The translations under genes and the position numbers were made by a program. This document shows positions 1 to 64,000 of a stretch of 64,000 nucleotides of DNA, one piece after another (position 1 is the first letter of the stretch; every line of letters begins with the position of its first letter). This stretch comes from Chitinophaga pinensis (GTDB lineage Bacteria > Bacteroidota > Bacteroidia > Chitinophagales > CAMDFR01): NCBI GenBank assembly GCA_945897725.1, contig CAMDFR010000015.1, positions 1-64,000 of the forward strand, read 5' to 3'. The notes under the pieces were generated by a model that was given only the letters and a program-made list of their open reading frames with translations, was not told where the DNA came from and did not search any database.

Positions 1-618
1 ACGCCCGCGGATGATTCATCCGCGGGATAATTTAAAAGTTGCCGCCTAAAAACGGTTTTAATAATAGATTGATTGGTAGTTTTTATTGTGTTTTTTCCGA
101 ACGTCATGTAGGAATAAACACGCTCCCTTCAAATGAATAGCTTGAAGGGAGCATTACCATAAAATTAAAGCATGATATTGTTTCTATAAAGCCATGGAAG
201 CAGAAATGCCCGCGGATGATTCATCCGCGGGATAATTTAAAAGTTGCCGCCTAAAAACGGTTTTAATAATAGATTGATTGGTAGTTTTTATTGTGTTTTT
301 TCTGAACGTCATGTAGGAATAAACACGCTCCCTTCAAATGAATAGTTTGAAGGGAGCATTACCATAAAATTAAAGCATGATATTGTTTCTATAAAGCCAT
401 GGAAGCAGAAACACCCGCGGATGAATCATCCGCGGGATAATTTAAAAATTGCCGCCTAAAAACGGTTTTTAAAAATAGATTGATTTGGTAGTTTTTATTG
501 TTGTGTTTTTTCCTAAAGTCATATAGGAATAAACATGCTCCCTTCAAATGAATAGTTTGTTGGGAGCCATACCAAAGAGATGAATGCATGAAATTATTTC
601 TATAAAGCCATGGAAATA
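1..618. repeat. Tandem array of 205-bp units, three hairpins each
   Basis: Three near-identical units begin at 4, 209 and 414, an exact 205-bp spacing. Each unit opens with a perfect hairpin (arms CCCGCGG/CCGCGGG; 4-26, 209-231, 414-436). It then has a second hairpin (arms GTGTTTTTTCC/GGAATAAACAC, 88-121 in unit 1) and a third (arms GCTCCCTTCAA/TTGAAGGGAGC, 122-152 in unit 1). Units 1 and 2 differ at only a few bases; unit 3 has drifted, including in hairpin 3. The array probably continues left of the window, because the sequence starts just before a unit boundary. No convincing reading frame spans a unit on either strand. It could be a structured RNA, a tandemly duplicated 3' untranslated region, or a DNA-level repeat. 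Confidence 0.9.
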
Positions 619-621
619 AAA

Positions 622-699
622 ACCCGTAGAATTTGGTTCTGCGGGTAACTTTAAAAGGCCTACTTCAACATATTTCTTAAAGCCAAGGAAGCAAACCAT
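622..699. repeat. Degenerate fourth repeat unit
   Basis: After the third unit a diverged hairpin (arms ACCCGTAGAA and TTCTGCGGGT, 622-646) replaces the CCCGCGG hairpin. Then comes a shortened copy of the segment seen before each unit boundary (AAAGCCAAGGAAGC near 679-692, against AAAGCCATGGAAGC in the other units). This looks like the decayed right end of the array. Confidence 0.6.
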
Positions 700-733
700 C
701 CCGCAGTAGTCTACTGCGGGGTTTTTTGTTTTT
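700..733 (+). terminator. Rho-independent terminator closing the repeat array
   Basis: Perfect 10-bp stem (CCCGCAGTAG/CTACTGCGGG) followed by GTTTTTTGTTTTT on the + strand. It sits where the next repeat hairpin would be, so the repeat hairpins may descend from this terminator or the reverse. It would stop rightward transcription from the array before the leftward ABC transporter gene. Confidence 0.7.
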
Positions 734-742
734 ATGCGGAGC

Positions 743-2512
743 TTATTCTTCTTTTCTCTCTCCGATTTGTTGTCGCCACATGGCATAGTATAGTCCTTTC
801 TCAGCTATCAATTCCTCATGCTTGCCCGTTTCAATGATTTTACCTTTTTCTAAAACATAGATTTTGTCTGCATGCATGATAGTGGATAGGCGATGTGCAA
901 TCATTACTGTGATTTGATTTTTATTGGCCGAAATAGACCTAATGGTGCTAGAGATTTCCTGCTCTGTAATGGAGTCTAGAGAAGAAGTTGCCTCATCAAA
1001 GACAAATAAGTTTGGCTTTCTGAGCAAGGCTCTGGCAATCGAAAGTCTTTGTTTTTCACCACCACTAATCTTCATACCACCTTCTCCAATCACGGTATCT
1101 AGTCCATTTTCACTTCGCGCAAGTAAATTCTGACTAGCTGCTTTGTTTAGGACATCAAACATTTCTTCGTCCGTGGCTCTTGGATTAACAAAGAGTAAAT
1201 TTTCTCTAATAGACCCCGAAAAAAGTTGGGTATCCTGTGTAACGAATCCAATTTGCTTTCTTAATTCATCTATATCGATATCTGCCGATCTAATATCATT
1301 ATAATAAATATGTCCATCCTGTGTATCATACAAGCCAACTAAAAGCTTCACAAGAGTCGTTTTACCTGCACCAGAAGGTCCTACGAAGGCAACTGTTTCT
1401 CCTTTGTTCACAACAAAGGAAATGTTCTCAAGTGCCTTAGTCTTTGCTGTTCTATGTTTAAACCCGACATTGTTAAATTCCATTTTGTTGAGATAATCAA
1501 CAGCAATAGGATTATCGGGTTTAGGCTCAATAGGAGCTTCTAAAATTTTATTAAAATTAAACAAGGATGCTTCTGCTTCTCTATAAGCAATAATAACACC
1601 ACCAACTTCTTGCAACGGATTAAAAATAAAAAAGGAATAGAATTGAAAAGTGATGATTTGTCCCAAAGTAAGATGTTCCTTAAACAACATGTACAATAAG
1701 GTGAAAAGGATGGTTTGACGTAAAAAATTTACAAAGGTACCTTGGATGAATGTTACACTGCGTATGCTTTTCACCTTGTCTAACTCTAATTTTAAAATCT
1801 TTAGCAAGGTCAAATTTAATCGTTTTGTTTCTTGCACCGTAAGTCCCAAACTTTTGATTAGTTCTATATTACGAAGACTTTCAGTCGTGCTACCTGCCAA
1901 TAAATTGGTTTCTCTAACAATTTTTGTCTGTACTTTTTTTATTTTTTTTGACATAAAAAAAGTCACGAAAGCAAGAATGGTGCTTGCTAAAAAATAAATA
2001 GGTATGAGTGGTGGATATATTTTGAAAGCGACAATACTCACAAATATCAATCCTACAAATGCACTGAATAAAATGTTAATGGAAGAGCTAATGAGTTTTT
2101 CAACGTCTTGTCTCACTTTCTGTATAATATTTAACGTTTGTCCACTTTGCTTATCTTCAAACTCCTGAAATGATTGTTGTAACGAATGCCTTAGTCCATC
2201 AGAATAAATGTCTGCTCCCATTCTTTGTACCACTACACTATTGGTATAATCTTGAAAGGCCTTGGCTATTCGACTTATCATGGCAACACCCAATAGCAAT
2301 GAAATGGCCTTGATAACTCCCCAAACAAACTGACTTACATTTCTCGCACTTCCATCAGAAAAAGTGAAAGGATGTTTACCTAAGTCATCTATGATATATT
2401 TCCCCAGGATGGTGGGGTCTAGTAGTGAAAAAATTTGACTTATGGCCGCTAATAATAATGTAATAAAGACAAGTAGCTTGTACTTTTTTAGGTAGATATA
2501 TAATAACTTCAT
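743..2512 (-). CDS. ABC exporter half-transporter (permease-ATPase fusion)
   Basis: A 589-residue protein with an N-terminal six-helix exporter membrane domain (about residues 1-320) and a C-terminal nucleotide-binding domain. The ATPase motifs are complete: Walker A GPSGAGKTT, signature ISGGEKQRLSIAR, Walker B LFVFDEATSSLD and switch His in MIAHRLST. This is the MsbA/ABCB layout of a homodimeric inner-membrane exporter. The substrate cannot be told from sequence; lipids, peptides or drugs are all possible. It faces away from the lipid/pigment-type operon at 2639 and shares the intergenic promoter region with it, so an export role for that product is conceivable but unproven. Confidence 0.92.
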   Translation of the reverse strand: MKLLYIYLKKYKLLVFITLLLAAISQIFSLLDPTILGKYIIDDLGKHPFTFSDGSARNVSQFVWGVIKAISLLLGVAMISRIAKAFQDYTNSVVVQRMGADIYSDGLRHSLQQSFQEFEDKQSGQTLNIIQKVRQDVEKLISSSINILFSAFVGLIFVSIVAFKIYPPLIPIYFLASTILAFVTFFMSKKIKKVQTKIVRETNLLAGSTTESLRNIELIKSLGLTVQETKRLNLTLLKILKLELDKVKSIRSVTFIQGTFVNFLRQTILFTLLYMLFKEHLTLGQIITFQFYSFFIFNPLQEVGGVIIAYREAEASLFNFNKILEAPIEPKPDNPIAVDYLNKMEFNNVGFKHRTAKTKALENISFVVNKGETVAFVGPSGAGKTTLVKLLVGLYDTQDGHIYYNDIRSADIDIDELRKQIGFVTQDTQLFSGSIRENLLFVNPRATDEEMFDVLNKAASQNLLARSENGLDTVIGEGGMKISGGEKQRLSIARALLRKPNLFVFDEATSSLDSITEQEISSTIRSISANKNQITVMIAHRLSTIMHADKIYVLEKGKIIETGKHEELIAEKGLYYAMWRQQIGERKEE

Positions 2513-2546
2513 GTTTTTTTAACCAAAATGATAATCGAATGGTTCG

Positions 2547-2554
2547 CAAAACTA
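2547..2554 (-). promoter_or_regulatory. -7 promoter element for the ABC exporter
   Basis: TAGTTTTG on the minus strand matches the Bacteroidota TAnnTTTG -7 element, 34 nt upstream of the ATG. No clear -33 TTG is seen. Confidence 0.45.
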
Positions 2555-2621
2555 GAGAATTAATCTACCTAATGATTGTAAAATATTAATGAGGATTAAA
2601 CTTTTATCATTTTATATTAAT

Positions 2622-2629
2622 TATTTTTG
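2622..2629 (+). promoter_or_regulatory. -7 promoter element for the dehydratase-led operon
   Basis: TATTTTTG matches TAnnTTTG and ends nine bases before the ATG at 2639, so the transcript would be nearly leaderless. A TTG at 2627 overlaps this element and is therefore not a plausible start. Confidence 0.5.
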
Positions 2630-2638
2630 CATTTATAT

Positions 2639-3025
2639 ATGCTAAAAGAGTCATTATATAAAGTTAAAGAACTGTCTGGGAATGCTATGGAAGGGGTATA
2701 TTCTTATCAATTACATTTCTTGCCAGATAATAGCATTTTTGATGGGCATTTTCCCAATCAGCCTGTGGTGCCTGGTGTGGTCATTATTCAGATAGTGAAG
2801 GAAATGATGTCAGACATCCTTGGCACAAGTTGCTATTATTACAAAATTCTTCAAACTAAGTTTCTACAGGTCATTAACCCAAACGAACAGTTGTCGTTTT
2901 TGCTGGAGCTTAAAATAAGCTCGCAAGAGGAAATTTATTCTATAGATGTTGTTCTTCAAAACGAAACAACTATAGCATTTAAAATGAAGGCGAAAATCAA
3001 AAAGGAAGCACAAGATGCGAGATAA
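2639..3025 (+). CDS. FabZ/ApeI-like hot-dog 3-hydroxyacyl-ACP dehydratase homologue
   Basis: A 128-residue single hot-dog protein. Residues 34-47 (FDGHFPNQPVVPGV) match the dehydratase signature, with the catalytic His at position 37. In FabZ the second catalytic residue is a Glu four positions after PGV; here that position is Gln51, so activity may be altered. The family removes water from 3-hydroxyacyl-ACP during fatty acid or polyene chain growth. The ATG at 2639 is preferred to the in-frame TTG at 2627, which lies in the promoter. The next gene starts inside this one (11-base overlap), so it heads an operon. Non-FabZ, ApeI-type members occur in aryl-polyene and flexirubin clusters, which fits the neighbours. 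Confidence 0.75.
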   Translation: MLKESLYKVKELSGNAMEGVYSYQLHFLPDNSIFDGHFPNQPVVPGVVIIQIVKEMMSDILGTSCYYYKILQTKFLQVINPNEQLSFLLELKISSQEEIYSIDVVLQNETTIAFKMKAKIKKEAQDAR

Positions 3026-4181
3026 CAGATTTATTACTGAAAAAATCTGTGTTGTCATACCAACCTATAATAACGACAAAACGCTTGTTAGCGTCATCAA
3101 TGATGTACTAGAATACACAGATCAAATCATTGTTGTCAATGATGGAAGTACCGATGGTACTATGGATGCTTTGGCTTTTTTTACTGACATACAGGTTATA
3201 CATTTCGAAAAAAACCAAGGGAAGGGGGCGGCATTGCGAATGGCTTTTAAACAGGCTTTTGATAAAGGCTTTCAATATGCGATTAGTATTGATAGCGATG
3301 GTCAGCACTATGCTAAAGATTTGGTTCATTTCCTGAATAAATTACCCGAATCTAGAAATAGTATCATTATTGGCTCTCGAAATATGATGCAAGAAAACGT
3401 ACCTGGCACTAGTAGTTTTGGGAATAAGTTTTCTAATTTTTGGTTTCAGCTAGAGACTGGTATCAAGGTACCTGATACACAAAGTGGGTTTCGATTATAT
3501 CCACTTGAGGCCTTACATAAACTGTGGCTTTTTACATGGAGATATGAATTTGAAATAGAGGTCTTAGTAAAAGCCGCATGGAATCAGGTAAATGTACTAT
3601 GCATACCTATTGATGTCTATTATCCACCAAAAGAGGAAAGAATTACGCATTTCAGAAAAGGTCCTGACTTTACACGAATTAGTTTTCTCAATGCTTATCT
3701 AGTGGTTTTAGCTTTTCTCTTTTATAAACCAAGAAATTTTGTTTTAAACTTTAGCGAAAATCTAAAGGCCTTTTGGTACAATCATTTTCTTGCCACCCAT
3801 GAGAGTAATTATATTAAAGCAGCTTCAGTTGGTTTGGGTGTCTGTATGGGGATCTTTCCTGTATGGGGCTTCCAGATGTTGATTGCTGTCTTTATTGCCT
3901 TGTATTTTAAACTTAACAAGGTTATTGTCCTGGTGGTTTCAAACATTAGTTTCGGACCATTAAGCATTTTTTGGGCTTTTGCGGGATTGTTTCTTGGGAA
4001 AAAAATAATAGGAGGTACATTGACTTTTGAGGAATTTAAGTGGGTACTCACTTTAGAAGAATTACAAAAAAGTTTTCTTCAGTTCTTCGTCGGTGGAGCA
4101 GTCTTGGCTATTCTACTCGGGCTACTTTCGTTCCTTCTTACCTATTGCATACTTCAATTAGCTCGTAAAGAAAATAAATAA
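3015..4181 (+). CDS. Family 2 glycosyltransferase with C-terminal DUF2062 membrane domain
   Basis: A 388-residue protein. Residues 10-230 form a GT-A domain of the dolichol-phosphate-mannose synthase type, with VVIPTYNN at 13-20, NDGSTDG at 42-48, the metal-binding DSD at 93-95, and IIGSR and SGFRLYP motifs. Residues about 265-380 contain hydrophobic segments with the pattern of DUF2062 (GVCMGIFPVWGFQ). The family transfers sugars from nucleotide donors to lipid acceptors at the inner membrane; donor and acceptor are not predictable here. It overlaps the dehydratase gene and is five bases from the next gene. GT2 enzymes with this tail are seen in aryl-polyene/flexirubin-like clusters. Confidence 0.88.
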   Translation: MRDNRFITEKICVVIPTYNNDKTLVSVINDVLEYTDQIIVVNDGSTDGTMDALAFFTDIQVIHFEKNQGKGAALRMAFKQAFDKGFQYAISIDSDGQHYAKDLVHFLNKLPESRNSIIIGSRNMMQENVPGTSSFGNKFSNFWFQLETGIKVPDTQSGFRLYPLEALHKLWLFTWRYEFEIEVLVKAAWNQVNVLCIPIDVYYPPKEERITHFRKGPDFTRISFLNAYLVVLAFLFYKPRNFVLNFSENLKAFWYNHFLATHESNYIKAASVGLGVCMGIFPVWGFQMLIAVFIALYFKLNKVIVLVVSNISFGPLSIFWAFAGLFLGKKIIGGTLTFEEFKWVLTLEELQKSFLQFFVGGAVLAILLGLLSFLLTYCILQLARKENK

Positions 4182-4186
4182 AAGCA

Positions 4187-7100
4187 TTGGGAAATATATT
4201 TTTAGCCTTATACAAATATTTTCAAAAGCATAGCATTGTTTTCCTGGCAATGCTTGTCATGATAGCTGGGCTAAGTATTTATTTTGCTACACAATTAAAG
4301 TTTGAAGAAGATATTTCTAAAATAATTCCATCTGATGAAAAGACGGATAAGCTGAACTTTATTTTTAATAATTCTAAATTTCTTGAGAAGCTCGTAGTTC
4401 GAATATCTTTAAGAGATTCTTCAAAATCAAATCCTGAAGAATTGATGACTGCCTGCGATTCTTTAGTTAGTAAAATCGAAGCTAAAAACTTTAAGCCAGA
4501 TACTTTATTTAAGGATGTCAATTATAAGATTGCCGACGATATTATTTTAAATATTTACGGAATTCTGTTTAATAATTTACCACTACTTTTAGAAGAGGAG
4601 GATTACAAACATATCGATAGTACATTGACGAAAACTGCCATAGATGTGACCATGCAGAAGAATTATAAAGCTCTAATGTCTCCATCTGGCTTTGCCTTTA
4701 AGGAAAATATTTTGAAAGATCCACTGCACTTAGTTCCTATTGTACTTAAGAAATTACAGAGTCTACAATTCGACGAAAATTATGTCATCAATAATGGCTA
4801 CTTGACCACCAAGGATGGCAAAAATTTAATGTTATTCGTTATTCCGAATGCTTCTAATGGAAATACAGGAAGGAATCATGAATTAATAAAATTAATGGAT
4901 GCCTCTATTGATTCGTTACAAAAAGCAAATCCTTCTATCAGTATAGAGTATTTTGGAGGTACAGCTGTTTCAGTGGCGAATGCCACACAAATCAAGAAAG
5001 ATATTATTCTTACCACGAGTATCGCCATCATAGGATTGTTTTTGTTTATCACTTTTTATTTTCGAAGTAAAAGTATTTTCATACTTATTTTTATTCCTAT
5101 CTCCTATGGTGCGATTGTTTCATTAGCTATTCTGTTTTTATTGAAAGGGTCTGTTTCAGCCATTGCATTGGGAATAGGCTCCATCTTATTAGGTATTGCC
5201 ATCAATATTTCGCTACATATTTTTACACATTTCAAGTCGCATGGCACGCCTGAAGCTGTTTTGAAAGACATATCCACCGCATCCATTTTAACGGCATTAA
5301 CTACTAGCTCAGCATTCTTTTGTCTTTGTTTTTTAGAAAGTGATGCTATGAGAGATTTAGGTCTTTTTGCCGGGATAAGTATCATTGTAGCCGCCGTTTC
5401 ATCTTTGGTTATTTTGCCACATTTGTTAAGATGGACCGAATCAAATGTTCAAGAAAACAATTCTTCTTTACTCGATAAAGTAGCCGCATATCCTTATCAC
5501 AAAAACAAATTGTTATTGCTTTTTCTTTCTGCCTCCATTATTATTGGTTGCTTCAACATGAACAAAGTAACATTTGAATCTGACCTCAATCAAATGAGTT
5601 ATATGTCCAATAAGTTAAAGCTTGCAGAGACGAATCTTGATAGAATCAGCAACTACAAATGGAGAAATATGTTTCTGGTGAGTAGTGGAAAAAATCTAGA
5701 TGAGGCATTAGAAAATAATCAGCAAGCGCTCCTAAAGACCAAGGAATTGATGGCAAAAGGTTTGGTTAAAAAATTCACCAATGTTCATGTCTTACTTTTG
5801 TCGAAAGCAGAACAAAAGAAAAGAATTGCCCACTGGAATGGCTTCTGGAATACAAGAAGTGTAGATATGCTAAAAGAGCTTTCTACCTCAGCGAAATCAT
5901 TGGGCTTTAACGACCGTGCATTCTTACCTTTTACTACTATGATAAATAAACAGTATGATTATTTACCAAAAGAGGAGGAGTTGACTTTACGTAAATTATT
6001 GCTCGACGATTATATTAATGAAACAGCGGATTTGACAACAGTGGTGACTTTACTAAAAGTAAAACTCGAGGACAAAGATAAAGTGTATGATGCCATCAAA
6101 GACCAAAAGAACATTTCATTATTGGATAAACAATACCTCACCAAAAGATTTGTTGAAATTATGGGTAAGGATTTTAATTTCTTGCTTTATATCTCATTCG
6201 TTATTGTTTTTCTCTTAATATTAATTTCTTTTGGACGAATTGAACTCACCTTATTGTGTGTGTTGCCAATGATGTGTAGCTGGATACTTACACTTGGATT
6301 GATGTCAATTTTAGGTATTAAGTTCAATATTTTTAATATCATCATCTCTACCTTTATCTTTGGAATGGGTGATGATTTTTCTGTTTTTGTTGTAACCGGT
6401 CTTCAACAAAAATATGCCGAAGGAAAGGATAATCTCAGTTCATATAAAACATCCATTCTTTTGTCTACCATCACCACCTTGGTGGGTATTGGGGTGCTGA
6501 TCTTTGCAAAACATCCTGCTCTCAAATCCATAGCGCTTATCTCAATTATTGGCATTTTTTCGGTGGTATTGGTTTCCTATACAGTACAACCACTTCTTTT
6601 TGATTTTTTAGCGCAACATCGAAAAGAAAAGGGTAAAGTACCTGTTACCTTTTTGAATGCTTGTATTTCCTTTTTTGCATTTGCCTATTATTTTGTTGGT
6701 TGTATCGTTTTAACTTTGATTGGAATAGTAACTGTTGCACCTTTTGGCAAGATAAAAGCGGTAAAATATTTCTATCATTGGTGTATTTGTTATTATTGCA
6801 GATCCTTGACATACTTAATGTTCATCGTTAAGAAAGTGGATACCTATCCAGATAGAAAGTATTTTCAAAAACCCGCTGTCATCATTTGCAATCATTCTTC
6901 CTTCGTGGATATTTTAGTGGTCTTGGGCTTTTATCCAAAAATTATTATGTTGACGAATGACTGGGTGTATAATCGTTCTCCGTATAGTCTAGTCGTGCGC
7001 ATGGCAGGATTCTATCACGTAGAGGAAGGTCATGAGGAAAGTGAGGCCAAATTAAAAACTCAAATTGCTGATGGATATTCTGTGATGGTATTCCCGGAAG

Positions 7101-8038
7101 GCACGCGCTCAGAAGATCCTGATAAAATGCTGCGATTCCATAAAGGAGCATTTTATATCGCCGAAAAAATGCAGTTAGATATTCTGCCCATTCTTCTTCA
7201 TGGTATTGGACATTTTATGACAAAGGGAGAATTCTATTTAAAAAATGGTTCTTGCCATGTGAAAATCCTTGCACGCATCGAACCAACGAATGAATTTTTT
7301 GGTAAAAATTACGCGGAACGAACGCCCAGAATTGCAAGGTATTTTAAAGCGGAATATGAAAAATTGAGACAAATCGTAGAAACGCCTGCCTATTTTAATG
7401 ATCGAGTGATAAAAAATTTTGCATTCAAAGGTCCAGTGTTAGAATGGTATGTCCGAATAAAATTGCATCTTGAAAAAAATTATACTTTACTAAATGAATT
7501 GATACCACGTGAAGGCAAGATATATGATATTGGCTGTGGTTATGGCTATACAGCATTGATGCTACATTTGGTTGACAAGAATAGAACCATCATTGGGATT
7601 GACTTTGATGAGGAGAAAATAGCAGTGGCACAAAACTTACCATCAACTCAAGGGAACATTCAGTTTTTTGTTGCTGATGTTCGAGCATTCGATTTTCAAA
7701 AAGCAGATGTGTTTTTGATTAGCGATGTATTACATTATCTGAAATTCGAAGAGCAAACAGCCTTATTGCAAAAATGTATGAACCAGCTATCTGAAAATGG
7801 AATGATTTTGATAAGGGACGCTGATTCTGATAATGAGGAGAAACACGTCAAGTCTAAGTGGACAGAAAGGATGAGTACCTTTTTTGGTTTTAATAGAGCC
7901 TCATTCGAAGAGATGGAATTTATTTCTGGTGATTTTTTGAACTCTTTTATGAAAGCAAAGGGATTTGCTATGGAACAGTACAAAGACTCTCAAAAAACAT
8001 CAAACACATTATTTGTAGTTAAAAGAATAAAGCATTAG
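4187..8038 (+). CDS. Trifunctional MMPL transporter / lysophospholipid-type acyltransferase / SAM methyltransferase
   Basis: A single 1283-residue frame with three modules. Residues 1-810 are an RND/MMPL exporter: a helix near 15-33, a periplasmic domain, helices about 270-415, a second periplasmic domain 460-660 and helices about 663-805. Residues 820-1075 are a PlsC-type acyltransferase, with the HX4D motif NHSSFVD at 902-908 and FPEGTRS at 969-975. Residues 1080-1283 are a class I methyltransferase, with motif I DIGCGYG at 1114-1120 and the acidic residue D1139. The start is TTG, five bases after the previous stop; the first ATGs lie inside the first membrane helix. It probably exports, acylates and methylates one lipid product of this operon. 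Similar three-part fusions exist in other Bacteroidota, so the join is genuine rather than a lost stop. Confidence 0.9.
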   Translation: MGNIFLALYKYFQKHSIVFLAMLVMIAGLSIYFATQLKFEEDISKIIPSDEKTDKLNFIFNNSKFLEKLVVRISLRDSSKSNPEELMTACDSLVSKIEAKNFKPDTLFKDVNYKIADDIILNIYGILFNNLPLLLEEEDYKHIDSTLTKTAIDVTMQKNYKALMSPSGFAFKENILKDPLHLVPIVLKKLQSLQFDENYVINNGYLTTKDGKNLMLFVIPNASNGNTGRNHELIKLMDASIDSLQKANPSISIEYFGGTAVSVANATQIKKDIILTTSIAIIGLFLFITFYFRSKSIFILIFIPISYGAIVSLAILFLLKGSVSAIALGIGSILLGIAINISLHIFTHFKSHGTPEAVLKDISTASILTALTTSSAFFCLCFLESDAMRDLGLFAGISIIVAAVSSLVILPHLLRWTESNVQENNSSLLDKVAAYPYHKNKLLLLFLSASIIIGCFNMNKVTFESDLNQMSYMSNKLKLAETNLDRISNYKWRNMFLVSSGKNLDEALENNQQALLKTKELMAKGLVKKFTNVHVLLLSKAEQKKRIAHWNGFWNTRSVDMLKELSTSAKSLGFNDRAFLPFTTMINKQYDYLPKEEELTLRKLLLDDYINETADLTTVVTLLKVKLEDKDKVYDAIKDQKNISLLDKQYLTKRFVEIMGKDFNFLLYISFVIVFLLILISFGRIELTLLCVLPMMCSWILTLGLMSILGIKFNIFNIIISTFIFGMGDDFSVFVVTGLQQKYAEGKDNLSSYKTSILLSTITTLVGIGVLIFAKHPALKSIALISIIGIFSVVLVSYTVQPLLFDFLAQHRKEKGKVPVTFLNACISFFAFAYYFVGCIVLTLIGIVTVAPFGKIKAVKYFYHWCICYYCRSLTYLMFIVKKVDTYPDRKYFQKPAVIICNHSSFVDILVVLGFYPKIIMLTNDWVYNRSPYSLVVRMAGFYHVEEGHEESEAKLKTQIADGYSVMVFPEGTRSEDPDKMLRFHKGAFYIAEKMQLDILPILLHGIGHFMTKGEFYLKNGSCHVKILARIEPTNEFFGKNYAERTPRIARYFKAEYEKLRQIVETPAYFNDRVIKNFAFKGPVLEWYVRIKLHLEKNYTLLNELIPREGKIYDIGCGYGYTALMLHLVDKNRTIIGIDFDEEKIAVAQNLPSTQGNIQFFVADVRAFDFQKADVFLISDVLHYLKFEEQTALLQKCMNQLSENGMILIRDADSDNEEKHVKSKWTERMSTFFGFNRASFEEMEFISGDFLNSFMKAKGFAMEQYKDSQKTSNTLFVVKRIKH

Positions 8039-8039
8039 C

Positions 8040-9551
8040 ATGGAACACTATGATGTTGTGATTTTAGGAAGTGGACTTGGAGGTCTCATCGCTGCGAATA
8101 TCTTATCGAAAAATAATTATTCAGTATGTGTTGTTGAGAAAAACGAGCAATTCGGTGGGGCATTGCAAATATACAAGAGGGACAATGTGATGCTCGATAC
8201 TGGGGTTCATTATATCGGTGGATTGGGTAAAGGCGAAAATTTATATCAGTTCTTTAAGTATTTAGGTTTGATAGATAAACTGACATTGAAGCAGTTGGAC
8301 AAAGATGGCTTTGATCGAATCAGCTTCTCTGAGAATGAAGAAATCTATCCGTGGGCAAACGGATACGAAAATTTTGAAAAGACTTTAACAAATATTTTTC
8401 CAAAAGAAAAAACAGGCATTCAGGCTTATGTAAAAATGGTGAAGGAGACTTGTGAAAGCCTAGAACTATATAATCTTAAAACACCTGACGCTCCAAGTTT
8501 TCAAGCTGCTTACTATAGTTTAAATACGTATGATTTTTTAAAAAGTATTATCACCGATGAGAAATTAATTGCTGTATTGTTAGGCAATAATTTACTCTAC
8601 TATGCAGACAAGGATAAAACACCTTTTTATGTACATGCATTAATCGTCAATAGTTATATTTTAAGTGCTTGGCGTTGTATAGATGGAGGTCAACAAATAG
8701 CAAGCATTTTAGTTCGTTCCATTAGAGGCAATGGTGGCAAGGTTTTAAGACTGCAAGAAGTTGTTAAGATTGAAACAGAAAATGGGTTGGCTACAACTGT
8801 TCAACTCAAGAGTGGTAAACAAATTTTTGGAAAAAATTTTATTTCAAATATCAACCCTTCTCTCACCTTGGACTTGTTGGATGAAAAAGTGCTTCGAAGC
8901 GCTTACAAAAAACGAATAAAGTCCATTGAAAATGCGATGTCAGCCTTTACGATGCACATCATTCTGAAGGAAAACACTTTTCCATATTTTAATTATAATC
9001 GCTATCATTTTACCACAAATAATCTGTGGTGTAATAGCCGTTATGAGGTCGAGAATTGGCCTGAAAATCTAATGATCTTTACACCAGCATTTGGTGAGCA
9101 TGATACCTATGCAAAATCAATTAGCATTATGTGTTCCATGAGTTTTGATGAAGTTAAAGAATGGGAAACGTCGCATTCAACGGTGCCTGAAAAAAACATT
9201 AGAGATGAAAATTATCTTGTATGGAAAGCAGCTAAAGAGCAAAAAGTGTTAGATATTGTCTATACATTGTATCCGTCACTAAAGGGTAATATCTCGGCAG
9301 TGCATTCCGCTAGTCCGCTAACCTATAGAGATTATCTCAATACCAAAGAAGGTAGTACCTATGGCAGTATAAAGAATTGCCAACACCCACTCGAATCCTA
9401 CTTGTCACCAAGAACTAAAATCGCTAATTTGTACTTGACAGGTCAAGATATCAATCTTCATGGGATCCTAGGTGTCACAATTAGCGCATTTCTTACTTGT
9501 GCATCATTTGTAGATATGGATCAACTAATGAAGGAGGTTAGAGAAGCATAA
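8040..9551 (+). CDS. CrtI/phytoene-desaturase-like FAD-dependent oxidoreductase
   Basis: A 503-residue flavoprotein with an N-terminal dinucleotide-binding motif (GSGLGG, 10-15), an acidic strand end (VVEKNEQFGG) and a C-terminal segment NLYLTGQDINLHG typical of the phytoene desaturase/NAD(P)-FAD oxidoreductase superfamily. Members oxidise or isomerise hydrophobic polyenes or saturate double bonds. The gene begins one base after the preceding stop, so it is the last clear member of the operon from 2639. No carotenoid genes (crtB, crtE) are near, so a substrate made by a type II polyketide or fatty acid synthase is more likely than phytoene. The exact reaction is unknown. Confidence 0.85.
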   Translation: MEHYDVVILGSGLGGLIAANILSKNNYSVCVVEKNEQFGGALQIYKRDNVMLDTGVHYIGGLGKGENLYQFFKYLGLIDKLTLKQLDKDGFDRISFSENEEIYPWANGYENFEKTLTNIFPKEKTGIQAYVKMVKETCESLELYNLKTPDAPSFQAAYYSLNTYDFLKSIITDEKLIAVLLGNNLLYYADKDKTPFYVHALIVNSYILSAWRCIDGGQQIASILVRSIRGNGGKVLRLQEVVKIETENGLATTVQLKSGKQIFGKNFISNINPSLTLDLLDEKVLRSAYKKRIKSIENAMSAFTMHIILKENTFPYFNYNRYHFTTNNLWCNSRYEVENWPENLMIFTPAFGEHDTYAKSISIMCSMSFDEVKEWETSHSTVPEKNIRDENYLVWKAAKEQKVLDIVYTLYPSLKGNISAVHSASPLTYRDYLNTKEGSTYGSIKNCQHPLESYLSPRTKIANLYLTGQDINLHGILGVTISAFLTCASFVDMDQLMKEVREA

Positions 9552-9775
9552 AAGAGTAGAAGATAAACAAATGCTCTAAAAATGTGTTTTCCCTTTATTC
9601 TATCCGTTTTGTTTAAGATAAATGATATAATCAAATTTTTCACTATAGAAATGGCTCAGAATTCATTGTTTGATACTGCTTTAGCTTCTTCTTTATTTTT
9701 GGAGATGAGTAAAAATTATAATTAATGTTTAAATTTACATTCAAGATTAGCTCTTTATATTCAACTATATAAATT

Positions 9776-11026
9776 ATGAAAATTCAAAAAGTAGATGTCT
9801 TAGTCATTGGAGCTGGACCTTCAGGTTGTGTTGCATCATCCATCGTTCATGATAGTGGTCTTTCGACAATGGTTATCGAAAAAGAAAAATTCCCACGTTT
9901 CGTCATTGGGGAAAGTTTATTACCAAGATGTATGGTAGCCTTAACTGAGGCAGGTCTCATTGATACTGTTGCTGAACAAGGGTTTCAGAAAAAATTTGGG
10001 GCTAAGTTTCTAAAAGGGAGCAACCACTCTTGTGAGTTTTTATTCGAAGATCAATTCTCAGAAGGTTGGAATTGGACATGGCAGGTACCTCGTGCAGATT
10101 TTGATTCTTCTATGTCAGATAAATTAATCAGCAAAGGAATTCCAGTACACTTTGAAACGGCCGTTACAGCTGTGAAATTTATGGGCAGTGATTCTGTAAC
10201 AACAGTTGTAGACAAGGAAGGAAATGAAAGCCAAATCGAAGCCAAGTTTATCATAGATAGCAGTGGTTATGGAAGAGTGTTGCCAAGATTATTTGATTTG
10301 GACGAGCCATCTAAATTCCCTCCAAGAAGAACAATTTTCGCGCACTTCAAGGATGTGAATCGCTCTATGGAGGCCAACAATGCGCAAATCATCGTTATCG
10401 ATCATGCGCCACAAGTGTGGACTTGGGTCATTCCATTTTCAAATGGAAATGTTTCTGTTGGCTTTGTGGGTGATCCTGCTTTTTTTGATGCACTCGAAGG
10501 TGATGACGATCAAAAATTGAAAACGTTAATTGCTCGAGAGGCCAATATTAGCGAAAGATTTGCAGATGCTCCCATGGTTTGGGAACACGCCAAAACAATC
10601 GCAGGCTATTCTATTGCAGCTAAGAAATTGTATGGCGACGGTTTTGCACTAACGGGTAATGCAGCAGAATTTTTGGATCCTGTTTTTTCAAGTGGGGTTA
10701 CTTTTGCCGTAGAAAGTGCTATGGTTTCTGCGAAGCTTATTTCTAAACAGTTGAAAGGGGAGTCTGTGGATTGGGAAAAGGACTACAAGGAATATATCAT
10801 GGAAGGCGTAGATACTTTTAGGACTTATGTTAGAGCATGGTACGAAGGTAAATTACAGGATATTTTCTTTAATCCAACCATAGATCAAAAAATTAAAAGA
10901 ATGATCTGTTCTGTACTCGCAGGATATGTATGGGACAAAGAAAATTATTATGTAAAAAATCACGCAAAAGCCATCGATACCTTGGCTCACATCGTTCGGA
11001 TGAATAAACCTGTGGAAATTGTTTAA
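9776..11026 (+). CDS. Flavin-dependent halogenase-like FAD oxidoreductase
   Basis: A 416-residue flavoprotein of the tryptophan halogenase/geranylgeranyl reductase superfamily. The FAD motif is GAGPSG (12-17), IGESLLP is at 44-50, and WTWVIP at 215-220 fits the WxWxIP motif used to recognise flavin-dependent halogenases. A lysine-rich stretch (KKFGAKFLK, 72-80) lies roughly where the catalytic Lys is expected, but alignment is needed. Halogenases need FADH2 from a separate reductase, and none is adjacent. The gene lies 224 bases after the CrtI-like gene with no clear TAnnTTTG promoter. Chlorinated flexirubins exist in Bacteroidota, so halogenation of an aryl-polyene-type product is a reasonable guess; a plain monooxygenase or reductase role cannot be excluded. 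Confidence 0.78.
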   Translation: MKIQKVDVLVIGAGPSGCVASSIVHDSGLSTMVIEKEKFPRFVIGESLLPRCMVALTEAGLIDTVAEQGFQKKFGAKFLKGSNHSCEFLFEDQFSEGWNWTWQVPRADFDSSMSDKLISKGIPVHFETAVTAVKFMGSDSVTTVVDKEGNESQIEAKFIIDSSGYGRVLPRLFDLDEPSKFPPRRTIFAHFKDVNRSMEANNAQIIVIDHAPQVWTWVIPFSNGNVSVGFVGDPAFFDALEGDDDQKLKTLIAREANISERFADAPMVWEHAKTIAGYSIAAKKLYGDGFALTGNAAEFLDPVFSSGVTFAVESAMVSAKLISKQLKGESVDWEKDYKEYIMEGVDTFRTYVRAWYEGKLQDIFFNPTIDQKIKRMICSVLAGYVWDKENYYVKNHAKAIDTLAHIVRMNKPVEIV

Positions 11027-11040
11027 TAAATCCTTATTTT

Positions 11041-11142
11041 TTTTGGGCACTGAACGGGCTATCTGCTTATAGTCCTCAAACTATGGCTGAAAGCACTGAG
11101 CCATATGTTTTCCGGGCTATCGCGTCTATCCCTAGTGCGGTG
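11041..11142 (+). repeat. Intergenic repeat element, GGGC...TATCCCT family
   Basis: It begins TTTTGGGCACTGAACGGGC, contains GGGCTATCTGCTTATAGTCC, a 7-bp hairpin (TATGGCT/AGCCATA) and ends CGGGCTATCGCGTCTATCCC. The reverse complement of 44065-44169 shares its blocks in the same order. From memory such elements recur between Bacteroidota genes. It lies between convergent genes and could also act as a terminator-like structure. Confidence 0.6.
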
Positions 11143-11214
11143 TAATGCATCAAATTATACGCTCCAAACAGTTGTAAACTATTTTTAAATGTTATAACAT
11201 CAATGTTACAACAT

Positions 11215-11784
11215 CTATTTCGAAATCTTTGATAAAGGCAGATAGCCAATATGAATAGTGTCTGTATGAGTCGAAGGATTAGCTATAATTTCTATAGTAA
11301 ACTGCTCACGCAAAGAAGCATCCAAAACATCCTCTACACCAAAAAGCTCATCAATATCTACCCCATATTTGTCATCTATATGCGAAGTGGCTCCTTTAAA
11401 TCCGGTATGCTTATAAAAAGCAGCATCCTTGGCAGTGGCTTTTGCCTGCTCTGTGCTTTCCGCTACAATGAGTATTTTATAATGAAATTCTTCAAATTCA
11501 GCTTTTTTGTATCCGCCTAGATTGATGAAAAATAATTGCAAAAACTTTTTATGATCGATTAATTGAGCGTTTTCAGCTCTTCTTTTAATTTTAATACCGT
11601 ATTCACCGATAGCAGTTACTTCTCTCCATGCATCAATATGAAGTGCTGATTTCGCTTCTGGCCAAAAGGCTTTCATAGAAGGAACAAGGGCTGCTAAAGA
11701 TTCAGCAATGCCAAAAAATAGATCATGCTGTTCGATATTTCTGCCAGCAGGCTTGCATCCTAAAAGCACCATAAATAATTTCAT
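11215..11784 (-). CDS. DUF1543 domain protein
   Basis: A 189-residue cytoplasmic protein matching the DUF1543 pattern: an N-terminal MKLFMVLLGCKPAGRNIEQHD, then FFGIAESLAALVPSMKAFWPEA and IHIDAWREV-type segments (here LHIDAWREVT). The second half repeats the theme weakly (YKILIVAEST, HIDDKYGVDID). No biochemical function is established for the family and none can be inferred here. It has no signal peptide. It is separated from the flavodoxin gene by 145 bases on the same strand, so co-transcription is uncertain. Confidence 0.85.
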   Translation of the reverse strand: MKLFMVLLGCKPAGRNIEQHDLFFGIAESLAALVPSMKAFWPEAKSALHIDAWREVTAIGEYGIKIKRRAENAQLIDHKKFLQLFFINLGGYKKAEFEEFHYKILIVAESTEQAKATAKDAAFYKHTGFKGATSHIDDKYGVDIDELFGVEDVLDASLREQFTIEIIANPSTHTDTIHIGYLPLSKISK

Positions 11785-11929
11785 GTGTGTTGTTGGTTTC
11801 TAGTTTGTGTGAATGAGTGTAAAGTTTTTATTTAAATCACCATAATGAATATAGTGCTAAAGCGAATGATGTGTTCAAACAACCATCTGTATCCACTTTA
11901 CAAAGGCATCAAAAGATGCTGGTGTATGC

Positions 11930-12454
11930 TTATTGCAAGCCGAAGGATTGGAGAACAGAAGGGATCCAATGATCAATTCGTTCTTCTGTCATCTCATCTT
12001 GATTATCGACGTCTATGCATAATCCAACAAACATTCCATCTCTTTCTGCTTTGGAATGATCATGCTCATAACCAGCAGTGCTTGTTAAACCACATAAAGT
12101 TCCATGGTTTTTTTCAACGATAAGCGCAAAGACACCTAAGGCATCACAAAAATAAGAAGCGTAGCCGTATTGGTCACCTAGACCGAAAAATGCAATTTTT
12201 TTATTCGTAAAATCAATCGCTTCCATTTTTGGGATATACTCTTCCCAATCACCTTGTAATTCACCGTCATACCATGTTGGCATGCCTAAAATAAGAAGAT
12301 CATATTTGGCCATGTCTTCTGAGCTCTTTTGATAAATTTCTAAAAGGTCAACACTGTCTGCTCCTAAAGAATCTTCAATTTTTTGTTTGATGATTTTTGC
12401 TACAGTCTCTGTGTTTCCTGTATCTGTGCCATAAAATAATCCTATTGTAGACAT
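11930..12454 (-). CDS. fldA: Long-chain flavodoxin
   Basis: A 174-residue flavodoxin. The FMN phosphate loop is TDTGNT (residues 10-15), the isoalloxazine-flanking loops include GMPTWYDGELQGDW and GLGDQYGYASYFCDALG, and the length is that of the long-chain class with the extra loop. It is a low-potential one-electron carrier in the cytoplasm, usually replacing ferredoxin under iron limitation. It could feed reductive steps of lipid or isoprenoid metabolism. No Fur box was searched for in a way that would settle iron control. Confidence 0.93.
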   Translation of the reverse strand: MSTIGLFYGTDTGNTETVAKIIKQKIEDSLGADSVDLLEIYQKSSEDMAKYDLLILGMPTWYDGELQGDWEEYIPKMEAIDFTNKKIAFFGLGDQYGYASYFCDALGVFALIVEKNHGTLCGLTSTAGYEHDHSKAERDGMFVGLCIDVDNQDEMTEERIDHWIPSVLQSFGLQ

Positions 12455-12509
12455 TTGTTGTTATTTAAGTATGGATGATTAATGTGCCTCAATTGACACT
12501 TTTTTATAA

Positions 12510-13115
12510 CTATTTGGCCGGGACAGTGCTCGACTCCTTATATTCTTCATTTAATCCAACCAACACCAAAGAGGTAATGTCATAGGCGTCATCCTTATAT
12601 AAAAGGGAGCCAGAAGCGCTTCTATACGATAGAATAAATGAATACTTCTTATCCGCATTATACTTCTTTAAATACTCCTCAATTCTAGTTTGATAAGCAA
12701 TGCCAAAATTATCTTGTTCTTGTGCCATTTGATCAGAATAGCTTTGTTGCATCGTTTCTAAGTCTTGTTGCATTTGTTGTAATTTCATCTGCGTAGCTTG
12801 TATCTCACTTTGTGTCATTGTCTCTGACTTTCTTTCAGCATCTTGGTAAAAATTTTGAAAGGTTTGTTGCTTGCTTTCAAGGGTTGATTTCATGCTCAAG
12901 GCTTTCTTTTCTAGCTCTGCCTTCTTGATAGTAAAGTAGTCATACTTGCTTTCTAAGGTGTCTAAATCTACGTAAGCAATCTTTACGGTTTTGTCTAACA
13001 CAGCACCTGGCACTTCTTTAAGAGCATCTTTGCCTTTTGATTTACACGAGTGCATAAAAAAAGCACCAAAAAGAAGAATCAATACAATGTTTAATGATAG
13101 GAGTAATTTTTGCAT
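12510..13115 (-). CDS. OmpH/Skp-like lipoprotein
   Basis: A 201-residue protein with a signal peptide ending in FFMHSC, a plausible lipobox with Cys24. The mature part starts with a VKIAYVDLDTLESKYDY segment typical of Bacteroidota OmpH proteins, then a long helical, Gln/Lys/Glu-rich region (about 75-140) predicted to form a coiled coil, then a short beta-rich end (YSFILSYRSASGSLLYKDDAYDIT). Skp/OmpH chaperones hold unfolded outer-membrane proteins in the periplasm. The lipidated form suggests membrane anchoring. It diverges from the OmpA gene at 13282. Confidence 0.85.
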   Translation of the reverse strand: MQKLLLSLNIVLILLFGAFFMHSCKSKGKDALKEVPGAVLDKTVKIAYVDLDTLESKYDYFTIKKAELEKKALSMKSTLESKQQTFQNFYQDAERKSETMTQSEIQATQMKLQQMQQDLETMQQSYSDQMAQEQDNFGIAYQTRIEEYLKKYNADKKYSFILSYRSASGSLLYKDDAYDITSLVLVGLNEEYKESSTVPAK

Positions 13116-13255
13116 AGTCTTATATTTTTTGAAGGCAATATTACTCCAATTGAAGCATATTTGGTAACAAATATGATTGTTTAAGCTATCTAACTAATCC
13201 TAATAATTTGATTATTATTGTTTTATTTCTTATCCTAAATCAATAAAAAATTTTT

Positions 13256-13263
13256 TAGCTTTG
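13256..13263 (+). promoter_or_regulatory. -7 promoter element for the OmpA gene
   Basis: TAGCTTTG matches TAnnTTTG, 18 bases before the ATG at 13282. An in-frame TTG at 13261 falls inside the element, so that longer start is rejected. Confidence 0.5.
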
Positions 13264-13281
13264 TGCTTAACATTTGCTAAT

Positions 13282-14919
13282 ATGAAAAAACATTTTCCTT
13301 TTATAGTAAGCCTTATCTTTTTGTTAAGCATAGGATTACTGCACGCTCAAGAATCTAAGTCTTTGACTGAGACACAACCTTTAAAAGACTCACTATATTT
13401 AAAGAAAAAAGATTATCAAAAGCAACTCGATTTTGAAAATTTTAAATATGCCTTTCCCGCAAAGAAAAAGAACATGTGGGCATTGGGAGTTAATGGAGGA
13501 TATGCATGCGTATTAGGTGATGTAGCCACTAAGTATGGATGGGGTGCTGGTCTTACCTTGCAGAAATCTCTAGGCCATGTTTTTGCCCTCCGATTGCAAG
13601 GAATGTACAGTCAAGTTACTGGACAAGATGTAAAATCGACGGGTCTTTCTAATCAGTTCAGAAATTTTAAATTAAATTTCTCTGCCTTAGAAGTGCAAGG
13701 GGTGGCCTATCTAAATAATATTAGTTTTTATAAGAGAAGTCCGAAGCTGCTTGTTTATGCATTGGGAGGTATTGGCTTATCTACTAGAAACACCAAAATG
13801 AATATGACTGATGATAACAATGCTGGTTCGATTTATGATTATACAGGTGTAGTTTCGGATCCTAAGTTTTTTACTAGGGGAGCAACCTACAAAGCAATTA
13901 AAAGCATCAATGATAAAACCTATGAAACTATTGCTACTGTTGAAAATACAACCTTTAGTGTGAAGAATACGCAAATCAATCCTTCTATCTCTCTTGGAGC
14001 AGGACTTCTATTTAAAGTTAGTAAAAGAATTGATTTGAATCTAGAACAAAAATTTTCTTGGAATAACGACAATCTGTTGGATGGAACAAAATTCACATCG
14101 GATTATGTAGCCACTTCAAAGTCTGATTTTTATTCATACACAAGCATTGGAGTGAACTTTAAATTAGGTAAAAGACAAGAACCACTCTATTGGGTGAATC
14201 CTATCGTAAGACCTTATGAGGACATCATGGAATTAAAAAGTAACTTATATAGTGGAGAATTCATGAAAGATGAAGATGAGGATGGAGTGGTTGATTTGTT
14301 CGATAAAGAATTGAATACACCAACTGCTACTATGGTGAATACACACGGTATTTCCTTAGATATAGATGGCGATGGTATCTCTGATAAATTTGATGACGAA
14401 CCTTTCTCCCCAAAAAGAGCTAGAGTAGATAAAAATGGCAGGGCTTTAGATAGCGATGACGATGGTGTTGTTGATGTGAATGACAAACAAAGTAATACAA
14501 AAGCAAATGCTCAAGCAGATGCCAAAGGACTTGAAATTCTATCAGGTGGATCTGGTATTGATCCTAAAATCTTTGATCCTGTATTTTTTGATTTGAATAA
14601 AGCAGATGTGAAACAAGAATTTTATCCTTCTATTTACAAAATAGCAATGTATATGCAAAGCAATCCATCTGCAATGGTAAAGGTATTCGGACATACAGAT
14701 AATAGAGCAAAAGATGACTATAATATCAAACTAGCTCAACGCCGTGCAGAGGCAGTGGTAAAAATCTTGGTGAGCGCATTTGGATTGAGCAAAGATAGAT
14801 TTGAGGTTGAGGCATTAGGCAAAGCTGATCCAGTGGTTCCAAACTTACCATTGAAATTTGATCCAGTGATCGAAGGTGGTCATTACTTGAATAGAAGAGT
14901 TACATTCGCTGTAAAATAA
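13282..14919 (+). CDS. OmpA-family outer membrane protein
   Basis: A 545-residue protein from the ATG at 13282, beginning with MKKHFPFIVSLIFLLSIG and a signal peptide ending near LHAQE. After it comes an outer-membrane beta-barrel-like region (about 60-310), then Asp-rich calcium-binding TSP3-like segments (DEDEDGVVDLFD, DIDGDGISDKFDD, DSDDDGVVDVND) and a C-terminal OmpA domain (about 430-545). The OmpA domain has FFDLNKADV, GHTDNRAKDDYN and LAQRRAEAV, the residues that bind diaminopimelate in peptidoglycan. It should tether the outer membrane to the cell wall. A perfect hairpin terminator follows 21 bases after the stop. Confidence 0.93.
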   Translation: MKKHFPFIVSLIFLLSIGLLHAQESKSLTETQPLKDSLYLKKKDYQKQLDFENFKYAFPAKKKNMWALGVNGGYACVLGDVATKYGWGAGLTLQKSLGHVFALRLQGMYSQVTGQDVKSTGLSNQFRNFKLNFSALEVQGVAYLNNISFYKRSPKLLVYALGGIGLSTRNTKMNMTDDNNAGSIYDYTGVVSDPKFFTRGATYKAIKSINDKTYETIATVENTTFSVKNTQINPSISLGAGLLFKVSKRIDLNLEQKFSWNNDNLLDGTKFTSDYVATSKSDFYSYTSIGVNFKLGKRQEPLYWVNPIVRPYEDIMELKSNLYSGEFMKDEDEDGVVDLFDKELNTPTATMVNTHGISLDIDGDGISDKFDDEPFSPKRARVDKNGRALDSDDDGVVDVNDKQSNTKANAQADAKGLEILSGGSGIDPKIFDPVFFDLNKADVKQEFYPSIYKIAMYMQSNPSAMVKVFGHTDNRAKDDYNIKLAQRRAEAVVKILVSAFGLSKDRFEVEALGKADPVVPNLPLKFDPVIEGGHYLNRRVTFAVK

Positions 14920-14940
14920 AAGCACAAACTTGTGTCAAAG

Positions 14941-14975
14941 AAAAAGCCATTATCAAATATGATAATGGCTTTTTT
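14941..14975. terminator. Bidirectional terminator after the OmpA gene
   Basis: A perfect 15-bp stem with arms AAAAAGCCATTATCA and TGATAATGGCTTTTT, a five-base-or-shorter loop and T-runs on both strands. Confidence 0.85.
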
Positions 14976-15002
14976 ATGGCTTATGTAATGCATTATTGAA
15001 AT

Positions 15003-15026
15003 AAAAAAAACCTCGCAAGCGAGGTT
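15003..15026 (-). terminator. Terminator of the cold-shock gene
   Basis: On the minus strand, AACCTCGCTTGCGAGGTT is followed by a run of eight T residues, about 30 bases past the stop codon. Confidence 0.8.
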
Positions 15027-15056
15027 CATAATAAATTGAATTCTAAAGAATATTGC

Positions 15057-15248
15057 TTAAGCCAACTTTACGTTAACTGCATTTAATCCTTTTTTGCCTT
15101 CCTGGATATCATAGGTAACTTCGTCACCTTCTTTTATCTTAGTGGTCAATCCTGAGCTATGTACAAAGTATTCCTTTGATGTTTTAGCGTCCTTAATAAA
15201 TCCAAATCCTTTCTCGTCGTTAAAAAACTTTACTGTTCCGGTTTCCAT
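15057..15248 (-). CDS. Cold-shock domain protein (CspA family)
   Basis: A 63-residue single cold-shock domain with both RNA-binding motifs: GTVKFFNDEKGFGFI (RNP1 KGFGFI) and YFVHSSGL (RNP2-like). The family binds single-stranded nucleic acid and melts mRNA structure. The leader from the putative promoter at 15317-15324 is about 60 bases, longer than most leaders in this window, which fits the post-transcriptional control usual for csp genes. It is monocistronic with its own terminator. Confidence 0.95.
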   Translation of the reverse strand: METGTVKFFNDEKGFGFIKDAKTSKEYFVHSSGLTTKIKEGDEVTYDIQEGKKGLNAVNVKLA

Positions 15249-15316
15249 AAAAAATTGTTTTAGTGTTGTTAATTTTTAATCACAGGCACACCAACAACAA
15301 ACGTGATTCTGCAAAA

Positions 15317-15324
15317 CAAAGATA
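15317..15324 (-). promoter_or_regulatory. -7 promoter element for the cold-shock gene
   Basis: TATCTTTG on the minus strand matches TAnnTTTG. It implies a 5' leader of about 60 bases. Confidence 0.4.
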
Positions 15325-15428
15325 ATCAATTTTTAACAATTAGTCTTTTTTATTATTTTTTTGCGAAAATCAACCTAGTTCATCTACCAAAGCTGCAGAA
15401 TTTGATCGCTTAAATAGAGATGTTTGAA

Positions 15429-16301
15429 CTAAAGTATCTTTTTTACGGCAGTTTGTAAAATTTCGTTGCTTGCTCCAGTTTTGTGAACAAATGCAATTAC
15501 CTCTAATTCGGAGGGGTCGAAATCTTCAGGAATAGTAATTTTAAAGGTTTTAAGATAGGTTCTTCCAACTACCGCTGCCTCAGGTAAAGAGCTTCCTCCA
15601 TTGGGAGTAATGATTTCCCGCATCACATCATTGTGAACATAATTGGTATCTACATCACCTGTCGGCATTAATTGAGCAGTAATCAAATTGTTTTCTGCAA
15701 GATAAATAGTAAAGCTATTTTGATCGGTTACTAAAGCAGTGTATTGGATTTTTAATTTAATTTCCAACTCTCTAGTGGCATTATTGTAATTATTAGTCAA
15801 CTCTACATTTACTGGTGTGGTTGCAGCTAACCTTGTAGAAACGTAACCTGGCCATTTCGCCAATAGATACGCTGGTGAACTTTCACCTGGAAAAATTACT
15901 CTATCAATCATAGAACTTGGTTTTGAAGTCCCGGCAGCATAGGCTTGTTGAATTTGTTCAGCCTTGTCTAATGTCAAATCAATAAAACTATAGAGATATG
16001 GCTCATCAAGATTGAAACTATGAAGCGCTATGGCATACACCCTGCCTGGGTTTGCAGCTTTTAACGAGGCAGCAGCAACGTGTCCATTCGCACAATTGAT
16101 GCAGCGAACACCAGTAAATTCTTCTAAAAGAATAACTTTTGCCTGAGCAGCATCAGGGGTAGTTACAAAGGTGGTGTCTTGCGCGGCACCACTTCCAGTT
16201 AAGTCTATGGCAGGTCCAATTTCTTTGCAAGCATTACTCAAGAAAATGACTGTAGTAACAAGAAACAAGATGGAGAAAAAGTGAATGATTTTATTTTTCA
16301 T
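15429..16301 (-). CDS. Omp28-like lipoprotein with thioredoxin-type CxxC
   Basis: A 290-residue lipoprotein (lipobox ending FLSNAC, Cys25). An Omp28-type region begins with ILLEEFTGVRCINCANGH, which carries a CxxC pair (CINC) in a thioredoxin-like setting. The rest is beta-rich (FTIYLAENNLITAQ, HNDVMREIITPNGG). Omp28 proteins are surface or periplasmic lipoproteins of Bacteroidota with poorly known roles; the CxxC suggests redox or thiol chemistry. It follows a DUF6029 gene by 25 bases and is probably cotranscribed with it, with a TlpA-like thioredoxin encoded divergently. Confidence 0.85.
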   Translation of the reverse strand: MKNKIIHFFSILFLVTTVIFLSNACKEIGPAIDLTGSGAAQDTTFVTTPDAAQAKVILLEEFTGVRCINCANGHVAAASLKAANPGRVYAIALHSFNLDEPYLYSFIDLTLDKAEQIQQAYAAGTSKPSSMIDRVIFPGESSPAYLLAKWPGYVSTRLAATTPVNVELTNNYNNATRELEIKLKIQYTALVTDQNSFTIYLAENNLITAQLMPTGDVDTNYVHNDVMREIITPNGGSSLPEAAVVGRTYLKTFKITIPEDFDPSELEVIAFVHKTGASNEILQTAVKKIL

Positions 16302-16326
16302 GATCTAAATTTAACTCATTTATTAA

Positions 16327-17928
16327 TTAAAAACTACTGTTGATAGAAATCCTGAGTCCACTAAAAGCAGGCTCAAAACGACAAACGCCTCCGGTACAAA
16401 CGATTCCTGATACTTGTCGTACATAGGATGCCGTGAAACGATGTTGATTTAAGGTATATCCCAAAAAGAACGAATAAAAGTGTAGAGGCCGACTTGGTCT
16501 ATCTTCTCTCGATGTATTGGGTACTACATTCCACATATCTGAAACAGCAATCGAAAAATGTGGCGCCATATTAAATTCTAAAAGACCAAAAAGCCATTGA
16601 CCATAATCTTTTGGACAATATTGATATTGGAGTTCACTTCTGATAGATAACTTGTTGTTTACTTTAACAGAAATCTCTCCAAAACCTGTTATAGAATGAA
16701 TCGTATCACCCTCTAAAGTATAAAATTTCTGGTTGTATTTGACATATTGAAAACCTAAATAACCCTGAACTTTCTTGTTCTTCTTAAATTCAACATCAAA
16801 ATAGACCTCACCAAAATAGGGTGATTTAATCTGGAATTTATTATTATGGATAAAAGAAAGACTCAAGTTCATTGTATAACCTTTCTTGGGCGTATAAGTT
16901 AAGTCGATGGAATGTGCTGTTTCATTCAACTCTTGTGAAGCTGCATTAAATCGAGACGGTAGCCTCAATGAATTTTGTCTGCTCGTTGGTGGCGAAAAAC
17001 TGACCATTCCTTGCAACAAGTATTCGTTTGGTGAAGTCCTAAACTGGAAATTTTCAACCCTCTTGAATTGATATGAAATACCAAATTTTTTCTTTGAATA
17101 GCTGAATGAAGTGTAAACTGCATTTCCTGGAGCATCAAACAGACTTCCATTCCCTCTCAATGCTTCATGTGTTTTCATTGCCGCTTCTACAAACCATGTA
17201 AAATTTCCGGCATTTAGTGTGTTGTAAAAAGAAAAGGCGTAGGTATTGTATTTTGGAATAAATCTTAACGAGGTATCATAAGACTCAATGTTACTAACAA
17301 TCACTTCCATGTTTTTCTGATCAATAGTCCTGTTTACCACGGCTATACCAGGTGTAAAAATAGCTTTGTCCTTAATAGCAAAATTGCCTTCGATACATAA
17401 TCCCTTAATCACTGGTTTATATAATTCAAAGCGATATTTCTGTACACCTGTAAATCCTTTAATAAACAATTTGTCTTTATACGTAAATTTTAAGCGCGCC
17501 CCAAGAAGTGCATTGTCTATGCCTAATGATCTATCTTCATAAGATCTAAATGTTAATCCACTACCAAATTGCTCATAAAAATTTCCTCCTGTTATCTCAA
17601 GTCCTTTGACCTCTTTTTGAACAAACCAAAATCCAAGACCGTAGCCACTGTATGGTGTACCGGGATTATGTAGATTTGAATTATGGAATAAATCTACCCT
17701 TACGCCTGTACGAAGCTTCCAATCATCATTATTGTAACTCAGACCAATCCATGTATCTGTACCTGATTTTAGATTGTCATAATGCGGTGTATTTGCCGCT
17801 CCAATATTAGTATCTCGAACGTAAAAATCAGTGTTACTTTGTATGTCGCCAGAAAAGTATCCCTGAGAATATAGGTTAGATGAATAAAGAAGGGTGATAA
17901 ATAAAAGTCTAAAAATAATTTTCCCCAT
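16327..17928 (-). CDS. DUF6029 family outer-membrane beta-barrel protein
   Basis: A 533-residue protein with a signal peptide (cleavage near LYSQGYF) and alternating beta-strand sequence to the end, finishing in SGLRISINSSF with a terminal Phe as in barrel proteins. The pattern matches DUF6029 (GYFSGDIQSNTDFYVRD start, FYEQFGSGLTFRSYEDRSLG). A late CTGGVC motif could form a disulfide. The family's function is unknown. It heads a two-gene leftward unit with the Omp28-like CxxC lipoprotein and is divergent from the TlpA gene. This suggests a thiol-related envelope module, which is inference. Confidence 0.8.
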   Translation of the reverse strand: MGKIIFRLLFITLLYSSNLYSQGYFSGDIQSNTDFYVRDTNIGAANTPHYDNLKSGTDTWIGLSYNNDDWKLRTGVRVDLFHNSNLHNPGTPYSGYGLGFWFVQKEVKGLEITGGNFYEQFGSGLTFRSYEDRSLGIDNALLGARLKFTYKDKLFIKGFTGVQKYRFELYKPVIKGLCIEGNFAIKDKAIFTPGIAVVNRTIDQKNMEVIVSNIESYDTSLRFIPKYNTYAFSFYNTLNAGNFTWFVEAAMKTHEALRGNGSLFDAPGNAVYTSFSYSKKKFGISYQFKRVENFQFRTSPNEYLLQGMVSFSPPTSRQNSLRLPSRFNAASQELNETAHSIDLTYTPKKGYTMNLSLSFIHNNKFQIKSPYFGEVYFDVEFKKNKKVQGYLGFQYVKYNQKFYTLEGDTIHSITGFGEISVKVNNKLSIRSELQYQYCPKDYGQWLFGLLEFNMAPHFSIAVSDMWNVVPNTSREDRPSRPLHFYSFFLGYTLNQHRFTASYVRQVSGIVCTGGVCRFEPAFSGLRISINSSF

Positions 17929-17965
17929 ATCAATACGTTAATTGTCGTTAATTTTGATTCGCCCA

Positions 17966-17973
17966 CAAACCTA
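17966..17973 (-). promoter_or_regulatory. -7 promoter element for the DUF6029-Omp28 unit
   Basis: TAGGTTTG on the minus strand matches TAnnTTTG, 37 nt before the ATG. Confidence 0.45.
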
Positions 17974-18085
17974 CTCTTTTTTATGAAGAATGTAAACAGC
18001 AGGAAACAGTCAAAGTGTTGTTATAGTGCAATTTCAATATTTTGTTCCTAAAGTCTCTGGGGCATACAATTCAAAAATTATTAGT

Positions 18086-18115
18086 TTGGCATAATACTTG
18101 AAAGTTATAAATTTG
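18086..18115 (+). promoter_or_regulatory. Full Bacteroidota promoter for the TlpA-like gene
   Basis: TTG at 18086-18088, a 19-base spacer, then TAAATTTG at 18108-18115. Both elements and the spacing fit the TTG-N19-TAnnTTTG consensus; it is the best complete promoter in the window. Confidence 0.7.
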
Positions 18116-18138
18116 TATTAATTAAAATAAAATAACAG

Positions 18139-18681
18139 ATGAAGACCACTAAATTATTGATTTTTTGCTTTATAGCATTCCTTACCTTCTTAAGCGTTCA
18201 AACATTTGCCCAAGAGGCGACTGGTACAGAAACAGCAAAAAAAATGTTTACAGAAAAGACACTACCAGTAGTTACATTGTCGGATATGAATGGGAAAAAG
18301 GTGAATGTTTCAGACCTCGGTAAAACTGGAAAGATAACTGTTTTTAGTTTTTGGGCAACATGGTGTATTCCATGTAAAAAGGAACTTAGTGAATTGGATA
18401 AAGTATACGAAGAATGGCAAAAAAAGTATAATCTAGATTTAGTCGCTGTGTCAATAGATGATGTAAGAAATACAGCGAAGGTAAAAACCTATGTAAATGG
18501 CGAAGGTTGGACTTATAATGTCCTTTTAGATATAAACCAAGATTTGAAAAGAGCTATGGGTATTCAATCGGTACCTTATACAGTGTTAGTGGACAAAAAA
18601 GGTAATATTGTATACATTCACAATGGCTATATTGAAGGCGATGAGTTAGAGCTTGAAAAAGAAATTCAAAAAATATTATAG
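18139..18681 (+). CDS. TlpA-like periplasmic thioredoxin
   Basis: A 180-residue exported thioredoxin-fold protein. The signal peptide (about 1-25) is followed by the AhpC/TSA-Redoxin-type domain with FWATWCIPC at 71-79 (redox Cys76 and Cys79) and a cis-Pro segment QSVPYTVLVDKKG. TlpA/ResA proteins reduce or isomerise disulfides outside the cytoplasmic membrane, for instance in cytochrome c maturation. It lies divergently from DUF6029 and the Omp28-like CxxC lipoprotein, which may be partners. A strong terminator follows. Confidence 0.93.
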   Translation: MKTTKLLIFCFIAFLTFLSVQTFAQEATGTETAKKMFTEKTLPVVTLSDMNGKKVNVSDLGKTGKITVFSFWATWCIPCKKELSELDKVYEEWQKKYNLDLVAVSIDDVRNTAKVKTYVNGEGWTYNVLLDINQDLKRAMGIQSVPYTVLVDKKGNIVYIHNGYIEGDELELEKEIQKIL

Positions 18682-18718
18682 ACCTATAAGTTTATAGTAT
18701 TCAATCAAACATAAAGAG

Positions 18719-18742
18719 CAGCCAATTTTATTGGCTGTTTTT
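18719..18742 (+). terminator. Terminator of the TlpA-like gene
   Basis: Perfect 8-bp stem CAGCCAAT/ATTGGCTG with a TTT loop, followed by TTTTT. Confidence 0.8.
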
Positions 18743-19181
18743 ATTTAATTCTTGTATACAAATAATCTAGGCCGTTTTCACAATCGCAATACAATGCAAG
18801 CGTGTCGTCACCTTTAAAGTCAATTCTAAGGCTATCACCTAAATTATATTCTTTGCCATTGTAACGGTAACTAGCTGTGGTGGTAAGGATATAGTTTTCG
18901 CTTAGTGAATCTACTTCTTGAACAACACGATACATCCCATTCACCAGTTGTATACTATCTCTGTACTTATCATATTCTCCCAAATTATTGAAACTTATCC
19001 AAATTTGATATCCACCCGCAGATGGAATTTCACCTTCCCCATGTTTGCCATATGATTTTACTAGATTCCATTTTCCATATAACTTTTCAAGAGACGTATC
19101 AGGTAATTTAATTTCTTTCTTGCACGAAGTGGCAATGAACAAGGATATGATAATGATGCAAATGCTATAGAAGTATTTCAT
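18741..19181 (-). CDS. Small lipoprotein, possibly lipocalin-like
   Basis: A 146-residue protein with a signal peptide and lipobox IATSC (Cys20) followed by Lys residues. The mature part has LEKLYGKWNLVKSYG, the kind of opening seen in lipocalin-like Bacteroidota lipoproteins, then alternating beta-strands (GGYQIWISF, YILTTTASYRYNG, YCDCENG). No family can be named with confidence. It is convergent with the TlpA gene. Confidence 0.75.
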   Translation of the reverse strand: MKYFYSICIIIISLFIATSCKKEIKLPDTSLEKLYGKWNLVKSYGKHGEGEIPSAGGYQIWISFNNLGEYDKYRDSIQLVNGMYRVVQEVDSLSENYILTTTASYRYNGKEYNLGDSLRIDFKGDDTLALYCDCENGLDYLYTRIK

Positions 19182-19275
19182 GGTGATAAATTGGTTATAA
19201 AACGAAGTTAGGTTTTTTATTTCAAACAGAAAAGCGCACTTCTTATTAGAATAAATTCATAAATCACGTAAGCGC

Positions 19276-20631
19276 CTAGACCCTCTTTAACTCAAATTTT
19301 TCAATTTTGTTATAAAGATGACTTCTTTGAATGTTTAGCTCATCGGCTGTTTTTGAAATGTTCCAATCGTTGGCTTTCAAGCGATGTTGAATAAAAAGTT
19401 TTTCGAAATGTTCTTTAAACTCATGAAAATCTTTAAACTGTTCGAATATATCGGTCGTTGTTTTCTTTGTAGAAGGTTTTGTTACATAGTTTTGAAGATC
19501 CTCTTCTGTAATTTTTTCTCCACAAAGAATAACTAATCGCTCGCAAACATTGCGCAGTTCTCTGATATTGCCTGTCCAGTTGAAATTTTCTAGTTCTTGC
19601 AAAGCCTTAGGCAGTATTGCTTTTCTAGGTACTGTATATTCTTCGCAAATCTCTTTGATGAATTTTTCTGCAAGCAAAGGGATGTCCGATCTTCTATCAT
19701 TTAGTGAAGGTACATGGATCAAGATTACACTTAGTCTATGATACAAGTCCAAGCGAAATCTTTTATGTTCTACCTCTTCCAGCAAATCTTTATTAGTAGC
19801 AGCGATGACTCTCACATCTACAGTAATGTCTTTTTCACCGCCCACTCTTGTAATTTTATTTTCTTGTAAAGCTCTGAGCATTTTTGCTTGCGCTTCAAGA
19901 CTCATGTCGCCAATTTCGTCAAGGAAAAGTGTCCCACCACTTGCTTGCTCAAACTTGCCTATTCTTTGTTTCATGGCAGACGTAAAAGCTCCTTTCTCAT
20001 GTCCAAACAATTCACTTTCGATAAGTTCAGATGGAATAGCAGCGCAATTTACTTCCACCAAAGCGGATTTATTTCTATTGCTTCTTTCATGGATCCAGCG
20101 TGCGACCAATTCTTTACCAGTACCGTTTTCACCAGTGATTAAAATCCGTGCATCAGTTGGTGCCACTCTTTCGATAGTATCTTTAATTTTTTGTATGGAT
20201 TCAGAATCTCCAATAATCTCTCTAGTGGTCCCTACTTTTCTTTTAAGAATTTTGGTTTCTGTTACCAAATTATTCTTGTCCATCGCGTTTCGAACCGTAA
20301 TTAATAGTCGATTCAAATCAGGTGGCTTGGAGATAAAATCGAAGGCGCCTTTTTTGGTGGCTTCTACAGCCGTTTCAATATTACCATGACCAGAAATCAT
20401 GATGTATGAAGTGTCTGGGGATACCTCTCTGGCTTTCTCCAATACTTCTAAGCCATCCATTTTTGGCATTTTGATATCAAGTAGAACAACATCATATTGA
20501 TTGTTCTGGATTTTTTCTAATGCACTCGGACCGTCTTCTGCTTCATCCACCTTATACTTTTCGTACTCTAAGATTTCTCTTAGCGTTTTTCGTATGGATT
20601 TTTCATCATCTACAAGTAATATATTTGGCAT
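19276..20631 (-). CDS. Sigma-54-dependent response regulator (NtrC family)
   Basis: A 451-residue three-domain protein. The receiver has acidic residues near 8-9, phospho-acceptor Asp52 and Lys102-type signalling Lys. The AAA+ domain (about 140-375) has Walker A GENGTGKE at 167-174 and the sigma-54 contact loop GAFTSA at 214-219. The C terminus is a Fis-type helix-turn-helix (WNISKTADELNIQRSHLYNKIEKF). Phosphorylated hexamers open sigma-54 promoters. No partner histidine kinase is adjacent and no target can be named. The stop lies 95 bases before the small lipoprotein gene, and rnpB is upstream on the same strand. Confidence 0.95.
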   Translation of the reverse strand: MPNILLVDDEKSIRKTLREILEYEKYKVDEAEDGPSALEKIQNNQYDVVLLDIKMPKMDGLEVLEKAREVSPDTSYIMISGHGNIETAVEATKKGAFDFISKPPDLNRLLITVRNAMDKNNLVTETKILKRKVGTTREIIGDSESIQKIKDTIERVAPTDARILITGENGTGKELVARWIHERSNRNKSALVEVNCAAIPSELIESELFGHEKGAFTSAMKQRIGKFEQASGGTLFLDEIGDMSLEAQAKMLRALQENKITRVGGEKDITVDVRVIAATNKDLLEEVEHKRFRLDLYHRLSVILIHVPSLNDRRSDIPLLAEKFIKEICEEYTVPRKAILPKALQELENFNWTGNIRELRNVCERLVILCGEKITEEDLQNYVTKPSTKKTTTDIFEQFKDFHEFKEHFEKLFIQHRLKANDWNISKTADELNIQRSHLYNKIEKFELKRV

Positions 20632-20682
20632 TTTCTATAAAATTAGGTTCAATTATTTTTTTGAGTGCGCAATAATTTAAAA

Positions 20683-21081
20683 AAAATAAAAACAAGCATA
20701 TAAGCCGGGTTCTGTCTTCATCAACCTTTCGGTTCATAAATCCCTATCATTTATCTACGTACTTTATCACTAAAGCACTTTAACGACCTACCCTTTTCGG
20801 GCCGCTATTTTCATAACGATGAAACGAGCCGCTTCATTCCCGAAATATATTTGGTCTTTCAACACATAAGGTTTACCCCCATACATCATTACGGACATAT
20901 GTTGTGAGCTCTTACCTCACATTTTCACCCTTACCACAATAAATTGTGGCGGTTATTTTCTGTGGCACTTTCTTCTCAGTCTCCCAAGAGCAGGCGTTAG
21001 CTGCTATGTTGCTCTTCGTTGCCCGGACTTTCCTCTTTCCCAATAAATTGGAACAGCGATAGGGCTGCCTGTTTTTATTTT
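20683..21081 (-). ncRNA. rnpB: RNase P RNA, class A
   Basis: On the minus strand the 5' part contains GAGGAAAGTCCGGGC and the 3' part ACAGAACCCGGCTTAT, the two universal blocks of bacterial type A RNase P RNA. The ends form a 16-bp P1 helix: TGCCTGTTTTTATTTT at 21066-21081 in + orientation pairs with 20683-20698, with one G-U pair. That sets the boundaries; the T-rich 3' strand of P1 can also serve as the terminator. The RNA is the catalytic subunit that matures tRNA 5' ends. It explains the whole gap between the NtrC-type regulator and the methyltransferase gene. Confidence 0.95.
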
Positions 21082-21108
21082 TTCAATGAACTATTTGTGT
21101 ACTAGATA

Positions 21109-21116
21109 CAAAGTTA
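21109..21116 (-). promoter_or_regulatory. -7 promoter element for rnpB
   Basis: TAACTTTG on the minus strand matches TAnnTTTG, 27 nt upstream of the P1 helix. Confidence 0.5.
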
Positions 21117-21164
21117 TGTAAATAAGCCATATAAATTTTCGAAGTTTGCACAAATTATTAACAA

Positions 21165-21821
21165 GTGCTTAAACGATTTAGATGGCAAATTGCTCAGTTT
21201 GTTGAGTTGAAGTGGTGGAAGCGCTATCTGAAAACGCAATCGGTTGATGCCTATTTGGAATGGAAAAGAAACTATTGGAAACAATTTCTTGTCGACATAC
21301 ATTTTGAAGAAATAAAAGAATGGCAGAAAGAAGATCAAATGCTAGACATGGGATGCGGACCTGCGGGCATTTTTAGCATCTTTTCTAATCGAACAATCAC
21401 TGCGGTAGATCCCTTATTGGATGCATACGAAAATGAGTTGATGCATTTTGATAAAGCAAACTATCCTCAAGTGCTTTTTTTTCAAGATACAATCGAGGAT
21501 TTTGTATCTGATAAAGTTTTTGACACTGTCTTCTGTCTCAATTGCATCAATCATGTGATTGATATTCGTAAAGCGATGTGCAATTTAAATCAACTCTCAA
21601 GTCAGGATGCTATTTTAATCATTAGTACCGATGCACATCGTTTCAATTTGTTGAAGTTTATTTTTAGTTGCATACCTGGTGATATTCTACATCCTCATCA
21701 ATATACTCAATCGGAATACCTTCAAATATTTGAAGCGTCGGGTTTTAAGCTCCTCCGCGCCTATGTGCTCAAACAAGAATCGATTTTTGATTATTGTGTT
21801 TTTGTAATGAAAAAAGCATAA
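21165..21821 (+). CDS. Class I SAM-dependent methyltransferase
   Basis: A 218-residue protein with motif I LDMGCGPAGIF (about 61-71), the acidic end of strand 2 in AVDPLLDAYE, and the motif IV region FDTVFCLNCINHV. The substrate is unknown; the fold is that of small-molecule methyltransferases. The best start is GTG at 21165, since no upstream ATG is in frame. It is transcribed away from rnpB and ends 82 bases before the prolyl oligopeptidase start, which has its own promoter. Confidence 0.8.
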   Translation: MLKRFRWQIAQFVELKWWKRYLKTQSVDAYLEWKRNYWKQFLVDIHFEEIKEWQKEDQMLDMGCGPAGIFSIFSNRTITAVDPLLDAYENELMHFDKANYPQVLFFQDTIEDFVSDKVFDTVFCLNCINHVIDIRKAMCNLNQLSSQDAILIISTDAHRFNLLKFIFSCIPGDILHPHQYTQSEYLQIFEASGFKLLRAYVLKQESIFDYCVFVMKKA

Positions 21822-21864
21822 ATCAGGAGCGCTTTGTTTTTGATAAATTCGTGTCTGTATCTCT

Positions 21865-21872
21865 TACATTTG
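21865..21872 (+). promoter_or_regulatory. -7 promoter element for prolyl oligopeptidase
   Basis: TACATTTG matches TAnnTTTG, with a TTG at 21840-21842 (22-base spacer). It supports the ATG at 21904 over the TTG at 21889. Confidence 0.5.
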
Positions 21873-21903
21873 TATTTTATTCTCTTAATTGAAACTTTTG
21901 ATC

Positions 21904-24039
21904 ATGCAGAAAAAAGTAATCGTTTTATTGCTAATCATCCATCTGAGTTTTTTTTTAATGGCTCAACAGATTGCCTTCCCTACTCTCATTCATACAGCAA
22001 TGGTAGATAGTTTTGATAATTACTTTGGTACCATTATTCAAGATCCCTATCGATGGTTAGAAGATGATAAATCAGAGGCGACAAAGCAATGGGTCATTGA
22101 AGAGAATAATGCTACGAATCAATACCTATCTGAGATTCCCTTTCGTTCAAAGGTGAAAGAAGAAATGACCAAAATGTGGAATTACGAAAATTATTCAGCG
22201 CCTTTTCAAGAAGGTCCCTTTACGTTTTTTTATAAGAATGATGGACTGCAGAACCAAAGTGTTTTGTACTGGCAAAAAGCAAAAAATGAAAAAGCCGAAG
22301 TCTTTTTGGATCCTAATTTGTTCAGCAGCAATGGTACTTCCTCATTGGGTGCCGTCGCATTTTCTAAGCATCAAAAATACTGTGCCTACAGTGTGCATGA
22401 AGCAGGTTCTGATTGGGAAGACATTTATATTCTAGAGATGGCGACGCAAAAGAAACTTGATATTGTCATTAAATATGCCAAGAATACTGGGATTACATGG
22501 AGAGGCGATGATGGTTTTTATTATAGTGCCTATGATAAACCAGAGAATGAAAAAATGAAATATTCCATCAAAAATGAATTTCAAAAAGTGTTTTATCATC
22601 AGATAGGAACCCCACAGGATAAGGATAAAATCATTTATCAAGACAAAGTGAATCCACTGCGGTACGCGGGTGTTTCAATCACAGAAGACGAGCACTATTT
22701 ATTCTTATATGTTTCGGAAGGTACGGATGGTTCGCAAATCAGCTATATGGATTTGACAAATCCTAAAATGAAGGAATTTAAAGTCCTGCTTCCTGGATTT
22801 AAGCAAAATCAATATGTGGTGGATAATATCGGCAATCAGTTGATTGTGGTCACCAACAGAGATGCACCAAACAATAAAGTATTGCTTATAGATCCAGCGC
22901 ATCCAGAAATGGAAAATCACAAAGAGCTTATTTCAGAGAAAGCTTTTAAATTAGAAAGCGTGAGTAGCGTGGGAGGCAAATTGTATTGTAATTATTTAGT
23001 AAATGCATGTTCTAAAATTCAAGTACACGATTTCAATGGTGCATTCTTACATACAGTGGAACTTCCAGGATTGGGCTCAGCAGGTGGTTTTGGCGGTAAA
23101 AGTACAGATAGTACCACTTATTTTTCCTTTTCTTCTTTCAATATGCCTCCAAGCATTTATGAATACCATCCTAGTTCCAATCAAAGTATTTTATACAAAG
23201 CCACCAAACTCAATTATCCTTTGTTGCCGACTGTGGTTGAACAACTTTGGTTTACAAGCAAAGACGGAACAAAAGTGCCCATGTTTGTTTTTCATCGATC
23301 GGATGTATCTATTGAAAATAATAAGCCGCAGCCCACGTTGATGTATGGATATGGTGGATTCAATATTCCTAAAACACCCGATTTTAGTGTGCAAACTATG
23401 TATTTTGTTCAGCAAGGCGGTGTTTATGTGATGGTTAATTTGCGCGGTGGTTCAGAGTTTGGAGAATTATGGCATCAAGGCGGTATGCTAGAAAAAAAGC
23501 AAAATGTGTTTGATGATTTTATAGGTGCTGCGGAATGCTTAATCCAAAAAGGAATTACTTCGAAAGATAAATTGGCCATCAATGGTAGGAGTAATGGTGG
23601 ATTGTTGGTTGGGGCCTGCATGACGCAACGTCCAGATCTATTCAAGGTAGCCATTCCAACCGTCGGTGTATTAGACATGCTCAGGTATCATAAGTTTACG
23701 ATTGGCTGGGGTTGGGCGGTTGAATATGGAAGAAGCGATAAACAAGAAGATTTTAATTATTTAATTAAGTACTCGCCGCTTCATAATATTCATGCAAACA
23801 CGGTCTATCCTGCAACACTTATCACGACGGGTGATCATGATGATAGGGTAGTGCCAGCACATTCATTTAAGTTTGCTGCTACTTTACAAGCTGCGAATCC
23901 ATCAGTCAATCCAATTTTAATAAGAGTGGATACACAGGCTGGTCATGGGGCTGGGAAACCTATCACTAAACTTATCAACGAATGGTCAGATATCATTAGT
24001 TTTACCATGTATCATTTGGGCATGACAATACCCAAATAA
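21904..24039 (+). CDS. Prolyl oligopeptidase (S9A), exported
   Basis: A 711-residue S9 family serine peptidase. A hydrophobic signal peptide (about 1-22, ending FLMAQQ) implies export. A seven-bladed propeller domain follows DPYRWLEDDKSE, and the C-terminal hydrolase domain carries the triad: Ser563 in GRSNGG, Asp near 647 in DHDDRV and His681 in AGHGAG. It cleaves short peptides after proline. The start is the ATG at 21904; the longer TTG reading would add MKLLI before the signal peptide and sits close to the promoter. Confidence 0.95.
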   Translation: MQKKVIVLLLIIHLSFFLMAQQIAFPTLIHTAMVDSFDNYFGTIIQDPYRWLEDDKSEATKQWVIEENNATNQYLSEIPFRSKVKEEMTKMWNYENYSAPFQEGPFTFFYKNDGLQNQSVLYWQKAKNEKAEVFLDPNLFSSNGTSSLGAVAFSKHQKYCAYSVHEAGSDWEDIYILEMATQKKLDIVIKYAKNTGITWRGDDGFYYSAYDKPENEKMKYSIKNEFQKVFYHQIGTPQDKDKIIYQDKVNPLRYAGVSITEDEHYLFLYVSEGTDGSQISYMDLTNPKMKEFKVLLPGFKQNQYVVDNIGNQLIVVTNRDAPNNKVLLIDPAHPEMENHKELISEKAFKLESVSSVGGKLYCNYLVNACSKIQVHDFNGAFLHTVELPGLGSAGGFGGKSTDSTTYFSFSSFNMPPSIYEYHPSSNQSILYKATKLNYPLLPTVVEQLWFTSKDGTKVPMFVFHRSDVSIENNKPQPTLMYGYGGFNIPKTPDFSVQTMYFVQQGGVYVMVNLRGGSEFGELWHQGGMLEKKQNVFDDFIGAAECLIQKGITSKDKLAINGRSNGGLLVGACMTQRPDLFKVAIPTVGVLDMLRYHKFTIGWGWAVEYGRSDKQEDFNYLIKYSPLHNIHANTVYPATLITTGDHDDRVVPAHSFKFAATLQAANPSVNPILIRVDTQAGHGAGKPITKLINEWSDIISFTMYHLGMTIPK

Positions 24040-24120
24040 TTTTTTTTAGAAATATAAACAACCTATTTTGCCAAACGTTTGTTTAAATAAAATAAGCATC
24101 ACCACAATAAATAAAAACAT

Positions 24121-25899
24121 ATGAGCACTTTATTAAAAGGAGGAGAATTTATTATCAAGGAATCTGATTCAAAAGATGTATTTATTCCTGAAGAATTCAG
24201 CGAAGAACAATTGATGTTCAGAGATATGGTAAAAGATTTTGTGGCCACAGAAATCACCCCAAACCTCGATAGGCTCGATAAGATGGAAGAAGGTTTGGCT
24301 GTTGAGAAATTACACAAAGCAGGTGCCTTAGGATTGTTGAGTACAGCCATTCCTGAGCAATATGGCGGTTCGGCGATGGACTTTAACACCAATTCTATTT
24401 TGGTTGAGCAAATGGGTGCTGCACATGGATTCTCTGTAACTCTAGGAGCGCATATCGGTATTGGTACATTACCAATTTTATATTTTGGAACTGAAGAACA
24501 AAAACAAAAATATTTACCAAAACTTGCTACCGGCGAATTGAAAGCTTCTTATTGTTTAACAGAGCCAGGTTCTGGTTCTGATGCTTTATCTGCCAAAACA
24601 AAAGCAATCATGAATGAAGCAGGGACGCATTATGTGTTGAACGGACAAAAGATGTGGATCACCAATGCAGGTTTTGCAGATGTATTTATTGTCTTCGCAC
24701 AAATTGATGGCGATAAATTTACTGGATTCATTGTGGAGAGAACAATGCCAGGGTTGACAGTTGGTGCTGAAGAACAGAAGATGGGCATCAAAGCATCAAG
24801 CACTCGACAAGTATTTTTTGAGAATGTGAATGTGCCAAAAGAAAATGTTTTAGGCGAAATTGGTAAGGGACATAAAATCGCTTTTAATATTTTAAATATT
24901 GGACGATACAAATTAGCAGCGGGCGTTTTAGGTGGATCAAAAATGGCTTTAGATGCGGCGATTAAATATGCCAATGAAAGAATACAATTTAAAAAACCAA
25001 TCGCTTCATTCGGTGCTATTAAACATAAAATAGCTGAAATGGCTATTCGAATATGGGCAGCTGAAAGTGCCATTTATAGGACTTCTGACTTGATTGACAA
25101 AAAAGAAAAAGAATTACATGCGGCAGGCAAAGCTACTCATGAATGTTTGTTAGGGGCTGCAGAAGAATATGCTATTGAGTGTGCGATGCTCAAAGTAATT
25201 GGTTCTGAAACTTTAGATTATGTGGTGGATGAAATGCTTCAAATATATGGTGGAATGGGCTTTAGCGAAGAAGCACCCGCAGCACGTGCCTACAGAGATT
25301 CGCGCATCAACAGAATTTTTGAAGGGACCAATGAAATTAATAGATTATTGACTTTGGACATGCTCATTAAAAAAGCAATGAAAGGTCAACTCGATATTTT
25401 AACGCCTGCAATGTCTATACAAAAAGAATTGATGAGCATTCCAGATTTTTCAACTTCAGAGAGTGAAGATATTTTTTACAGCGAGAAAAAGGCCATCAGC
25501 AATGCCAAGAAAGGACTCTTGATGGTAGCTGGAGGAGCTGTACAAAAATTGATGATGGAATTAGAAAGTGAGCAAGAAATTTTGATGAATGCGGCAGATG
25601 TGATGAACGATATTTATGTGGCAGAATCTGCCTTGTTAAGAGTCGAAAAATTAATTTCAATGAAAGGTGAGGCTGCTTGTGAAATACAGATTGCGATGCT
25701 GCGTGTCTTTTTGAGTGATGCGATGGAAAGAATCAATATCAATGGAAAGCACGCTATCACTTCATTTGCTGAAGGGGATGAACTACGAATGATGCTAATG
25801 GGCTTGAAACGATTTACAAAACATGAGGCTGTAAATGCAAAAGTTTTGCGTAGGCAAATCGCCGACAAACTTATAAATGATAATGGATACCTCTTATAA
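24121..25899 (+). CDS. Acyl-CoA dehydrogenase, extended C-terminal type
   Basis: A 592-residue flavoenzyme. The N-terminal and middle domains show YCLTEPGSGSDA (FAD-binding loop) and WITNAGFADV. The C-terminal helical domain ends in YRDSRINRIFEGTNEINRLL with the catalytic Glu in FEGTNEI. About 180 further residues form the extra C-terminal domain of the VLCAD/ACAD9-like class. It oxidises acyl-CoA to trans-2-enoyl-CoA in fatty acid breakdown and passes electrons to ETF. Neighbours are a prolyl oligopeptidase and a desaturase; no thiolase gene is adjacent. Confidence 0.93.
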   Translation: MSTLLKGGEFIIKESDSKDVFIPEEFSEEQLMFRDMVKDFVATEITPNLDRLDKMEEGLAVEKLHKAGALGLLSTAIPEQYGGSAMDFNTNSILVEQMGAAHGFSVTLGAHIGIGTLPILYFGTEEQKQKYLPKLATGELKASYCLTEPGSGSDALSAKTKAIMNEAGTHYVLNGQKMWITNAGFADVFIVFAQIDGDKFTGFIVERTMPGLTVGAEEQKMGIKASSTRQVFFENVNVPKENVLGEIGKGHKIAFNILNIGRYKLAAGVLGGSKMALDAAIKYANERIQFKKPIASFGAIKHKIAEMAIRIWAAESAIYRTSDLIDKKEKELHAAGKATHECLLGAAEEYAIECAMLKVIGSETLDYVVDEMLQIYGGMGFSEEAPAARAYRDSRINRIFEGTNEINRLLTLDMLIKKAMKGQLDILTPAMSIQKELMSIPDFSTSESEDIFYSEKKAISNAKKGLLMVAGGAVQKLMMELESEQEILMNAADVMNDIYVAESALLRVEKLISMKGEAACEIQIAMLRVFLSDAMERININGKHAITSFAEGDELRMMLMGLKRFTKHEAVNAKVLRRQIADKLINDNGYLL

Positions 25900-25991
25900 T
25901 TTTGTAAAATAGAATCCACTTAATTTGTTGCTATTCAAGCCTTAAAAAAGGTAAAAATTGTTAAGGGTTTCGTATTCCAAACAAAATGACA

Positions 25992-25999
25992 TAGCTTTG
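25992..25999 (+). promoter_or_regulatory. -7 promoter element for the fatty acid desaturase
   Basis: TAGCTTTG matches TAnnTTTG, 27 nt before the TTG start at 26027. Confidence 0.5.
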
Positions 26000-26026
26000 T
26001 AATTAAATAATACCAAACAACGCAAT

Positions 26027-27109
26027 TTGTCAGAAAAAATAAAATTCAAAAACCCCTCTCAGAATAATTTCTATCCGGTACTCAAACAAAGAATTGATAA
26101 GTATTTCGAAGAAAATAAGTTAAACAGAAGAGCAGACTATCGCATGGTGTTCAAAACCATCATGATGTTAGCCATGTACTTTGTACCTTATTTTTTGATC
26201 TTACATAATCCAACTTCTATTTGGCTCAATTTAGGATATGCTGTAATCATGGGCATTGGTATCGCTGGTATCGGTCTATCTATCATGCACGATGCCAATC
26301 ATCAATCCTATTCTAAACATAGCATCATCAATAATATTTTGGGATATACCTTAAATTTGATTGGTGGAAATGCCTATACATGGAAGGTGCAGCACAATGT
26401 CTTGCATCATACCTATACCAATATTCATGGGCATGATGAAGATTTGGATGCAGGTATAGTCGTGCGTTTTACAGAAGAAGCACCACATCGAAAATTTCAC
26501 AAATTCCAACATTATTATGCTTTCTTTTTGTATGGCTTAGTAACCATTTCTTGGTTGGTGATTAAAGATTTCAAAAAATTATATGCCTATCATAAGCGTG
26601 GTGTAAAAATTGGCAATACCAGCACCATGAAGGAATTGAGCATCATCGTTATGTCACGTTTGGTGTATGTTTTTTATATGGTGGTAGTACCCATTGCGTT
26701 TTTTCATATCATATGGTGGCATTATTTGATTGGTTTTTTAGTGATGCATTTTGTAGCTGGATTTATTTTGTCCACCATTTTTCAGCCCGCACATGTAGTG
26801 GAAGATGCACAATTTCCGAAGCCAGATGAAAACAATGTAATCCATGAACACTGGGCCATACATGAATTAAAGACCACTGCAAATTTTGCGAATAATAATT
26901 ATATTTTGAATTGGTATGCAGGTGGATTGAACTTCCAAATCGAGCATCATTTGTTTCCTACCATTTGCCATATTCACTACAAAGCCATCGCGCCAATCGT
27001 AAAGCAGACGGCCCTCGAACATGGCTTGCCATATATCGAATACGAAACTTATGTTGGTGCGGTCTATTCGCATTACAAAATGCTAAAGAAACTTTCCGTA
27101 GCCGCATAA
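26027..27109 (+). CDS. Membrane fatty acid (acyl-CoA/acyl-lipid) desaturase
   Basis: A 360-residue integral membrane desaturase with the three His boxes: HDANH (first), HNVLHH (second) and QIEHH (third). Four hydrophobic helices lie around them. QIEHH marks the front-end/DesA3-like group acting on fatty acyl chains in membrane lipids or CoA esters. The diiron enzyme needs a ferredoxin or cytochrome b5 donor. It appears to start at TTG, because no in-frame ATG precedes residue 41 and the promoter leaves room for a short leader. It probably adjusts membrane fluidity. Confidence 0.92.
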   Translation: MSEKIKFKNPSQNNFYPVLKQRIDKYFEENKLNRRADYRMVFKTIMMLAMYFVPYFLILHNPTSIWLNLGYAVIMGIGIAGIGLSIMHDANHQSYSKHSIINNILGYTLNLIGGNAYTWKVQHNVLHHTYTNIHGHDEDLDAGIVVRFTEEAPHRKFHKFQHYYAFFLYGLVTISWLVIKDFKKLYAYHKRGVKIGNTSTMKELSIIVMSRLVYVFYMVVVPIAFFHIIWWHYLIGFLVMHFVAGFILSTIFQPAHVVEDAQFPKPDENNVIHEHWAIHELKTTANFANNNYILNWYAGGLNFQIEHHLFPTICHIHYKAIAPIVKQTALEHGLPYIEYETYVGAVYSHYKMLKKLSVAA

Positions 27110-27118
27110 TCCTTATTT

Positions 27119-27225
27119 TTCGGGCGTATCCGCCAGCAGCAAATTTTTTCAAAAAAGTGTAAAGCACCCTTTTTATCATAACTTCAATAGCTGTCGGTCG
27201 CGCTCTTCGCTACTATCTTTTTATT
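27119..27225 (+). repeat. Fragmentary GGGC-family repeat element
   Basis: TTTTTCGGGCGTATCCGCC at the left and GCTGTCGGTCGCGCTC near 27190 look like the two parts of a decayed or interrupted member of the same repeat family as 11041-11142. The middle does not match. Confidence 0.35.
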
Positions 27226-27317
27226 GACTTGCTAAAGCGGCGTCTATAAAAAGGATATTCGCTTCGATCGCTTACGCAGATTTTAGATGCCACTTATAGA
27301 GCAAAATCTCCTTCCTA

Positions 27318-27459
27318 ATTGTCGTTGCGAACCCGCCTGCATCTGCGGGTGTGGCAATCCCTCCTTAGCGCGAGTGTTTTCCACTCGCATTTTTGTTCTC
27401 GTTCCCATTCATAAGATTGCTTCACTTTTTAAAATATAGAAAAAGTTTGCAATGACAAT
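27318..27459. repeat. Palindromic MITE-like intergenic element
   Basis: The ends form an imperfect terminal inverted repeat (ATTGTCGTTGCGAAC at 27318-27332 against AGTTTGCAATGACAAT at 27444-27459). Inside are two perfect hairpins: ACCCGC/GCGGGT around 27331-27350 and GCGAGTG/CACTCGC at 27370-27388. There is no reading frame, so it would be a non-autonomous element or structured spacer. Confidence 0.55.
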
Positions 27460-27589
27460 CAGGGGCATGTTTTTCTTCTATGGTGGGTGTTTGTTCCTCA
27501 CCTACCACCGCAGTAAACACCAATAGTCGAAGGAACAGTAAGCCAAGGTGGAAAACCATCAAATGTGAACGTAATACTGCGCGACTGAT

Positions 27590-27660
27590 TGGCAGCAGTA
27601 GCCCCGCTGGGATTTCGCGGGCTACTGCAGAAAGCAGGGTGCTTGCACGCGCCCAAAAAT
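27590..27660 (-). repeat. GGGC-family repeat element, inverted copy
   Basis: A perfect 10-bp hairpin (GCAGTAGCCC at 27595-27604, GGGCTACTGC at 27619-27628) is followed by GCAGGGTGCTTGCACGCGCCC and AAAAAT. Read on the minus strand it begins TTTTTGGGCGCGTGC, the same opening as the other members. Confidence 0.45.
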
Positions 27661-27727
27661 GTTAACAAAGGGTGATTAAATCATCTTCTGAATATCAAAT
27701 TTGGCTTTTATTTTAGCGGAAAATCCT

Positions 27728-27735
27728 TAGCTTTG
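27728..27735 (+). promoter_or_regulatory. -7 promoter element for pckA
   Basis: TAGCTTTG matches TAnnTTTG, 34 nt before the ATG. Confidence 0.5.
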
Positions 27736-27769
27736 CGCCTAATTATTTCAACTATTTAAACCATTTCAA

Positions 27770-29380
27770 ATGAATATTCAAGGCGTAAAAAACCCGAATG
27801 CGACAATTGAGTCACTGGGCATCAACAATACAGGAACACAATACTGGAATCTTTCTCCAGAGGAGCTTACACAGCATACTTTAGATTTAAAGCAAGGTGT
27901 ATTAAACGATACAGGTGCCTTGGTGGTGAATACGGGCGAATTTACAGGTAGATCGCCAAAAGATAAATTTATTGTAAAGGATGCAAACACTGAAAATTCG
28001 GTGAATTGGAATAATTTTAATATTCCTTTTGAGCCTGCAAAATTTGATGCATTGTATGATAAAGTAACGAATTATTTAGAAGGCAAAAACGTTTATGTAC
28101 GAGATGCTTATGCTTGTGCAGATCCTACTTATAGAATGAATATTCGTGTAGTAACGGAATTCCCTTGGAGTAATATGTTTGCTTACAATATGTTTTTAAG
28201 ACCAACAACAGAAGAAGTAAATACTTTCTCTCCAGAATGGACAGTGATTTGCGCGCCAGGTTTTATGGCTGATGCAGCTGCTGATGGGACACGTCAACAT
28301 AATTTTGCGATTTTGAATTTTACAAAAAAATGTGCAATCATCGGTGGAACGGGCTATACAGGTGAAATTAAAAAAGGAATTTTCTCTGTATTGAATTATG
28401 TATTGCCTCATGAAAAAAATGTATTGTCGATGCATTGCTCTGCAAACATCGGTAAAGACGGCGATACAGCTTTGTTCTTTGGTTTATCTGGTACTGGTAA
28501 AACGACTTTGAGTGCAGATCCTGCAAGAGGTTTAATTGGAGATGATGAGCATGGTTGGACAGATCATGGTACTTTTAATTTCGAAGGTGGTTGTTATGCA
28601 AAATGTATTGACTTAACGGAAGAAAAAGAACCAGATATTTATAAAGCGATTCGTCCGGGTGCCATTCTAGAAAATATCACATTTATTGATGGAACGAATA
28701 AAGTGGATTATACAAGTGCTAAGATTACCGAAAACACTAGGGTTTCTTATCCATTACATTATATTTCAAATGCAGTTGAACCATCAGTGGGTGGTATTCC
28801 AAAAAATGTATTCTTCTTGACTTATGATGCTTATGGTGTTTTGCCTCCGATTTCTAGATTAACGACTGGTCAAGCCATGTATCATTTCTTATCTGGCTTT
28901 ACTGCGAAAGTAGCCGGAACAGAAGCAGGCGTTACTGAACCTACTTTAACTTTCTCTACTTGTTTTGGAGCGCCATTTTTACCATTGCATCCAACAAAAT
29001 ATGCCGCATTATTAGGTAAAAAATTAGCAGAGAGCAAAGCAAAAGTTTGGATGATTAATACAGGTATGACTGGCGGTGTATATGGTGTAGGCTCAAGAAT
29101 GAAATTGTCTAATACGCGTGCCATGATTACGGCTGCATTGAATGGAGAGCTTGATAATGTTGAGTTTGTGGCACATCCAATTTTTGGAATGGAAATCCCA
29201 ACGGCTTGTCCAAATGTACCTGCAGATATTTTGAATCCACGTAATACATGGTCAGATAAAGAAGCTTATGATGCAAAAGCAAATCAACTTGCCTTGGAGT
29301 TCAATAAAAATTTCGAAAAATTTACGACCATGGCAAATGAAGAAACCATTGCTGCTGCTCCTAAATCGATGGTGTCTTAA
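27770..29380 (+). CDS. pckA: ATP-dependent phosphoenolpyruvate carboxykinase
   Basis: A 536-residue enzyme of usual length. It has the kinase-1a loop GLSGTGKTTLSADP, the metal-binding Asp in GDDEHGW, the substrate region TGEFTGRSPKDKF and the adenine-binding C-terminal region (NTGMTGGVYGVGSR). It interconverts oxaloacetate plus ATP with PEP, CO2 and ADP, working in gluconeogenesis or, in many Bacteroidota, as an anaplerotic CO2-fixing step. It is monocistronic: own promoter, and a strong terminator after the stop. Confidence 0.97.
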   Translation: MNIQGVKNPNATIESLGINNTGTQYWNLSPEELTQHTLDLKQGVLNDTGALVVNTGEFTGRSPKDKFIVKDANTENSVNWNNFNIPFEPAKFDALYDKVTNYLEGKNVYVRDAYACADPTYRMNIRVVTEFPWSNMFAYNMFLRPTTEEVNTFSPEWTVICAPGFMADAAADGTRQHNFAILNFTKKCAIIGGTGYTGEIKKGIFSVLNYVLPHEKNVLSMHCSANIGKDGDTALFFGLSGTGKTTLSADPARGLIGDDEHGWTDHGTFNFEGGCYAKCIDLTEEKEPDIYKAIRPGAILENITFIDGTNKVDYTSAKITENTRVSYPLHYISNAVEPSVGGIPKNVFFLTYDAYGVLPPISRLTTGQAMYHFLSGFTAKVAGTEAGVTEPTLTFSTCFGAPFLPLHPTKYAALLGKKLAESKAKVWMINTGMTGGVYGVGSRMKLSNTRAMITAALNGELDNVEFVAHPIFGMEIPTACPNVPADILNPRNTWSDKEAYDAKANQLALEFNKNFEKFTTMANEETIAAAPKSMVS

Positions 29381-29404
29381 TTGTATGCATAATACTTCAA
29401 ATAG

Positions 29405-29435
29405 TCCCTACATTCTTGAAATGTAGGGATTTTTT
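29405..29435 (+). terminator. Terminator of pckA
   Basis: Stem TCCCTACATT/AATGTAGGGA followed by six T residues. Confidence 0.85.
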
Positions 29436-29504
29436 ATTATCTTGTAGTTTGAAAGCCAATTTTTTACAAAACAAAACAAAACAAAACCATAAAACATTAT
29501 TCCT

Positions 29505-32153
29505 ATGAAAAAATTTACCTTTTTGTTGATGGTAATTTATATGTCCATCAATTCTTTATTTGCGCAGGTTGACACCTGTTTCAGTCCGACGCTCACTAGT
29601 CCGACGTACCCAGGAAGCACTTCCGTTTCCTTAGGATGTGGGGCACCTCCGTCCGTGGATTTTACGGCCTATTTTAATATTGCTTCAGCCATAAGCACTT
29701 CTACTTATGGAGTTACTACCATTCCATATAATCCAGTATTGACAATGGGAACATCTATACCTATCGGAACAGATGATATTTTTGGAAGTATTATTCCAAT
29801 TCCATTTGATTTCTGTTTTTATGGAAACAGTTATCACAGTTTGGTGATTGGTTCTAATGGAATGATAACTTTTGATTCTACTTATGCGGGTGCTTATTGT
29901 CCTTGGACATTGACTGGTGGTGCGGTATTGCCTACTGCCTCTTATCCACGCGCTTCTATTTTTGGTGTTTATCATGATATTGATCCTTCACGTGCGGGTC
30001 TTCCTACCAAACGAATCGATTATCAAACTATTGGTACAGCTCCTTGTAGAAGTTTTGTGATTCGATTTGTTGATATCCCTTATTATAGCGGTTCATGTTC
30101 TGGTTTGAATGCAAACCATCAAATTGTTTTACATGAAGGAAGTAATATTATCGATGTACAAGTCGGTAATAGTCCAACTTGTTCTGCATGGAATGGCGGT
30201 AGAGGAATCATAGGAATTCAGAATGCAAGTTGTTCAGCATCTACAACCCCTATAGGTTATAACAATACGGTGTTTTCTGCAAGTAGTGCAGCATGGCGTT
30301 TTTATCCTTATGACACCACCCATATTGATTCATTGCTTGCTGTTTTATACAGTGGCTCAACGCCAATTGATACGGTGGCTGCTTACTATTCTCCATTCCC
30401 AATTGTGAGAGCAGATTTTACTATCACTCCTGTATTTCCACCTTCTCCACAAATATATCATGCAGAATTATTAGTTACCATTGATACTGCGGGAAGTGGT
30501 GGAGGAAGTGGAACCTCTATTTGTTTAGGCTCTGGAAGTAGCAATAGGACCAATGATTTCTCTATTTCATCTGGTGGTATCGTTACAGTAAATACCATGG
30601 TGATGAATCCAACTTGCCATGGAGATGCCAATGGTATGATCATGTCTTCGGTTACAACAGGAATTGCACCTTTCACTTATAGTTGGAGTCGTGCTGCTGA
30701 AATCACCCCAGATATTATGGGTGTATCGACAGGGATGTACCAGGTTACGGTGACTGACTCAGCAGGCTGTACAGGTATTGGAATGGCAATGGTTACAGAA
30801 CCAAACTTACTCGAGGTACGACTCGATTCATTGCGCGGAGTGAGTTGTTTTGGGGTAAGTGATGCTGCCATTTATATCTCGCCCATTGGTGGAAATGGAG
30901 GCTATACCTATGCTTGGGTAGGTGGTGCTATAACGGAAGACATTACTGGATTGCCTGCAGACTCCACTTATTGTTTAAGGTTGAGTGATTCATTAGGCTG
31001 TACCACGGATACTTGTTTCTATGTGTCGTTGGTAACACAAAGTGTCATTAATTTTTATCCTACGATCTGTAATGGAGAAACTTATATGATTGGTTCTAGT
31101 TCTTATACGAGCTCCGGTATTATTAATGATACGCTGTTGAATGTTTATGGTTGTGACTCTATTAATATTTATAATTTAACTGTCTTGCCCATAGCAAGCA
31201 GAACATTGGTGAGGTCGATTTGTGATGGTCAATCTATGCGCATTGGAAGTAGTGTTTATACAAGTACTGGAATATATTATGATACACTAACTTCATATAA
31301 TGGTTGTGATAGTGTGGTGACCTCCAATTTAACGGTGCTCTTAAATTCAACACATACAATCACTGATTCTTTGTGTTTTGGTTATTCAATCACTGTTGGC
31401 TCTAGCACCTATACATTAGGTGGCACTTATTATGATACATTAAGCAACTCGCTCGGATGTGACTCAGTAGTTACAACAAATTTGACTATTCTACCAAATA
31501 ATACCACCACCATTTATGATTCGCTTTGTGCTGGCGATAGCTATTTAGGTCTAGCTATTTATAGCGATACCATCTTAAATGTAACCGTACCAAATATCTA
31601 TGGTTGCGATAGTGGGGTGGTGTATAATATCCATGTATTTCCGACACAGAAACCATTCCTTGGTCCAGATCGTTCTATTTATGTTGGCGATAGTGTTATC
31701 ATTACATCTGATGTGGGTGTTAGTTTCTTATGGAGTACTGCAGCAACAACGAGTGATATTACGGCAGTGCCTGCTACTACGACTACTTATTGGGTACAGA
31801 GTACGGATATAAATGGTTGTGTAACCACAGATACCATTGTAGTAGAAGTATTTCCAGCAAGTGATACCTTGAGTTTACCAAGTGCATTCTCACCGAATGG
31901 CGATGGACTGAACGATAGTTATTTCCCAATACTTATGCCAGGAGTTATCTTAGAAGACTTTACCGTTTTCAATAGATGGGGAGAGAATGTATTTACCGGA
32001 GTGAGTTCTCCAGGTTGGGATGGAACCTTTATGGGCGCACCACAGCCAATTGGTAACTATGTCTTTTATATCCGTGTGAGGATGCCAGATCCATTGGTAC
32101 CTGGCAGTTTCATTACTCGATATTATAATGGAGTGATTACTTTATTAAGATAA
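29505..32153 (+). CDS. Secreted cell-surface protein with type-B T9SS sorting domain
   Basis: An 882-residue exported protein. The signal peptide ends near SLFAQVD. Residues 25-345 form a beta-rich domain with many Cys. Residues 361-510 are two SprB-like repeats (NPTCHGDANG...TYSWS...YQVTVTDSAGC). Residues about 514-713 are four tandem repeats of about 50 residues (CxG...GSSxYTxxG...YDTL...GCDSV). Residues 790-882 are the gliding-motility-associated C-terminal domain (LPSAFSPNGDGLND...FNRWGENVF...WDGT), the type-B signal for export and surface attachment by the type IX secretion system. It is an adhesin-like protein. The downstream terminator marks a single-gene unit. Confidence 0.95.
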   Translation: MKKFTFLLMVIYMSINSLFAQVDTCFSPTLTSPTYPGSTSVSLGCGAPPSVDFTAYFNIASAISTSTYGVTTIPYNPVLTMGTSIPIGTDDIFGSIIPIPFDFCFYGNSYHSLVIGSNGMITFDSTYAGAYCPWTLTGGAVLPTASYPRASIFGVYHDIDPSRAGLPTKRIDYQTIGTAPCRSFVIRFVDIPYYSGSCSGLNANHQIVLHEGSNIIDVQVGNSPTCSAWNGGRGIIGIQNASCSASTTPIGYNNTVFSASSAAWRFYPYDTTHIDSLLAVLYSGSTPIDTVAAYYSPFPIVRADFTITPVFPPSPQIYHAELLVTIDTAGSGGGSGTSICLGSGSSNRTNDFSISSGGIVTVNTMVMNPTCHGDANGMIMSSVTTGIAPFTYSWSRAAEITPDIMGVSTGMYQVTVTDSAGCTGIGMAMVTEPNLLEVRLDSLRGVSCFGVSDAAIYISPIGGNGGYTYAWVGGAITEDITGLPADSTYCLRLSDSLGCTTDTCFYVSLVTQSVINFYPTICNGETYMIGSSSYTSSGIINDTLLNVYGCDSINIYNLTVLPIASRTLVRSICDGQSMRIGSSVYTSTGIYYDTLTSYNGCDSVVTSNLTVLLNSTHTITDSLCFGYSITVGSSTYTLGGTYYDTLSNSLGCDSVVTTNLTILPNNTTTIYDSLCAGDSYLGLAIYSDTILNVTVPNIYGCDSGVVYNIHVFPTQKPFLGPDRSIYVGDSVIITSDVGVSFLWSTAATTSDITAVPATTTTYWVQSTDINGCVTTDTIVVEVFPASDTLSLPSAFSPNGDGLNDSYFPILMPGVILEDFTVFNRWGENVFTGVSSPGWDGTFMGAPQPIGNYVFYIRVRMPDPLVPGSFITRYYNGVITLLR
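31044..31643 (+). repeat. Four in-frame tandem repeats of about 50 codons
   Basis: The repeats encode ICNGETYMIGSSSYTSSG-, ICDGQSMRIGSSVYTSTG-, LCFGYSITVGSSTYTLGG- and LCAGDSYLGLAIYSDT-type segments, each ending in GCDS followed by a short hydrophobic strand. Conserved Cys at the start and in GCDS may pair. Confidence 0.8.
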
Positions 32154-32179
32154 AAGATTTTTATAAAGAGATAAAAAAG

Positions 32180-32207
32180 TCCCCAGTATTTATTCTGGGG
32201 ATTTTTT
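32180..32207 (+). terminator. Terminator of the T9SS substrate gene
   Basis: TCCCCAG/CTGGGGA stem followed by TTTTTT. Confidence 0.8.
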
Positions 32208-32252
32208 ATGTAAAAAGAATTGTAGATTTAGCTTGTTAATATCCCTTTCAAA

Positions 32253-33482
32253 ATGAAGTATATCTTATATGCTATTCCAGCTTTTTTTATGATGATAAGT
32301 CTCGAAGTACTGATTGATAAACTAAAAAAAACGGGCTATTACCGATTGAACGATACAGTCACTAATTTAAGCTTGGGTATTGGTTCTCAAATTACTAGTA
32401 TCTTTCTTAAAGTGCTCACACTAGGTACCTATCATTATATCTACACCAACTATCGCTTGATAGAACATATTCCGAATACATGGTACCTTTTTATTTTACT
32501 ATTTCTGGGGGTTGATTTTTTTTATTATTGGTTTCATCGTTTGACACATGAAATTGGCGTTTTATGGGGCGCACATGTGGTACATCATCAGAGTGAGGAA
32601 TATAATTTCTCTGTAGCCCTTCGTCAAAGTTGGAGTCAGGCGGCATTTTCATGGCTTTTTTATTTGCCACTAGCATTTATTGGTTTCAGTACAGAAACCT
32701 TTATAGTAGTGGCTGCTATCCAACTCTTGTATCAGTTTTGGATTCATACAAAGTTAATCAATAGAATGCCTGCAGCCTTTGAATACATCTTCAATACACC
32801 TTCTCACCATAGAGTACATCATGGACAGAACCCTTTGTATATCGATAGAAATCACGGTGGAACCTTGATTGTATTTGATCGAATATTTGGTACATTTCAA
32901 GAAGAATTGGAAGAGGTTGTCTATGGCATCACCAAACCTGCCAATAGCTGGAATCCACTATGGCTCAACATTGATTATTATTATGATTGGTGGCATACAT
33001 TTAGAGGTGCAAAAGGAATATCAAACAAGCTTAAAGTATTTTATAAAGCACCGGGTTGGTCGCCTGAAACCGATACTATAGCTATGTTTGATAGGGAAAA
33101 TATTAAAAAGTTTGATACCAGCATTGCGCCAATATTTAACTATTATATCATTTTTAATGTTGTGTTGCTGCTTGTATTTTCCTCTTTCTTTTTGAAGCTC
33201 AGTGAGGAAAATTTTTTCAAGGAACTATTGTTTGTAAGAGTATTGATTTGCCTCGTGGTTATTTATTTTACGGTCAGTCTGAGTGCTATATTAGAACGGA
33301 AAAATTGGGCTTTTTTTATGGAGATTGGTCGTTTGATTATTTTTCCTATGAGTATTGCCTGTTTATTACAGCTCTTGCAGTCGGCATTTTTCCTACCAAT
33401 TGTATTTTTTTCAGTCATTATCTCCATCCTTTCTTTTGCTTTTCTGGTTGTCAATAATAGAGCAGCCAAGCGCCATGATTAA
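32253..33482 (+). CDS. Sterol desaturase / fatty acid hydroxylase family membrane protein
   Basis: A 409-residue integral membrane protein with the diiron His clusters of the FA_hydroxylase superfamily: HRLTHE, HVVHHQSEEYN and HHRVHHG. Hydrophobic helices flank them, and extra helices (about 290-400) extend the C terminus beyond the core domain. Family members hydroxylate or desaturate sterols, fatty acids, carotenoids or ether lipids; the alkylglycerol monooxygenase-like extended form is a possible match. The substrate is not predictable. It ends with a 4-base overlap on the convergent M28 gene. Confidence 0.85.
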   Translation: MKYILYAIPAFFMMISLEVLIDKLKKTGYYRLNDTVTNLSLGIGSQITSIFLKVLTLGTYHYIYTNYRLIEHIPNTWYLFILLFLGVDFFYYWFHRLTHEIGVLWGAHVVHHQSEEYNFSVALRQSWSQAAFSWLFYLPLAFIGFSTETFIVVAAIQLLYQFWIHTKLINRMPAAFEYIFNTPSHHRVHHGQNPLYIDRNHGGTLIVFDRIFGTFQEELEEVVYGITKPANSWNPLWLNIDYYYDWWHTFRGAKGISNKLKVFYKAPGWSPETDTIAMFDRENIKKFDTSIAPIFNYYIIFNVVLLLVFSSFFLKLSEENFFKELLFVRVLICLVVIYFTVSLSAILERKNWAFFMEIGRLIIFPMSIACLLQLLQSAFFLPIVFFSVIISILSFAFLVVNNRAAKRHD

Positions 33483-34489
33483 ATCCCCTTATTGGCATCA
33501 AATCGATAGATGGTGTAGAGCAATGTTTGTCCAACTGCTTTCAAAGTTTTCTTGTCCACCATTAGCATATTATCTTGATGTGTATGCCAGTAGGCACCAA
33601 ATCCAGAGGGTGTACTGGATGTTCTGTCGATAATATCAATCATTGGTATACCTGTCATTTCATTGATGTATTTATGATCATCGATGATACCGGCAGTAAC
33701 ATCGTTTCTAAAATACAAGCCAAAGCCTTGTTCGTTAGCGATATTCCAAACATAGTCTAAGTATGGAGAGGCATATCTTACAGACATGCCTTCTTTCGTA
33801 AAAGTAGCAAAGGGTGCCCCAACCATGTCCAGTAGAATTCCAAATTCAGCTTTATATCCTTTAACGTGTGGGTTTTTACACCAATATTGTGTCCCTAGGC
33901 AGTAGCTATCTTCATTTGGTGGGGCAATATCATCCGGTTGGCCATAATCTTCAGCATCAAGCAGAATTAAATCTATACCTGTCCCTAATTTATTTTCATG
34001 TAGTACTCGCGCAATTTCTAATAAAACACCCACGCCACTGGCCCCATCGTTTGCCCCGTCAATAGGTTCTTTTTTTCTGACAGTATCCTGGTCTGCCCAT
34101 GGTCTTGTATCCCAATGTGAAGCAAGGGCAATCCTTTGAGGGTTATTGATATTGAAGGATGCAATGATATTTCTTGAAATTAGAATTTTCCCATCATAAC
34201 CTTTCAGTGCACAATTTTGAACATATACTGTATCGGCATATTGTTTTAAGAAGGCGATCATCCAATCACCACAGGCTATGTGGGCTTTGCTATTGTTGAC
34301 CCGTGGACCAAAATCCACTTGTTTTTTTGTGTACCAATAAGCCGAATCAGCATTAAAGGTAGGAGTTGTCACCTCTAGTTTCTGAGTCGTATTGTCCTTT
34401 TCAGGATTTTTAGGAGTCTGGGTACAAGAATTACAGGCGATGAGTAAGCTAAGAAAAAGAGCACTTGAAATTAAATGAAATTTATTCAT
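33479..34489 (-). CDS. M28-family lipoprotein, glutaminyl-peptide cyclotransferase-like
   Basis: A 336-residue lipoprotein starting MNKFHLISSALFLSLLIAC (lipobox LIAC). A zinc peptidase-fold domain follows with ASHWDTRPWADQD (first His/Asp ligands), DGANDGASGVG (bridging Asp), LDAEDYG and LLDMVGA. The SHWDTRP and ANDGASGV forms are closer to glutaminyl cyclases than to aminopeptidases. Such enzymes cyclise N-terminal Gln of exported proteins to pyroglutamate, which is common on T9SS cargo of Bacteroidota. The ATG at 34489 is preferred to an upstream ATG that would overlap cysS and bury the signal peptide. It probably lies in the mutL-to-cysS leftward run. Confidence 0.85.
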   Translation of the reverse strand: MNKFHLISSALFLSLLIACNSCTQTPKNPEKDNTTQKLEVTTPTFNADSAYWYTKKQVDFGPRVNNSKAHIACGDWMIAFLKQYADTVYVQNCALKGYDGKILISRNIIASFNINNPQRIALASHWDTRPWADQDTVRKKEPIDGANDGASGVGVLLEIARVLHENKLGTGIDLILLDAEDYGQPDDIAPPNEDSYCLGTQYWCKNPHVKGYKAEFGILLDMVGAPFATFTKEGMSVRYASPYLDYVWNIANEQGFGLYFRNDVTAGIIDDHKYINEMTGIPMIDIIDRTSSTPSGFGAYWHTHQDNMLMVDKKTLKAVGQTLLYTIYRFDANKGI

Positions 34490-34505
34490 GTTCGTTTGTT
34501 TTTGA

Positions 34506-35993
34506 TTAGCGAAGTTTGTTCCAGGTGGCTCCATCCTTTTCATCTTTGACCTGTATTTTTAAGGCAGCTAGTGTATCTCTTATCTTATCTGAAACCGTCC
34601 AATTCTTATTGTCTCGCGCATCTTTTCGCATTTCGAGAATTAATTCCATCAAGCCACTCGTCACATTGTTGTCATTATCGCTTTCCAATTTTAATCCTAG
34701 TACGTCAGTAAAAAAAGTATTGAATGAAGTCTGTAAGTTGATATATGTATTTCGGTTGATGACAAGATTTTCGTGTTTTATTTTATTGACATAAGAGGCC
34801 AAATCAAAAAGCACTGCAATCATTTTGGGTGTGTTGAAGTCATCATTCATGTTAGTGCTTAATGATTCAATACGATTTTTTATTTCTTCATCATGCTCGT
34901 TATCGGGACTGTTTTGAAAATTTTGTTCGCTGAATTGATTTAATAAGTTGATCGCTTCGCATAACCTGTTAAATCCTTTTTCGCTTCCTTGTAATGCTTC
35001 ATTTGAAAAATCGAGCGTACTACTATAATGGGTTTGCATCATAAAGAATCGAACCACCATGGCACTGTAACCTTTGTCTAATAGGTGATGCGTCCCTTTG
35101 ATTAATTCCATGGGTAAAAATGAATTCCCTTTTGATTTACTCATTTTCTCTCCATTAACGGTAAGCATATTGGCATGCATCCAATAGCGAACAGGTTCAA
35201 TGCCATCTGATCCCACACTTTGAGCAATTTCACATTCATGATGTGGGAATTTTAAATCCATTCCTCCACCATGAATATCAATTTGTTTTCCTAAATATTT
35301 GGTACCCATAGCAGAACATTCTAAGTGCCATCCTGGAGTGCCTTCACCCCATGGGCTTCGCCATCGCTGAATATGTTCTGGCGGCACTGCTTTCCATATG
35401 GCAAAATCAGCAAAAAAACGTTTTTCATCTTGCCCATCAAGCTCGCGAGTGCCTGCCATCAATTCGTCAAGCTTTCGGCCACTGAGTTTGCCATAATTAT
35501 ATTTTTCTGCATATTTTTTTACATCAAAGTAAACCGAACCATTTACCACATAGGCATAGCCATTAGCGATAATACGTTCTATCATTTCAATCTGTTCGAT
35601 GATATGTCCAGTGGCTGTTGGTTCTATGCTAGGTGGTAATAAATTAAATTCCTCACAAACTTGATGAAATCCGACGGTATATTTTTGAACAATTTCCATG
35701 GGTTCTAATTGTTCAATTTGAGCACGCTGCGAAATTCTATCTTGCTCGTCGCCAGCGTCATTGGTGGTATGTCCAGCATCTGTAATGTTTCTTACGTAGC
35801 GTACTTTGTACCCTAAATAAGTGAGGTAACGATACACCAAATCGAAGGTGGTAAAGGTTCTTAGGTTTCCTAGGTGGACATCGCTATATACTGTAGGTCC
35901 GCAAGCATACAAACCAACAAAGGGAGGATGTAAGGGTATGAATAATTCTTTCTCTCTGCTGAGTGTATTATAGATGTATAGCTTGTTTTCCAC
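34506..35993 (-). CDS. cysS: Cysteinyl-tRNA synthetase
   Basis: A 495-residue class I synthetase. The zinc/HIGH region is YACGPTVYSDVHLGN, the GWHLECSAM segment binds zinc and Cys, and the KMSKSKGN motif is intact. The C-terminal anticodon-binding helical region ends in KDEKDGATWNKLR. It charges tRNA-Cys in the cytoplasm. It starts at ATG with a TAnnTTTG element 25 bases upstream. Confidence 0.97.
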   Translation of the reverse strand: MENKLYIYNTLSREKELFIPLHPPFVGLYACGPTVYSDVHLGNLRTFTTFDLVYRYLTYLGYKVRYVRNITDAGHTTNDAGDEQDRISQRAQIEQLEPMEIVQKYTVGFHQVCEEFNLLPPSIEPTATGHIIEQIEMIERIIANGYAYVVNGSVYFDVKKYAEKYNYGKLSGRKLDELMAGTRELDGQDEKRFFADFAIWKAVPPEHIQRWRSPWGEGTPGWHLECSAMGTKYLGKQIDIHGGGMDLKFPHHECEIAQSVGSDGIEPVRYWMHANMLTVNGEKMSKSKGNSFLPMELIKGTHHLLDKGYSAMVVRFFMMQTHYSSTLDFSNEALQGSEKGFNRLCEAINLLNQFSEQNFQNSPDNEHDEEIKNRIESLSTNMNDDFNTPKMIAVLFDLASYVNKIKHENLVINRNTYINLQTSFNTFFTDVLGLKLESDNDNNVTSGLMELILEMRKDARDNKNWTVSDKIRDTLAALKIQVKDEKDGATWNKLR

Positions 35994-36018
35994 GATATAA
36001 GTGCTTGAATGAAGTGCA

Positions 36019-36026
36019 CAAAATTA
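36019..36026 (-). promoter_or_regulatory. -7 promoter element for cysS
   Basis: TAATTTTG on the minus strand matches TAnnTTTG. Confidence 0.45.
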
Positions 36027-36047
36027 ATAGATAAAGCATAAGAATGT

Positions 36048-37145
36048 TTATTTTTTAGTAGTGTGAATCGAAAATTCTGTTACCTCTGGATAGTGGTCAG
36101 ATAATGCACGATGTATGGTTTTGTTTGAAATAACCCTAAAGGTAGGATCGACTAAAGTATAGTCGATACGGAGTATGGGAAGTATCTTGCTATATGTTCT
36201 CCCTAAGCCAAAACCCTTTTTAACAAATGCATCTTGCATATTTTTGCTGAGTTGCTGGTAGGTATAAGAGACAGGAGGATCGTTAAAATCACCACAAATG
36301 ATTAATTTTTTATCCGAATTTCTAATGCTTTCGGCAACAATGTCCACTTGTTTTCCTCTCTTCGTTGCCGCTCTTTTTATTTTTCTAAGAATATTTTTTG
36401 TTGCCACCATGTCAGCATCTTGTGTCTCTTCTATTTTGGAAATGTATTCGTAATCATTATATCCAAAATGAATGGACTGTAGATGCATATTGAAGATTCG
36501 GACGGTATCATTGTTTATAAGTACATCAGAATAAATACAGGCATTGGTATTGGTATTGAAGAGTTCCAACCTTTGTTTGTTGATGATAGGAAATTTTGAG
36601 AAGGTAATGATTCCCCAACTTCTTGGAAGCTTATGGTCTTGAAGACTAACCGTTTTCCCATAATGGTAATAAGGCATCTGGAGCAACTGTTGTAAATCTT
36701 TAATGTTTTTAAAATGAGCAGTGTCGTTGTAAAATTCCTGTAAGCAAAGAATATCAGGTTTTTCAGCTTCTAATAAGGCAAACATCTGCGCCCTAGTATT
36801 AGTATTGTGGCTCCAATTATAGAGATCGAAATTTCTAACATTATAGGTTATAATTTTTATACTATTTGGGTCTTTTTCAGCTTTGCCATCAGCAAAAGAA
36901 AAGCTGAAGGTACGCAGAATGAATGGAAGGGTGAGTGCTAGAGAAACTATAATAACAATACTATATTTTTTTTCTACAAATAACCAAAATATGACGAGGC
37001 CGCAATTGATGATTACAAATAGTGGGAAAGCGAATCCTAGAAAGGCATAGAACCATGAATAGGCTGGGTTGATGAAACAACCCATTACCGTTAGAAGGAG
37101 GCAACAACAGCAAAGAATGCTTATGAATTTCGCTATTTTTTTCAA
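36048..37145 (-). CDS. Membrane-anchored endonuclease/exonuclease/phosphatase family protein
   Basis: A 365-residue protein with two or three N-terminal membrane helices (about 8-85) and an EEP catalytic domain from about residue 95. The motifs are ITYNVRNFDL, LQEF (catalytic Glu), ICGDFNDPP (Asp/Asn) and SDHYPE (general acid His). The catalytic domain should face the periplasm. Substrates in the family range from DNA to phospholipids and phosphoinositides; none can be selected. It follows the second rhomboid gene by 38 bases on the same strand. Confidence 0.88.
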   Translation of the reverse strand: MKKIAKFISILCCCCLLLTVMGCFINPAYSWFYAFLGFAFPLFVIINCGLVIFWLFVEKKYSIVIIVSLALTLPFILRTFSFSFADGKAEKDPNSIKIITYNVRNFDLYNWSHNTNTRAQMFALLEAEKPDILCLQEFYNDTAHFKNIKDLQQLLQMPYYHYGKTVSLQDHKLPRSWGIITFSKFPIINKQRLELFNTNTNACIYSDVLINNDTVRIFNMHLQSIHFGYNDYEYISKIEETQDADMVATKNILRKIKRAATKRGKQVDIVAESIRNSDKKLIICGDFNDPPVSYTYQQLSKNMQDAFVKKGFGLGRTYSKILPILRIDYTLVDPTFRVISNKTIHRALSDHYPEVTEFSIHTTKK

Positions 37146-37183
37146 TGTTCTATTCTGGTTCTTATGCTTAAAAATACAAGATT

Positions 37184-38083
37184 TTAGTCCTTATTATACT
37201 GAAATAAATAATCTTTCTCATCTTTTGTTAAACTATCGTATCCACTACGTTTGATCTTCGTCAGTATAAGCTCTATTTTCTCATTTCCTTTTCTGTGATT
37301 CAAAGTGTCTTCTTTTTTGTGGAGGTTTAGGTGAGAAACTTTTAGTTTTTGTTTGCTAAATAGATTTTTTAGACCATTAAGTAATTTAGTTAGCCATGTA
37401 GATAAATCGTTCCCCTTCTTCGCTTGATACATAAAAAAGTATCCAAAAGCAGCGCCACCTAGATGCGAAAGACTTGCTGATAAATTGAGAAAAGAAGTGA
37501 CCGATATGATATTGATAAGCAAAAAAATGAGCACTAAAATATATAATGGTACTTCGCCGAATAGCATCATACGAACAATATGTCTAGGATGGGCTGCCGC
37601 AGCTGCTACTGCAATAGCAGCAATACTTGCCGAAGCTCCTATTAATGGCAAACTGCTGTCTGAATTGGGAATAAAAGTGCAGATGAGCATGGAGCAGCAT
37701 CCACCGACTATGCCACCGAATAAATACAGACTTAAGGTCTTTTTATTTCCTAAATAACTCTCTAAGATGCTCCCAAAAAAATACATAAAAACCATATTGC
37801 TCAATAAATGAATTGTATCAATATGTATGAATTGATAGCTAAGTATAGTGTAAGGTTTGTGTGCAAATTCAATTGCATTTAAAGGCATGGCTATGTAAGA
37901 CAATATGGATTTGAATGACAAACTTTCAGTAAGACCATGTTGAGAGGTGGTCGTAGACAATATCAGTCGAAAAAAATGAAGTGCTAAAAAAATGAAGACA
38001 TTGATTACAATCAATTGAATGAGTGTATTCCCATTTTTAAATGCAGCACGTAGATCTTCCTTTATTGTTTGAATGATGGCCAT
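37184..38083 (-). CDS. Rhomboid family intramembrane serine protease with C-terminal extension
   Basis: A 299-residue six-helix rhomboid. The catalytic Ser151 is in GASAS, His207 in LSHLGG, and the HxxxN support motif is HLLSNMVF. About 80 residues follow the last helix, ending in a small helical domain (RKGNEKIELILTKIKRSGYDSLTKDEKDYLFQY) of the type found at the C terminus of many Bacteroidota rhomboids. Rhomboids cut membrane proteins within the bilayer. The gene begins immediately after the stop of the other rhomboid gene with no spacer, so the two are translationally coupled. Confidence 0.93.
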   Translation of the reverse strand: MAIIQTIKEDLRAAFKNGNTLIQLIVINVFIFLALHFFRLILSTTTSQHGLTESLSFKSILSYIAMPLNAIEFAHKPYTILSYQFIHIDTIHLLSNMVFMYFFGSILESYLGNKKTLSLYLFGGIVGGCCSMLICTFIPNSDSSLPLIGASASIAAIAVAAAAAHPRHIVRMMLFGEVPLYILVLIFLLINIISVTSFLNLSASLSHLGGAAFGYFFMYQAKKGNDLSTWLTKLLNGLKNLFSKQKLKVSHLNLHKKEDTLNHRKGNEKIELILTKIKRSGYDSLTKDEKDYLFQYNKD

Positions 38084-38794
38084 TTAAAAAAAAGTTCGGC
38101 TCGTTTTTTTCCAATACAGCACCATGCCTGCACCAAATACAGCGCCGCCGAGATGAGCGAAATGGGCGATATTTCCACCACCCATGCTGAATAAACTAAA
38201 TCCTGTAAAGCCACCAATTAAGTCAATCAAAATGAAGCCACCAATTAAAAATTTTGCTTTGATGGGAACCGGAATAAACATCAGCTGTAATTCTGTGTTT
38301 GGAAAGAGAATTGCAAAGCCTGCAAGGAGTCCGAAAATAGCTCCAGAGGCACCCAACGTAATCCCGATGTCTTGGTGAATGAATAGGCTTCCAAAAGCTT
38401 GGTATACTTGAAATGCCTGGGACATTTCATGAACGATGGCAGCACCAAAACCACAAAACATGTAGAAAAATAAAAAACGTTTCGGTCCCCAAATTTTTTC
38501 AAGAATATTTCCAAATGTGAATAAGGCAAACATATTAAAAAGTATATGGTAAATATAGGGCTGCATAAATTTACCTTGCTCATTTAAAACCAGGGTTGAA
38601 TGCATAAAGAAATGGGTCAATAATTGCCATGGCTTATAACTACCGATAGAACCCATATAATGCATGCCAAGGACTTGTTCTAAATTAATGCCAGAGGTGA
38701 GGTAAAGTAAAATGGTTAGTAAATACAGTAAAACATTCACGTAGATGATGTTTTTAACAACTGTAGAATCTCTGAAAATGGAATATTGACTCAT
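38084..38794 (-). CDS. Rhomboid family intramembrane serine protease, compact form
   Basis: A 236-residue rhomboid without C-terminal extension. It has GASGAIFG with catalytic Ser150, and His214 in HFAHLGGAVFG; HILFNMFALF supplies the His/Asn of helix 2. It lies between mutL (27 bases upstream) and a second, longer rhomboid gene that abuts its stop codon. Tandem paralogues of unequal length suggest different substrates or a heteromeric pair; the sequence does not show which. Confidence 0.93.
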   Translation of the reverse strand: MSQYSIFRDSTVVKNIIYVNVLLYLLTILLYLTSGINLEQVLGMHYMGSIGSYKPWQLLTHFFMHSTLVLNEQGKFMQPYIYHILFNMFALFTFGNILEKIWGPKRFLFFYMFCGFGAAIVHEMSQAFQVYQAFGSLFIHQDIGITLGASGAIFGLLAGFAILFPNTELQLMFIPVPIKAKFLIGGFILIDLIGGFTGFSLFSMGGGNIAHFAHLGGAVFGAGMVLYWKKTSRTFF

Positions 38795-38821
38795 TAATAA
38801 TCTCTTTATTCAATAATAATT

Positions 38822-40651
38822 TTATGACTTGGCAAATTTTTCATTTAGCATATCGAAATCAAAGCTAATGAATATAGCCTGTCCTAATGCCGTTGTATAA
38901 GGATTTTCGCAAGAAAAAAGTTCATCCATCAGTGTATTCATTTCTTGAATGCTTAATAATTTACCAGCTTTGATGCCTGAACTTTTTGCTAGACTTCGTG
39001 CAAGAGCGTCTCTCTTATTGATTTTGGAGATTTGTAAACTCATTTTATATTGTTCAAGAAGCTCTTCAATCACTCTTTTCTCATTTACGATATGGATATC
39101 AGCAGGGAGGCTATGCAGCACGAAGGTATTGCCACCAAAGAATTGAATATCGAAGCCGAGGCCATTGATATCTTCCATTAAATCTTTTAATATTTCAACA
39201 TCTTGAGGTAAAAATTCTAAGTTTACTGGGAACAATTGTTTTTGACTAATGGATTTATTCTGAGCTAGTGAGCGCAAAAATTTTTCGTATAAGATTCGTT
39301 CGTGAGCAGCAGCTTGGTCTACAAGAATAAATCCAGACTTTATTTGTGAAACGATGTATCGCTGGTGTATTTGGAAATGTCTACTCTCTTTATGTAGAAT
39401 TGTTTCTTCGTCTTTTTCAATCAACTCCTGCTGCTGGCTTGTAGCTATCTGTTCACTGGCATTATTAGAAGCGGCAATTTTGTAAAGCTCTTCCCAATTT
39501 TTAGCCTGATTACTATTTTTAGCCGCTTCAATTTTTGGTTGACTATAGTTTCTATTTTGAATTCTATCTATAATTGAATCGTTGCTGCTACCGGAGGAGG
39601 TATTGAATCCAGACCAATTATTGATGGATGCTTCTTGATCAAAATCTAGTGTAGGGGAAATGCTGTATTTAGCCAAAGAATGACGTACTCCAGCATTCAT
39701 AAATGTATACACCAATCGATCATCTTCAAACTTTATCTCTTGTTTGGTAGGATGTACATTGATGTCTATTAAGGTTGGGTCAATATCGATAAAAAGGGCA
39801 TAAAAAGGGAAACTATCTTTGCTGATCATTTCACTGTATGCATTTACTATAGCATGATTGAGATATTGACTTTTGATAAATCTTTTGTTGACAAAAATGT
39901 ACTGTTCGCCTCTTGTTTTCTTTGTAAGATCTGGTTTCCCAATAAAACCATAGACATGCACATTGTCTGATTTTTCTTCTATTGGAACGATTTTATTATT
40001 ATAGTTCTCTCCAAAAATGGCTACAATTCTCTGTCTTAAATTTCCTTCTTTCAGGTGATATAACTCGTAATCATTGTTGAAGAGCGAGAAGGCAATGCCT
40101 GGATTTGCCAAAGCAATTCTTAAGAACTCATCAATAATATGTTTCGTTTCTACAGCATTTGATTTTAAAAAATTTCTTCTGGCGGGTACATTATAAAAAA
40201 GGTTTTTGATGCTTAATTGTGTACCGTCTGCGCATTGGCAATGTGTTTGAGAAAGAACCTCACTTCCTTCAATAATCAATTGAGTGCCTAGCTCGTCGTC
40301 TTTCAACTTGGTATTCATTTCTACCTGAGCAATGGCAGCAATAGAGGCCATAGCCTCACCTCTGAATCCCATCGTTTTGATAGCAAATAAATCATGAATG
40401 TCTCTAATCTTAGAAGTAGCATGTTTCTCGAAACAAAGTCTAGCATCTGTTTCTCCCATGCCACAGCCATTGTCTACCAAATGAATCAGGGCCTTACCTG
40501 CATCTTTGATAGTTAATTTAATATTGGTTGCTCCGGCATCGATACTGTTCTCCATCAATTCTTTCACGGCAGAGGCTGGTCTTTGAATCACCTCTCCTGC
40601 GGCGATTTGATTCGATATGTGATCGGGCAATAATTTTATAATTCCACTCAT
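38822..40651 (-). CDS. mutL: DNA mismatch repair protein MutL
   Basis: A 609-residue GHKL ATPase. N-terminal motifs are intact: ELMENSIDAGAT, DNGCGM and TMGFRGEA. A flexible linker (about 335-420) leads to the C-terminal dimerisation domain. The endonuclease motif is degenerate: residues 445-456 read DQAAAHERILYE where active MutL has DQHA(X)2E(X)4E, so His is replaced by Ala447, and the later CPHGRP-type motif reads CENPYTTALG. It bridges MutS to downstream repair enzymes. It is first in the leftward run with two rhomboids and an EEP gene. Confidence 0.95.
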   Translation of the reverse strand: MSGIIKLLPDHISNQIAAGEVIQRPASAVKELMENSIDAGATNIKLTIKDAGKALIHLVDNGCGMGETDARLCFEKHATSKIRDIHDLFAIKTMGFRGEAMASIAAIAQVEMNTKLKDDELGTQLIIEGSEVLSQTHCQCADGTQLSIKNLFYNVPARRNFLKSNAVETKHIIDEFLRIALANPGIAFSLFNNDYELYHLKEGNLRQRIVAIFGENYNNKIVPIEEKSDNVHVYGFIGKPDLTKKTRGEQYIFVNKRFIKSQYLNHAIVNAYSEMISKDSFPFYALFIDIDPTLIDINVHPTKQEIKFEDDRLVYTFMNAGVRHSLAKYSISPTLDFDQEASINNWSGFNTSSGSSNDSIIDRIQNRNYSQPKIEAAKNSNQAKNWEELYKIAASNNASEQIATSQQQELIEKDEETILHKESRHFQIHQRYIVSQIKSGFILVDQAAAHERILYEKFLRSLAQNKSISQKQLFPVNLEFLPQDVEILKDLMEDINGLGFDIQFFGGNTFVLHSLPADIHIVNEKRVIEELLEQYKMSLQISKINKRDALARSLAKSSGIKAGKLLSIQEMNTLMDELFSCENPYTTALGQAIFISFDFDMLNEKFAKS

Positions 40652-41027
40652 TATTAATTTTTAGTCCTTGTCGAAATTAAGCAAGCAAATTTACTATGGA
40701 CGATATCTTTCCAATATGATTCTGAATTTGTTCCATTGCTTTATAAATTCCCATTTCTAATACTTTTTAGTCCTTTGGCTATTTGGTCTACTCATTTTTT
40801 ACTCGTCAGCCAATCATAGTACGTTTTAGTGACTCCTTTTTTTGGCCATTAAAGAAGTGTATAAAAGCTCATTTCGACTTGTTTTACAAAGGTACAAGAA
40901 TCGCTAAAATTCGGCTATTATTTTATTACAAACATTTAAGCGTTGATTAATACTATTCCCATATCACTTTACGTTAGAGCTTTTATTTGTAACATTGTAA
41001 ATATTGTAAAATAATGTTTCATTAAAA
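40652..41027. other. 376-bp divergent intergenic region
   Basis: It separates mutL from the GH3 fusion gene. The left end holds the mutL promoter. The AT-rich right end should hold the GH3 promoter, but no exact TAnnTTTG is present (only ATTTGTAAC-like sequence near 40987). Nothing else recognisable is seen. Confidence 0.6.
40686..40714 (-). promoter_or_regulatory. Promoter of the mutL-led unit
   Basis: On the minus strand TTG (40712-40714), an 18-base spacer and TAAATTTG (40686-40693) match the Bacteroidota promoter, 34 nt before the ATG. Confidence 0.6.
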
Positions 41028-43988
41028 ATGTTTGTAAAGAGTTTTTTGTTAAAATTTGCAGCGCTTTCCTGCTTCCTTACACCAATGAATCAGTTGGTGG
41101 GAGGGGATGATGAGCCTGCTACTGACCCTAAGAAAATGGCATGGGTAAATGAGCAATTTAACTCGATGACTGACGATGAAAAAATAGGTCAGCTTTTTAT
41201 GGTAGATGCTTATACCGTTCAGGAAAAGCAGAATAAGCAAGTCGTAATCGATTTGATAAAAAAATATAAAATAGGTGGCGTTATTTTTTTTAAAGGCAAT
41301 GCACCCACACAAGCCTCATGGACCAACGAGTTTCAATCGTATTCCAAATGGCCCTTGCTAGTCGGAATTGATGGTGAGTGGGGTTTAGCCATGCGTTTAG
41401 AAAACACCATTCAGTACCCTCATCAACTTACCTTAGGTGCGGTGCGAGACAATGAATTGATTTATGAAATGGGTAAAGAGATTGGGCTAGAATGTAAGCG
41501 CATAGGCATACACGTGAATTTTGCTCCAGTGGTCGATGTCAACAACAATCCTAAAAATCCTGTCATCAATGATCGTTCCTTTGGAGAAGATAAATGGAAT
41601 GTAGCTATTAAAGGATTGTCCTATATGCAAGGCATGCAAGATGTAGGTGTGATGGCATGTGCCAAGCATTTTCCTGGTCATGGTGATGTTTCAGAAGATT
41701 CGCATCTCACCTTGCCAACAGTTTCACAGCCTCTCGACAGAATTATGAATCTAGAGCTTTTTCCTTTCCGAACCCTTATCAATAATCAGTTACAGAGTAT
41801 GATGGCTGCTCATTTGTTCGTGCCTGCGCTAGATAATACGCCTGGAGTTGCTACCTCTTTGTCTGCTAAGGTTTGCAAACAATTGCTTCGAGGCGATATG
41901 GACTTCAAAGGATTGGTGTTTTCTGACGCATTAAACATGAAAGGGGTTGCTTCCTATTTTGCACCAGGAGAGATAGAGGTGAAGGCCTTTAATGCTGGGA
42001 ACGATGTACTACTTTTCTCTCAAAATGTACCAATTGCTATTGCAAAGATGAAGGAAGCATTAGCCAATGGAAGCATTACAAAGGCTGATTTGGAGATTAG
42101 TGTTAAACGAATTCTCTCCGCCAAGTATGATGTTGGTTTAAACAATTATGCTCCCGTAAGCCTTGTAAATATCAATGAAGATTTGAATAATAGCAAAGGA
42201 TTGCTTATCAAGCAAAAATTGTTTGAAAATGCTATGACTGTTGCGGCAAATAAATCCAATGAATTGCCTTTGGCCAATTATAATAATGCCAAATTTGCGG
42301 TACTTGATTATGGCGAAGATAAGTATGGCGAGTTTGAAAATATGCTTGATAATTACGCTAAGTTTGATAGTTATCATATGATAAAAGAATCCCCAAATGA
42401 AACACGTTCGAAGATGCTAAACGACCTAGGTGCTTATGATTATGTGGTGATTGGCGTTCATGAAATGTCTCGAAAATTGGATTTGAATTATGGACTCAAC
42501 CAAACGAGAATTGACTTTATTAACTCTTTAAGTGCCAAGACCAAGGTCGTATTAGTATTGTTCGGATCGCCCTATAGTTTGCAATATTTTGATTATTTAA
42601 ATACTACAGTGGTGGCATACGAGGACAATGAGTATGCACAAAGAGCTGCTGCAGAAGTTATATTTGGCGGTATTCCAGCCTTAGGAAAGTTGCCAATTAC
42701 TGCTTCTTTATATTATGCTGCGGGAAAAGGATTTCTTTCTGACACCACCATCAGGTTGAAATATACTGTTCCAGAAGAGCTTGGATTGCGGTCTTCAGAT
42801 TTTGTGGCTATTGACAATACGGTACAAAAAGCAATTAGTGCTGGTGCCATGCCGGGTGCTCAAGTATTGATTGCAAAGGACGGAAAAGTAATCTATAATA
42901 AGGCTTTTGGGTATGCCGATTATACCAAGACACAGAAGGTTAGTCTTTCTAATTTATATGATATAGCTTCTTGTACAAAAATTTGTGCACCAACTATTGA
43001 AGCCATGGATTTGTATACTAAAGGGAAATTAGACTTAAATAAAACGGTGCAAGATTATATTCCCTTAAATGCAGATGCCACCATCAAAGAAATAAAAGTA
43101 AAGGATTTATTGATGCATGAGGCGGGACTCACGCCATTCATTCCTTTTTATAAAAAAACCATTTCTTCGGATATTGAAAAAGCTTTGAATTATAGGTACA
43201 GTTCTACCTTGGGCTATACAGTGCCTGTGGCAGCAAATTTATTTATTAAGAACAATGGTCCAGATGACATTTGGAATTTAATTACCAATTACCCAATTAC
43301 TCCGGGAAGAAAATTTGTATACAGCGATTTGAGTATGTATATTATGCGACATATTGAAGATGAGATTACGAAGATGTCTATAGATCGATACATGAAGCTC
43401 AATTTTTATGCCCCAATGGGATTGCAGCGTCTTACCTATAATCCTTTGCAGAATGGGTTTACAAGCACTGATTGTATGCCCACTGAGAATGATGTATTGT
43501 TTAGGAAGCAAGTAGTGCGTGGATATGTACATGACCCTGGAGCAGCCATGATGGGTGGTGTGAGCGGCCATGCAGGTATCTTTGCCAATAGTTCGGACTT
43601 GGCCTCCTTAATGCAAATGTTGTTGAATGGTGGCACTTTTGCTGGCAAACGATTTTTGGATAAGAGCACAATCGATCTTTTTACGAAGAAACAAAGTACG
43701 GTAAGCCGTCGTGGGTATGGCTTTGATAAGCCTGAGCCAGATGCTAATAAAACCAATCCTTGTAGCGCAGAGGCTCCATTAAGCACCTATGGTCATACCG
43801 GCTTTACGGGTACCTGTATTTGGGTGGATCCAGAGAATCATTTGGTTTATATTTTTCTGAGCAATCGTGTCAATCCGAACGCAGAGAATTGGAAATTAGT
43901 GAGTATGGGTGTGCGTTCTGACATACAGAGTACGATTTACAAGGCTTTGAAAAATAGGGATAACAACATTGCTTTACCTAGGTATTAG
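41028..43988 (+). CDS. GH3 beta-N-acetylhexosaminidase / class C beta-lactamase-fold fusion
   Basis: A 986-residue exported protein with a signal peptide about 1-26. Residues 38-370 are a NagZ-like GH3 domain with KHFPGHGD at 213-220, the Asp/His pair D224-x-H226 and nucleophile D300 in VFSDALNMKG. A GH3 C-terminal domain spans about 395-570. Residues 585-980 form a serine hydrolase of the beta-lactamase/PBP4* class: Ser648-x-x-Lys651 (SCTK), Tyr765 in FVYSDLS, and HTG in YGHTGFTGT. NagZ-type enzymes release GlcNAc from muropeptides, and the second domain may act on D-amino acids or esters. The fusion implies periplasmic peptidoglycan recycling or remodelling. No recycling genes are adjacent apart from the dipeptide epimerase at 49050. 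Confidence 0.93.
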   Translation: MFVKSFLLKFAALSCFLTPMNQLVGGDDEPATDPKKMAWVNEQFNSMTDDEKIGQLFMVDAYTVQEKQNKQVVIDLIKKYKIGGVIFFKGNAPTQASWTNEFQSYSKWPLLVGIDGEWGLAMRLENTIQYPHQLTLGAVRDNELIYEMGKEIGLECKRIGIHVNFAPVVDVNNNPKNPVINDRSFGEDKWNVAIKGLSYMQGMQDVGVMACAKHFPGHGDVSEDSHLTLPTVSQPLDRIMNLELFPFRTLINNQLQSMMAAHLFVPALDNTPGVATSLSAKVCKQLLRGDMDFKGLVFSDALNMKGVASYFAPGEIEVKAFNAGNDVLLFSQNVPIAIAKMKEALANGSITKADLEISVKRILSAKYDVGLNNYAPVSLVNINEDLNNSKGLLIKQKLFENAMTVAANKSNELPLANYNNAKFAVLDYGEDKYGEFENMLDNYAKFDSYHMIKESPNETRSKMLNDLGAYDYVVIGVHEMSRKLDLNYGLNQTRIDFINSLSAKTKVVLVLFGSPYSLQYFDYLNTTVVAYEDNEYAQRAAAEVIFGGIPALGKLPITASLYYAAGKGFLSDTTIRLKYTVPEELGLRSSDFVAIDNTVQKAISAGAMPGAQVLIAKDGKVIYNKAFGYADYTKTQKVSLSNLYDIASCTKICAPTIEAMDLYTKGKLDLNKTVQDYIPLNADATIKEIKVKDLLMHEAGLTPFIPFYKKTISSDIEKALNYRYSSTLGYTVPVAANLFIKNNGPDDIWNLITNYPITPGRKFVYSDLSMYIMRHIEDEITKMSIDRYMKLNFYAPMGLQRLTYNPLQNGFTSTDCMPTENDVLFRKQVVRGYVHDPGAAMMGGVSGHAGIFANSSDLASLMQMLLNGGTFAGKRFLDKSTIDLFTKKQSTVSRRGYGFDKPEPDANKTNPCSAEAPLSTYGHTGFTGTCIWVDPENHLVYIFLSNRVNPNAENWKLVSMGVRSDIQSTIYKALKNRDNNIALPRY

Positions 43989-44064
43989 GTTTCTTCAACT
44001 GTCTTGTCAATCAAAGGAAGTTAATACCCATAGCATTGAACAAGCTTATCAAAGCCAAATTTTT

Positions 44065-44169
44065 GCGCGAGGGACAGCAGTGAAAAGCCCGGAGGCGCTT
44101 GATTTTAAGCGGCGAGGACTTGAAACGAATGGCCCGGCCTGCCTGCCTTTTGCAGGGCGCGCCCAGATA
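44065..44169 (-). repeat. GGGC-family repeat element, inverted copy
   Basis: Read on the minus strand it has TGGGCGCGCCC, CGGGCCATTCGTTTCAAGTC, CTCCGGGCTTTTC and CTGTCCCTCGCGC, the same ordered blocks as 11041-11142. It lies between the convergent GH3 fusion and lpxD genes. A small reading frame over it is an artefact. Confidence 0.6.
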
Positions 44170-44193
44170 ATATAATAAGATAAAAACGATTGT

Positions 44194-45150
44194 TTAGGAA
44201 TCTACTTCTTCTTTGGCGAGTACGCGAAGTTTATCCCACATACTAGGAAGCATGCGCATGATAGCGAGTTCTTTCCATTTTTGACGAGCATCGATGGCTG
44301 GTGAACCGAAATATGTTTTGCCACCATCTAAATCTTTGTCGACATTAGAAGAGGCTAGGATAGTAGTATTGTCGCCGATGCGTAAGTCTTTGCTGATGCC
44401 AACTTTACCATAGATGATACAGTTATTGCCAATAATGGTTTTACCAGCAATGGCGGTATGTGCTGCGATTAAACATTTTTTGCCGAGAACAGCACCATGG
44501 CCAATATGAATATGATTGTCTAGTTTGCTCCCTTCTCCAATAATGGTATCGCCACTTACCCCACTGCTGATGGCGCAGCCTGAACCGATTTCGGCATGGT
44601 TATGAATGATGGCTCTACCAACGGTGTGCATTTTTTCGTACTGATCTGGACGACCTTTATAATAAAAGGCATCGCAGCCGATAGAGGTATTGGATTGTAT
44701 GATTACATTATCACCAATTTCTGTATAATCATAAATGGTAACATTAGGATGGATGAGGCAATTTTTCCCAATCTTTACATGATTGCCAACAAAAACATTA
44801 GGTTGAATGATGGTCCCTTCTCCAATGATAGCAGATTCGCTGATACTTTTGGAAGAGGAGATAAAAGGGCGAAACTGTTGTGTTAAAAAATTATATGCAT
44901 TGAAGGGATCCTTGGACAAAAGTAATGTTTTGCCTTCCGGACATTCTATTTCCTTGTCTATCAGAATAAAAGTAGCGGAAGAGTTTAGAGCGAAGTTGTA
45001 ATATTTGTGAAAATCTACATAGGTGATATCACCAGATTCGACCTTATGAATTTCATTTATTCCCGTTACCATTGCATTTCCATCCCCAATAACGGTCGCA
45101 TTAATCATCTTTGCAATATCTGAAACTTTGATTGGTTCTTTTAACTTCAT
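44194..45150 (-). CDS. lpxD: UDP-3-O-(3-hydroxyacyl)glucosamine N-acyltransferase, LpxD family
   Basis: A 318-residue protein. The N-terminal LpxD domain (about 1-95, VSDIAKMINATVIGD, DITYVDFHKY) precedes a left-handed beta-helix of hexapeptide repeats (about 105-275). The catalytic His is probably in LDNHIHIGHG (His218 aligns best with the E. coli residue). The enzyme adds the second 3-hydroxyacyl chain from ACP in lipid A synthesis. At 318 residues it is shorter than typical LpxD (about 340), and Bacteroidota often have a second LpxD-like paralogue, so the exact acceptor should be treated with care. It is divergent from gcvT and not in an lpx operon. Confidence 0.85.
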   Translation of the reverse strand: MKLKEPIKVSDIAKMINATVIGDGNAMVTGINEIHKVESGDITYVDFHKYYNFALNSSATFILIDKEIECPEGKTLLLSKDPFNAYNFLTQQFRPFISSSKSISESAIIGEGTIIQPNVFVGNHVKIGKNCLIHPNVTIYDYTEIGDNVIIQSNTSIGCDAFYYKGRPDQYEKMHTVGRAIIHNHAEIGSGCAISSGVSGDTIIGEGSKLDNHIHIGHGAVLGKKCLIAAHTAIAGKTIIGNNCIIYGKVGISKDLRIGDNTTILASSNVDKDLDGGKTYFGSPAIDARQKWKELAIMRMLPSMWDKLRVLAKEEVDS

Positions 45151-45186
45151 CCTTGGAATTGTTGGTTTACTATTGAAAGGTTAGGG

Positions 45187-45194
45187 CAAAACTA
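45187..45194 (-). promoter_or_regulatory. -7 promoter element for lpxD
   Basis: TAGTTTTG on the minus strand matches TAnnTTTG, 36 nt before the ATG. Confidence 0.45.
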
Positions 45195-45233
45195 TGCCAA
45201 TTTTAAATCAAGACGATAATAATTATAAACAGG

Positions 45234-45265
45234 TTGTATAGGAAAAGTAATTAATTGTAGATTTG
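45234..45265 (+). promoter_or_regulatory. Promoter of the gcvT-comB-HAD operon
   Basis: TTG at 45234-45236, a 21-base spacer and TAGATTTG at 45258-45265 match the Bacteroidota promoter, 25 nt before the ATG. Confidence 0.6.
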
Positions 45266-45290
45266 CCGACAATAATTTTAAACAAAATAT

Positions 45291-46376
45291 ATGAAAAATA
45301 CACCTTTGGTTAAACGCCATGAAGCATTAGGAGCTAAAATGGTTGATTTTGCAGGATTTTATATGCCTGTTTCTTATGCTGGAATAAATGAGGAGCATGC
45401 TTCAGTACGTAACAATGTTGGGGTATTTGATGTTTCTCACATGGGTGAGTTTATGTTAGAAGGTGCAGGCGCCTTAGATTTGATTCAAAGAGTTACGTCT
45501 AACGATGCATCGAAATTGATCAATGGTCAGGCACAATACAGTTGTTTGCCAAACGCAACAGGAGGTATAGTGGACGATTTGCTGGTATACAGAATAGATG
45601 AAAGTAATTATATGTTAGTGGTGAATGCCTCTAATATTGACAAGGATTGGAATTGGATTTCGAAGCATAATACAGAAGGGGTTAAAATGACCAATGTTTC
45701 TGATGATTATTGTTTATTGGCTGTTCAAGGACCTAATGCTGGTAAAGCATTGCAATCATTAACTTCTGTTGACTTATCTTCTATTCCATATTATCATTTT
45801 GCCATTGGTACATTTGCTGGTATTGAGCATGTGGTGATTTCTGCTACAGGCTATACTGGTGCTGGGGGGTTTGAGATTTATGGCCCTACAGCGGAAGCAG
45901 AGAAATTGTGGGACGCTATTTTTGCGGCTGGAGCATCTTTAGATATTAAGCCAATAGGTTTGGGCGCGAGAGATACATTAAGATTGGAAATGGGCTTTTG
46001 TTTATATGGCAATGATATCGACGACACAACGAATCCATTAGAAGCTGGTTTGGGATGGATTACCAAATTAGCAAAACCTGATTTTAATGGTAAGAGTTTG
46101 ATGCTGGCCTTAAAAGAAAAGGGAATCTCGAAAAAATTAGTTGGATTTGAAATGATAGACAGAGGTATTCCACGTCATGATTATGAGCTATGTGATGCTG
46201 ATGGGACCGTTATTGGTAAGGTGACCAGTGGTACACAATCACCATCATTAAATAAAGCCATCGGAATGGGTTATGTAAACACTGCTCATGCCATTATGGG
46301 AGGCGATATTTATGTTCTTATTCGCGATAAAAAAATAAAAGCGCAAATAGCTAAAATTCCATTTTACAAGTCATAA
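45291..46376 (+). CDS. gcvT: Glycine cleavage system T protein (aminomethyltransferase)
   Basis: A 361-residue enzyme of normal length, with the N-terminal folate-binding core ([32 protein letters not shown]), the catalytic Asp region [19 protein letters not shown] and the C-terminal barrel ([20 protein letters not shown]). It moves the aminomethyl group of the lipoylated H protein to tetrahydrofolate, giving methylene-THF and ammonia. gcvH and gcvP are not in the window. comB begins 13 bases downstream. Confidence 0.97.
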
Positions 46377-46389
46377 ATTTTAAGTCGTT

Positions 46390-47109
46390 TTGCAGAAGCC
46401 GAATATAGAAGTATGCTTATCACCTTTATTGTTTCCCTTGCTTGACCATCGAGGTAAAAATGTTGTGGTCATTGATGTGTTGAGGGCAACCTCTACTATA
46501 TGCAATGCCCTTGAAAATGGCGCTGAAGCTGTGATTCCTGTAGAGACCTTAGAAGAATGTTTAGCTATGGAAGGTGAAAACTTATTGAAGGCAGCAGAAA
46601 GAAATGGACAAAAACCAGAGGGCTTTTTACATGGGAACTCGCCTTTGGAATATAGCAAGGAATTGGTTGCTGGAAAAACGATAGTGTTGACGACCACCAA
46701 CGGAACTAGATGTATAAAAATGTCGCTAGGGGCCGATAAAATTGTAGCAGGATCTTTTTTAAATTTGGATGCTATTGTTGATTTTATTAGGCAAGATAAA
46801 AAAGATACCATTCTTTTTTGCGCAGGATGGAAAGATCAGTTCAACCTAGAGGATACGCTGTTTGCGGGAGCTGTCATTGATCGATTAAAATTAGATTTTG
46901 AATATAATAACGATGCTGCTTTTGCAGCGAGGCATCTGTATGTAAATAGCGAGGAAAATTTAATGGAGGTGGTGAAATTCTCCTCGCACTACCAGCGCTT
47001 GTCGAAACATGGCGTTACAAAAGACATTGAGTTTTGCATGTCTTTAAATCAAACAAAAATATTACCCATTTTAAATCAACAACAAAAATTAGTACCCTAT
47101 ACCCTATGA
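46390..47109 (+). CDS. comB: 2-phosphosulfolactate phosphatase family (ComB)
   Basis: A 239-residue protein with the ComB pattern VCLSPLLFPLL, VVVIDVLRATSTICNALENGAEAVIPVE, LHGNSPLEYS, TTTNGTRC and FCAGWKDQFNLEDTLFAG. ComB is a Mg-dependent phosphatase making sulfolactate in coenzyme M synthesis. Bacterial homologues are widespread without coenzyme M and their substrate is unclear; a link to sulfonate lipids of Bacteroidota is only a possibility. The start is TTG at 46390, giving the expected N terminus. Its TGA overlaps the ATG of the HAD gene (ATGA), so the two are translationally coupled. Confidence 0.85.
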   Translation: MQKPNIEVCLSPLLFPLLDHRGKNVVVIDVLRATSTICNALENGAEAVIPVETLEECLAMEGENLLKAAERNGQKPEGFLHGNSPLEYSKELVAGKTIVLTTTNGTRCIKMSLGADKIVAGSFLNLDAIVDFIRQDKKDTILFCAGWKDQFNLEDTLFAGAVIDRLKLDFEYNNDAAFAARHLYVNSEENLMEVVKFSSHYQRLSKHGVTKDIEFCMSLNQTKILPILNQQQKLVPYTL

Positions 47110-47783
47110 AGAAATTAGTCATTTTTGATATTGATGGAACACTCACCAATACAAACGAAACAGATCACAAAGCATTTGAAAAAGCCTATATGGAATTGTA
47201 TGATTTAGATGTTTCAGGCTTAGATTGGGAAGAGGTCGAAGATTATACCGATACCGGTATTGCGAAACATGTTTTCGAAGTGGTGATAGGTAGGACTTGT
47301 GGGCCGGTAGACTTAAGAAAAATAAAGAAGAAAGTGTATGATAATTTAGTGGAGCTTTACAATGAATCTGAATCAAATTTTGCTGAGGTAAAAGGCGCCA
47401 CAGATTTTATAGAATTCTTAAAAAGCAGAGATGAAATTTGTTTAGCGATTGCTACTGGTTGTTGGGAACATACAGCGAATTTTAAGCTGAATGTGAGTGG
47501 AATCGATTATGAGGAATTGCCAATAGCTAATTCTGATAATGATATTAGTAGGGTTGGCATCACCAAGCATGTGATTGAGTTAGCCAAGCAGCAGTATGAT
47601 TGTTCGAAGTTTGATGATATTATCTACATAGGTGATGGCGCATGGGATGTTAAAATGGCTCAATCTTTGGGCATTCGATTGATTGGGGTAGATGTACATA
47701 GTAATGGACGTTTGAAAGAATTAGGAGTACAGAATATCATCAAAGATTTTAGCAATAAAGAAGCCGTATTTAATTTGATTTAA
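47106..47783 (+). CDS. HAD-superfamily hydrolase (phosphatase-like)
   Basis: A 225-residue HAD protein starting MKKLVIFDIDGTLTNTNETD (motif I nucleophile Asp in DIDGT). Motif II is Thr in IATGCW, and motif IV is IGDGAWDVKMA. A helical C1 cap lies between motifs I and II, as in phosphoglycolate phosphatases. It starts within the comB stop codon (4-base overlap); an in-frame ATG at 47034 inside comB is rejected because it would add an unrelated leader. Coupling to comB suggests related phosphate-ester chemistry, but the substrate is unknown. Confidence 0.9.
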   Translation: MKKLVIFDIDGTLTNTNETDHKAFEKAYMELYDLDVSGLDWEEVEDYTDTGIAKHVFEVVIGRTCGPVDLRKIKKKVYDNLVELYNESESNFAEVKGATDFIEFLKSRDEICLAIATGCWEHTANFKLNVSGIDYEELPIANSDNDISRVGITKHVIELAKQQYDCSKFDDIIYIGDGAWDVKMAQSLGIRLIGVDVHSNGRLKELGVQNIIKDFSNKEAVFNLI

Positions 47784-47800
47784 TGTTTTTTTTTAACAAA

Positions 47801-47836
47801 AAAAAGGGTAGAGCAAATCAATGCTAAACCCTTTTT
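47801..47836. terminator. Bidirectional terminator after the HAD gene
   Basis: Outer stem AAAAAGGGT/ACCCTTTTT with a second short stem AGCA/TGCT inside, an A-run to the left and T-run to the right. It can stop transcription in both directions. Confidence 0.65.
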
Positions 47837-48068
47837 TATTTCTGGGAAACGCAATTATTACTTTATCAATTGATCAAAAGCTTGAGAGAAGATTGGTCTA
47901 CGATATGTTTTCACCCTTGATTGTAGATTTTTTTATTTGTAGGGCTAGGAAGATAGCCGAGAAAAAAGCTTCTGTTGAATCTTTGAGACCTTTACTGCAT
48001 GAAAAATTTGTCATTGCAATGCTTTAACTTATCTCAGTACTTAGGAAAAATATCTACATTCGCTTTTA

Positions 48069-49061
48069 ATGCGCACCTCTATTTTTCAATTCTTTTTGAT
48101 GACTGTGATTCTATTCTCTGTAGGATGCAAGAAAGAAAAAAAAGTTAGCCTATCGATGTATGACTGGGAGACACGAGTGCTGTGGAGTGAAGAGCGCAGT
48201 CGTTTCGTCAAAGATTTGCATGTCGAACGTTTGTACCTTAAAGTATTGGAGACAAATGGTGTTGATTTTATACACACCGCTTATAACGGTCCTGTTGCTG
48301 ACGCCATACAATTTATACCAGTGATCAGACTAAATAGAGGTTACTATGATAAAGAGTTAGCCATTACTGCCATACAAAATGCTTATTATATTGAAGCAAT
48401 AAGCGCATTTGAAGAAAGATATAAAATCCATTTTGCGGATGAGATTCAATTTGATTTTGATTATACAGACACGAACAGAGAAAATTACTTTGAGTTGCTC
48501 AGAAGTATGAAGCAGCAGTCGAAAAAAGAAATCTCCATCACCTTAAATTTAGAGAAGTTGAAAGACAAAACGCATGTGCCTCCTGTGCGTTATTGTATGT
48601 TGATGCTGTATGATTTCGCTGCACCGAATTCAGAGATGGCCACTATTTTTGATAAAAATCAACTAGACGAATATGCTCCTTTTGTAGAGACCTATCCTCT
48701 TCCTCTTCATTTTGCCATTGCAAGCTTTTCTAGAACCATAGTGAAGAGGAATAATAGTGTATTTACATTAGTGAATACTGATTTTGAAATGCTCAAAAAC
48801 GATGCACACTTTTTGTTTAGTGGTGATGGGAAGTATGAGGTCTTAGCTGATTTTACTTTTCACGAGCAGTATCTACAAAGAGGGGATGTGCTGTATACTG
48901 ATGCTTCAGCTATATCAAAGGTGAATGAATCTATAACATTTATTAAGGAGCATTCTAAAAACAAGGATTGTCAAATTGCGTTCTTTTCCTTGAATGATGA
49001 TATGATGAAGAGATTTTCAACGGAGGCGTTGAACCATTCCATAGAGTTGTTAAAACAATGA
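48069..49061 (+). CDS. Lipoprotein of unknown function, possibly DUF3142-like
   Basis: A 330-residue protein with a signal peptide and lipobox FSVGC (Cys20) followed by KKEKK. The mature part has an alpha/beta pattern, with IQFDFDYTDTNRENYFELLRSM and ISITLNLEKL, which recalls the 'inner core' of DUF3142 barrel-like proteins (Asp-rich strand end, then an Arg/Tyr helix). I could not confirm that family. It overlaps the convergent dipeptide epimerase gene by 12 bases. Confidence 0.7.
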   Translation: MRTSIFQFFLMTVILFSVGCKKEKKVSLSMYDWETRVLWSEERSRFVKDLHVERLYLKVLETNGVDFIHTAYNGPVADAIQFIPVIRLNRGYYDKELAITAIQNAYYIEAISAFEERYKIHFADEIQFDFDYTDTNRENYFELLRSMKQQSKKEISITLNLEKLKDKTHVPPVRYCMLMLYDFAAPNSEMATIFDKNQLDEYAPFVETYPLPLHFAIASFSRTIVKRNNSVFTLVNTDFEMLKNDAHFLFSGDGKYEVLADFTFHEQYLQRGDVLYTDASAISKVNESITFIKEHSKNKDCQIAFFSLNDDMMKRFSTEALNHSIELLKQ

Positions 49062-50066
49062 TGTGCCGATACCCAGGCCTTCATTCATCAATGTCGTAAT
49101 CTCACCATTTTGGATGGTGTATCCATCGAAAGGATTATTCTTTAAAAGCCATGGACCATCCAAATCTGTCCAATCTGCAAATGATTGTAAGCTAGCTGCG
49201 GCGGCACAGCCACAAGCACTTTCGCTCATGCATCCAATCAAAATTTTTAAATCCAATTGTTGTGCACTTTCAATAATCTTATGTGCATTGCTAATGCCGC
49301 CACATTTCATCAATTTTATATTGATGCCATCGTAGTTTTCTGCCATCTGCTCTAGCGAGTCTATGGTTTGAAACGCTTCGTCAGCAATGATTGGAAGTTG
49401 ACTAAAGGTTTTGAGTGCTTTGGTTTTTTGACTATCAGATTTCTCGAAAGGTTGTTCAATAAGAAAGCAATTTTGCGCCACTAAAAAATCATGCATATGC
49501 TTGGCTTCATCGAGGTTTGTCCAAGCTTGGTTGGCATCTATTGCAAAAGGTTTGTCAGAAATCTTTCTAAAGTTTAGAATATGTTCTTTGTCATTTTTCC
49601 CATTCAGCTTCAATTTGATGTATTTAAAATCAGTGGCATCTGCCATTTTTTTTTGAAGTTCGTCTTCTGTACTGATGCCTATTGTATAAGTGGAGTAGAT
49701 AGGTTTTTTTCTAAGATCTTTATTGAAATAGGTATCCACTTTTCTGCCTTCTTCTTTTCCTTTCAGATCCCACAAAGCCATGTCGATAGCGGCTTTTGCA
49801 GGCATGTTTGAAGTGTCTTTATTTTCGAATATATCCATTTTTGAGTTGAAACGAAGATAGATTGCTTCGATGGAAATGTTTTTAAAAAAATCTATTGTTG
49901 TAGCTGAATTATCTGCTAGGTATGGGGGTAATGTAGCTTCACCATAGCCCATTAGACCATCTTTTTCGATAGCTATAAACACGCTATCTGTATAGGTTCT
50001 AATGCCATGAGCAATGCTAAACGGATATTTGAATAGCAATTGATATGGATGAATGTGTAGTTTCAA
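49050..50066 (-). CDS. L-Ala-D/L-Glu (dipeptide) epimerase, enolase superfamily
   Basis: A 338-residue enzyme of the muconate-lactonising subgroup. The KxK motif is KLKLNG (first Lys as base). Metal ligands are Asp in AIDANQAW, Glu in LIEQPF and Asp in IADEAF, and the second catalytic Lys is in INIKLMKCGG. The IGCMSESACG end loop binds the dipeptide. The family epimerises L-Ala-D-Glu from murein tripeptide degradation. It begins one base after the MarC stop and is probably cotranscribed with it. Confidence 0.9.
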   Translation of the reverse strand: MKLHIHPYQLLFKYPFSIAHGIRTYTDSVFIAIEKDGLMGYGEATLPPYLADNSATTIDFFKNISIEAIYLRFNSKMDIFENKDTSNMPAKAAIDMALWDLKGKEEGRKVDTYFNKDLRKKPIYSTYTIGISTEDELQKKMADATDFKYIKLKLNGKNDKEHILNFRKISDKPFAIDANQAWTNLDEAKHMHDFLVAQNCFLIEQPFEKSDSQKTKALKTFSQLPIIADEAFQTIDSLEQMAENYDGINIKLMKCGGISNAHKIIESAQQLDLKILIGCMSESACGCAAAASLQSFADWTDLDGPWLLKNNPFDGYTIQNGEITTLMNEGLGIGTSLF

Positions 50067-50067
50067 C

Positions 50068-50655
50068 TTAGGAAATAAAAGTAGTGTTGCTTTTGAAAAT
50101 CTTTACGGCAATGGCAATGAGAATAATACCAAAAATTCTTCTTAGAACGGCGATGCCACCTGCTCCTAAGCGTTTTTCGATCACTGGGATAAATTTTAAT
50201 ACTAAGAAAACAATGCCAAGATTGAAAAGAATACCTACTAGAATATTGCCATCGTGGTAGGCGGATTTCATTGATAGGAGTGTAGTGAGTACACCCGCTC
50301 CAGCAATTAATGGAAAGGCAAGAGGGACAATAGAAATGGAGGTATAATTTGCATCTGGCTTGAAAATGCTATGGCCTAAAATCATTTCCAAACCAATGAG
50401 GAATATGACGATAGACCCGGCGATAGCAAATGATTTGATATCTAGATCTAAGAGACTTAGCAAGGTGCCACCAAAATATAAAAATACAACCATTAGTGAA
50501 CCTGCCGCCAAAGTCGTTTTAAAGGCATTGATTTTACCATAGGTTTGCTTCAAATTGATTACAATTGGAATAGACCCAATGATATCGATCACTGCAAAAA
50601 GTGTTAAGGAAATAGTGATAATTTCTTTCCAACTAAAGTGACTGTATTCGCCCAT
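50068..50655 (-). CDS. MarC family integral membrane protein
   Basis: A 195-residue protein with six hydrophobic helices and MarC/NAAT family features: LFAVIDIIGSIPIVINL near the N terminus, PLAFPLIAGAGVLTTLLS in the middle and GGIAVLRRIFGIILIAIAVKI near the end. Despite the name it is not shown to give antibiotic resistance; the transported substrate is unknown. It heads a two-gene unit with the dipeptide epimerase. Confidence 0.9.
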   Translation of the reverse strand: MGEYSHFSWKEIITISLTLFAVIDIIGSIPIVINLKQTYGKINAFKTTLAAGSLMVVFLYFGGTLLSLLDLDIKSFAIAGSIVIFLIGLEMILGHSIFKPDANYTSISIVPLAFPLIAGAGVLTTLLSMKSAYHDGNILVGILFNLGIVFLVLKFIPVIEKRLGAGGIAVLRRIFGIILIAIAVKIFKSNTTFIS

Positions 50656-50674
50656 ACTTTTCTGATTCTAGGAG

Positions 50675-50682
50675 CAAAATTA
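50675..50682 (-). promoter_or_regulatory. -7 promoter element for the marC-epimerase unit
   Basis: TAATTTTG on the minus strand matches TAnnTTTG, 19 nt before the ATG. Confidence 0.45.
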
Positions 50683-50703
50683 GTGATTCTATGTTGTTTA
50701 TTA

Positions 50704-51954
50704 TTAACTGTTTTCTTCAGGTAATTCAAGACTTTGAATATTGCCTACTGCATTGCCAGCAATCCCTTTGACAGAACCATACATTCCTATAGTATTTTGA
50801 ATGACTTTGTCTATTTGCTTTTCGCGTTCTTTCCAAATGCTGGCCATCGCTCTTTTTTCTCTTGTTAATGAATCTTGCATGCTTGTAAATCCTTCTACAA
50901 TCGCCTCAATCTGTTGTCTGAACTCGGTTCCCGTGAGATAGGTGTATAGCATTTGCATTTTTTCACCTTTGTTTTCCTGAGTGTGATGGGCATGCTGTAC
51001 TTTAATAAGGCCATCACGTAATACATAGACCAAACTTTTAACTTCTTGAAAACTACAAATCCACACCCCATCTTTCATTCCAAATCGATCCATGTCCTTT
51101 GGCATTGTTTGTGTAACGATGACAGCAATCATGGCACCTGTGTTTCTCATATCCGCTTTTAACTTGTCGATCCAGTCGTTAGCAAATTCTTTGGTACGTT
51201 TACTTTCAAAAATAATTTTACCACATTCTTGTTGGAAGCTATCATATACTGTTTGAATGGCATCGGCTCCTTTTACCCCTTTGCCCACTTCACTAATACT
51301 GTCGTAAGGGAAATTTAGGCGCAATAAATCTTCTAAGGCAATCTCTTGGACCTCACCTTGTAATTGCATGGAGCCTTGTTCGGACTTGCGTTTCATCTCT
51401 TCGATTAACTTTCTTTGTTGTTCAAATTGCTGTTCCCATTCTTTTTTTCTTAAATCAAATTTTTCAGCTTCTTTGCGCTTCGTTTCTTCTTCAACCCTTC
51501 GTTGATTTTCTATCAATTCTTTTTGTAAGGAGATATCAAAATTTTCTTTTTGTTCCTTGATTTCATTTTGCAATTTCATCATCTCAATTTCTTTCTCTCT
51601 CAAGGCTAAATTTTCGACCTTTCTTTTTTCATTATCCTCCTTTAACTGTTTGATGATTAATTCAGAGGCTGTTGCCGCTTTTATCTCAGCTTCGATCATC
51701 AATTTCTCTCTTTCTGTGGCTAGTTCTTTCGACAGCTTTTCCTTAAAAAGTTCATTTTCTCTTTCTCTAGCTTTTACAAGCTTTTCTTCCTGTTCTTGTA
51801 AAGCAATTTGTTTTTGATGCAATTCGGAATAGGATTGAGCCATTTTCTCATCATATACTTTTTTAAATTTCTCTTCTGCTTGATGTCCTAAAACATCATC
51901 TACATTGATTAAGAGATTGCATTGTGGGCAGTTGATTTGTACGTTGTTCGACAT
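50704..51954 (-). CDS. DUF2130 protein: zinc ribbon, coiled coil, nuclease-like domain
   Basis: A 416-residue protein. It starts with a CPQC half zinc ribbon (residues 10-13), followed by a charged coiled coil (about 30-200; Glu/Lys-rich). The DUF2130 core (about 205-360) has LRLNFPYDSISEVGKGVKGADAI, the IIFESKRTKEF segment and an aromatic-rich VWICSFQEVKSLVYVLRDG. ESK-type acidic-x-Lys residues after an upstream Asp (GADAIQ) are reminiscent of PD-(D/E)XK nucleases. Function is not established. Cytoplasmic, no signal peptide; single gene. Confidence 0.85.
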   Translation of the reverse strand: MSNNVQINCPQCNLLINVDDVLGHQAEEKFKKVYDEKMAQSYSELHQKQIALQEQEEKLVKARERENELFKEKLSKELATEREKLMIEAEIKAATASELIIKQLKEDNEKRKVENLALREKEIEMMKLQNEIKEQKENFDISLQKELIENQRRVEEETKRKEAEKFDLRKKEWEQQFEQQRKLIEEMKRKSEQGSMQLQGEVQEIALEDLLRLNFPYDSISEVGKGVKGADAIQTVYDSFQQECGKIIFESKRTKEFANDWIDKLKADMRNTGAMIAVIVTQTMPKDMDRFGMKDGVWICSFQEVKSLVYVLRDGLIKVQHAHHTQENKGEKMQMLYTYLTGTEFRQQIEAIVEGFTSMQDSLTREKRAMASIWKEREKQIDKVIQNTIGMYGSVKGIAGNAVGNIQSLELPEENS

Positions 51955-52043
51955 TTTGTTGAGTTATTTTATTGTAAAAATAGGTTCTTCCAACGCAATG
52001 TATCTGCATTCGTAACTTTTTTATTTAAAATACTTTTTCGTAT

Positions 52044-52051
52044 TAATTTTG
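52044..52051 (+). promoter_or_regulatory. -7 promoter element for proline dehydrogenase
   Basis: TAATTTTG matches TAnnTTTG, 19 nt before the ATG. Confidence 0.5.
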
Positions 52052-52070
52052 CATTTCAAACTCTAGATTT

Positions 52071-53246
52071 ATGTCAAATCACCCTATTAGCTTCGATAAT
52101 ACAGAAATTGCTTTCAAGGCCTTATCTCATAGTGAGTTGAAAAAAGCCAGTCGCTTATTTTCATTGTTCAATATGGAGTGGTTGGTCTCAATAGGTAGTT
52201 CAGTAACCGAACGTTTATTGCATATGGGTATTCCGATACACGTCTTGGTGAAGCCTATTATCTACTCTCATTTTTGTGGTGGCGAGGATTTAACGGAATG
52301 TACCAAGTTAATACGTGCATTGGCCACTAGAAATGTAGGTGTATTATTGAATTACGGAGTGGAGGCAAAAAGTAGTGATGCAGAATATGAGTTCTCTGTG
52401 ATGCAAAACATGCAGGCGATTGAATTAGCTGGAAAGGAAAAGAATATCAAAGCTGTTTGTATTAAGTTGACAGGCTTTGGACGCCTAGGCTTGTTTGAAA
52501 AATTGCAACAAAAGCAGGCTTTGACTAGCGCTGAGGAAGTTGAGTTGAAGTCTATTCATGAGCGCTTCGATAGATTGTGTGATGCTGCTTTAGTCAATCA
52601 AGTAGCCCTTTACATAGATGCCGAGGAAAGTTGGATACAGGATCCTATTGATGAAATGACCATTGAAAGAATGAGACGAGTAAATAAAAAGACTGCCATC
52701 ATTTTTAATACTTATCAATTATATAGAAATGATAAACTGAAAGATCTGAAAGCTGACGCAGCAAAGGCACAATCAGAAGGTTTTATCTTAGGGGCCAAAT
52801 TGGTTCGTGGTGCTTATGTAGAGAAAGAAAACGAAGTAGCAAAAGCAGCCGGCAATGTGTCTCCTATTCATCTCAATAAAGCCGCTACTGATAATGATTT
52901 TAATCTCGCGCTTACTTTCTGTCTTGATCATCTCGATACGATTTCATGTTGTGTGGCTTCCCATAATGAGCATAGTTGTTTGTTGTTAACTCAATTATTG
53001 CAAGAAAAACATATTCCTTTCAATCATCCGCATATTAGTGTTTCACAACTCTACGGAATGGGGGATCACATCACTTATAACCTGTCTGATTCAGGAATCA
53101 ATTGCACGAAGTATGTACCTTTTGGTCCTGTAAAAGAAGTCATTCCATATTTGATAAGAAGAGCCCAGGAGAATGGTTCTGTGGAAGGCCAAATGGGAAG
53201 AGAAATAAAGTTATTAAAGAAAGAAATCAATAGAAGGGGTATATAA
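52071..53246 (+). CDS. Proline dehydrogenase (stand-alone PRODH)
   Basis: A 391-residue FAD enzyme of the PRODH barrel family. It has the ALYIDAEESW-type strand (here LYIDAEESW), GFILGAKLVRGAYVEKE, CVASHNEHS and YGMGDHITYNL motifs that line the flavin and proline site. It oxidises proline to pyrroline-5-carboxylate; the second enzyme (P5C dehydrogenase) is not in the window, so the bifunctional PutA form is absent. Convergent with lipB. Confidence 0.93.
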   Translation: MSNHPISFDNTEIAFKALSHSELKKASRLFSLFNMEWLVSIGSSVTERLLHMGIPIHVLVKPIIYSHFCGGEDLTECTKLIRALATRNVGVLLNYGVEAKSSDAEYEFSVMQNMQAIELAGKEKNIKAVCIKLTGFGRLGLFEKLQQKQALTSAEEVELKSIHERFDRLCDAALVNQVALYIDAEESWIQDPIDEMTIERMRRVNKKTAIIFNTYQLYRNDKLKDLKADAAKAQSEGFILGAKLVRGAYVEKENEVAKAAGNVSPIHLNKAATDNDFNLALTFCLDHLDTISCCVASHNEHSCLLLTQLLQEKHIPFNHPHISVSQLYGMGDHITYNLSDSGINCTKYVPFGPVKEVIPYLIRRAQENGSVEGQMGREIKLLKKEINRRGI

Positions 53247-53286
53247 TCCTTCATTTATGCACTTATTCAGCAAGGTCAGTACATTC

Positions 53287-53946
53287 CTATAGCTGAAATA
53301 TATTTCTAAACAATTCAATAAAGGTAGTTTTGATTGCATCCATTGGGATATCTTGCTTTTTTGTTTCGATAGAAAGTGAGGTAACGCCTTTGTTTGGAAT
53401 ACCACAAGGAATAATTTTGTCGAAGTAAGTGAGGTCCGTACTGACATTAAAAGCCAGTCCATGCATGGTAATATATCTGCTGGCACGAACCCCAATGGCA
53501 CATATCTTTCGTTCTAATGCGGGATCGTCAACATTGAGCCAAACGCCCGATGCACCTGCACTTCGTTGGCCCACTATACCATAAGATGCAATGAGTTGAA
53601 TGATGATTTCTTCGATATTGGAAATATATTTAGCCAATCCAATATTCATTTGCTCCAAATCTATAATGGGATAAACAACCAATTGACCGGGTCCATGGAA
53701 GGTGATGTCGCCACCACGATTGATCTTATAGAATGCAGCCCCTAATTGCTTCTCGTCGCCTTTTATGTTTTTGATATCGCCACTTTTTCCAAGTGTAAAG
53801 ACAGGATGATGTTCTGTAAGCAATAAATAATTTTGCGTTGCAGTATTATTTTTTTTTGCTTCTAAATTCTGCTGAAATAATTTTTCTTGATAGTCCCAGC
53901 AAGGTTTATAAAAAGTCAATCCTAGGTCTTCTACCAGTAATTCCAT
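53287..53946 (-). CDS. lipB: Lipoyl(octanoyl) transferase
   Basis: A 219-residue enzyme with the LipB signature RGGDITFHGPGQLVVYP, the catalytic Lys region ERKICAIGVRASRYITMHGLAFNV and the catalytic Cys in IIPCGIPNKGVTSL. It transfers octanoate from octanoyl-ACP to lipoyl domains, the first step of protein lipoylation. gcvT in this window belongs to a lipoyl-dependent system, but the genes are not linked. lipA is not present. Confidence 0.97.
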   Translation of the reverse strand: MELLVEDLGLTFYKPCWDYQEKLFQQNLEAKKNNTATQNYLLLTEHHPVFTLGKSGDIKNIKGDEKQLGAAFYKINRGGDITFHGPGQLVVYPIIDLEQMNIGLAKYISNIEEIIIQLIASYGIVGQRSAGASGVWLNVDDPALERKICAIGVRASRYITMHGLAFNVSTDLTYFDKIIPCGIPNKGVTSLSIETKKQDIPMDAIKTTFIELFRNIFQL

Positions 53947-53967
53947 GAGGCTATCTCTAATTTAAAT

Positions 53968-54645
53968 TTATTTGTCGTCTATGAAAGCATAAAAACGACG
54001 ATTCAACGCTGCCACAAGGTTATTCATATCTCTACTACCCATAATACTTACAGAACGATTTGGATAGGGCGAAATAAATTGGTTGAGGTCTTTATCTTTC
54101 ACCACCAGACATTCTTCTACTGTTTGACTGCTTTCCGAAGGATCTGCCACCTTCACTTGTGGCTGTGCATTTGTTTTGGAGCGTTTCATGTCGCTTGTAT
54201 TGCTAGAAGGAACATAGTAAGAGCCAAAGTCTATATAAACATGATAGGTATGGTGGAAGCTGATGTTTGTGGACATTTTTAGCATAGAATCAATAAAAAC
54301 AGAGGCGCCGTTATTTTTTTGGAAAGTAGCAATGTCATCATTGTATAAATAAAAGACAGGACAAAAATCCCAATAATGATTAAAGGCCTGCATCAATGCA
54401 CGATTTGTCTTAGCAATTTTCTTGCTCATTTCTTCTACAATTGCTGTTTTGCCAGCTTTCTCATAGGCTTCCATGGCTCTGGTTTTTCCCTTTAAAATAA
54501 CAATAACGGCACCTTCTTTCTGCAGTGTAAGGACTTCTTGTCGGGCATACGTTTTTTTATCGATAAACTGCTTTAGACTATCCGATTGGCTATAGCAAAA
54601 GGATGTGATACAAAGGAGAAGGCCTATTTGAAAATACTTTGACAT
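53968..54645 (-). CDS. Exported protein of unknown function
   Basis: A 225-residue protein from the ATG at 54645, with a signal peptide (MSKYFQIGLLLCITSFCYSQ). The middle has a Lys-rich helix followed by FNHYWDFCPVFYLYNDD and HHTYHVYIDFGSYYVPSS; the C terminus carries NRSVSIMGSRDMNNLVAALNRR. I recognise no family. The ATG 17 codons upstream is rejected because it puts a non-hydrophobic leader before the signal peptide. The gene lies 21 bases upstream of lipB on the same strand, so it may be cotranscribed with it. Confidence 0.7.
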   Translation of the reverse strand: MSKYFQIGLLLCITSFCYSQSDSLKQFIDKKTYARQEVLTLQKEGAVIVILKGKTRAMEAYEKAGKTAIVEEMSKKIAKTNRALMQAFNHYWDFCPVFYLYNDDIATFQKNNGASVFIDSMLKMSTNISFHHTYHVYIDFGSYYVPSSNTSDMKRSKTNAQPQVKVADPSESSQTVEECLVVKDKDLNQFISPYPNRSVSIMGSRDMNNLVAALNRRFYAFIDDK

Positions 54646-54851
54646 AAAAAAATATTGGTGTACAAAAGTGCAATAATCCAACAAGAATTGTATCATGGTT
54701 TTGTAAAAATGAGATCTACTACCTATTAAACTATGTTAAAGCAGTCACTTAATTTGCTAAAAATATCAGTTAAAAGCTATTTATTTGCATAACTTAGTAA
54801 AGTAGGTATGTTATTTGCTTTAGTTACATTTCACCATAGAAAGAAAAATAT

Positions 54852-56447
54852 ATGAGAGGTATAATATTCATTTTTTTATTAATGCTGATAGGGGCTACAA
54901 AGCTTGAAGCACAAATTACACAAGAGCAAATTGAGTTTCAAAAATTTGGTGGCGTCATTGATCTGATTGATAATTTTTATATGGATAGCGCTAAAACTAG
55001 CGACTTAATTGAAAACGCTATCGTAGATGTATTGGAGCATTTGGATCCTCATTCTGTTTATATTCCTAAGAAAGAGGTAGAGGCCACAAATGAGCCTTTG
55101 ATCGGGAATTTTGATGGTGTGGGAATACAGTTTAATTTGTTAAATGATACTGTGGTAGTTGCCAATGTTATACCTGGTGGACCTTCTGAAAAAGTGGGGG
55201 TGGTCGCCGGCGATAAAATAATTAGAGTCAATGATACTTTAATATCGGGTGTAAAAATTGCGAATAGTGGTGTGATGTCGAAACTGCGTGGTTTAAAGGG
55301 TACCAAGGTAGTGGTCTCTATTTTAAGAAGAGGAGAGAAAAAATTATTGGAATTTACGATTACGAGGGATAAAATTCCTTTGTATAGTGTAGATGCTGCG
55401 TATATGGTGGACAGTAAAATCGGCTATATCAAACTTAATAAATTTTCATCTACCACTGTGGATGAAGTGCATGCTGCCATTGATAAACTTAAGTCAAAGG
55501 GTATGAAAGATCTGATTTTTGATCTTGAAAATAATGGAGGTGGTTACTTAAATGCGGCGGTTGGTATAGCTGATGAGTTTTTAACCAACGATAAACTAAT
55601 TGTCTATACGCAAGGCTTTCATCAGTCGCGCCAAACATTTCTCTCAGGTAATAAGGGACTTTTTGAAAATGGCAATCTGATTGTGCTTATCAATGAAAGT
55701 TCTGCCTCTGCAAGCGAAATTGTAAGTGGTGCATTGCAAGATTGGGACAGGGCATTGGTTGTTGGTCGAAATTCTTTTGGGAAGGGATTAGTACAAAAGC
55801 CTTATCCACTAAGCGATGGAAGCCAGGTTAGATTAACAGTTGCACAATATTTTACGCCAAGTGGTAGATGTATTCAACGGCCGTATGATCATGGTAAAAA
55901 AGATTATTACAGTGAGTTTGAGAGACGATACACTAGTGGCCGATTGATGTATATGGATAGTATCAAATTGCCAGATTCATTGATGTTTAAAACATTGGTG
56001 AATGATAGAAAAGTTTATGGTGGCGGTGGTATTTTACCTGATATTTTTGTTGGCATTGATACCTCTGAGACAAGTGAATATTATGGGAACATGATTAGAA
56101 AAGGAGTGATGAATAATTATGTGTTGAGATATTTAGATGATAACAGAAAGTCATTATTGGCTACTTATCCAACGGTGGTAGATTTTAAAAATAAGTTTCA
56201 GGTGACACAGGAAATGATAGATGATTTAGTGAAAGCTGGAGAAGCCGATGAAGTAAAATTAAATAAGGAGCAGCTGCAAAAATCAGAAAGACTCATCAAG
56301 ATAAATATGCGTGGTCTAATTGCCCGAAGTCTCTATGAGGCAGGTGATTTTTATTATATGACCAACGAGTTGAATGATACTTATATGCGTGCTGTAAAAG
56401 TGCTTCAAGAAAATCAAATGAAGGATTTCAAAGTACAGCATTATTAG
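54852..56447 (+). CDS. C-terminal processing protease (S41 family)
   Basis: A 531-residue periplasmic protease. It has a signal peptide (about 1-20), a helical lead-in (YMDSAKTSDLIENAIVDVLEHLDPHSVYI), a PDZ domain (about 85-160) and the S41 catalytic domain, with Ser284 in NESSASASEI and Lys311 in SFGKGLVQ as the catalytic pair. The C-terminal about 130 residues are the extra helical region of Bacteroidota CTPs. It trims C termini of envelope proteins. A Crp/Fnr regulator follows 57 bases later. Confidence 0.95.
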   Translation: MRGIIFIFLLMLIGATKLEAQITQEQIEFQKFGGVIDLIDNFYMDSAKTSDLIENAIVDVLEHLDPHSVYIPKKEVEATNEPLIGNFDGVGIQFNLLNDTVVVANVIPGGPSEKVGVVAGDKIIRVNDTLISGVKIANSGVMSKLRGLKGTKVVVSILRRGEKKLLEFTITRDKIPLYSVDAAYMVDSKIGYIKLNKFSSTTVDEVHAAIDKLKSKGMKDLIFDLENNGGGYLNAAVGIADEFLTNDKLIVYTQGFHQSRQTFLSGNKGLFENGNLIVLINESSASASEIVSGALQDWDRALVVGRNSFGKGLVQKPYPLSDGSQVRLTVAQYFTPSGRCIQRPYDHGKKDYYSEFERRYTSGRLMYMDSIKLPDSLMFKTLVNDRKVYGGGGILPDIFVGIDTSETSEYYGNMIRKGVMNNYVLRYLDDNRKSLLATYPTVVDFKNKFQVTQEMIDDLVKAGEADEVKLNKEQLQKSERLIKINMRGLIARSLYEAGDFYYMTNELNDTYMRAVKVLQENQMKDFKVQHY

Positions 56448-56504
56448 GATGTTTGAATGATCTAATGATCTCGGCTCGGGCCTTACTAACTTATGATATA
56501 GTTT

Positions 56505-57149
56505 ATGGAATTAGATGACTTGATAGAATTTAAAGCTTCTCCCGAGATTAGGGAAAAACTATATGAGTATGGAACCATTAAAAAATTCTCAGAGGGTGAT
56601 GTCATACTGAACGAGCATGCATACATCCGGGCTATACCTATTGTCACAAGTGGAAGTATTCGGGTGATTCGTCGCGATGAGGATGGACGTGAAATTTTAT
56701 TGTACTACATCACTGCTGGAGAAAGTTGTATTATGTCTTTTTTGGGAGGCATGCATCATGATACTAGCAAGCTAAAGGCAATCGCTGAGGAGGATACAGA
56801 AATTCTTTTTATTCCAGTGGATAAGGTCACGCTTTTGATAAAGGAGTATCCAGAATGGCTAGATTATATTTTTAGATTATACCATAAGCGTTTTGAAGAA
56901 CTCTTGGAGGTGGTGAACGCTGTTGCTTTCAAAAAAATGGATGAGCGTCTGTTGTCCTTCATCAAGAAAAAATGTATGCTTACCAAAAGTCATACACTCT
57001 ATGTTACACATGAACAATTGGCAAATGAATTAGGAACAGCTCGTGTTGTCATCTCTAGATTATTAAAGCAAATGGAAGGCGAAGGACTGGTCGTTTTAGG
57101 TAGAAATAAAATCACCTTTAAAGATCAACTGATATCCCAACATTCCTAA
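56505..57149 (+). CDS. Crp/Fnr family transcriptional regulator
   Basis: A 214-residue regulator. Residues 20-125 form a cyclic-nucleotide-binding-type beta-roll (KFSEGDVILNEHAYI, VTSGSIRVI, REILLYYITAGESC). The C-terminal winged helix (about 145-205) has THEQLANELGTARVVISRLLKQME as the recognition part. The cAMP-binding Arg/Ser signature is absent, and there is no N-terminal Fe-S Cys cluster. Cys75 in AGESC is conserved in many Bacteroidota relatives and could be a redox or sulfur-sensing thiol; Cys157 is another. It directly precedes a persulfide dioxygenase gene, so control of that operon is likely, but inferred from position only. Confidence 0.9.
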   Translation: MELDDLIEFKASPEIREKLYEYGTIKKFSEGDVILNEHAYIRAIPIVTSGSIRVIRRDEDGREILLYYITAGESCIMSFLGGMHHDTSKLKAIAEEDTEILFIPVDKVTLLIKEYPEWLDYIFRLYHKRFEELLEVVNAVAFKKMDERLLSFIKKKCMLTKSHTLYVTHEQLANELGTARVVISRLLKQMEGEGLVVLGRNKITFKDQLISQHS

Positions 57150-57250
57150 GCATTCATTGTGCTTTATTTAACTCGATTTCTGAAGCACTTATTTGCTTTC
57201 GATTGAAGCAATGCAAAATCAAATCCGTTTCACTTTAAGCTATATCATCC

Positions 57251-57329
57251 AAAGACCTTAGCTATCAATTGGCGTCCTTTTCTAGGAAAAATATGATTTT
57301 TGTCATTAACTAAAGATAAAAAGGTCTTT
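57251..57329. repeat. Spaced inverted repeat upstream of the persulfide dioxygenase
   Basis: AAAGACCTT (57251-57259) and AAGGTCTTT (57321-57329) are exact 9-base inverted copies separated by 61 bases that include a small palindrome. They may be paired operator half-sites or a cruciform/hairpin. Confidence 0.4.
57293..57306. promoter_or_regulatory. Candidate Crp-family operator (ATGA-N6-TCAT)
   Basis: ATGATTTTTGTCAT is a perfect 4+4 palindrome with six central bases, the spacing of Crp-family sites. Its centre lies about 58 bases upstream of the start expected from the -7 element at 57345, near the class I activation position. The adjacent Crp/Fnr gene is the obvious candidate regulator. Confidence 0.35.
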
Positions 57330-57344
57330 ATATCTAAAACTGAT

Positions 57345-57352
57345 TAAGTTTG
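57345..57352 (+). promoter_or_regulatory. -7 promoter element for the persulfide dioxygenase operon
   Basis: TAAGTTTG matches TAnnTTTG. An in-frame TTG at 57350 lies within it, so the ATG at 57368 is the start. Confidence 0.5.
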
Positions 57353-57367
57353 TTAAAAATAAATCAG

Positions 57368-58780
57368 ATGAAAGTAGAGCAAATTTATACAGGATGTTTG
57401 GCCCATGCCGCTTATTATCTTGAAAGCAATGGAGAAGCCGCGATTTTTGATCCCTTGCGAGAGGTACAACCATACATCGATAGAGCAGTCAAGGATCATT
57501 CAACCATTAAATATGTTTTCGAAACGCATTTTCATGCAGATTTTGTGAGCGGTCATGTAGACTTAGCTAAAAAAACGGGAGCCCAGATTGTATATGGTCC
57601 TACGGCAACGCCTTTTTTTGATGCCATCATAGCCACCGACGGTCAGTTGTTTAAGGTAGGTGCATACACTGTTAAGGCGATTCACACACCAGGGCATACT
57701 ATGGAGAGTACCACCTATTTACTCATTGATGAAAACGGTAAAGAGCATGGAATCATTTCTGGCGATACTTTATTCATTGGCGATGTAGGCCGACCAGACC
57801 TTGCTCAACATGTTGTTGCAGCCTTAACAGAAGAGAAACTTGCAGGATTGCTATTTGATTCTTTACGTAATAAAATCATGCCTTTGAATGATGACCTGAT
57901 TGTGTATCCGAATCACGGTGCCGGTTCTGCTTGTGGTAAAAATATGAGCAAAGAAACAACAGATACCTTGGGCAATCAGAAGGCTAGCAACTATGCCTTA
58001 GATTTAAATCTTTCAAAAGAAGAATTTATTAAAGTGGTGCTCAACGGCTTAGTGCCTCCTCCTGGTTATTTTCCAAGCAATGTATTGTTGAATATAAAAG
58101 GTTGCGAAAGTTTCGATCATATCCTATCAAAGGGCATGAGAGCCCTTACGGTTAAAGAATTTGAACAAATACATCAATCGACGAAAGCGCTGATTATTGA
58201 TACAAGAAATGCTGGTGATTTTGCTAAAGGTTTTATACCTGATAGTATAAATATTGGACTCGATGGGAACTTTGCACAGTGGGTAGGTGAAATGATTAAA
58301 GACATCAATCAAAATATATTATTGATTACTTATGAAGGCAAAGAAGAAGAGGCCATCACAAGATTGTCTAGGGTAGGCTATGATGGTGGAATAGGTTATT
58401 TAAAAGGTGGTTTTAGCGTTTGGGAAAAGGAAAACAAGCCATTGGATAGTGTCAGAAGTATTTCTGCAAAAAGCTTTTCAAAATATTATGAAGCGCATCA
58501 AATATTAATTGATATTAGAAAAAATAGTGAGTATGAATCTGAGCACCTTATTGGTGCCATCAATATCCCACTCAATCAAATCTATGATCGTATCGCAGAA
58601 TTTCCTCGTGATGAAACTTTTATTATCCATTGTGGAGGTGGATATAGAAGCATGATTGCGGCCTCTATTCTCAAACAACATGGTATTGATCATTTCTTTG
58701 AGGTAGAAGGTGGTTTTGCAGCGCTCGTACAATTGAATATTCCTGTTACTGACTTTGTCTGTCCTACTTCTTTATTGTAA
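57368..58780 (+). CDS. CstB-like persulfide dioxygenase-pseudorhodanese-rhodanese
   Basis: A 470-residue three-domain protein. Residues 1-235 are an ETHE1-type metallo-beta-lactamase fold: ETHFHADFVSGHVDLA gives His54, His56 and Asp58, with His110 in HTPGH, Asp133 in SGDTLF and His183 in PNHGAGSACG; the iron site is intact. Residues 255-350 form a rhodanese fold whose active loop (TYEGKEEEA, 321-329) has no Cys. Residues 370-455 are an active rhodanese with Cys422 in HCGGGYRS. This is the order of staphylococcal CstB, which turns low-molecular-weight persulfides into thiosulfate. The gene is followed after 20 bases by hmgA, so it appears to lead the tyrosine-breakdown operon. Confidence 0.9.
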   Translation: MKVEQIYTGCLAHAAYYLESNGEAAIFDPLREVQPYIDRAVKDHSTIKYVFETHFHADFVSGHVDLAKKTGAQIVYGPTATPFFDAIIATDGQLFKVGAYTVKAIHTPGHTMESTTYLLIDENGKEHGIISGDTLFIGDVGRPDLAQHVVAALTEEKLAGLLFDSLRNKIMPLNDDLIVYPNHGAGSACGKNMSKETTDTLGNQKASNYALDLNLSKEEFIKVVLNGLVPPPGYFPSNVLLNIKGCESFDHILSKGMRALTVKEFEQIHQSTKALIIDTRNAGDFAKGFIPDSINIGLDGNFAQWVGEMIKDINQNILLITYEGKEEEAITRLSRVGYDGGIGYLKGGFSVWEKENKPLDSVRSISAKSFSKYYEAHQILIDIRKNSEYESEHLIGAINIPLNQIYDRIAEFPRDETFIIHCGGGYRSMIAASILKQHGIDHFFEVEGGFAALVQLNIPVTDFVCPTSLL

Positions 58781-58800
58781 CCAAGCATAAAAATAATATC

Positions 58801-59976
58801 ATGTCAATTTATCAAAAAAACGGAAATATACCACACAAAAGACATATTGTTTTTCGTCAACCAAGTGGTGCATTGTACCACGAAGAATTATTTGGTACAG
58901 AAGGTTTTTCGAGTACCTCTTCATTGGTGTATCATTTATACCCGCCTACAATGGTTAAAGAAATTGGGGAACCAATCAACATGCGACCAAAAGCGGCCAT
59001 AGAAGATAACTTAAAATGTTTAAGTTTTATGGGTTATGATGTAGCACCAACTGATGATTATTTACAAAGTAGAAAAGTATTTCTCTTTAATGATGATATG
59101 CAAATCGGAATGGCTTGTCCTACTCAATCCATGCATGATTATTTTTTTAAAAATTCTGATGCAGATGAAATGTTGTTTGTTCATAAGGGGAGTGGACGAT
59201 GCAAGACGATGTATGGCACTGTTGATTTTGAGTACGGAGATTATGTAATCATTCCGCGAGGAACGACGTATATGTTGGAATTTGATAGCAACGAAAATAA
59301 AATATTATTTGTTGAATCGCATGGTCCCATTCGAACACCAAAGCGATATCGCAATGAGTTTGGTCAATTGTTAGAGCATAGTCCGTTTTGTGAAAGAGAT
59401 TTTAAATTGCCCTATCAATTTGAAACACATGATGAGCATGGTGATTTTAAAATCATGATTAAAAAGAAAGGATTGATTTATCCTTATGTGTATGAAACAC
59501 ACCCATTCGACCTGGGAGGTTGGGACGGATATAGTTATCCTTATGCATTTTCAATTTTTAATTTCGAGCCAATCACTGGTAGAATCCATATGCCACCGCC
59601 GATTCACCAACAATTTGAGGGAAGAAATTTTGTAATTTGTTCTTTTGTCCCGAGACTGTACGACTATCATCCTGACGCCATTCCAGCGCCATATCATCAT
59701 AGTAATATTGATGCAGATGAAATTCTTTATTATGTAGATGGTGATTTTATGAGTCGAAATAATATCAAGTCAGGACAGTTTACGCTACATCCTGCAGGTG
59801 TCACGCATGGTCCACATCCTGGTGCTATCGAACGAAGCATTGGACAAAAAGCAACCAAGGAGTTGGCCGTCATGATCGATCCTTTTAATCCATTAAAAAT
59901 TACCGCAGAAGCCTTGAAGTATGAGGTGAAAGATTATTATAAATCCTGGATGAGCGAACCAATTTTAACAGTTTAA
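58801..59976 (+). CDS. hmgA: Homogentisate 1,2-dioxygenase
   Basis: A 391-residue non-haem iron cupin enzyme. The N-terminal domain shows GFSSTSSLVYHLYPPT, and the C-terminal cupin carries the probable Fe ligands around His300 and Glu307 (PYHHSNIDADE) and His336 (GVTHGPHPG). It opens the ring of homogentisate to maleylacetoacetate. The form is shorter than the human enzyme (about 445) and of the bacterial type. It sits 10 bases upstream of the 4-hydroxyphenylpyruvate dioxygenase gene; together they cover two consecutive steps of tyrosine breakdown. Maleylacetoacetate isomerase and fumarylacetoacetase are not in the window. Confidence 0.95.
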   Translation: MSIYQKNGNIPHKRHIVFRQPSGALYHEELFGTEGFSSTSSLVYHLYPPTMVKEIGEPINMRPKAAIEDNLKCLSFMGYDVAPTDDYLQSRKVFLFNDDMQIGMACPTQSMHDYFFKNSDADEMLFVHKGSGRCKTMYGTVDFEYGDYVIIPRGTTYMLEFDSNENKILFVESHGPIRTPKRYRNEFGQLLEHSPFCERDFKLPYQFETHDEHGDFKIMIKKKGLIYPYVYETHPFDLGGWDGYSYPYAFSIFNFEPITGRIHMPPPIHQQFEGRNFVICSFVPRLYDYHPDAIPAPYHHSNIDADEILYYVDGDFMSRNNIKSGQFTLHPAGVTHGPHPGAIERSIGQKATKELAVMIDPFNPLKITAEALKYEVKDYYKSWMSEPILTV

Positions 59977-59986
59977 TAATTATAAA

Positions 59987-61144
59987 ATGACAACAAAAGA
60001 TTTAACCCAAGTAGAAAATTTTAATTATACGGGAGAAAAAGTTTTTGAAAAAGCACAGGACTTTTTACCTATTATCGGAACAGATTATGTGGAGTTATAT
60101 GTAGGCAATGCCAAGCAAGCGGCGCATTATTATAAGACTGCTTTTGGTTTCCAAGGATTAGCATATGCTGGTCTCGAAACAGGAGTAAAAGATCGAGTTT
60201 CATACGTTTTAGTACAAGATAAAATTAGGTTGATGCTCACCACTCCATTTGATCCAGAAAGTGCGATTTCTGACCATATTCGTCGACATGGTGATGGCGT
60301 GAAAGTGATTGCTCTTTGGGTAGATGATGCACAAAAAGCATTTGAAGAGACGACCAAACGAGGCGCAAAAGCTTATATGGAGCCTACTGTGAGCAAAGAT
60401 GCCTTGGGCGAAATTGTACAGTCGGGTATCCACACCTATGGTGAGACAGTACACGTATTTGTTGAAAGAAAAAATTACAAAGGAGTATTTATGCCGGGCT
60501 TTGAAAAATGGGAAACAGAATATCATCCTATTTCAACAGGCTTGAAATATATAGATCATATGGTTGGAAATGTAGAATTAGGTGCCATGAATACCTGGGC
60601 AGGATTTTATGCCGAGGTGATGGGTTTTGCCAATTTGATTACTTTCGACGATAAAGATATTTCAACAGAATATACTGCTTTGATGAGTAAAGTGATGTCT
60701 AATGGAAATGGCAGAATCAAATTTCCTATCAATGAACCTGCCGCTGGAAAGAAAAAATCACAAATTGAAGAATATCTTGATTTCTACAAAGGACCAGGCT
60801 GCCAACATATTGCTGTGGCGACCGATGATATAGTATTCACGATTTCTGAAATGCGTAAAAGAGGTGTTGAATTTTTGTATGTACCAGGTAGTTATTACGA
60901 CACGGTGCTGGACAGAGTTGGATTGATTGAAGAAGACTTAAATGAATTAAAGAAATGGGGAATCATGGTGGATAGAGATGAGGATGGCTATCTGCTACAA
61001 ATTTTTACCAAACCCATTGAAGATAGACCAACATTGTTTTTTGAAATTATTCAGCGCAAAGGAGCAAAGTCTTTTGGTAAGGGTAATTTCCAAGCATTAT
61101 TCGAATCTATAGAAGCGGAACAAGCGAGAAGAGGTACCCTTTAG
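59987..61144 (+). CDS. hppD: 4-hydroxyphenylpyruvate dioxygenase
   Basis: A 385-residue enzyme of two vicinal-oxygen-chelate domains. The Fe(II) triad is His191 (YIDHMVGN), His274 (CQHIAVATDD) and Glu353 (LFFEIIQRKG). The C-terminal helix that gates the active site (GKGNFQALFESIEAEQ) is intact. It decarboxylates and hydroxylates 4-hydroxyphenylpyruvate to homogentisate, the substrate of the preceding gene. It is last in the operon, and a small stem with a T-run follows. Confidence 0.97.
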   Translation: MTTKDLTQVENFNYTGEKVFEKAQDFLPIIGTDYVELYVGNAKQAAHYYKTAFGFQGLAYAGLETGVKDRVSYVLVQDKIRLMLTTPFDPESAISDHIRRHGDGVKVIALWVDDAQKAFEETTKRGAKAYMEPTVSKDALGEIVQSGIHTYGETVHVFVERKNYKGVFMPGFEKWETEYHPISTGLKYIDHMVGNVELGAMNTWAGFYAEVMGFANLITFDDKDISTEYTALMSKVMSNGNGRIKFPINEPAAGKKKSQIEEYLDFYKGPGCQHIAVATDDIVFTISEMRKRGVEFLYVPGSYYDTVLDRVGLIEEDLNELKKWGIMVDRDEDGYLLQIFTKPIEDRPTLFFEIIQRKGAKSFGKGNFQALFESIEAEQARRGTL

Positions 61145-61157
61145 TTTTCTTATGATG

Positions 61158-61178
61158 CCTTTTTGTAAAGGATTTTTT
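61158..61178 (+). terminator. Weak terminator after hppD
   Basis: CCTTT-TTGT-AAAGG stem of only 5 bp followed by ATTTTTTG. Confidence 0.45.
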
Positions 61179-61283
61179 GTTAAATAAATAGCTCATAAAA
61201 TAAAAATCATGAAAGAACTTCGAAGTAAAATAATAGATAACATTGGGGAAATGATCTAACATAAGCGTTTTTTTGATTGATTA

Positions 61284-61299
61284 TGTTGCTTATGTAACA
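61284..61299. promoter_or_regulatory. Candidate operator palindrome TGTTGCTTATGTAACA
   Basis: A near-perfect 16-base palindrome (outer TGTT/AACA arms exact), centred about 50 bases upstream of the start expected from the -7 element at 61330. It resembles Crp/Fnr-family sites in length but differs in sequence from the palindrome at 57293-57306. Confidence 0.35.
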
Positions 61300-61329
61300 A
61301 AAGTAGCTGTACAGGCACATTATCAATCA

Positions 61330-61337
61330 TAACTTTG
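61330..61337 (+). promoter_or_regulatory. -7 promoter element for the DUF2892 gene
   Basis: TAACTTTG matches TAnnTTTG, 32 nt before the ATG. Confidence 0.5.
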
Positions 61338-61369
61338 CAACATTAATTCATCATCAAAATTTCAATCTT

Positions 61370-61576
61370 ATGAAAGCAAATATGGGAACCTTTGACAAAG
61401 TAGGCAGAATAGCAGCAGCAGTCGTTATTGCTATACTATATTTTACCAAACAAATTTCTGGACCAGTGGCTATTGTTTTATTAGTCTTTGCTGGCGTTTT
61501 TATCGTGACAAGCTTCTTGAGCTTCTGTCCACTCTACGTTCCATTTGGTCTCAGTACCAAACAAGAAGAAAAGTAA
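61370..61576 (+). CDS. DUF2892 (YgaP-type) small membrane protein
   Basis: A 68-residue protein with two membrane helices and the DUF2892 pattern: a KANMGTFDKVGRIAAA start and SFCPLYVPFGLST end, with one Cys in FCPLY. In YgaP-type proteins this domain follows a rhodanese and anchors it in the inner membrane. Here it is separate, with several rhodaneses nearby, which supports a membrane partner role in sulfur transfer. It has its own promoter. Confidence 0.9.
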   Translation: MKANMGTFDKVGRIAAAVVIAILYFTKQISGPVAIVLLVFAGVFIVTSFLSFCPLYVPFGLSTKQEEK

Positions 61577-61828
61577 GATTTGTCTAAAAAAAAGGCCTTA
61601 TCAGTAGGATAGGATTGTTTGATGCTTGGATAATATTGGAGCCGATCTATCTTGTATCCTCACTTTTATGATCCATCAATCTTGAAGTTGATCCATTGAT
61701 GTACAGATATTGCTTTTTTAAAAAGGTTCATTGGAACTCATAAAGAACACTTTCAAGCATTGAGGAACAAGGATTCAATAAATGCTATAATGCATAATGG
61801 AATTTTAATCATCTTAAAAATTTGAACA
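61577..61828 (+). other. Non-coding spacer between the DUF2892 and HMA genes
   Basis: No gene, exact TAnnTTTG or terminator is recognised in these 252 bases. It has several short direct and inverted TGATCCATCAAT-like motifs (around 61670-61700: ATGATCCATCAATC and TTGATCCATTGATG), which could be operator repeats. Confidence 0.35.
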
Positions 61829-62107
61829 ATGACAAATGAAAAAATTATTATTGCCAACTTAAAATGTAGTGGCTGCGCCACGACTATCAAGAATGATTTA
61901 TTGGCCATTAAAGGGGTTACTGAGACTGTTGTAGATATTGAAAAAGACACTGTTGACATAACTTATGATGGCATCGATAGACAAGTGATTATTGATAAGT
62001 TGTATTCATTGGGATATCCTGAAGCAACCGAAAAAAATGGCTTATTACTTCAACTGAAAAGTTATGCTAGTTGTATGGTAGGCAGAGTAAATAATTTAAA
62101 ACAATAA
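61829..62107 (+). CDS. Heavy-metal-associated (HMA) domain protein
   Basis: A 92-residue soluble protein with one ferredoxin-like HMA domain. The motif is CSGC (Cys13, Cys16) in IIIANLKCSGCATTI, a variant of the usual MxCxxC lacking the Met. It ends with a C-terminal tail with one extra Cys. HMA proteins carry Cu(I) or other soft metals, and the Cys pair could also bind sulfane sulfur. It lies 10 bases upstream of a rhodanese gene, so it is probably first in a seven-gene unit. Confidence 0.9.
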   Translation: MTNEKIIIANLKCSGCATTIKNDLLAIKGVTETVVDIEKDTVDITYDGIDRQVIIDKLYSLGYPEATEKNGLLLQLKSYASCMVGRVNNLKQ

Positions 62108-62117
62108 AAAAAGCAAA

Positions 62118-62393
62118 ATGAATATCGAAAAAGTAATTCGGGAAAAGCAAGGCACCATCGTTGATGTACGCACTCCAGCTGAATATGGAAATGCGCACGC
62201 AGAAGGATCTATCAATATTCCAATGAACGAGGTCCCTCAAAGAATTGAAGAGTTTAAAAATCTCAAATCACCTATAGTGCTTTGTTGTGCTTCAGGTGGT
62301 AGAAGTGGTCAGACATTTCACTATCTTCAACAACATGGTGTCAACTGCCTAGATGCAGGCTCATGGTTAAACGTAAACGATTATCAATCTTAA
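62118..62393 (+). CDS. Single-domain rhodanese
   Basis: A 91-residue sulfurtransferase domain. It has IVDVRTPAEY near the N terminus and the active loop CCASGGR, in which Cys57 and Arg62 fit the C-X4-R pattern; Cys56 precedes it. No signal peptide, so it is cytoplasmic. It moves sulfane sulfur between carriers such as thiosulfate, GSSH-like persulfides and thioredoxin. The next gene is a second rhodanese with the same double-Cys loop, which suggests duplication with divergence. Confidence 0.93.
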   Translation: MNIEKVIREKQGTIVDVRTPAEYGNAHAEGSINIPMNEVPQRIEEFKNLKSPIVLCCASGGRSGQTFHYLQQHGVNCLDAGSWLNVNDYQS

Positions 62394-62405
62394 AATATAA
62401 AAAAA

Positions 62406-62720
62406 ATGATCAACACCATTAAAAACATATTAGGTATTGGGCCTACTGTAAATTATGCTCAATTAGTAAAAGAAGGAGCTGTCATTGTTGATGTTCGCAC
62501 AAAGTCGGAATATCAACAAGGTCATATCAAAGGATCGATCAATGTGCCCTTAAATAATTTGTCGAATCACTATGCTACGTTGAAGAAAGATAAGGCCATT
62601 ATCACCTGTTGCGCATCTGGTATGAGAAGTGCACAGGCAAAGAGTATTTTAAAATCCAATGGTTTCTCTGAAGTACACAACGGTGGGGGATGGAGTAGCT
62701 TGCAAAACAAATTAAGATGA
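62406..62720 (+). CDS. Single-domain rhodanese, second copy
   Basis: A 104-residue rhodanese. It has VIVDVRTKSEYQQGHIKGSINVPL and the active loop CCASGMR, with Cys69 and Arg74 and an extra Cys68. The N-terminal 15 residues form a short lead-in helix. It overlaps the next small membrane-protein gene by four bases (ATGA), so the two are translationally coupled and likely act together. Confidence 0.93.
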   Translation: MINTIKNILGIGPTVNYAQLVKEGAVIVDVRTKSEYQQGHIKGSINVPLNNLSNHYATLKKDKAIITCCASGMRSAQAKSILKSNGFSEVHNGGGWSSLQNKLR

Positions 62721-62959
62721 TCAAGCAAACCTTATTGACTGGGTGGAATTTTATGAGGTGGTTACGCTTGCTGATAGCTGTTTTTATAGCGGTACAAGCG
62801 ATTCAAACGCAGGAAACTTTTTATGGTTTTAGGGCAGCCGTATTTTTATTTCAAGCCCTTACGAATACAGGCTGTTGCGGTGCCAATGGATGTGCCGTGC
62901 CAACTAAAAAACAAGATCTCGATAAAATTGAAGCCGTAGATTACGAAGAAATTAAATAA
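62717..62959 (+). CDS. Small Cys-rich membrane protein, YgaP/DUF2892-like
   Basis: An 80-residue protein with one or two hydrophobic helices (about 8-50) followed by TNTGCCGANGCAVP, containing three Cys (CC-x4-C). The tail is acidic (KIEAVDYEEIK). It is not clearly DUF2892, but its size and position after a rhodanese are similar. The Cys cluster might hold a metal or persulfide at the membrane face. It is coupled by a 4-base overlap to the preceding rhodanese gene. Confidence 0.75.
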   Translation: MIKQTLLTGWNFMRWLRLLIAVFIAVQAIQTQETFYGFRAAVFLFQALTNTGCCGANGCAVPTKKQDLDKIEAVDYEEIK

Positions 62960-62967
62960 ATAAAAAT

Positions 62968-63399
62968 ATGGAAGCACATTATTACAATGTAAACCTGAAC
63001 TGGCTAGCAGATAGAAAGGGTGAAATATTTTCTCCAGAGTTAAATGAAAAGTTTGGAATCGCTACACCCCCTCAATTTCCAAAAGGAATGGAAGGAATAT
63101 GGTCGCCAGAACATTTGCTTACTGCTGCCGTGAGTAGTTGTTATATGACGACCTTTTTGGCCATTGCGGAAAATTTTAAGCTAGAATTTAAAAATTTTTC
63201 TTGCGCCGCTAAAGGAAAATTAGAGCAGGTTGATGGCAAATTTTTGATGACTGAGATCCTTTTGGAACCAGTATTGCAGATTGTACATGAGGCTGATAAG
63301 GAAAAAGCAGAAAAAGTATTGCAAAAGTCTGAAGTGGCCTGTTTAATTTCCAATTCTATTAAATCGAAGGTATCTTTGATAACGACAATTAAATTGTAA
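62968..63399 (+). CDS. OsmC/Ohr family protein
   Basis: A 143-residue OsmC-fold protein. The two redox Cys are Cys58 (AVSSCYMTTF) and Cys125 (VACLISNSIK), and GIWSPEHLLTAAV precedes the first. Family members reduce organic hydroperoxides with lipoyl or thiol donors, and some relatives detoxify persulfides. Its place in a rhodanese-thioredoxin group favours a role in sulfur or peroxide stress. Confidence 0.92.
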   Translation: MEAHYYNVNLNWLADRKGEIFSPELNEKFGIATPPQFPKGMEGIWSPEHLLTAAVSSCYMTTFLAIAENFKLEFKNFSCAAKGKLEQVDGKFLMTEILLEPVLQIVHEADKEKAEKVLQKSEVACLISNSIKSKVSLITTIKL

Positions 63400-63402
63400 G
63401 TC

Positions 63403-63708
63403 ATGGCCAGCAAATTTTCTGAACTGATAAAAAGCGACACACCTACACTAGTTGATTTCTCTGCTGAATGGTGTGGTCCATGCAAAATGATGAAGCCTAT
63501 TTTGGAGGACCTAAAAAAAATAGTAGGAAGCAAAGCAAGCATTGTCAAAATCGATGTCGATAAAAATCCTCAGATCGCCAGTGAATTGCAAATTAAAGGG
63601 GTGCCAACAATCATTCTATTTAGAAATGGGAAAATTAAATGGCGACAATCTGGTGTGATTCCAGCAAAAAATTTAGCACAAATTATTGAACAATATTCAA
63701 GATCATAA
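63403..63708 (+). CDS. Thioredoxin
   Basis: A 101-residue cytoplasmic thioredoxin. The active site is [10 protein letters not shown] (Cys24, Cys27), the cis-Pro loop is [10 protein letters not shown], and the length is standard. It can take persulfide from rhodaneses or regenerate OsmC-type proteins. It starts three bases after the OsmC stop and one base separates its stop from the next ATG. Confidence 0.95.
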
Positions 63709-63709
63709 G

Positions 63710-64000
63710 ATGAAAAAAATACTTTTTATTAGCTATACCTTCTTTACTTTATTGATGCTTGGCTGTACAAGTGGTCAAACACAAAATGTAAAAACCAGTT
63801 TAAGCCCAGCGGAGTTTGCTGAAACGATGAAGAAAACTCCAAATGCTTCGTTGGTCGACGTTAGAACGCCTGATGAATTTTCAAAAGGACATTTAGTGAA
63901 TGCAAAAAACATCGATTGGAATGGAAGCACGTTTGATAAAGAGATCAGCAGCATCGATAAGTCAAAACCTGTTTTTGTCTATTGCTTAAGTGGGGGAAGG
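63710..64000 (+). CDS. Lipoprotein rhodanese (cut by the window end)
   Basis: The first 97 codons of an exported rhodanese. The signal peptide has the lipobox LMLGC (Cys19). The domain contains SLVDVRTPDEFSKGHLVNAKNI and the start of the active loop VYCLSGGR (Cys92, Arg97) just at the right edge. It would act in the periplasm, unlike the two soluble rhodaneses upstream. The fold continues beyond the window, so possible fusions such as a C-terminal thioredoxin domain cannot be judged. Confidence 0.9.
   Translation, partial: MKKILFISYTFFTLLMLGCTSGQTQNVKTSLSPAEFAETMKKTPNASLVDVRTPDEFSKGHLVNAKNIDWNGSTFDKEISSIDKSKPVFVYCLSGGR

Follow-up and report, generated by a model that had tools for sequence, protein, structure and literature searches.

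A locally amplified array of terminator-like hairpins, most likely between the convergent genes of a secreted protein and an ABC exporter

The locus and its neighbouring genes

The window, meaning the whole stretch of 64,000 nucleotides analysed here, is contig C15 of genome G000, window position 1 being the first base of that contig. TRF detected only one array in the 64 kb, at 1-615, with a period of 205, 3.0 copies and 92% matches, which bears out the claim of the initial annotation that at least three tandem units are present (205, 205 and 210 bp). The three units lie head to tail over 1-620 and are followed on their 3' side by two more hairpin modules and an ABC exporter gene, with the following features:

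1-205, unstranded: unit 1, starting at the contig edge, its first 97 nt identical to the end of contig C36
206-410, unstranded: unit 2, with 3 differences from unit 1
411-620, unstranded: unit 3, diverged when compared with unit 2, 210 nt
4-26, copies at 209-231 and 414-436, unstranded: hairpin B1 (CCCGCGGATGA..), GC-rich, 10 bp, -18.3 kcal/mol on either strand
122-152, copies at 327-357 and 537-567, unstranded: hairpin B2 (GCTCCCTTCAAA..), the last copy with two broken pairs
181-199, copy at 386-404 and sister copy at 597-615, plus strand: weak hairpin A (TTTCTAT-AAAGCC-ATGGAA), at the junction of units 1 and 2
597-645, plus strand: module M3, an A hairpin and the B hairpin CCCGTAGAA..TTCTGCGGG
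673-727, plus strand: module M4, an A hairpin and the B hairpin CCCGCAGTAG/CTACTGCGGG, then a T-run; putative intrinsic terminator
743-2512, minus strand: ABC exporter of 589 aa (ABC_membrane and ABC_tran), convergent with the gene to the left of the array

Units 1 and 2 differ at 3 of 205 positions (98.5% identity), and unit 3 is separated from unit 2 by 18 substitutions, 4 insertions (T, T, TTG, G) and one terminal deletion. The exact 205-base spacing described initially holds for units 1 and 2 and fails for the 210-nt unit 3. All six frames contain stops and no frame is open across the array, 205 is not a multiple of 3, and the insertions in unit 3 shift the frame, in agreement with the earlier statement that no reading frame explains the repeat.

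Contig C36 (16,372 bp), also from G000, breaks off within an array unit, its final 97 nt being exactly those of window positions 1-97. The array runs past the left edge of the window, as had been supposed, with the window starting at a contig end, and three units are a lower bound because the assembly breaks inside the array. C36 carries the gene of a 1000-aa protein in which DUF7619 is accompanied by a type IX C-terminal sorting domain (PF18962), the latter pointing to a Bacteroidota-type secretion system, and the stop codon of this gene is followed after about 8 nt by the first A hairpin. On the other side, the stop codon of the ABC exporter lies about 15 nt past the T-run of the final terminator. 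In G001, a genome of the same genus, the genes for a TonB receptor, pdxJ, plsC and the ABC exporter are found on a single contig in an order matching that of G000, so that C36 and C15 are very probably neighbours, a join resting on the sequence overlap and on this gene order. Since a unit directly follows the stop of the 1000-aa protein gene on C36, and this contig overlaps C15 by 97 nt, the array most likely occupies the interval separating two convergent genes, the type IX-secreted protein reading rightward and the ABC exporter leftward.

We also considered whether the 97-nt overlap equals the k-mer of the assembler, which was not confirmed at two other contig ends probed; of these, the right end of C15 showed no overlap, and the left end of C36 (G000:C36:1-158) matches G000:C22:42918-43075 with 98% identity over 158 nt, either a second repeat or an assembly overlap.

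Hairpin modules and the origin of the unit

Each module consists of a weak hairpin A with the loop AAAGCC, a spacer of about 9 nt and a GC-rich hairpin B, the A hairpins being of the type TTTCYW(T)AAAGCCAWGGAA around their common loop. M1 spans each unit junction and M2 is the second hairpin pair of each unit, while M3 and M4 lie 3' of the array. Homology links M1, M3 and M4, whose pairwise alignment scores (M1-M3, M1-M4 and M3-M4) lie above those of all 1000 dinucleotide shuffles, and the B hairpin of M3, whose stem is likewise 10 bp long and corresponds in position to B1, differs from it by compensatory changes. M2 was evaluated as a further homolog of these modules and discarded, as its alignment scores (1000 shuffles) gave no support.

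The sequence at the junctions bears a signature of how the unit may have formed. The internal unit junctions read TTTCTATAAAGCCATGGAA, as in M3, and continue into the M1 body, and the leftmost module, on C36, reads TTTCCTAAAGCCAAGGAA before the M1 body. Because an M3-type A hairpin is joined to the M1 body at the junctions, unequal exchange at a repeat of 12-18 nt is the probable origin of the 205-bp unit. In the event we propose, the A hairpin of M1 and its near-identical counterpart in M3 would have exchanged unequally, or slipped, duplicating M1 and M2 together as the 205-bp unit.

Regarding termination, the stem of M4 at 698-722 and the T-run that follows fit the intrinsic-terminator consensus on the plus strand, so the last hairpin does look like the genuine terminator that had been annotated. 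A scan of positions 1-2700 returned 6 terminator-like sites, compared with 1.6 +/- 1.2 in shuffles; five were minus-strand hairpins within the array and the sixth was M4 on the plus strand. The tails of the array hairpins are modestly T-rich on the minus strand and AT-rich without a T-run on the plus strand, M4 being the only one with a clean plus-strand T-run. The minus-strand tails of B1 and B2 (TGTTTCTGCT, CATTTCTGCT and GTTTATTCCT) pass a loose terminator consensus scan, whereas their plus-strand tails do not.

Folding constraint and distribution

A single unit folds far better than its dinucleotide shuffles on both the plus (z = -6.6) and the minus strand (z = -6.0). The array is also the more stable per base, with a folding energy of -0.36 on the plus and -0.32 on the minus strand, against -0.03 to -0.25 for the plus strand of the other convergent gaps in the window, as delimited by a crude gene map. 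The initial annotation held that three hairpins are kept in each unit despite the drift of unit 3. This is right for the B1 stem, unchanged across units, and for the overall energy, since among random mutants bearing the unit-2 to unit-3 substitutions just 19 of 1000 on the plus and 21 of 1000 on the minus strand fold as well as unit 3; it does not extend to B2, which lost two adjacent pairs in unit 3 with no compensation, nor to pair retention, as the changes from unit 2 to unit 3 keep 53 of 59 pairs, a chance-level result (229/1000). The maintenance of the fold on both strands, the lack of an excess of kept pairs and the losses in B2 together indicate a mild constraint that is not strand-specific, and energy kept on both strands is what would be expected of a two-way terminator region.

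When six modules were compared (five from this locus and one from G001), 96.7% of the pair cells were standard pairs, and 4 pairs were doubly changed, with 7 doubly changed cells (2/500 shuffles), a count that leans towards structure because the structure was drawn from the same six sequences. Compensatory change has also been described in intrinsic terminators of the ordinary kind, conservation being higher where the terminators of convergent genes overlap (Safina et al. 2017, PMC5381666), and is therefore by itself no argument for a regulatory RNA.

These data bear on a possible, though rather unlikely, neutral explanation, in which the array is an intergenic minisatellite: termination would fall to M4, perhaps together with the first hairpin, and the 205-bp copies would be functionless by-products of recent slippage. 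The 98.5% identity of units 1 and 2, which implies that they are recent or homogenised, would agree with it, as would the uncompensated losses in B2, the chance-level pair retention and the scarcity of unit copies in the 60 relatives described below, but on either strand unit 3 folds more stably than some 98% of mutants generated at random, and compensatory change is seen between the B hairpins of one module and another, both of which speak against neutrality.

Searching with the unit in 60 genomes besides its own gave a partial match in one only, G001, and a DNA search of a plasmid collection gave no match. The covariance-model search in Bacteroidota anticipated by the initial annotation was run with a model of the module (R1), in place of the whole unit, in 26 genomes, its own and 25 relatives, and strong matches were confined to this locus and its ortholog in G001; weaker matches (E 0.01-1) in other places, several of which hit both strands of a single site, were regarded as generic hairpins. 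No Rfam family reached its gathering score (the highest score was 33.1 bits, where 65 are required). A pattern of the A hairpin followed by CCCG(C) occurred in 100 stretches of genome contigs and 15 of viral contigs, scattered across unrelated phyla, and none of the 25 most stable among 95 matches that were folded had a B hairpin like that of the array; given this scatter and the missing B hairpin, we take these matches as chance.

Beside the ABC exporter of G001, M4 and a partial M3 remain, only the last two modules being kept. In that genome, between the ABC exporter and plsC (G001:C15, L009 5458-5933), the secreted-protein gene is absent and a piece resembling a 461-aa gene is left. The arrangement suggests that G001 lost the secreted-protein gene by a deletion ending near M3. 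In G002 and G003 (L022 and L023), the two other genomes of this genus, the sequence 3' of the ABC exporter is different in each, indicating that this spot is variable in the genus.

The second option raised initially, a repeated structured RNA, would have a small RNA made from every unit, either transcribed from a promoter within the unit or processed from the 3' UTR of the secreted-protein mRNA. The strong plus-strand fold, the conserved AAAGCC loop of the A hairpin and a three-way junction around B2, tentatively predicted in the plus-strand fold of a unit seen in only three copies, are compatible with it. We consider it improbable, since consensus scans for promoters in the array matched neither TAnnTTTG (Bacteroidota-type -7) nor the sigma-70 type, Rfam gave no match at gathering score, strong module matches are lacking elsewhere in the genome and in the 25 relatives except at the ortholog, and the minus strand is about equally constrained. 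The discrete RNA of about 200 nt that had been envisaged is left unsupported by these results. Still more doubtful is a role for the A+B module and its conserved AAAGCC loop as an RNA element functioning in the 3' UTR, where it would bind a protein or be processed to small RNAs and where tandem amplification 3' of the type IX-secreted protein gene would have raised its dose; if true, this would be a new lineage-specific RNA motif.

A REP/BIME-like family of mobile palindromes, moved by a Y1 (RAYT-like) transposase, would account for intergenic palindromes in tandem, and Y1 transposase domains are present in the genome. However, the module occupies one locus only in G000 (assembly 84.7% complete), this absence of dispersed copies leading us to discard REP, and a different palindrome, CGCTCCTACGGAGC, clusters beside one Y1 gene, which makes this reading highly improbable. 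The CGCTCCTACGGAGC palindromes are spaced about 25 nt apart at G000:C14 ~13170-13320 (L167 ~1140-1330), just upstream of the Y1 transposase domain at C14:13530-13874, a REP/RAYT-like arrangement whose exact form was found only there. Equally hard to credit is a set of repeats encoding small peptides, type I toxin-antitoxin units for example. Such pairs can sit in tandem short intergenic repeats, and unit 3 offers a 66-aa minus-strand ORF, but this frame is not preserved in units 1 and 2 and the indels between units shift it.

A probable two-way terminator region and its relation to known systems

The reading we favour, with reasonable though far from full confidence, is that the locus is a 3' region common to two convergent genes, made of terminator-like two-hairpin modules, in which M1 and M2 were amplified and which would serve redundant termination or 3'-end stabilisation. 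Both genes would have their transcripts terminated and their 3' ends stabilised by several redundant hairpins, which may limit read-through from each gene into the opposing one. Of the options offered by the initial annotation, it is that of duplicated terminator/RNA segments which suits the position between convergent genes, the closeness to both stop codons and the terminator-like hairpins. We infer the contig join, the termination activity and the exchange event from sequence, and regard the region as probably a locally amplified, bidirectional terminator. The feature is real but fairly ordinary; its value is as a clear illustration of how exchange among its own short hairpin repeats could amplify a terminator region that lies between convergent genes, and as a case of how amplified hairpin repeats break assemblies.

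The array resembles intergenic minisatellites (variable-number tandem repeats) in its head-to-tail units of about 200 bp, recent duplication and the assembly break inside it, and differs from them in the hairpins of its units, the folding energy of which is retained better than expected at random. With REP/BIME elements (PMC12306157) it shares short intergenic palindromes, here in tandem, although REP/BIME elements are dispersed in the genome and the module is confined to one locus. Its features recall intrinsic (Rho-independent) terminators, including bidirectional ones (PMC5381666), with which it has in common the location between convergent genes, GC-rich stems, T-rich tails and compensated pairing, and from which it is set apart by its several modules, the extra weak hairpin with the AAAGCC loop and the partial tandem amplification.
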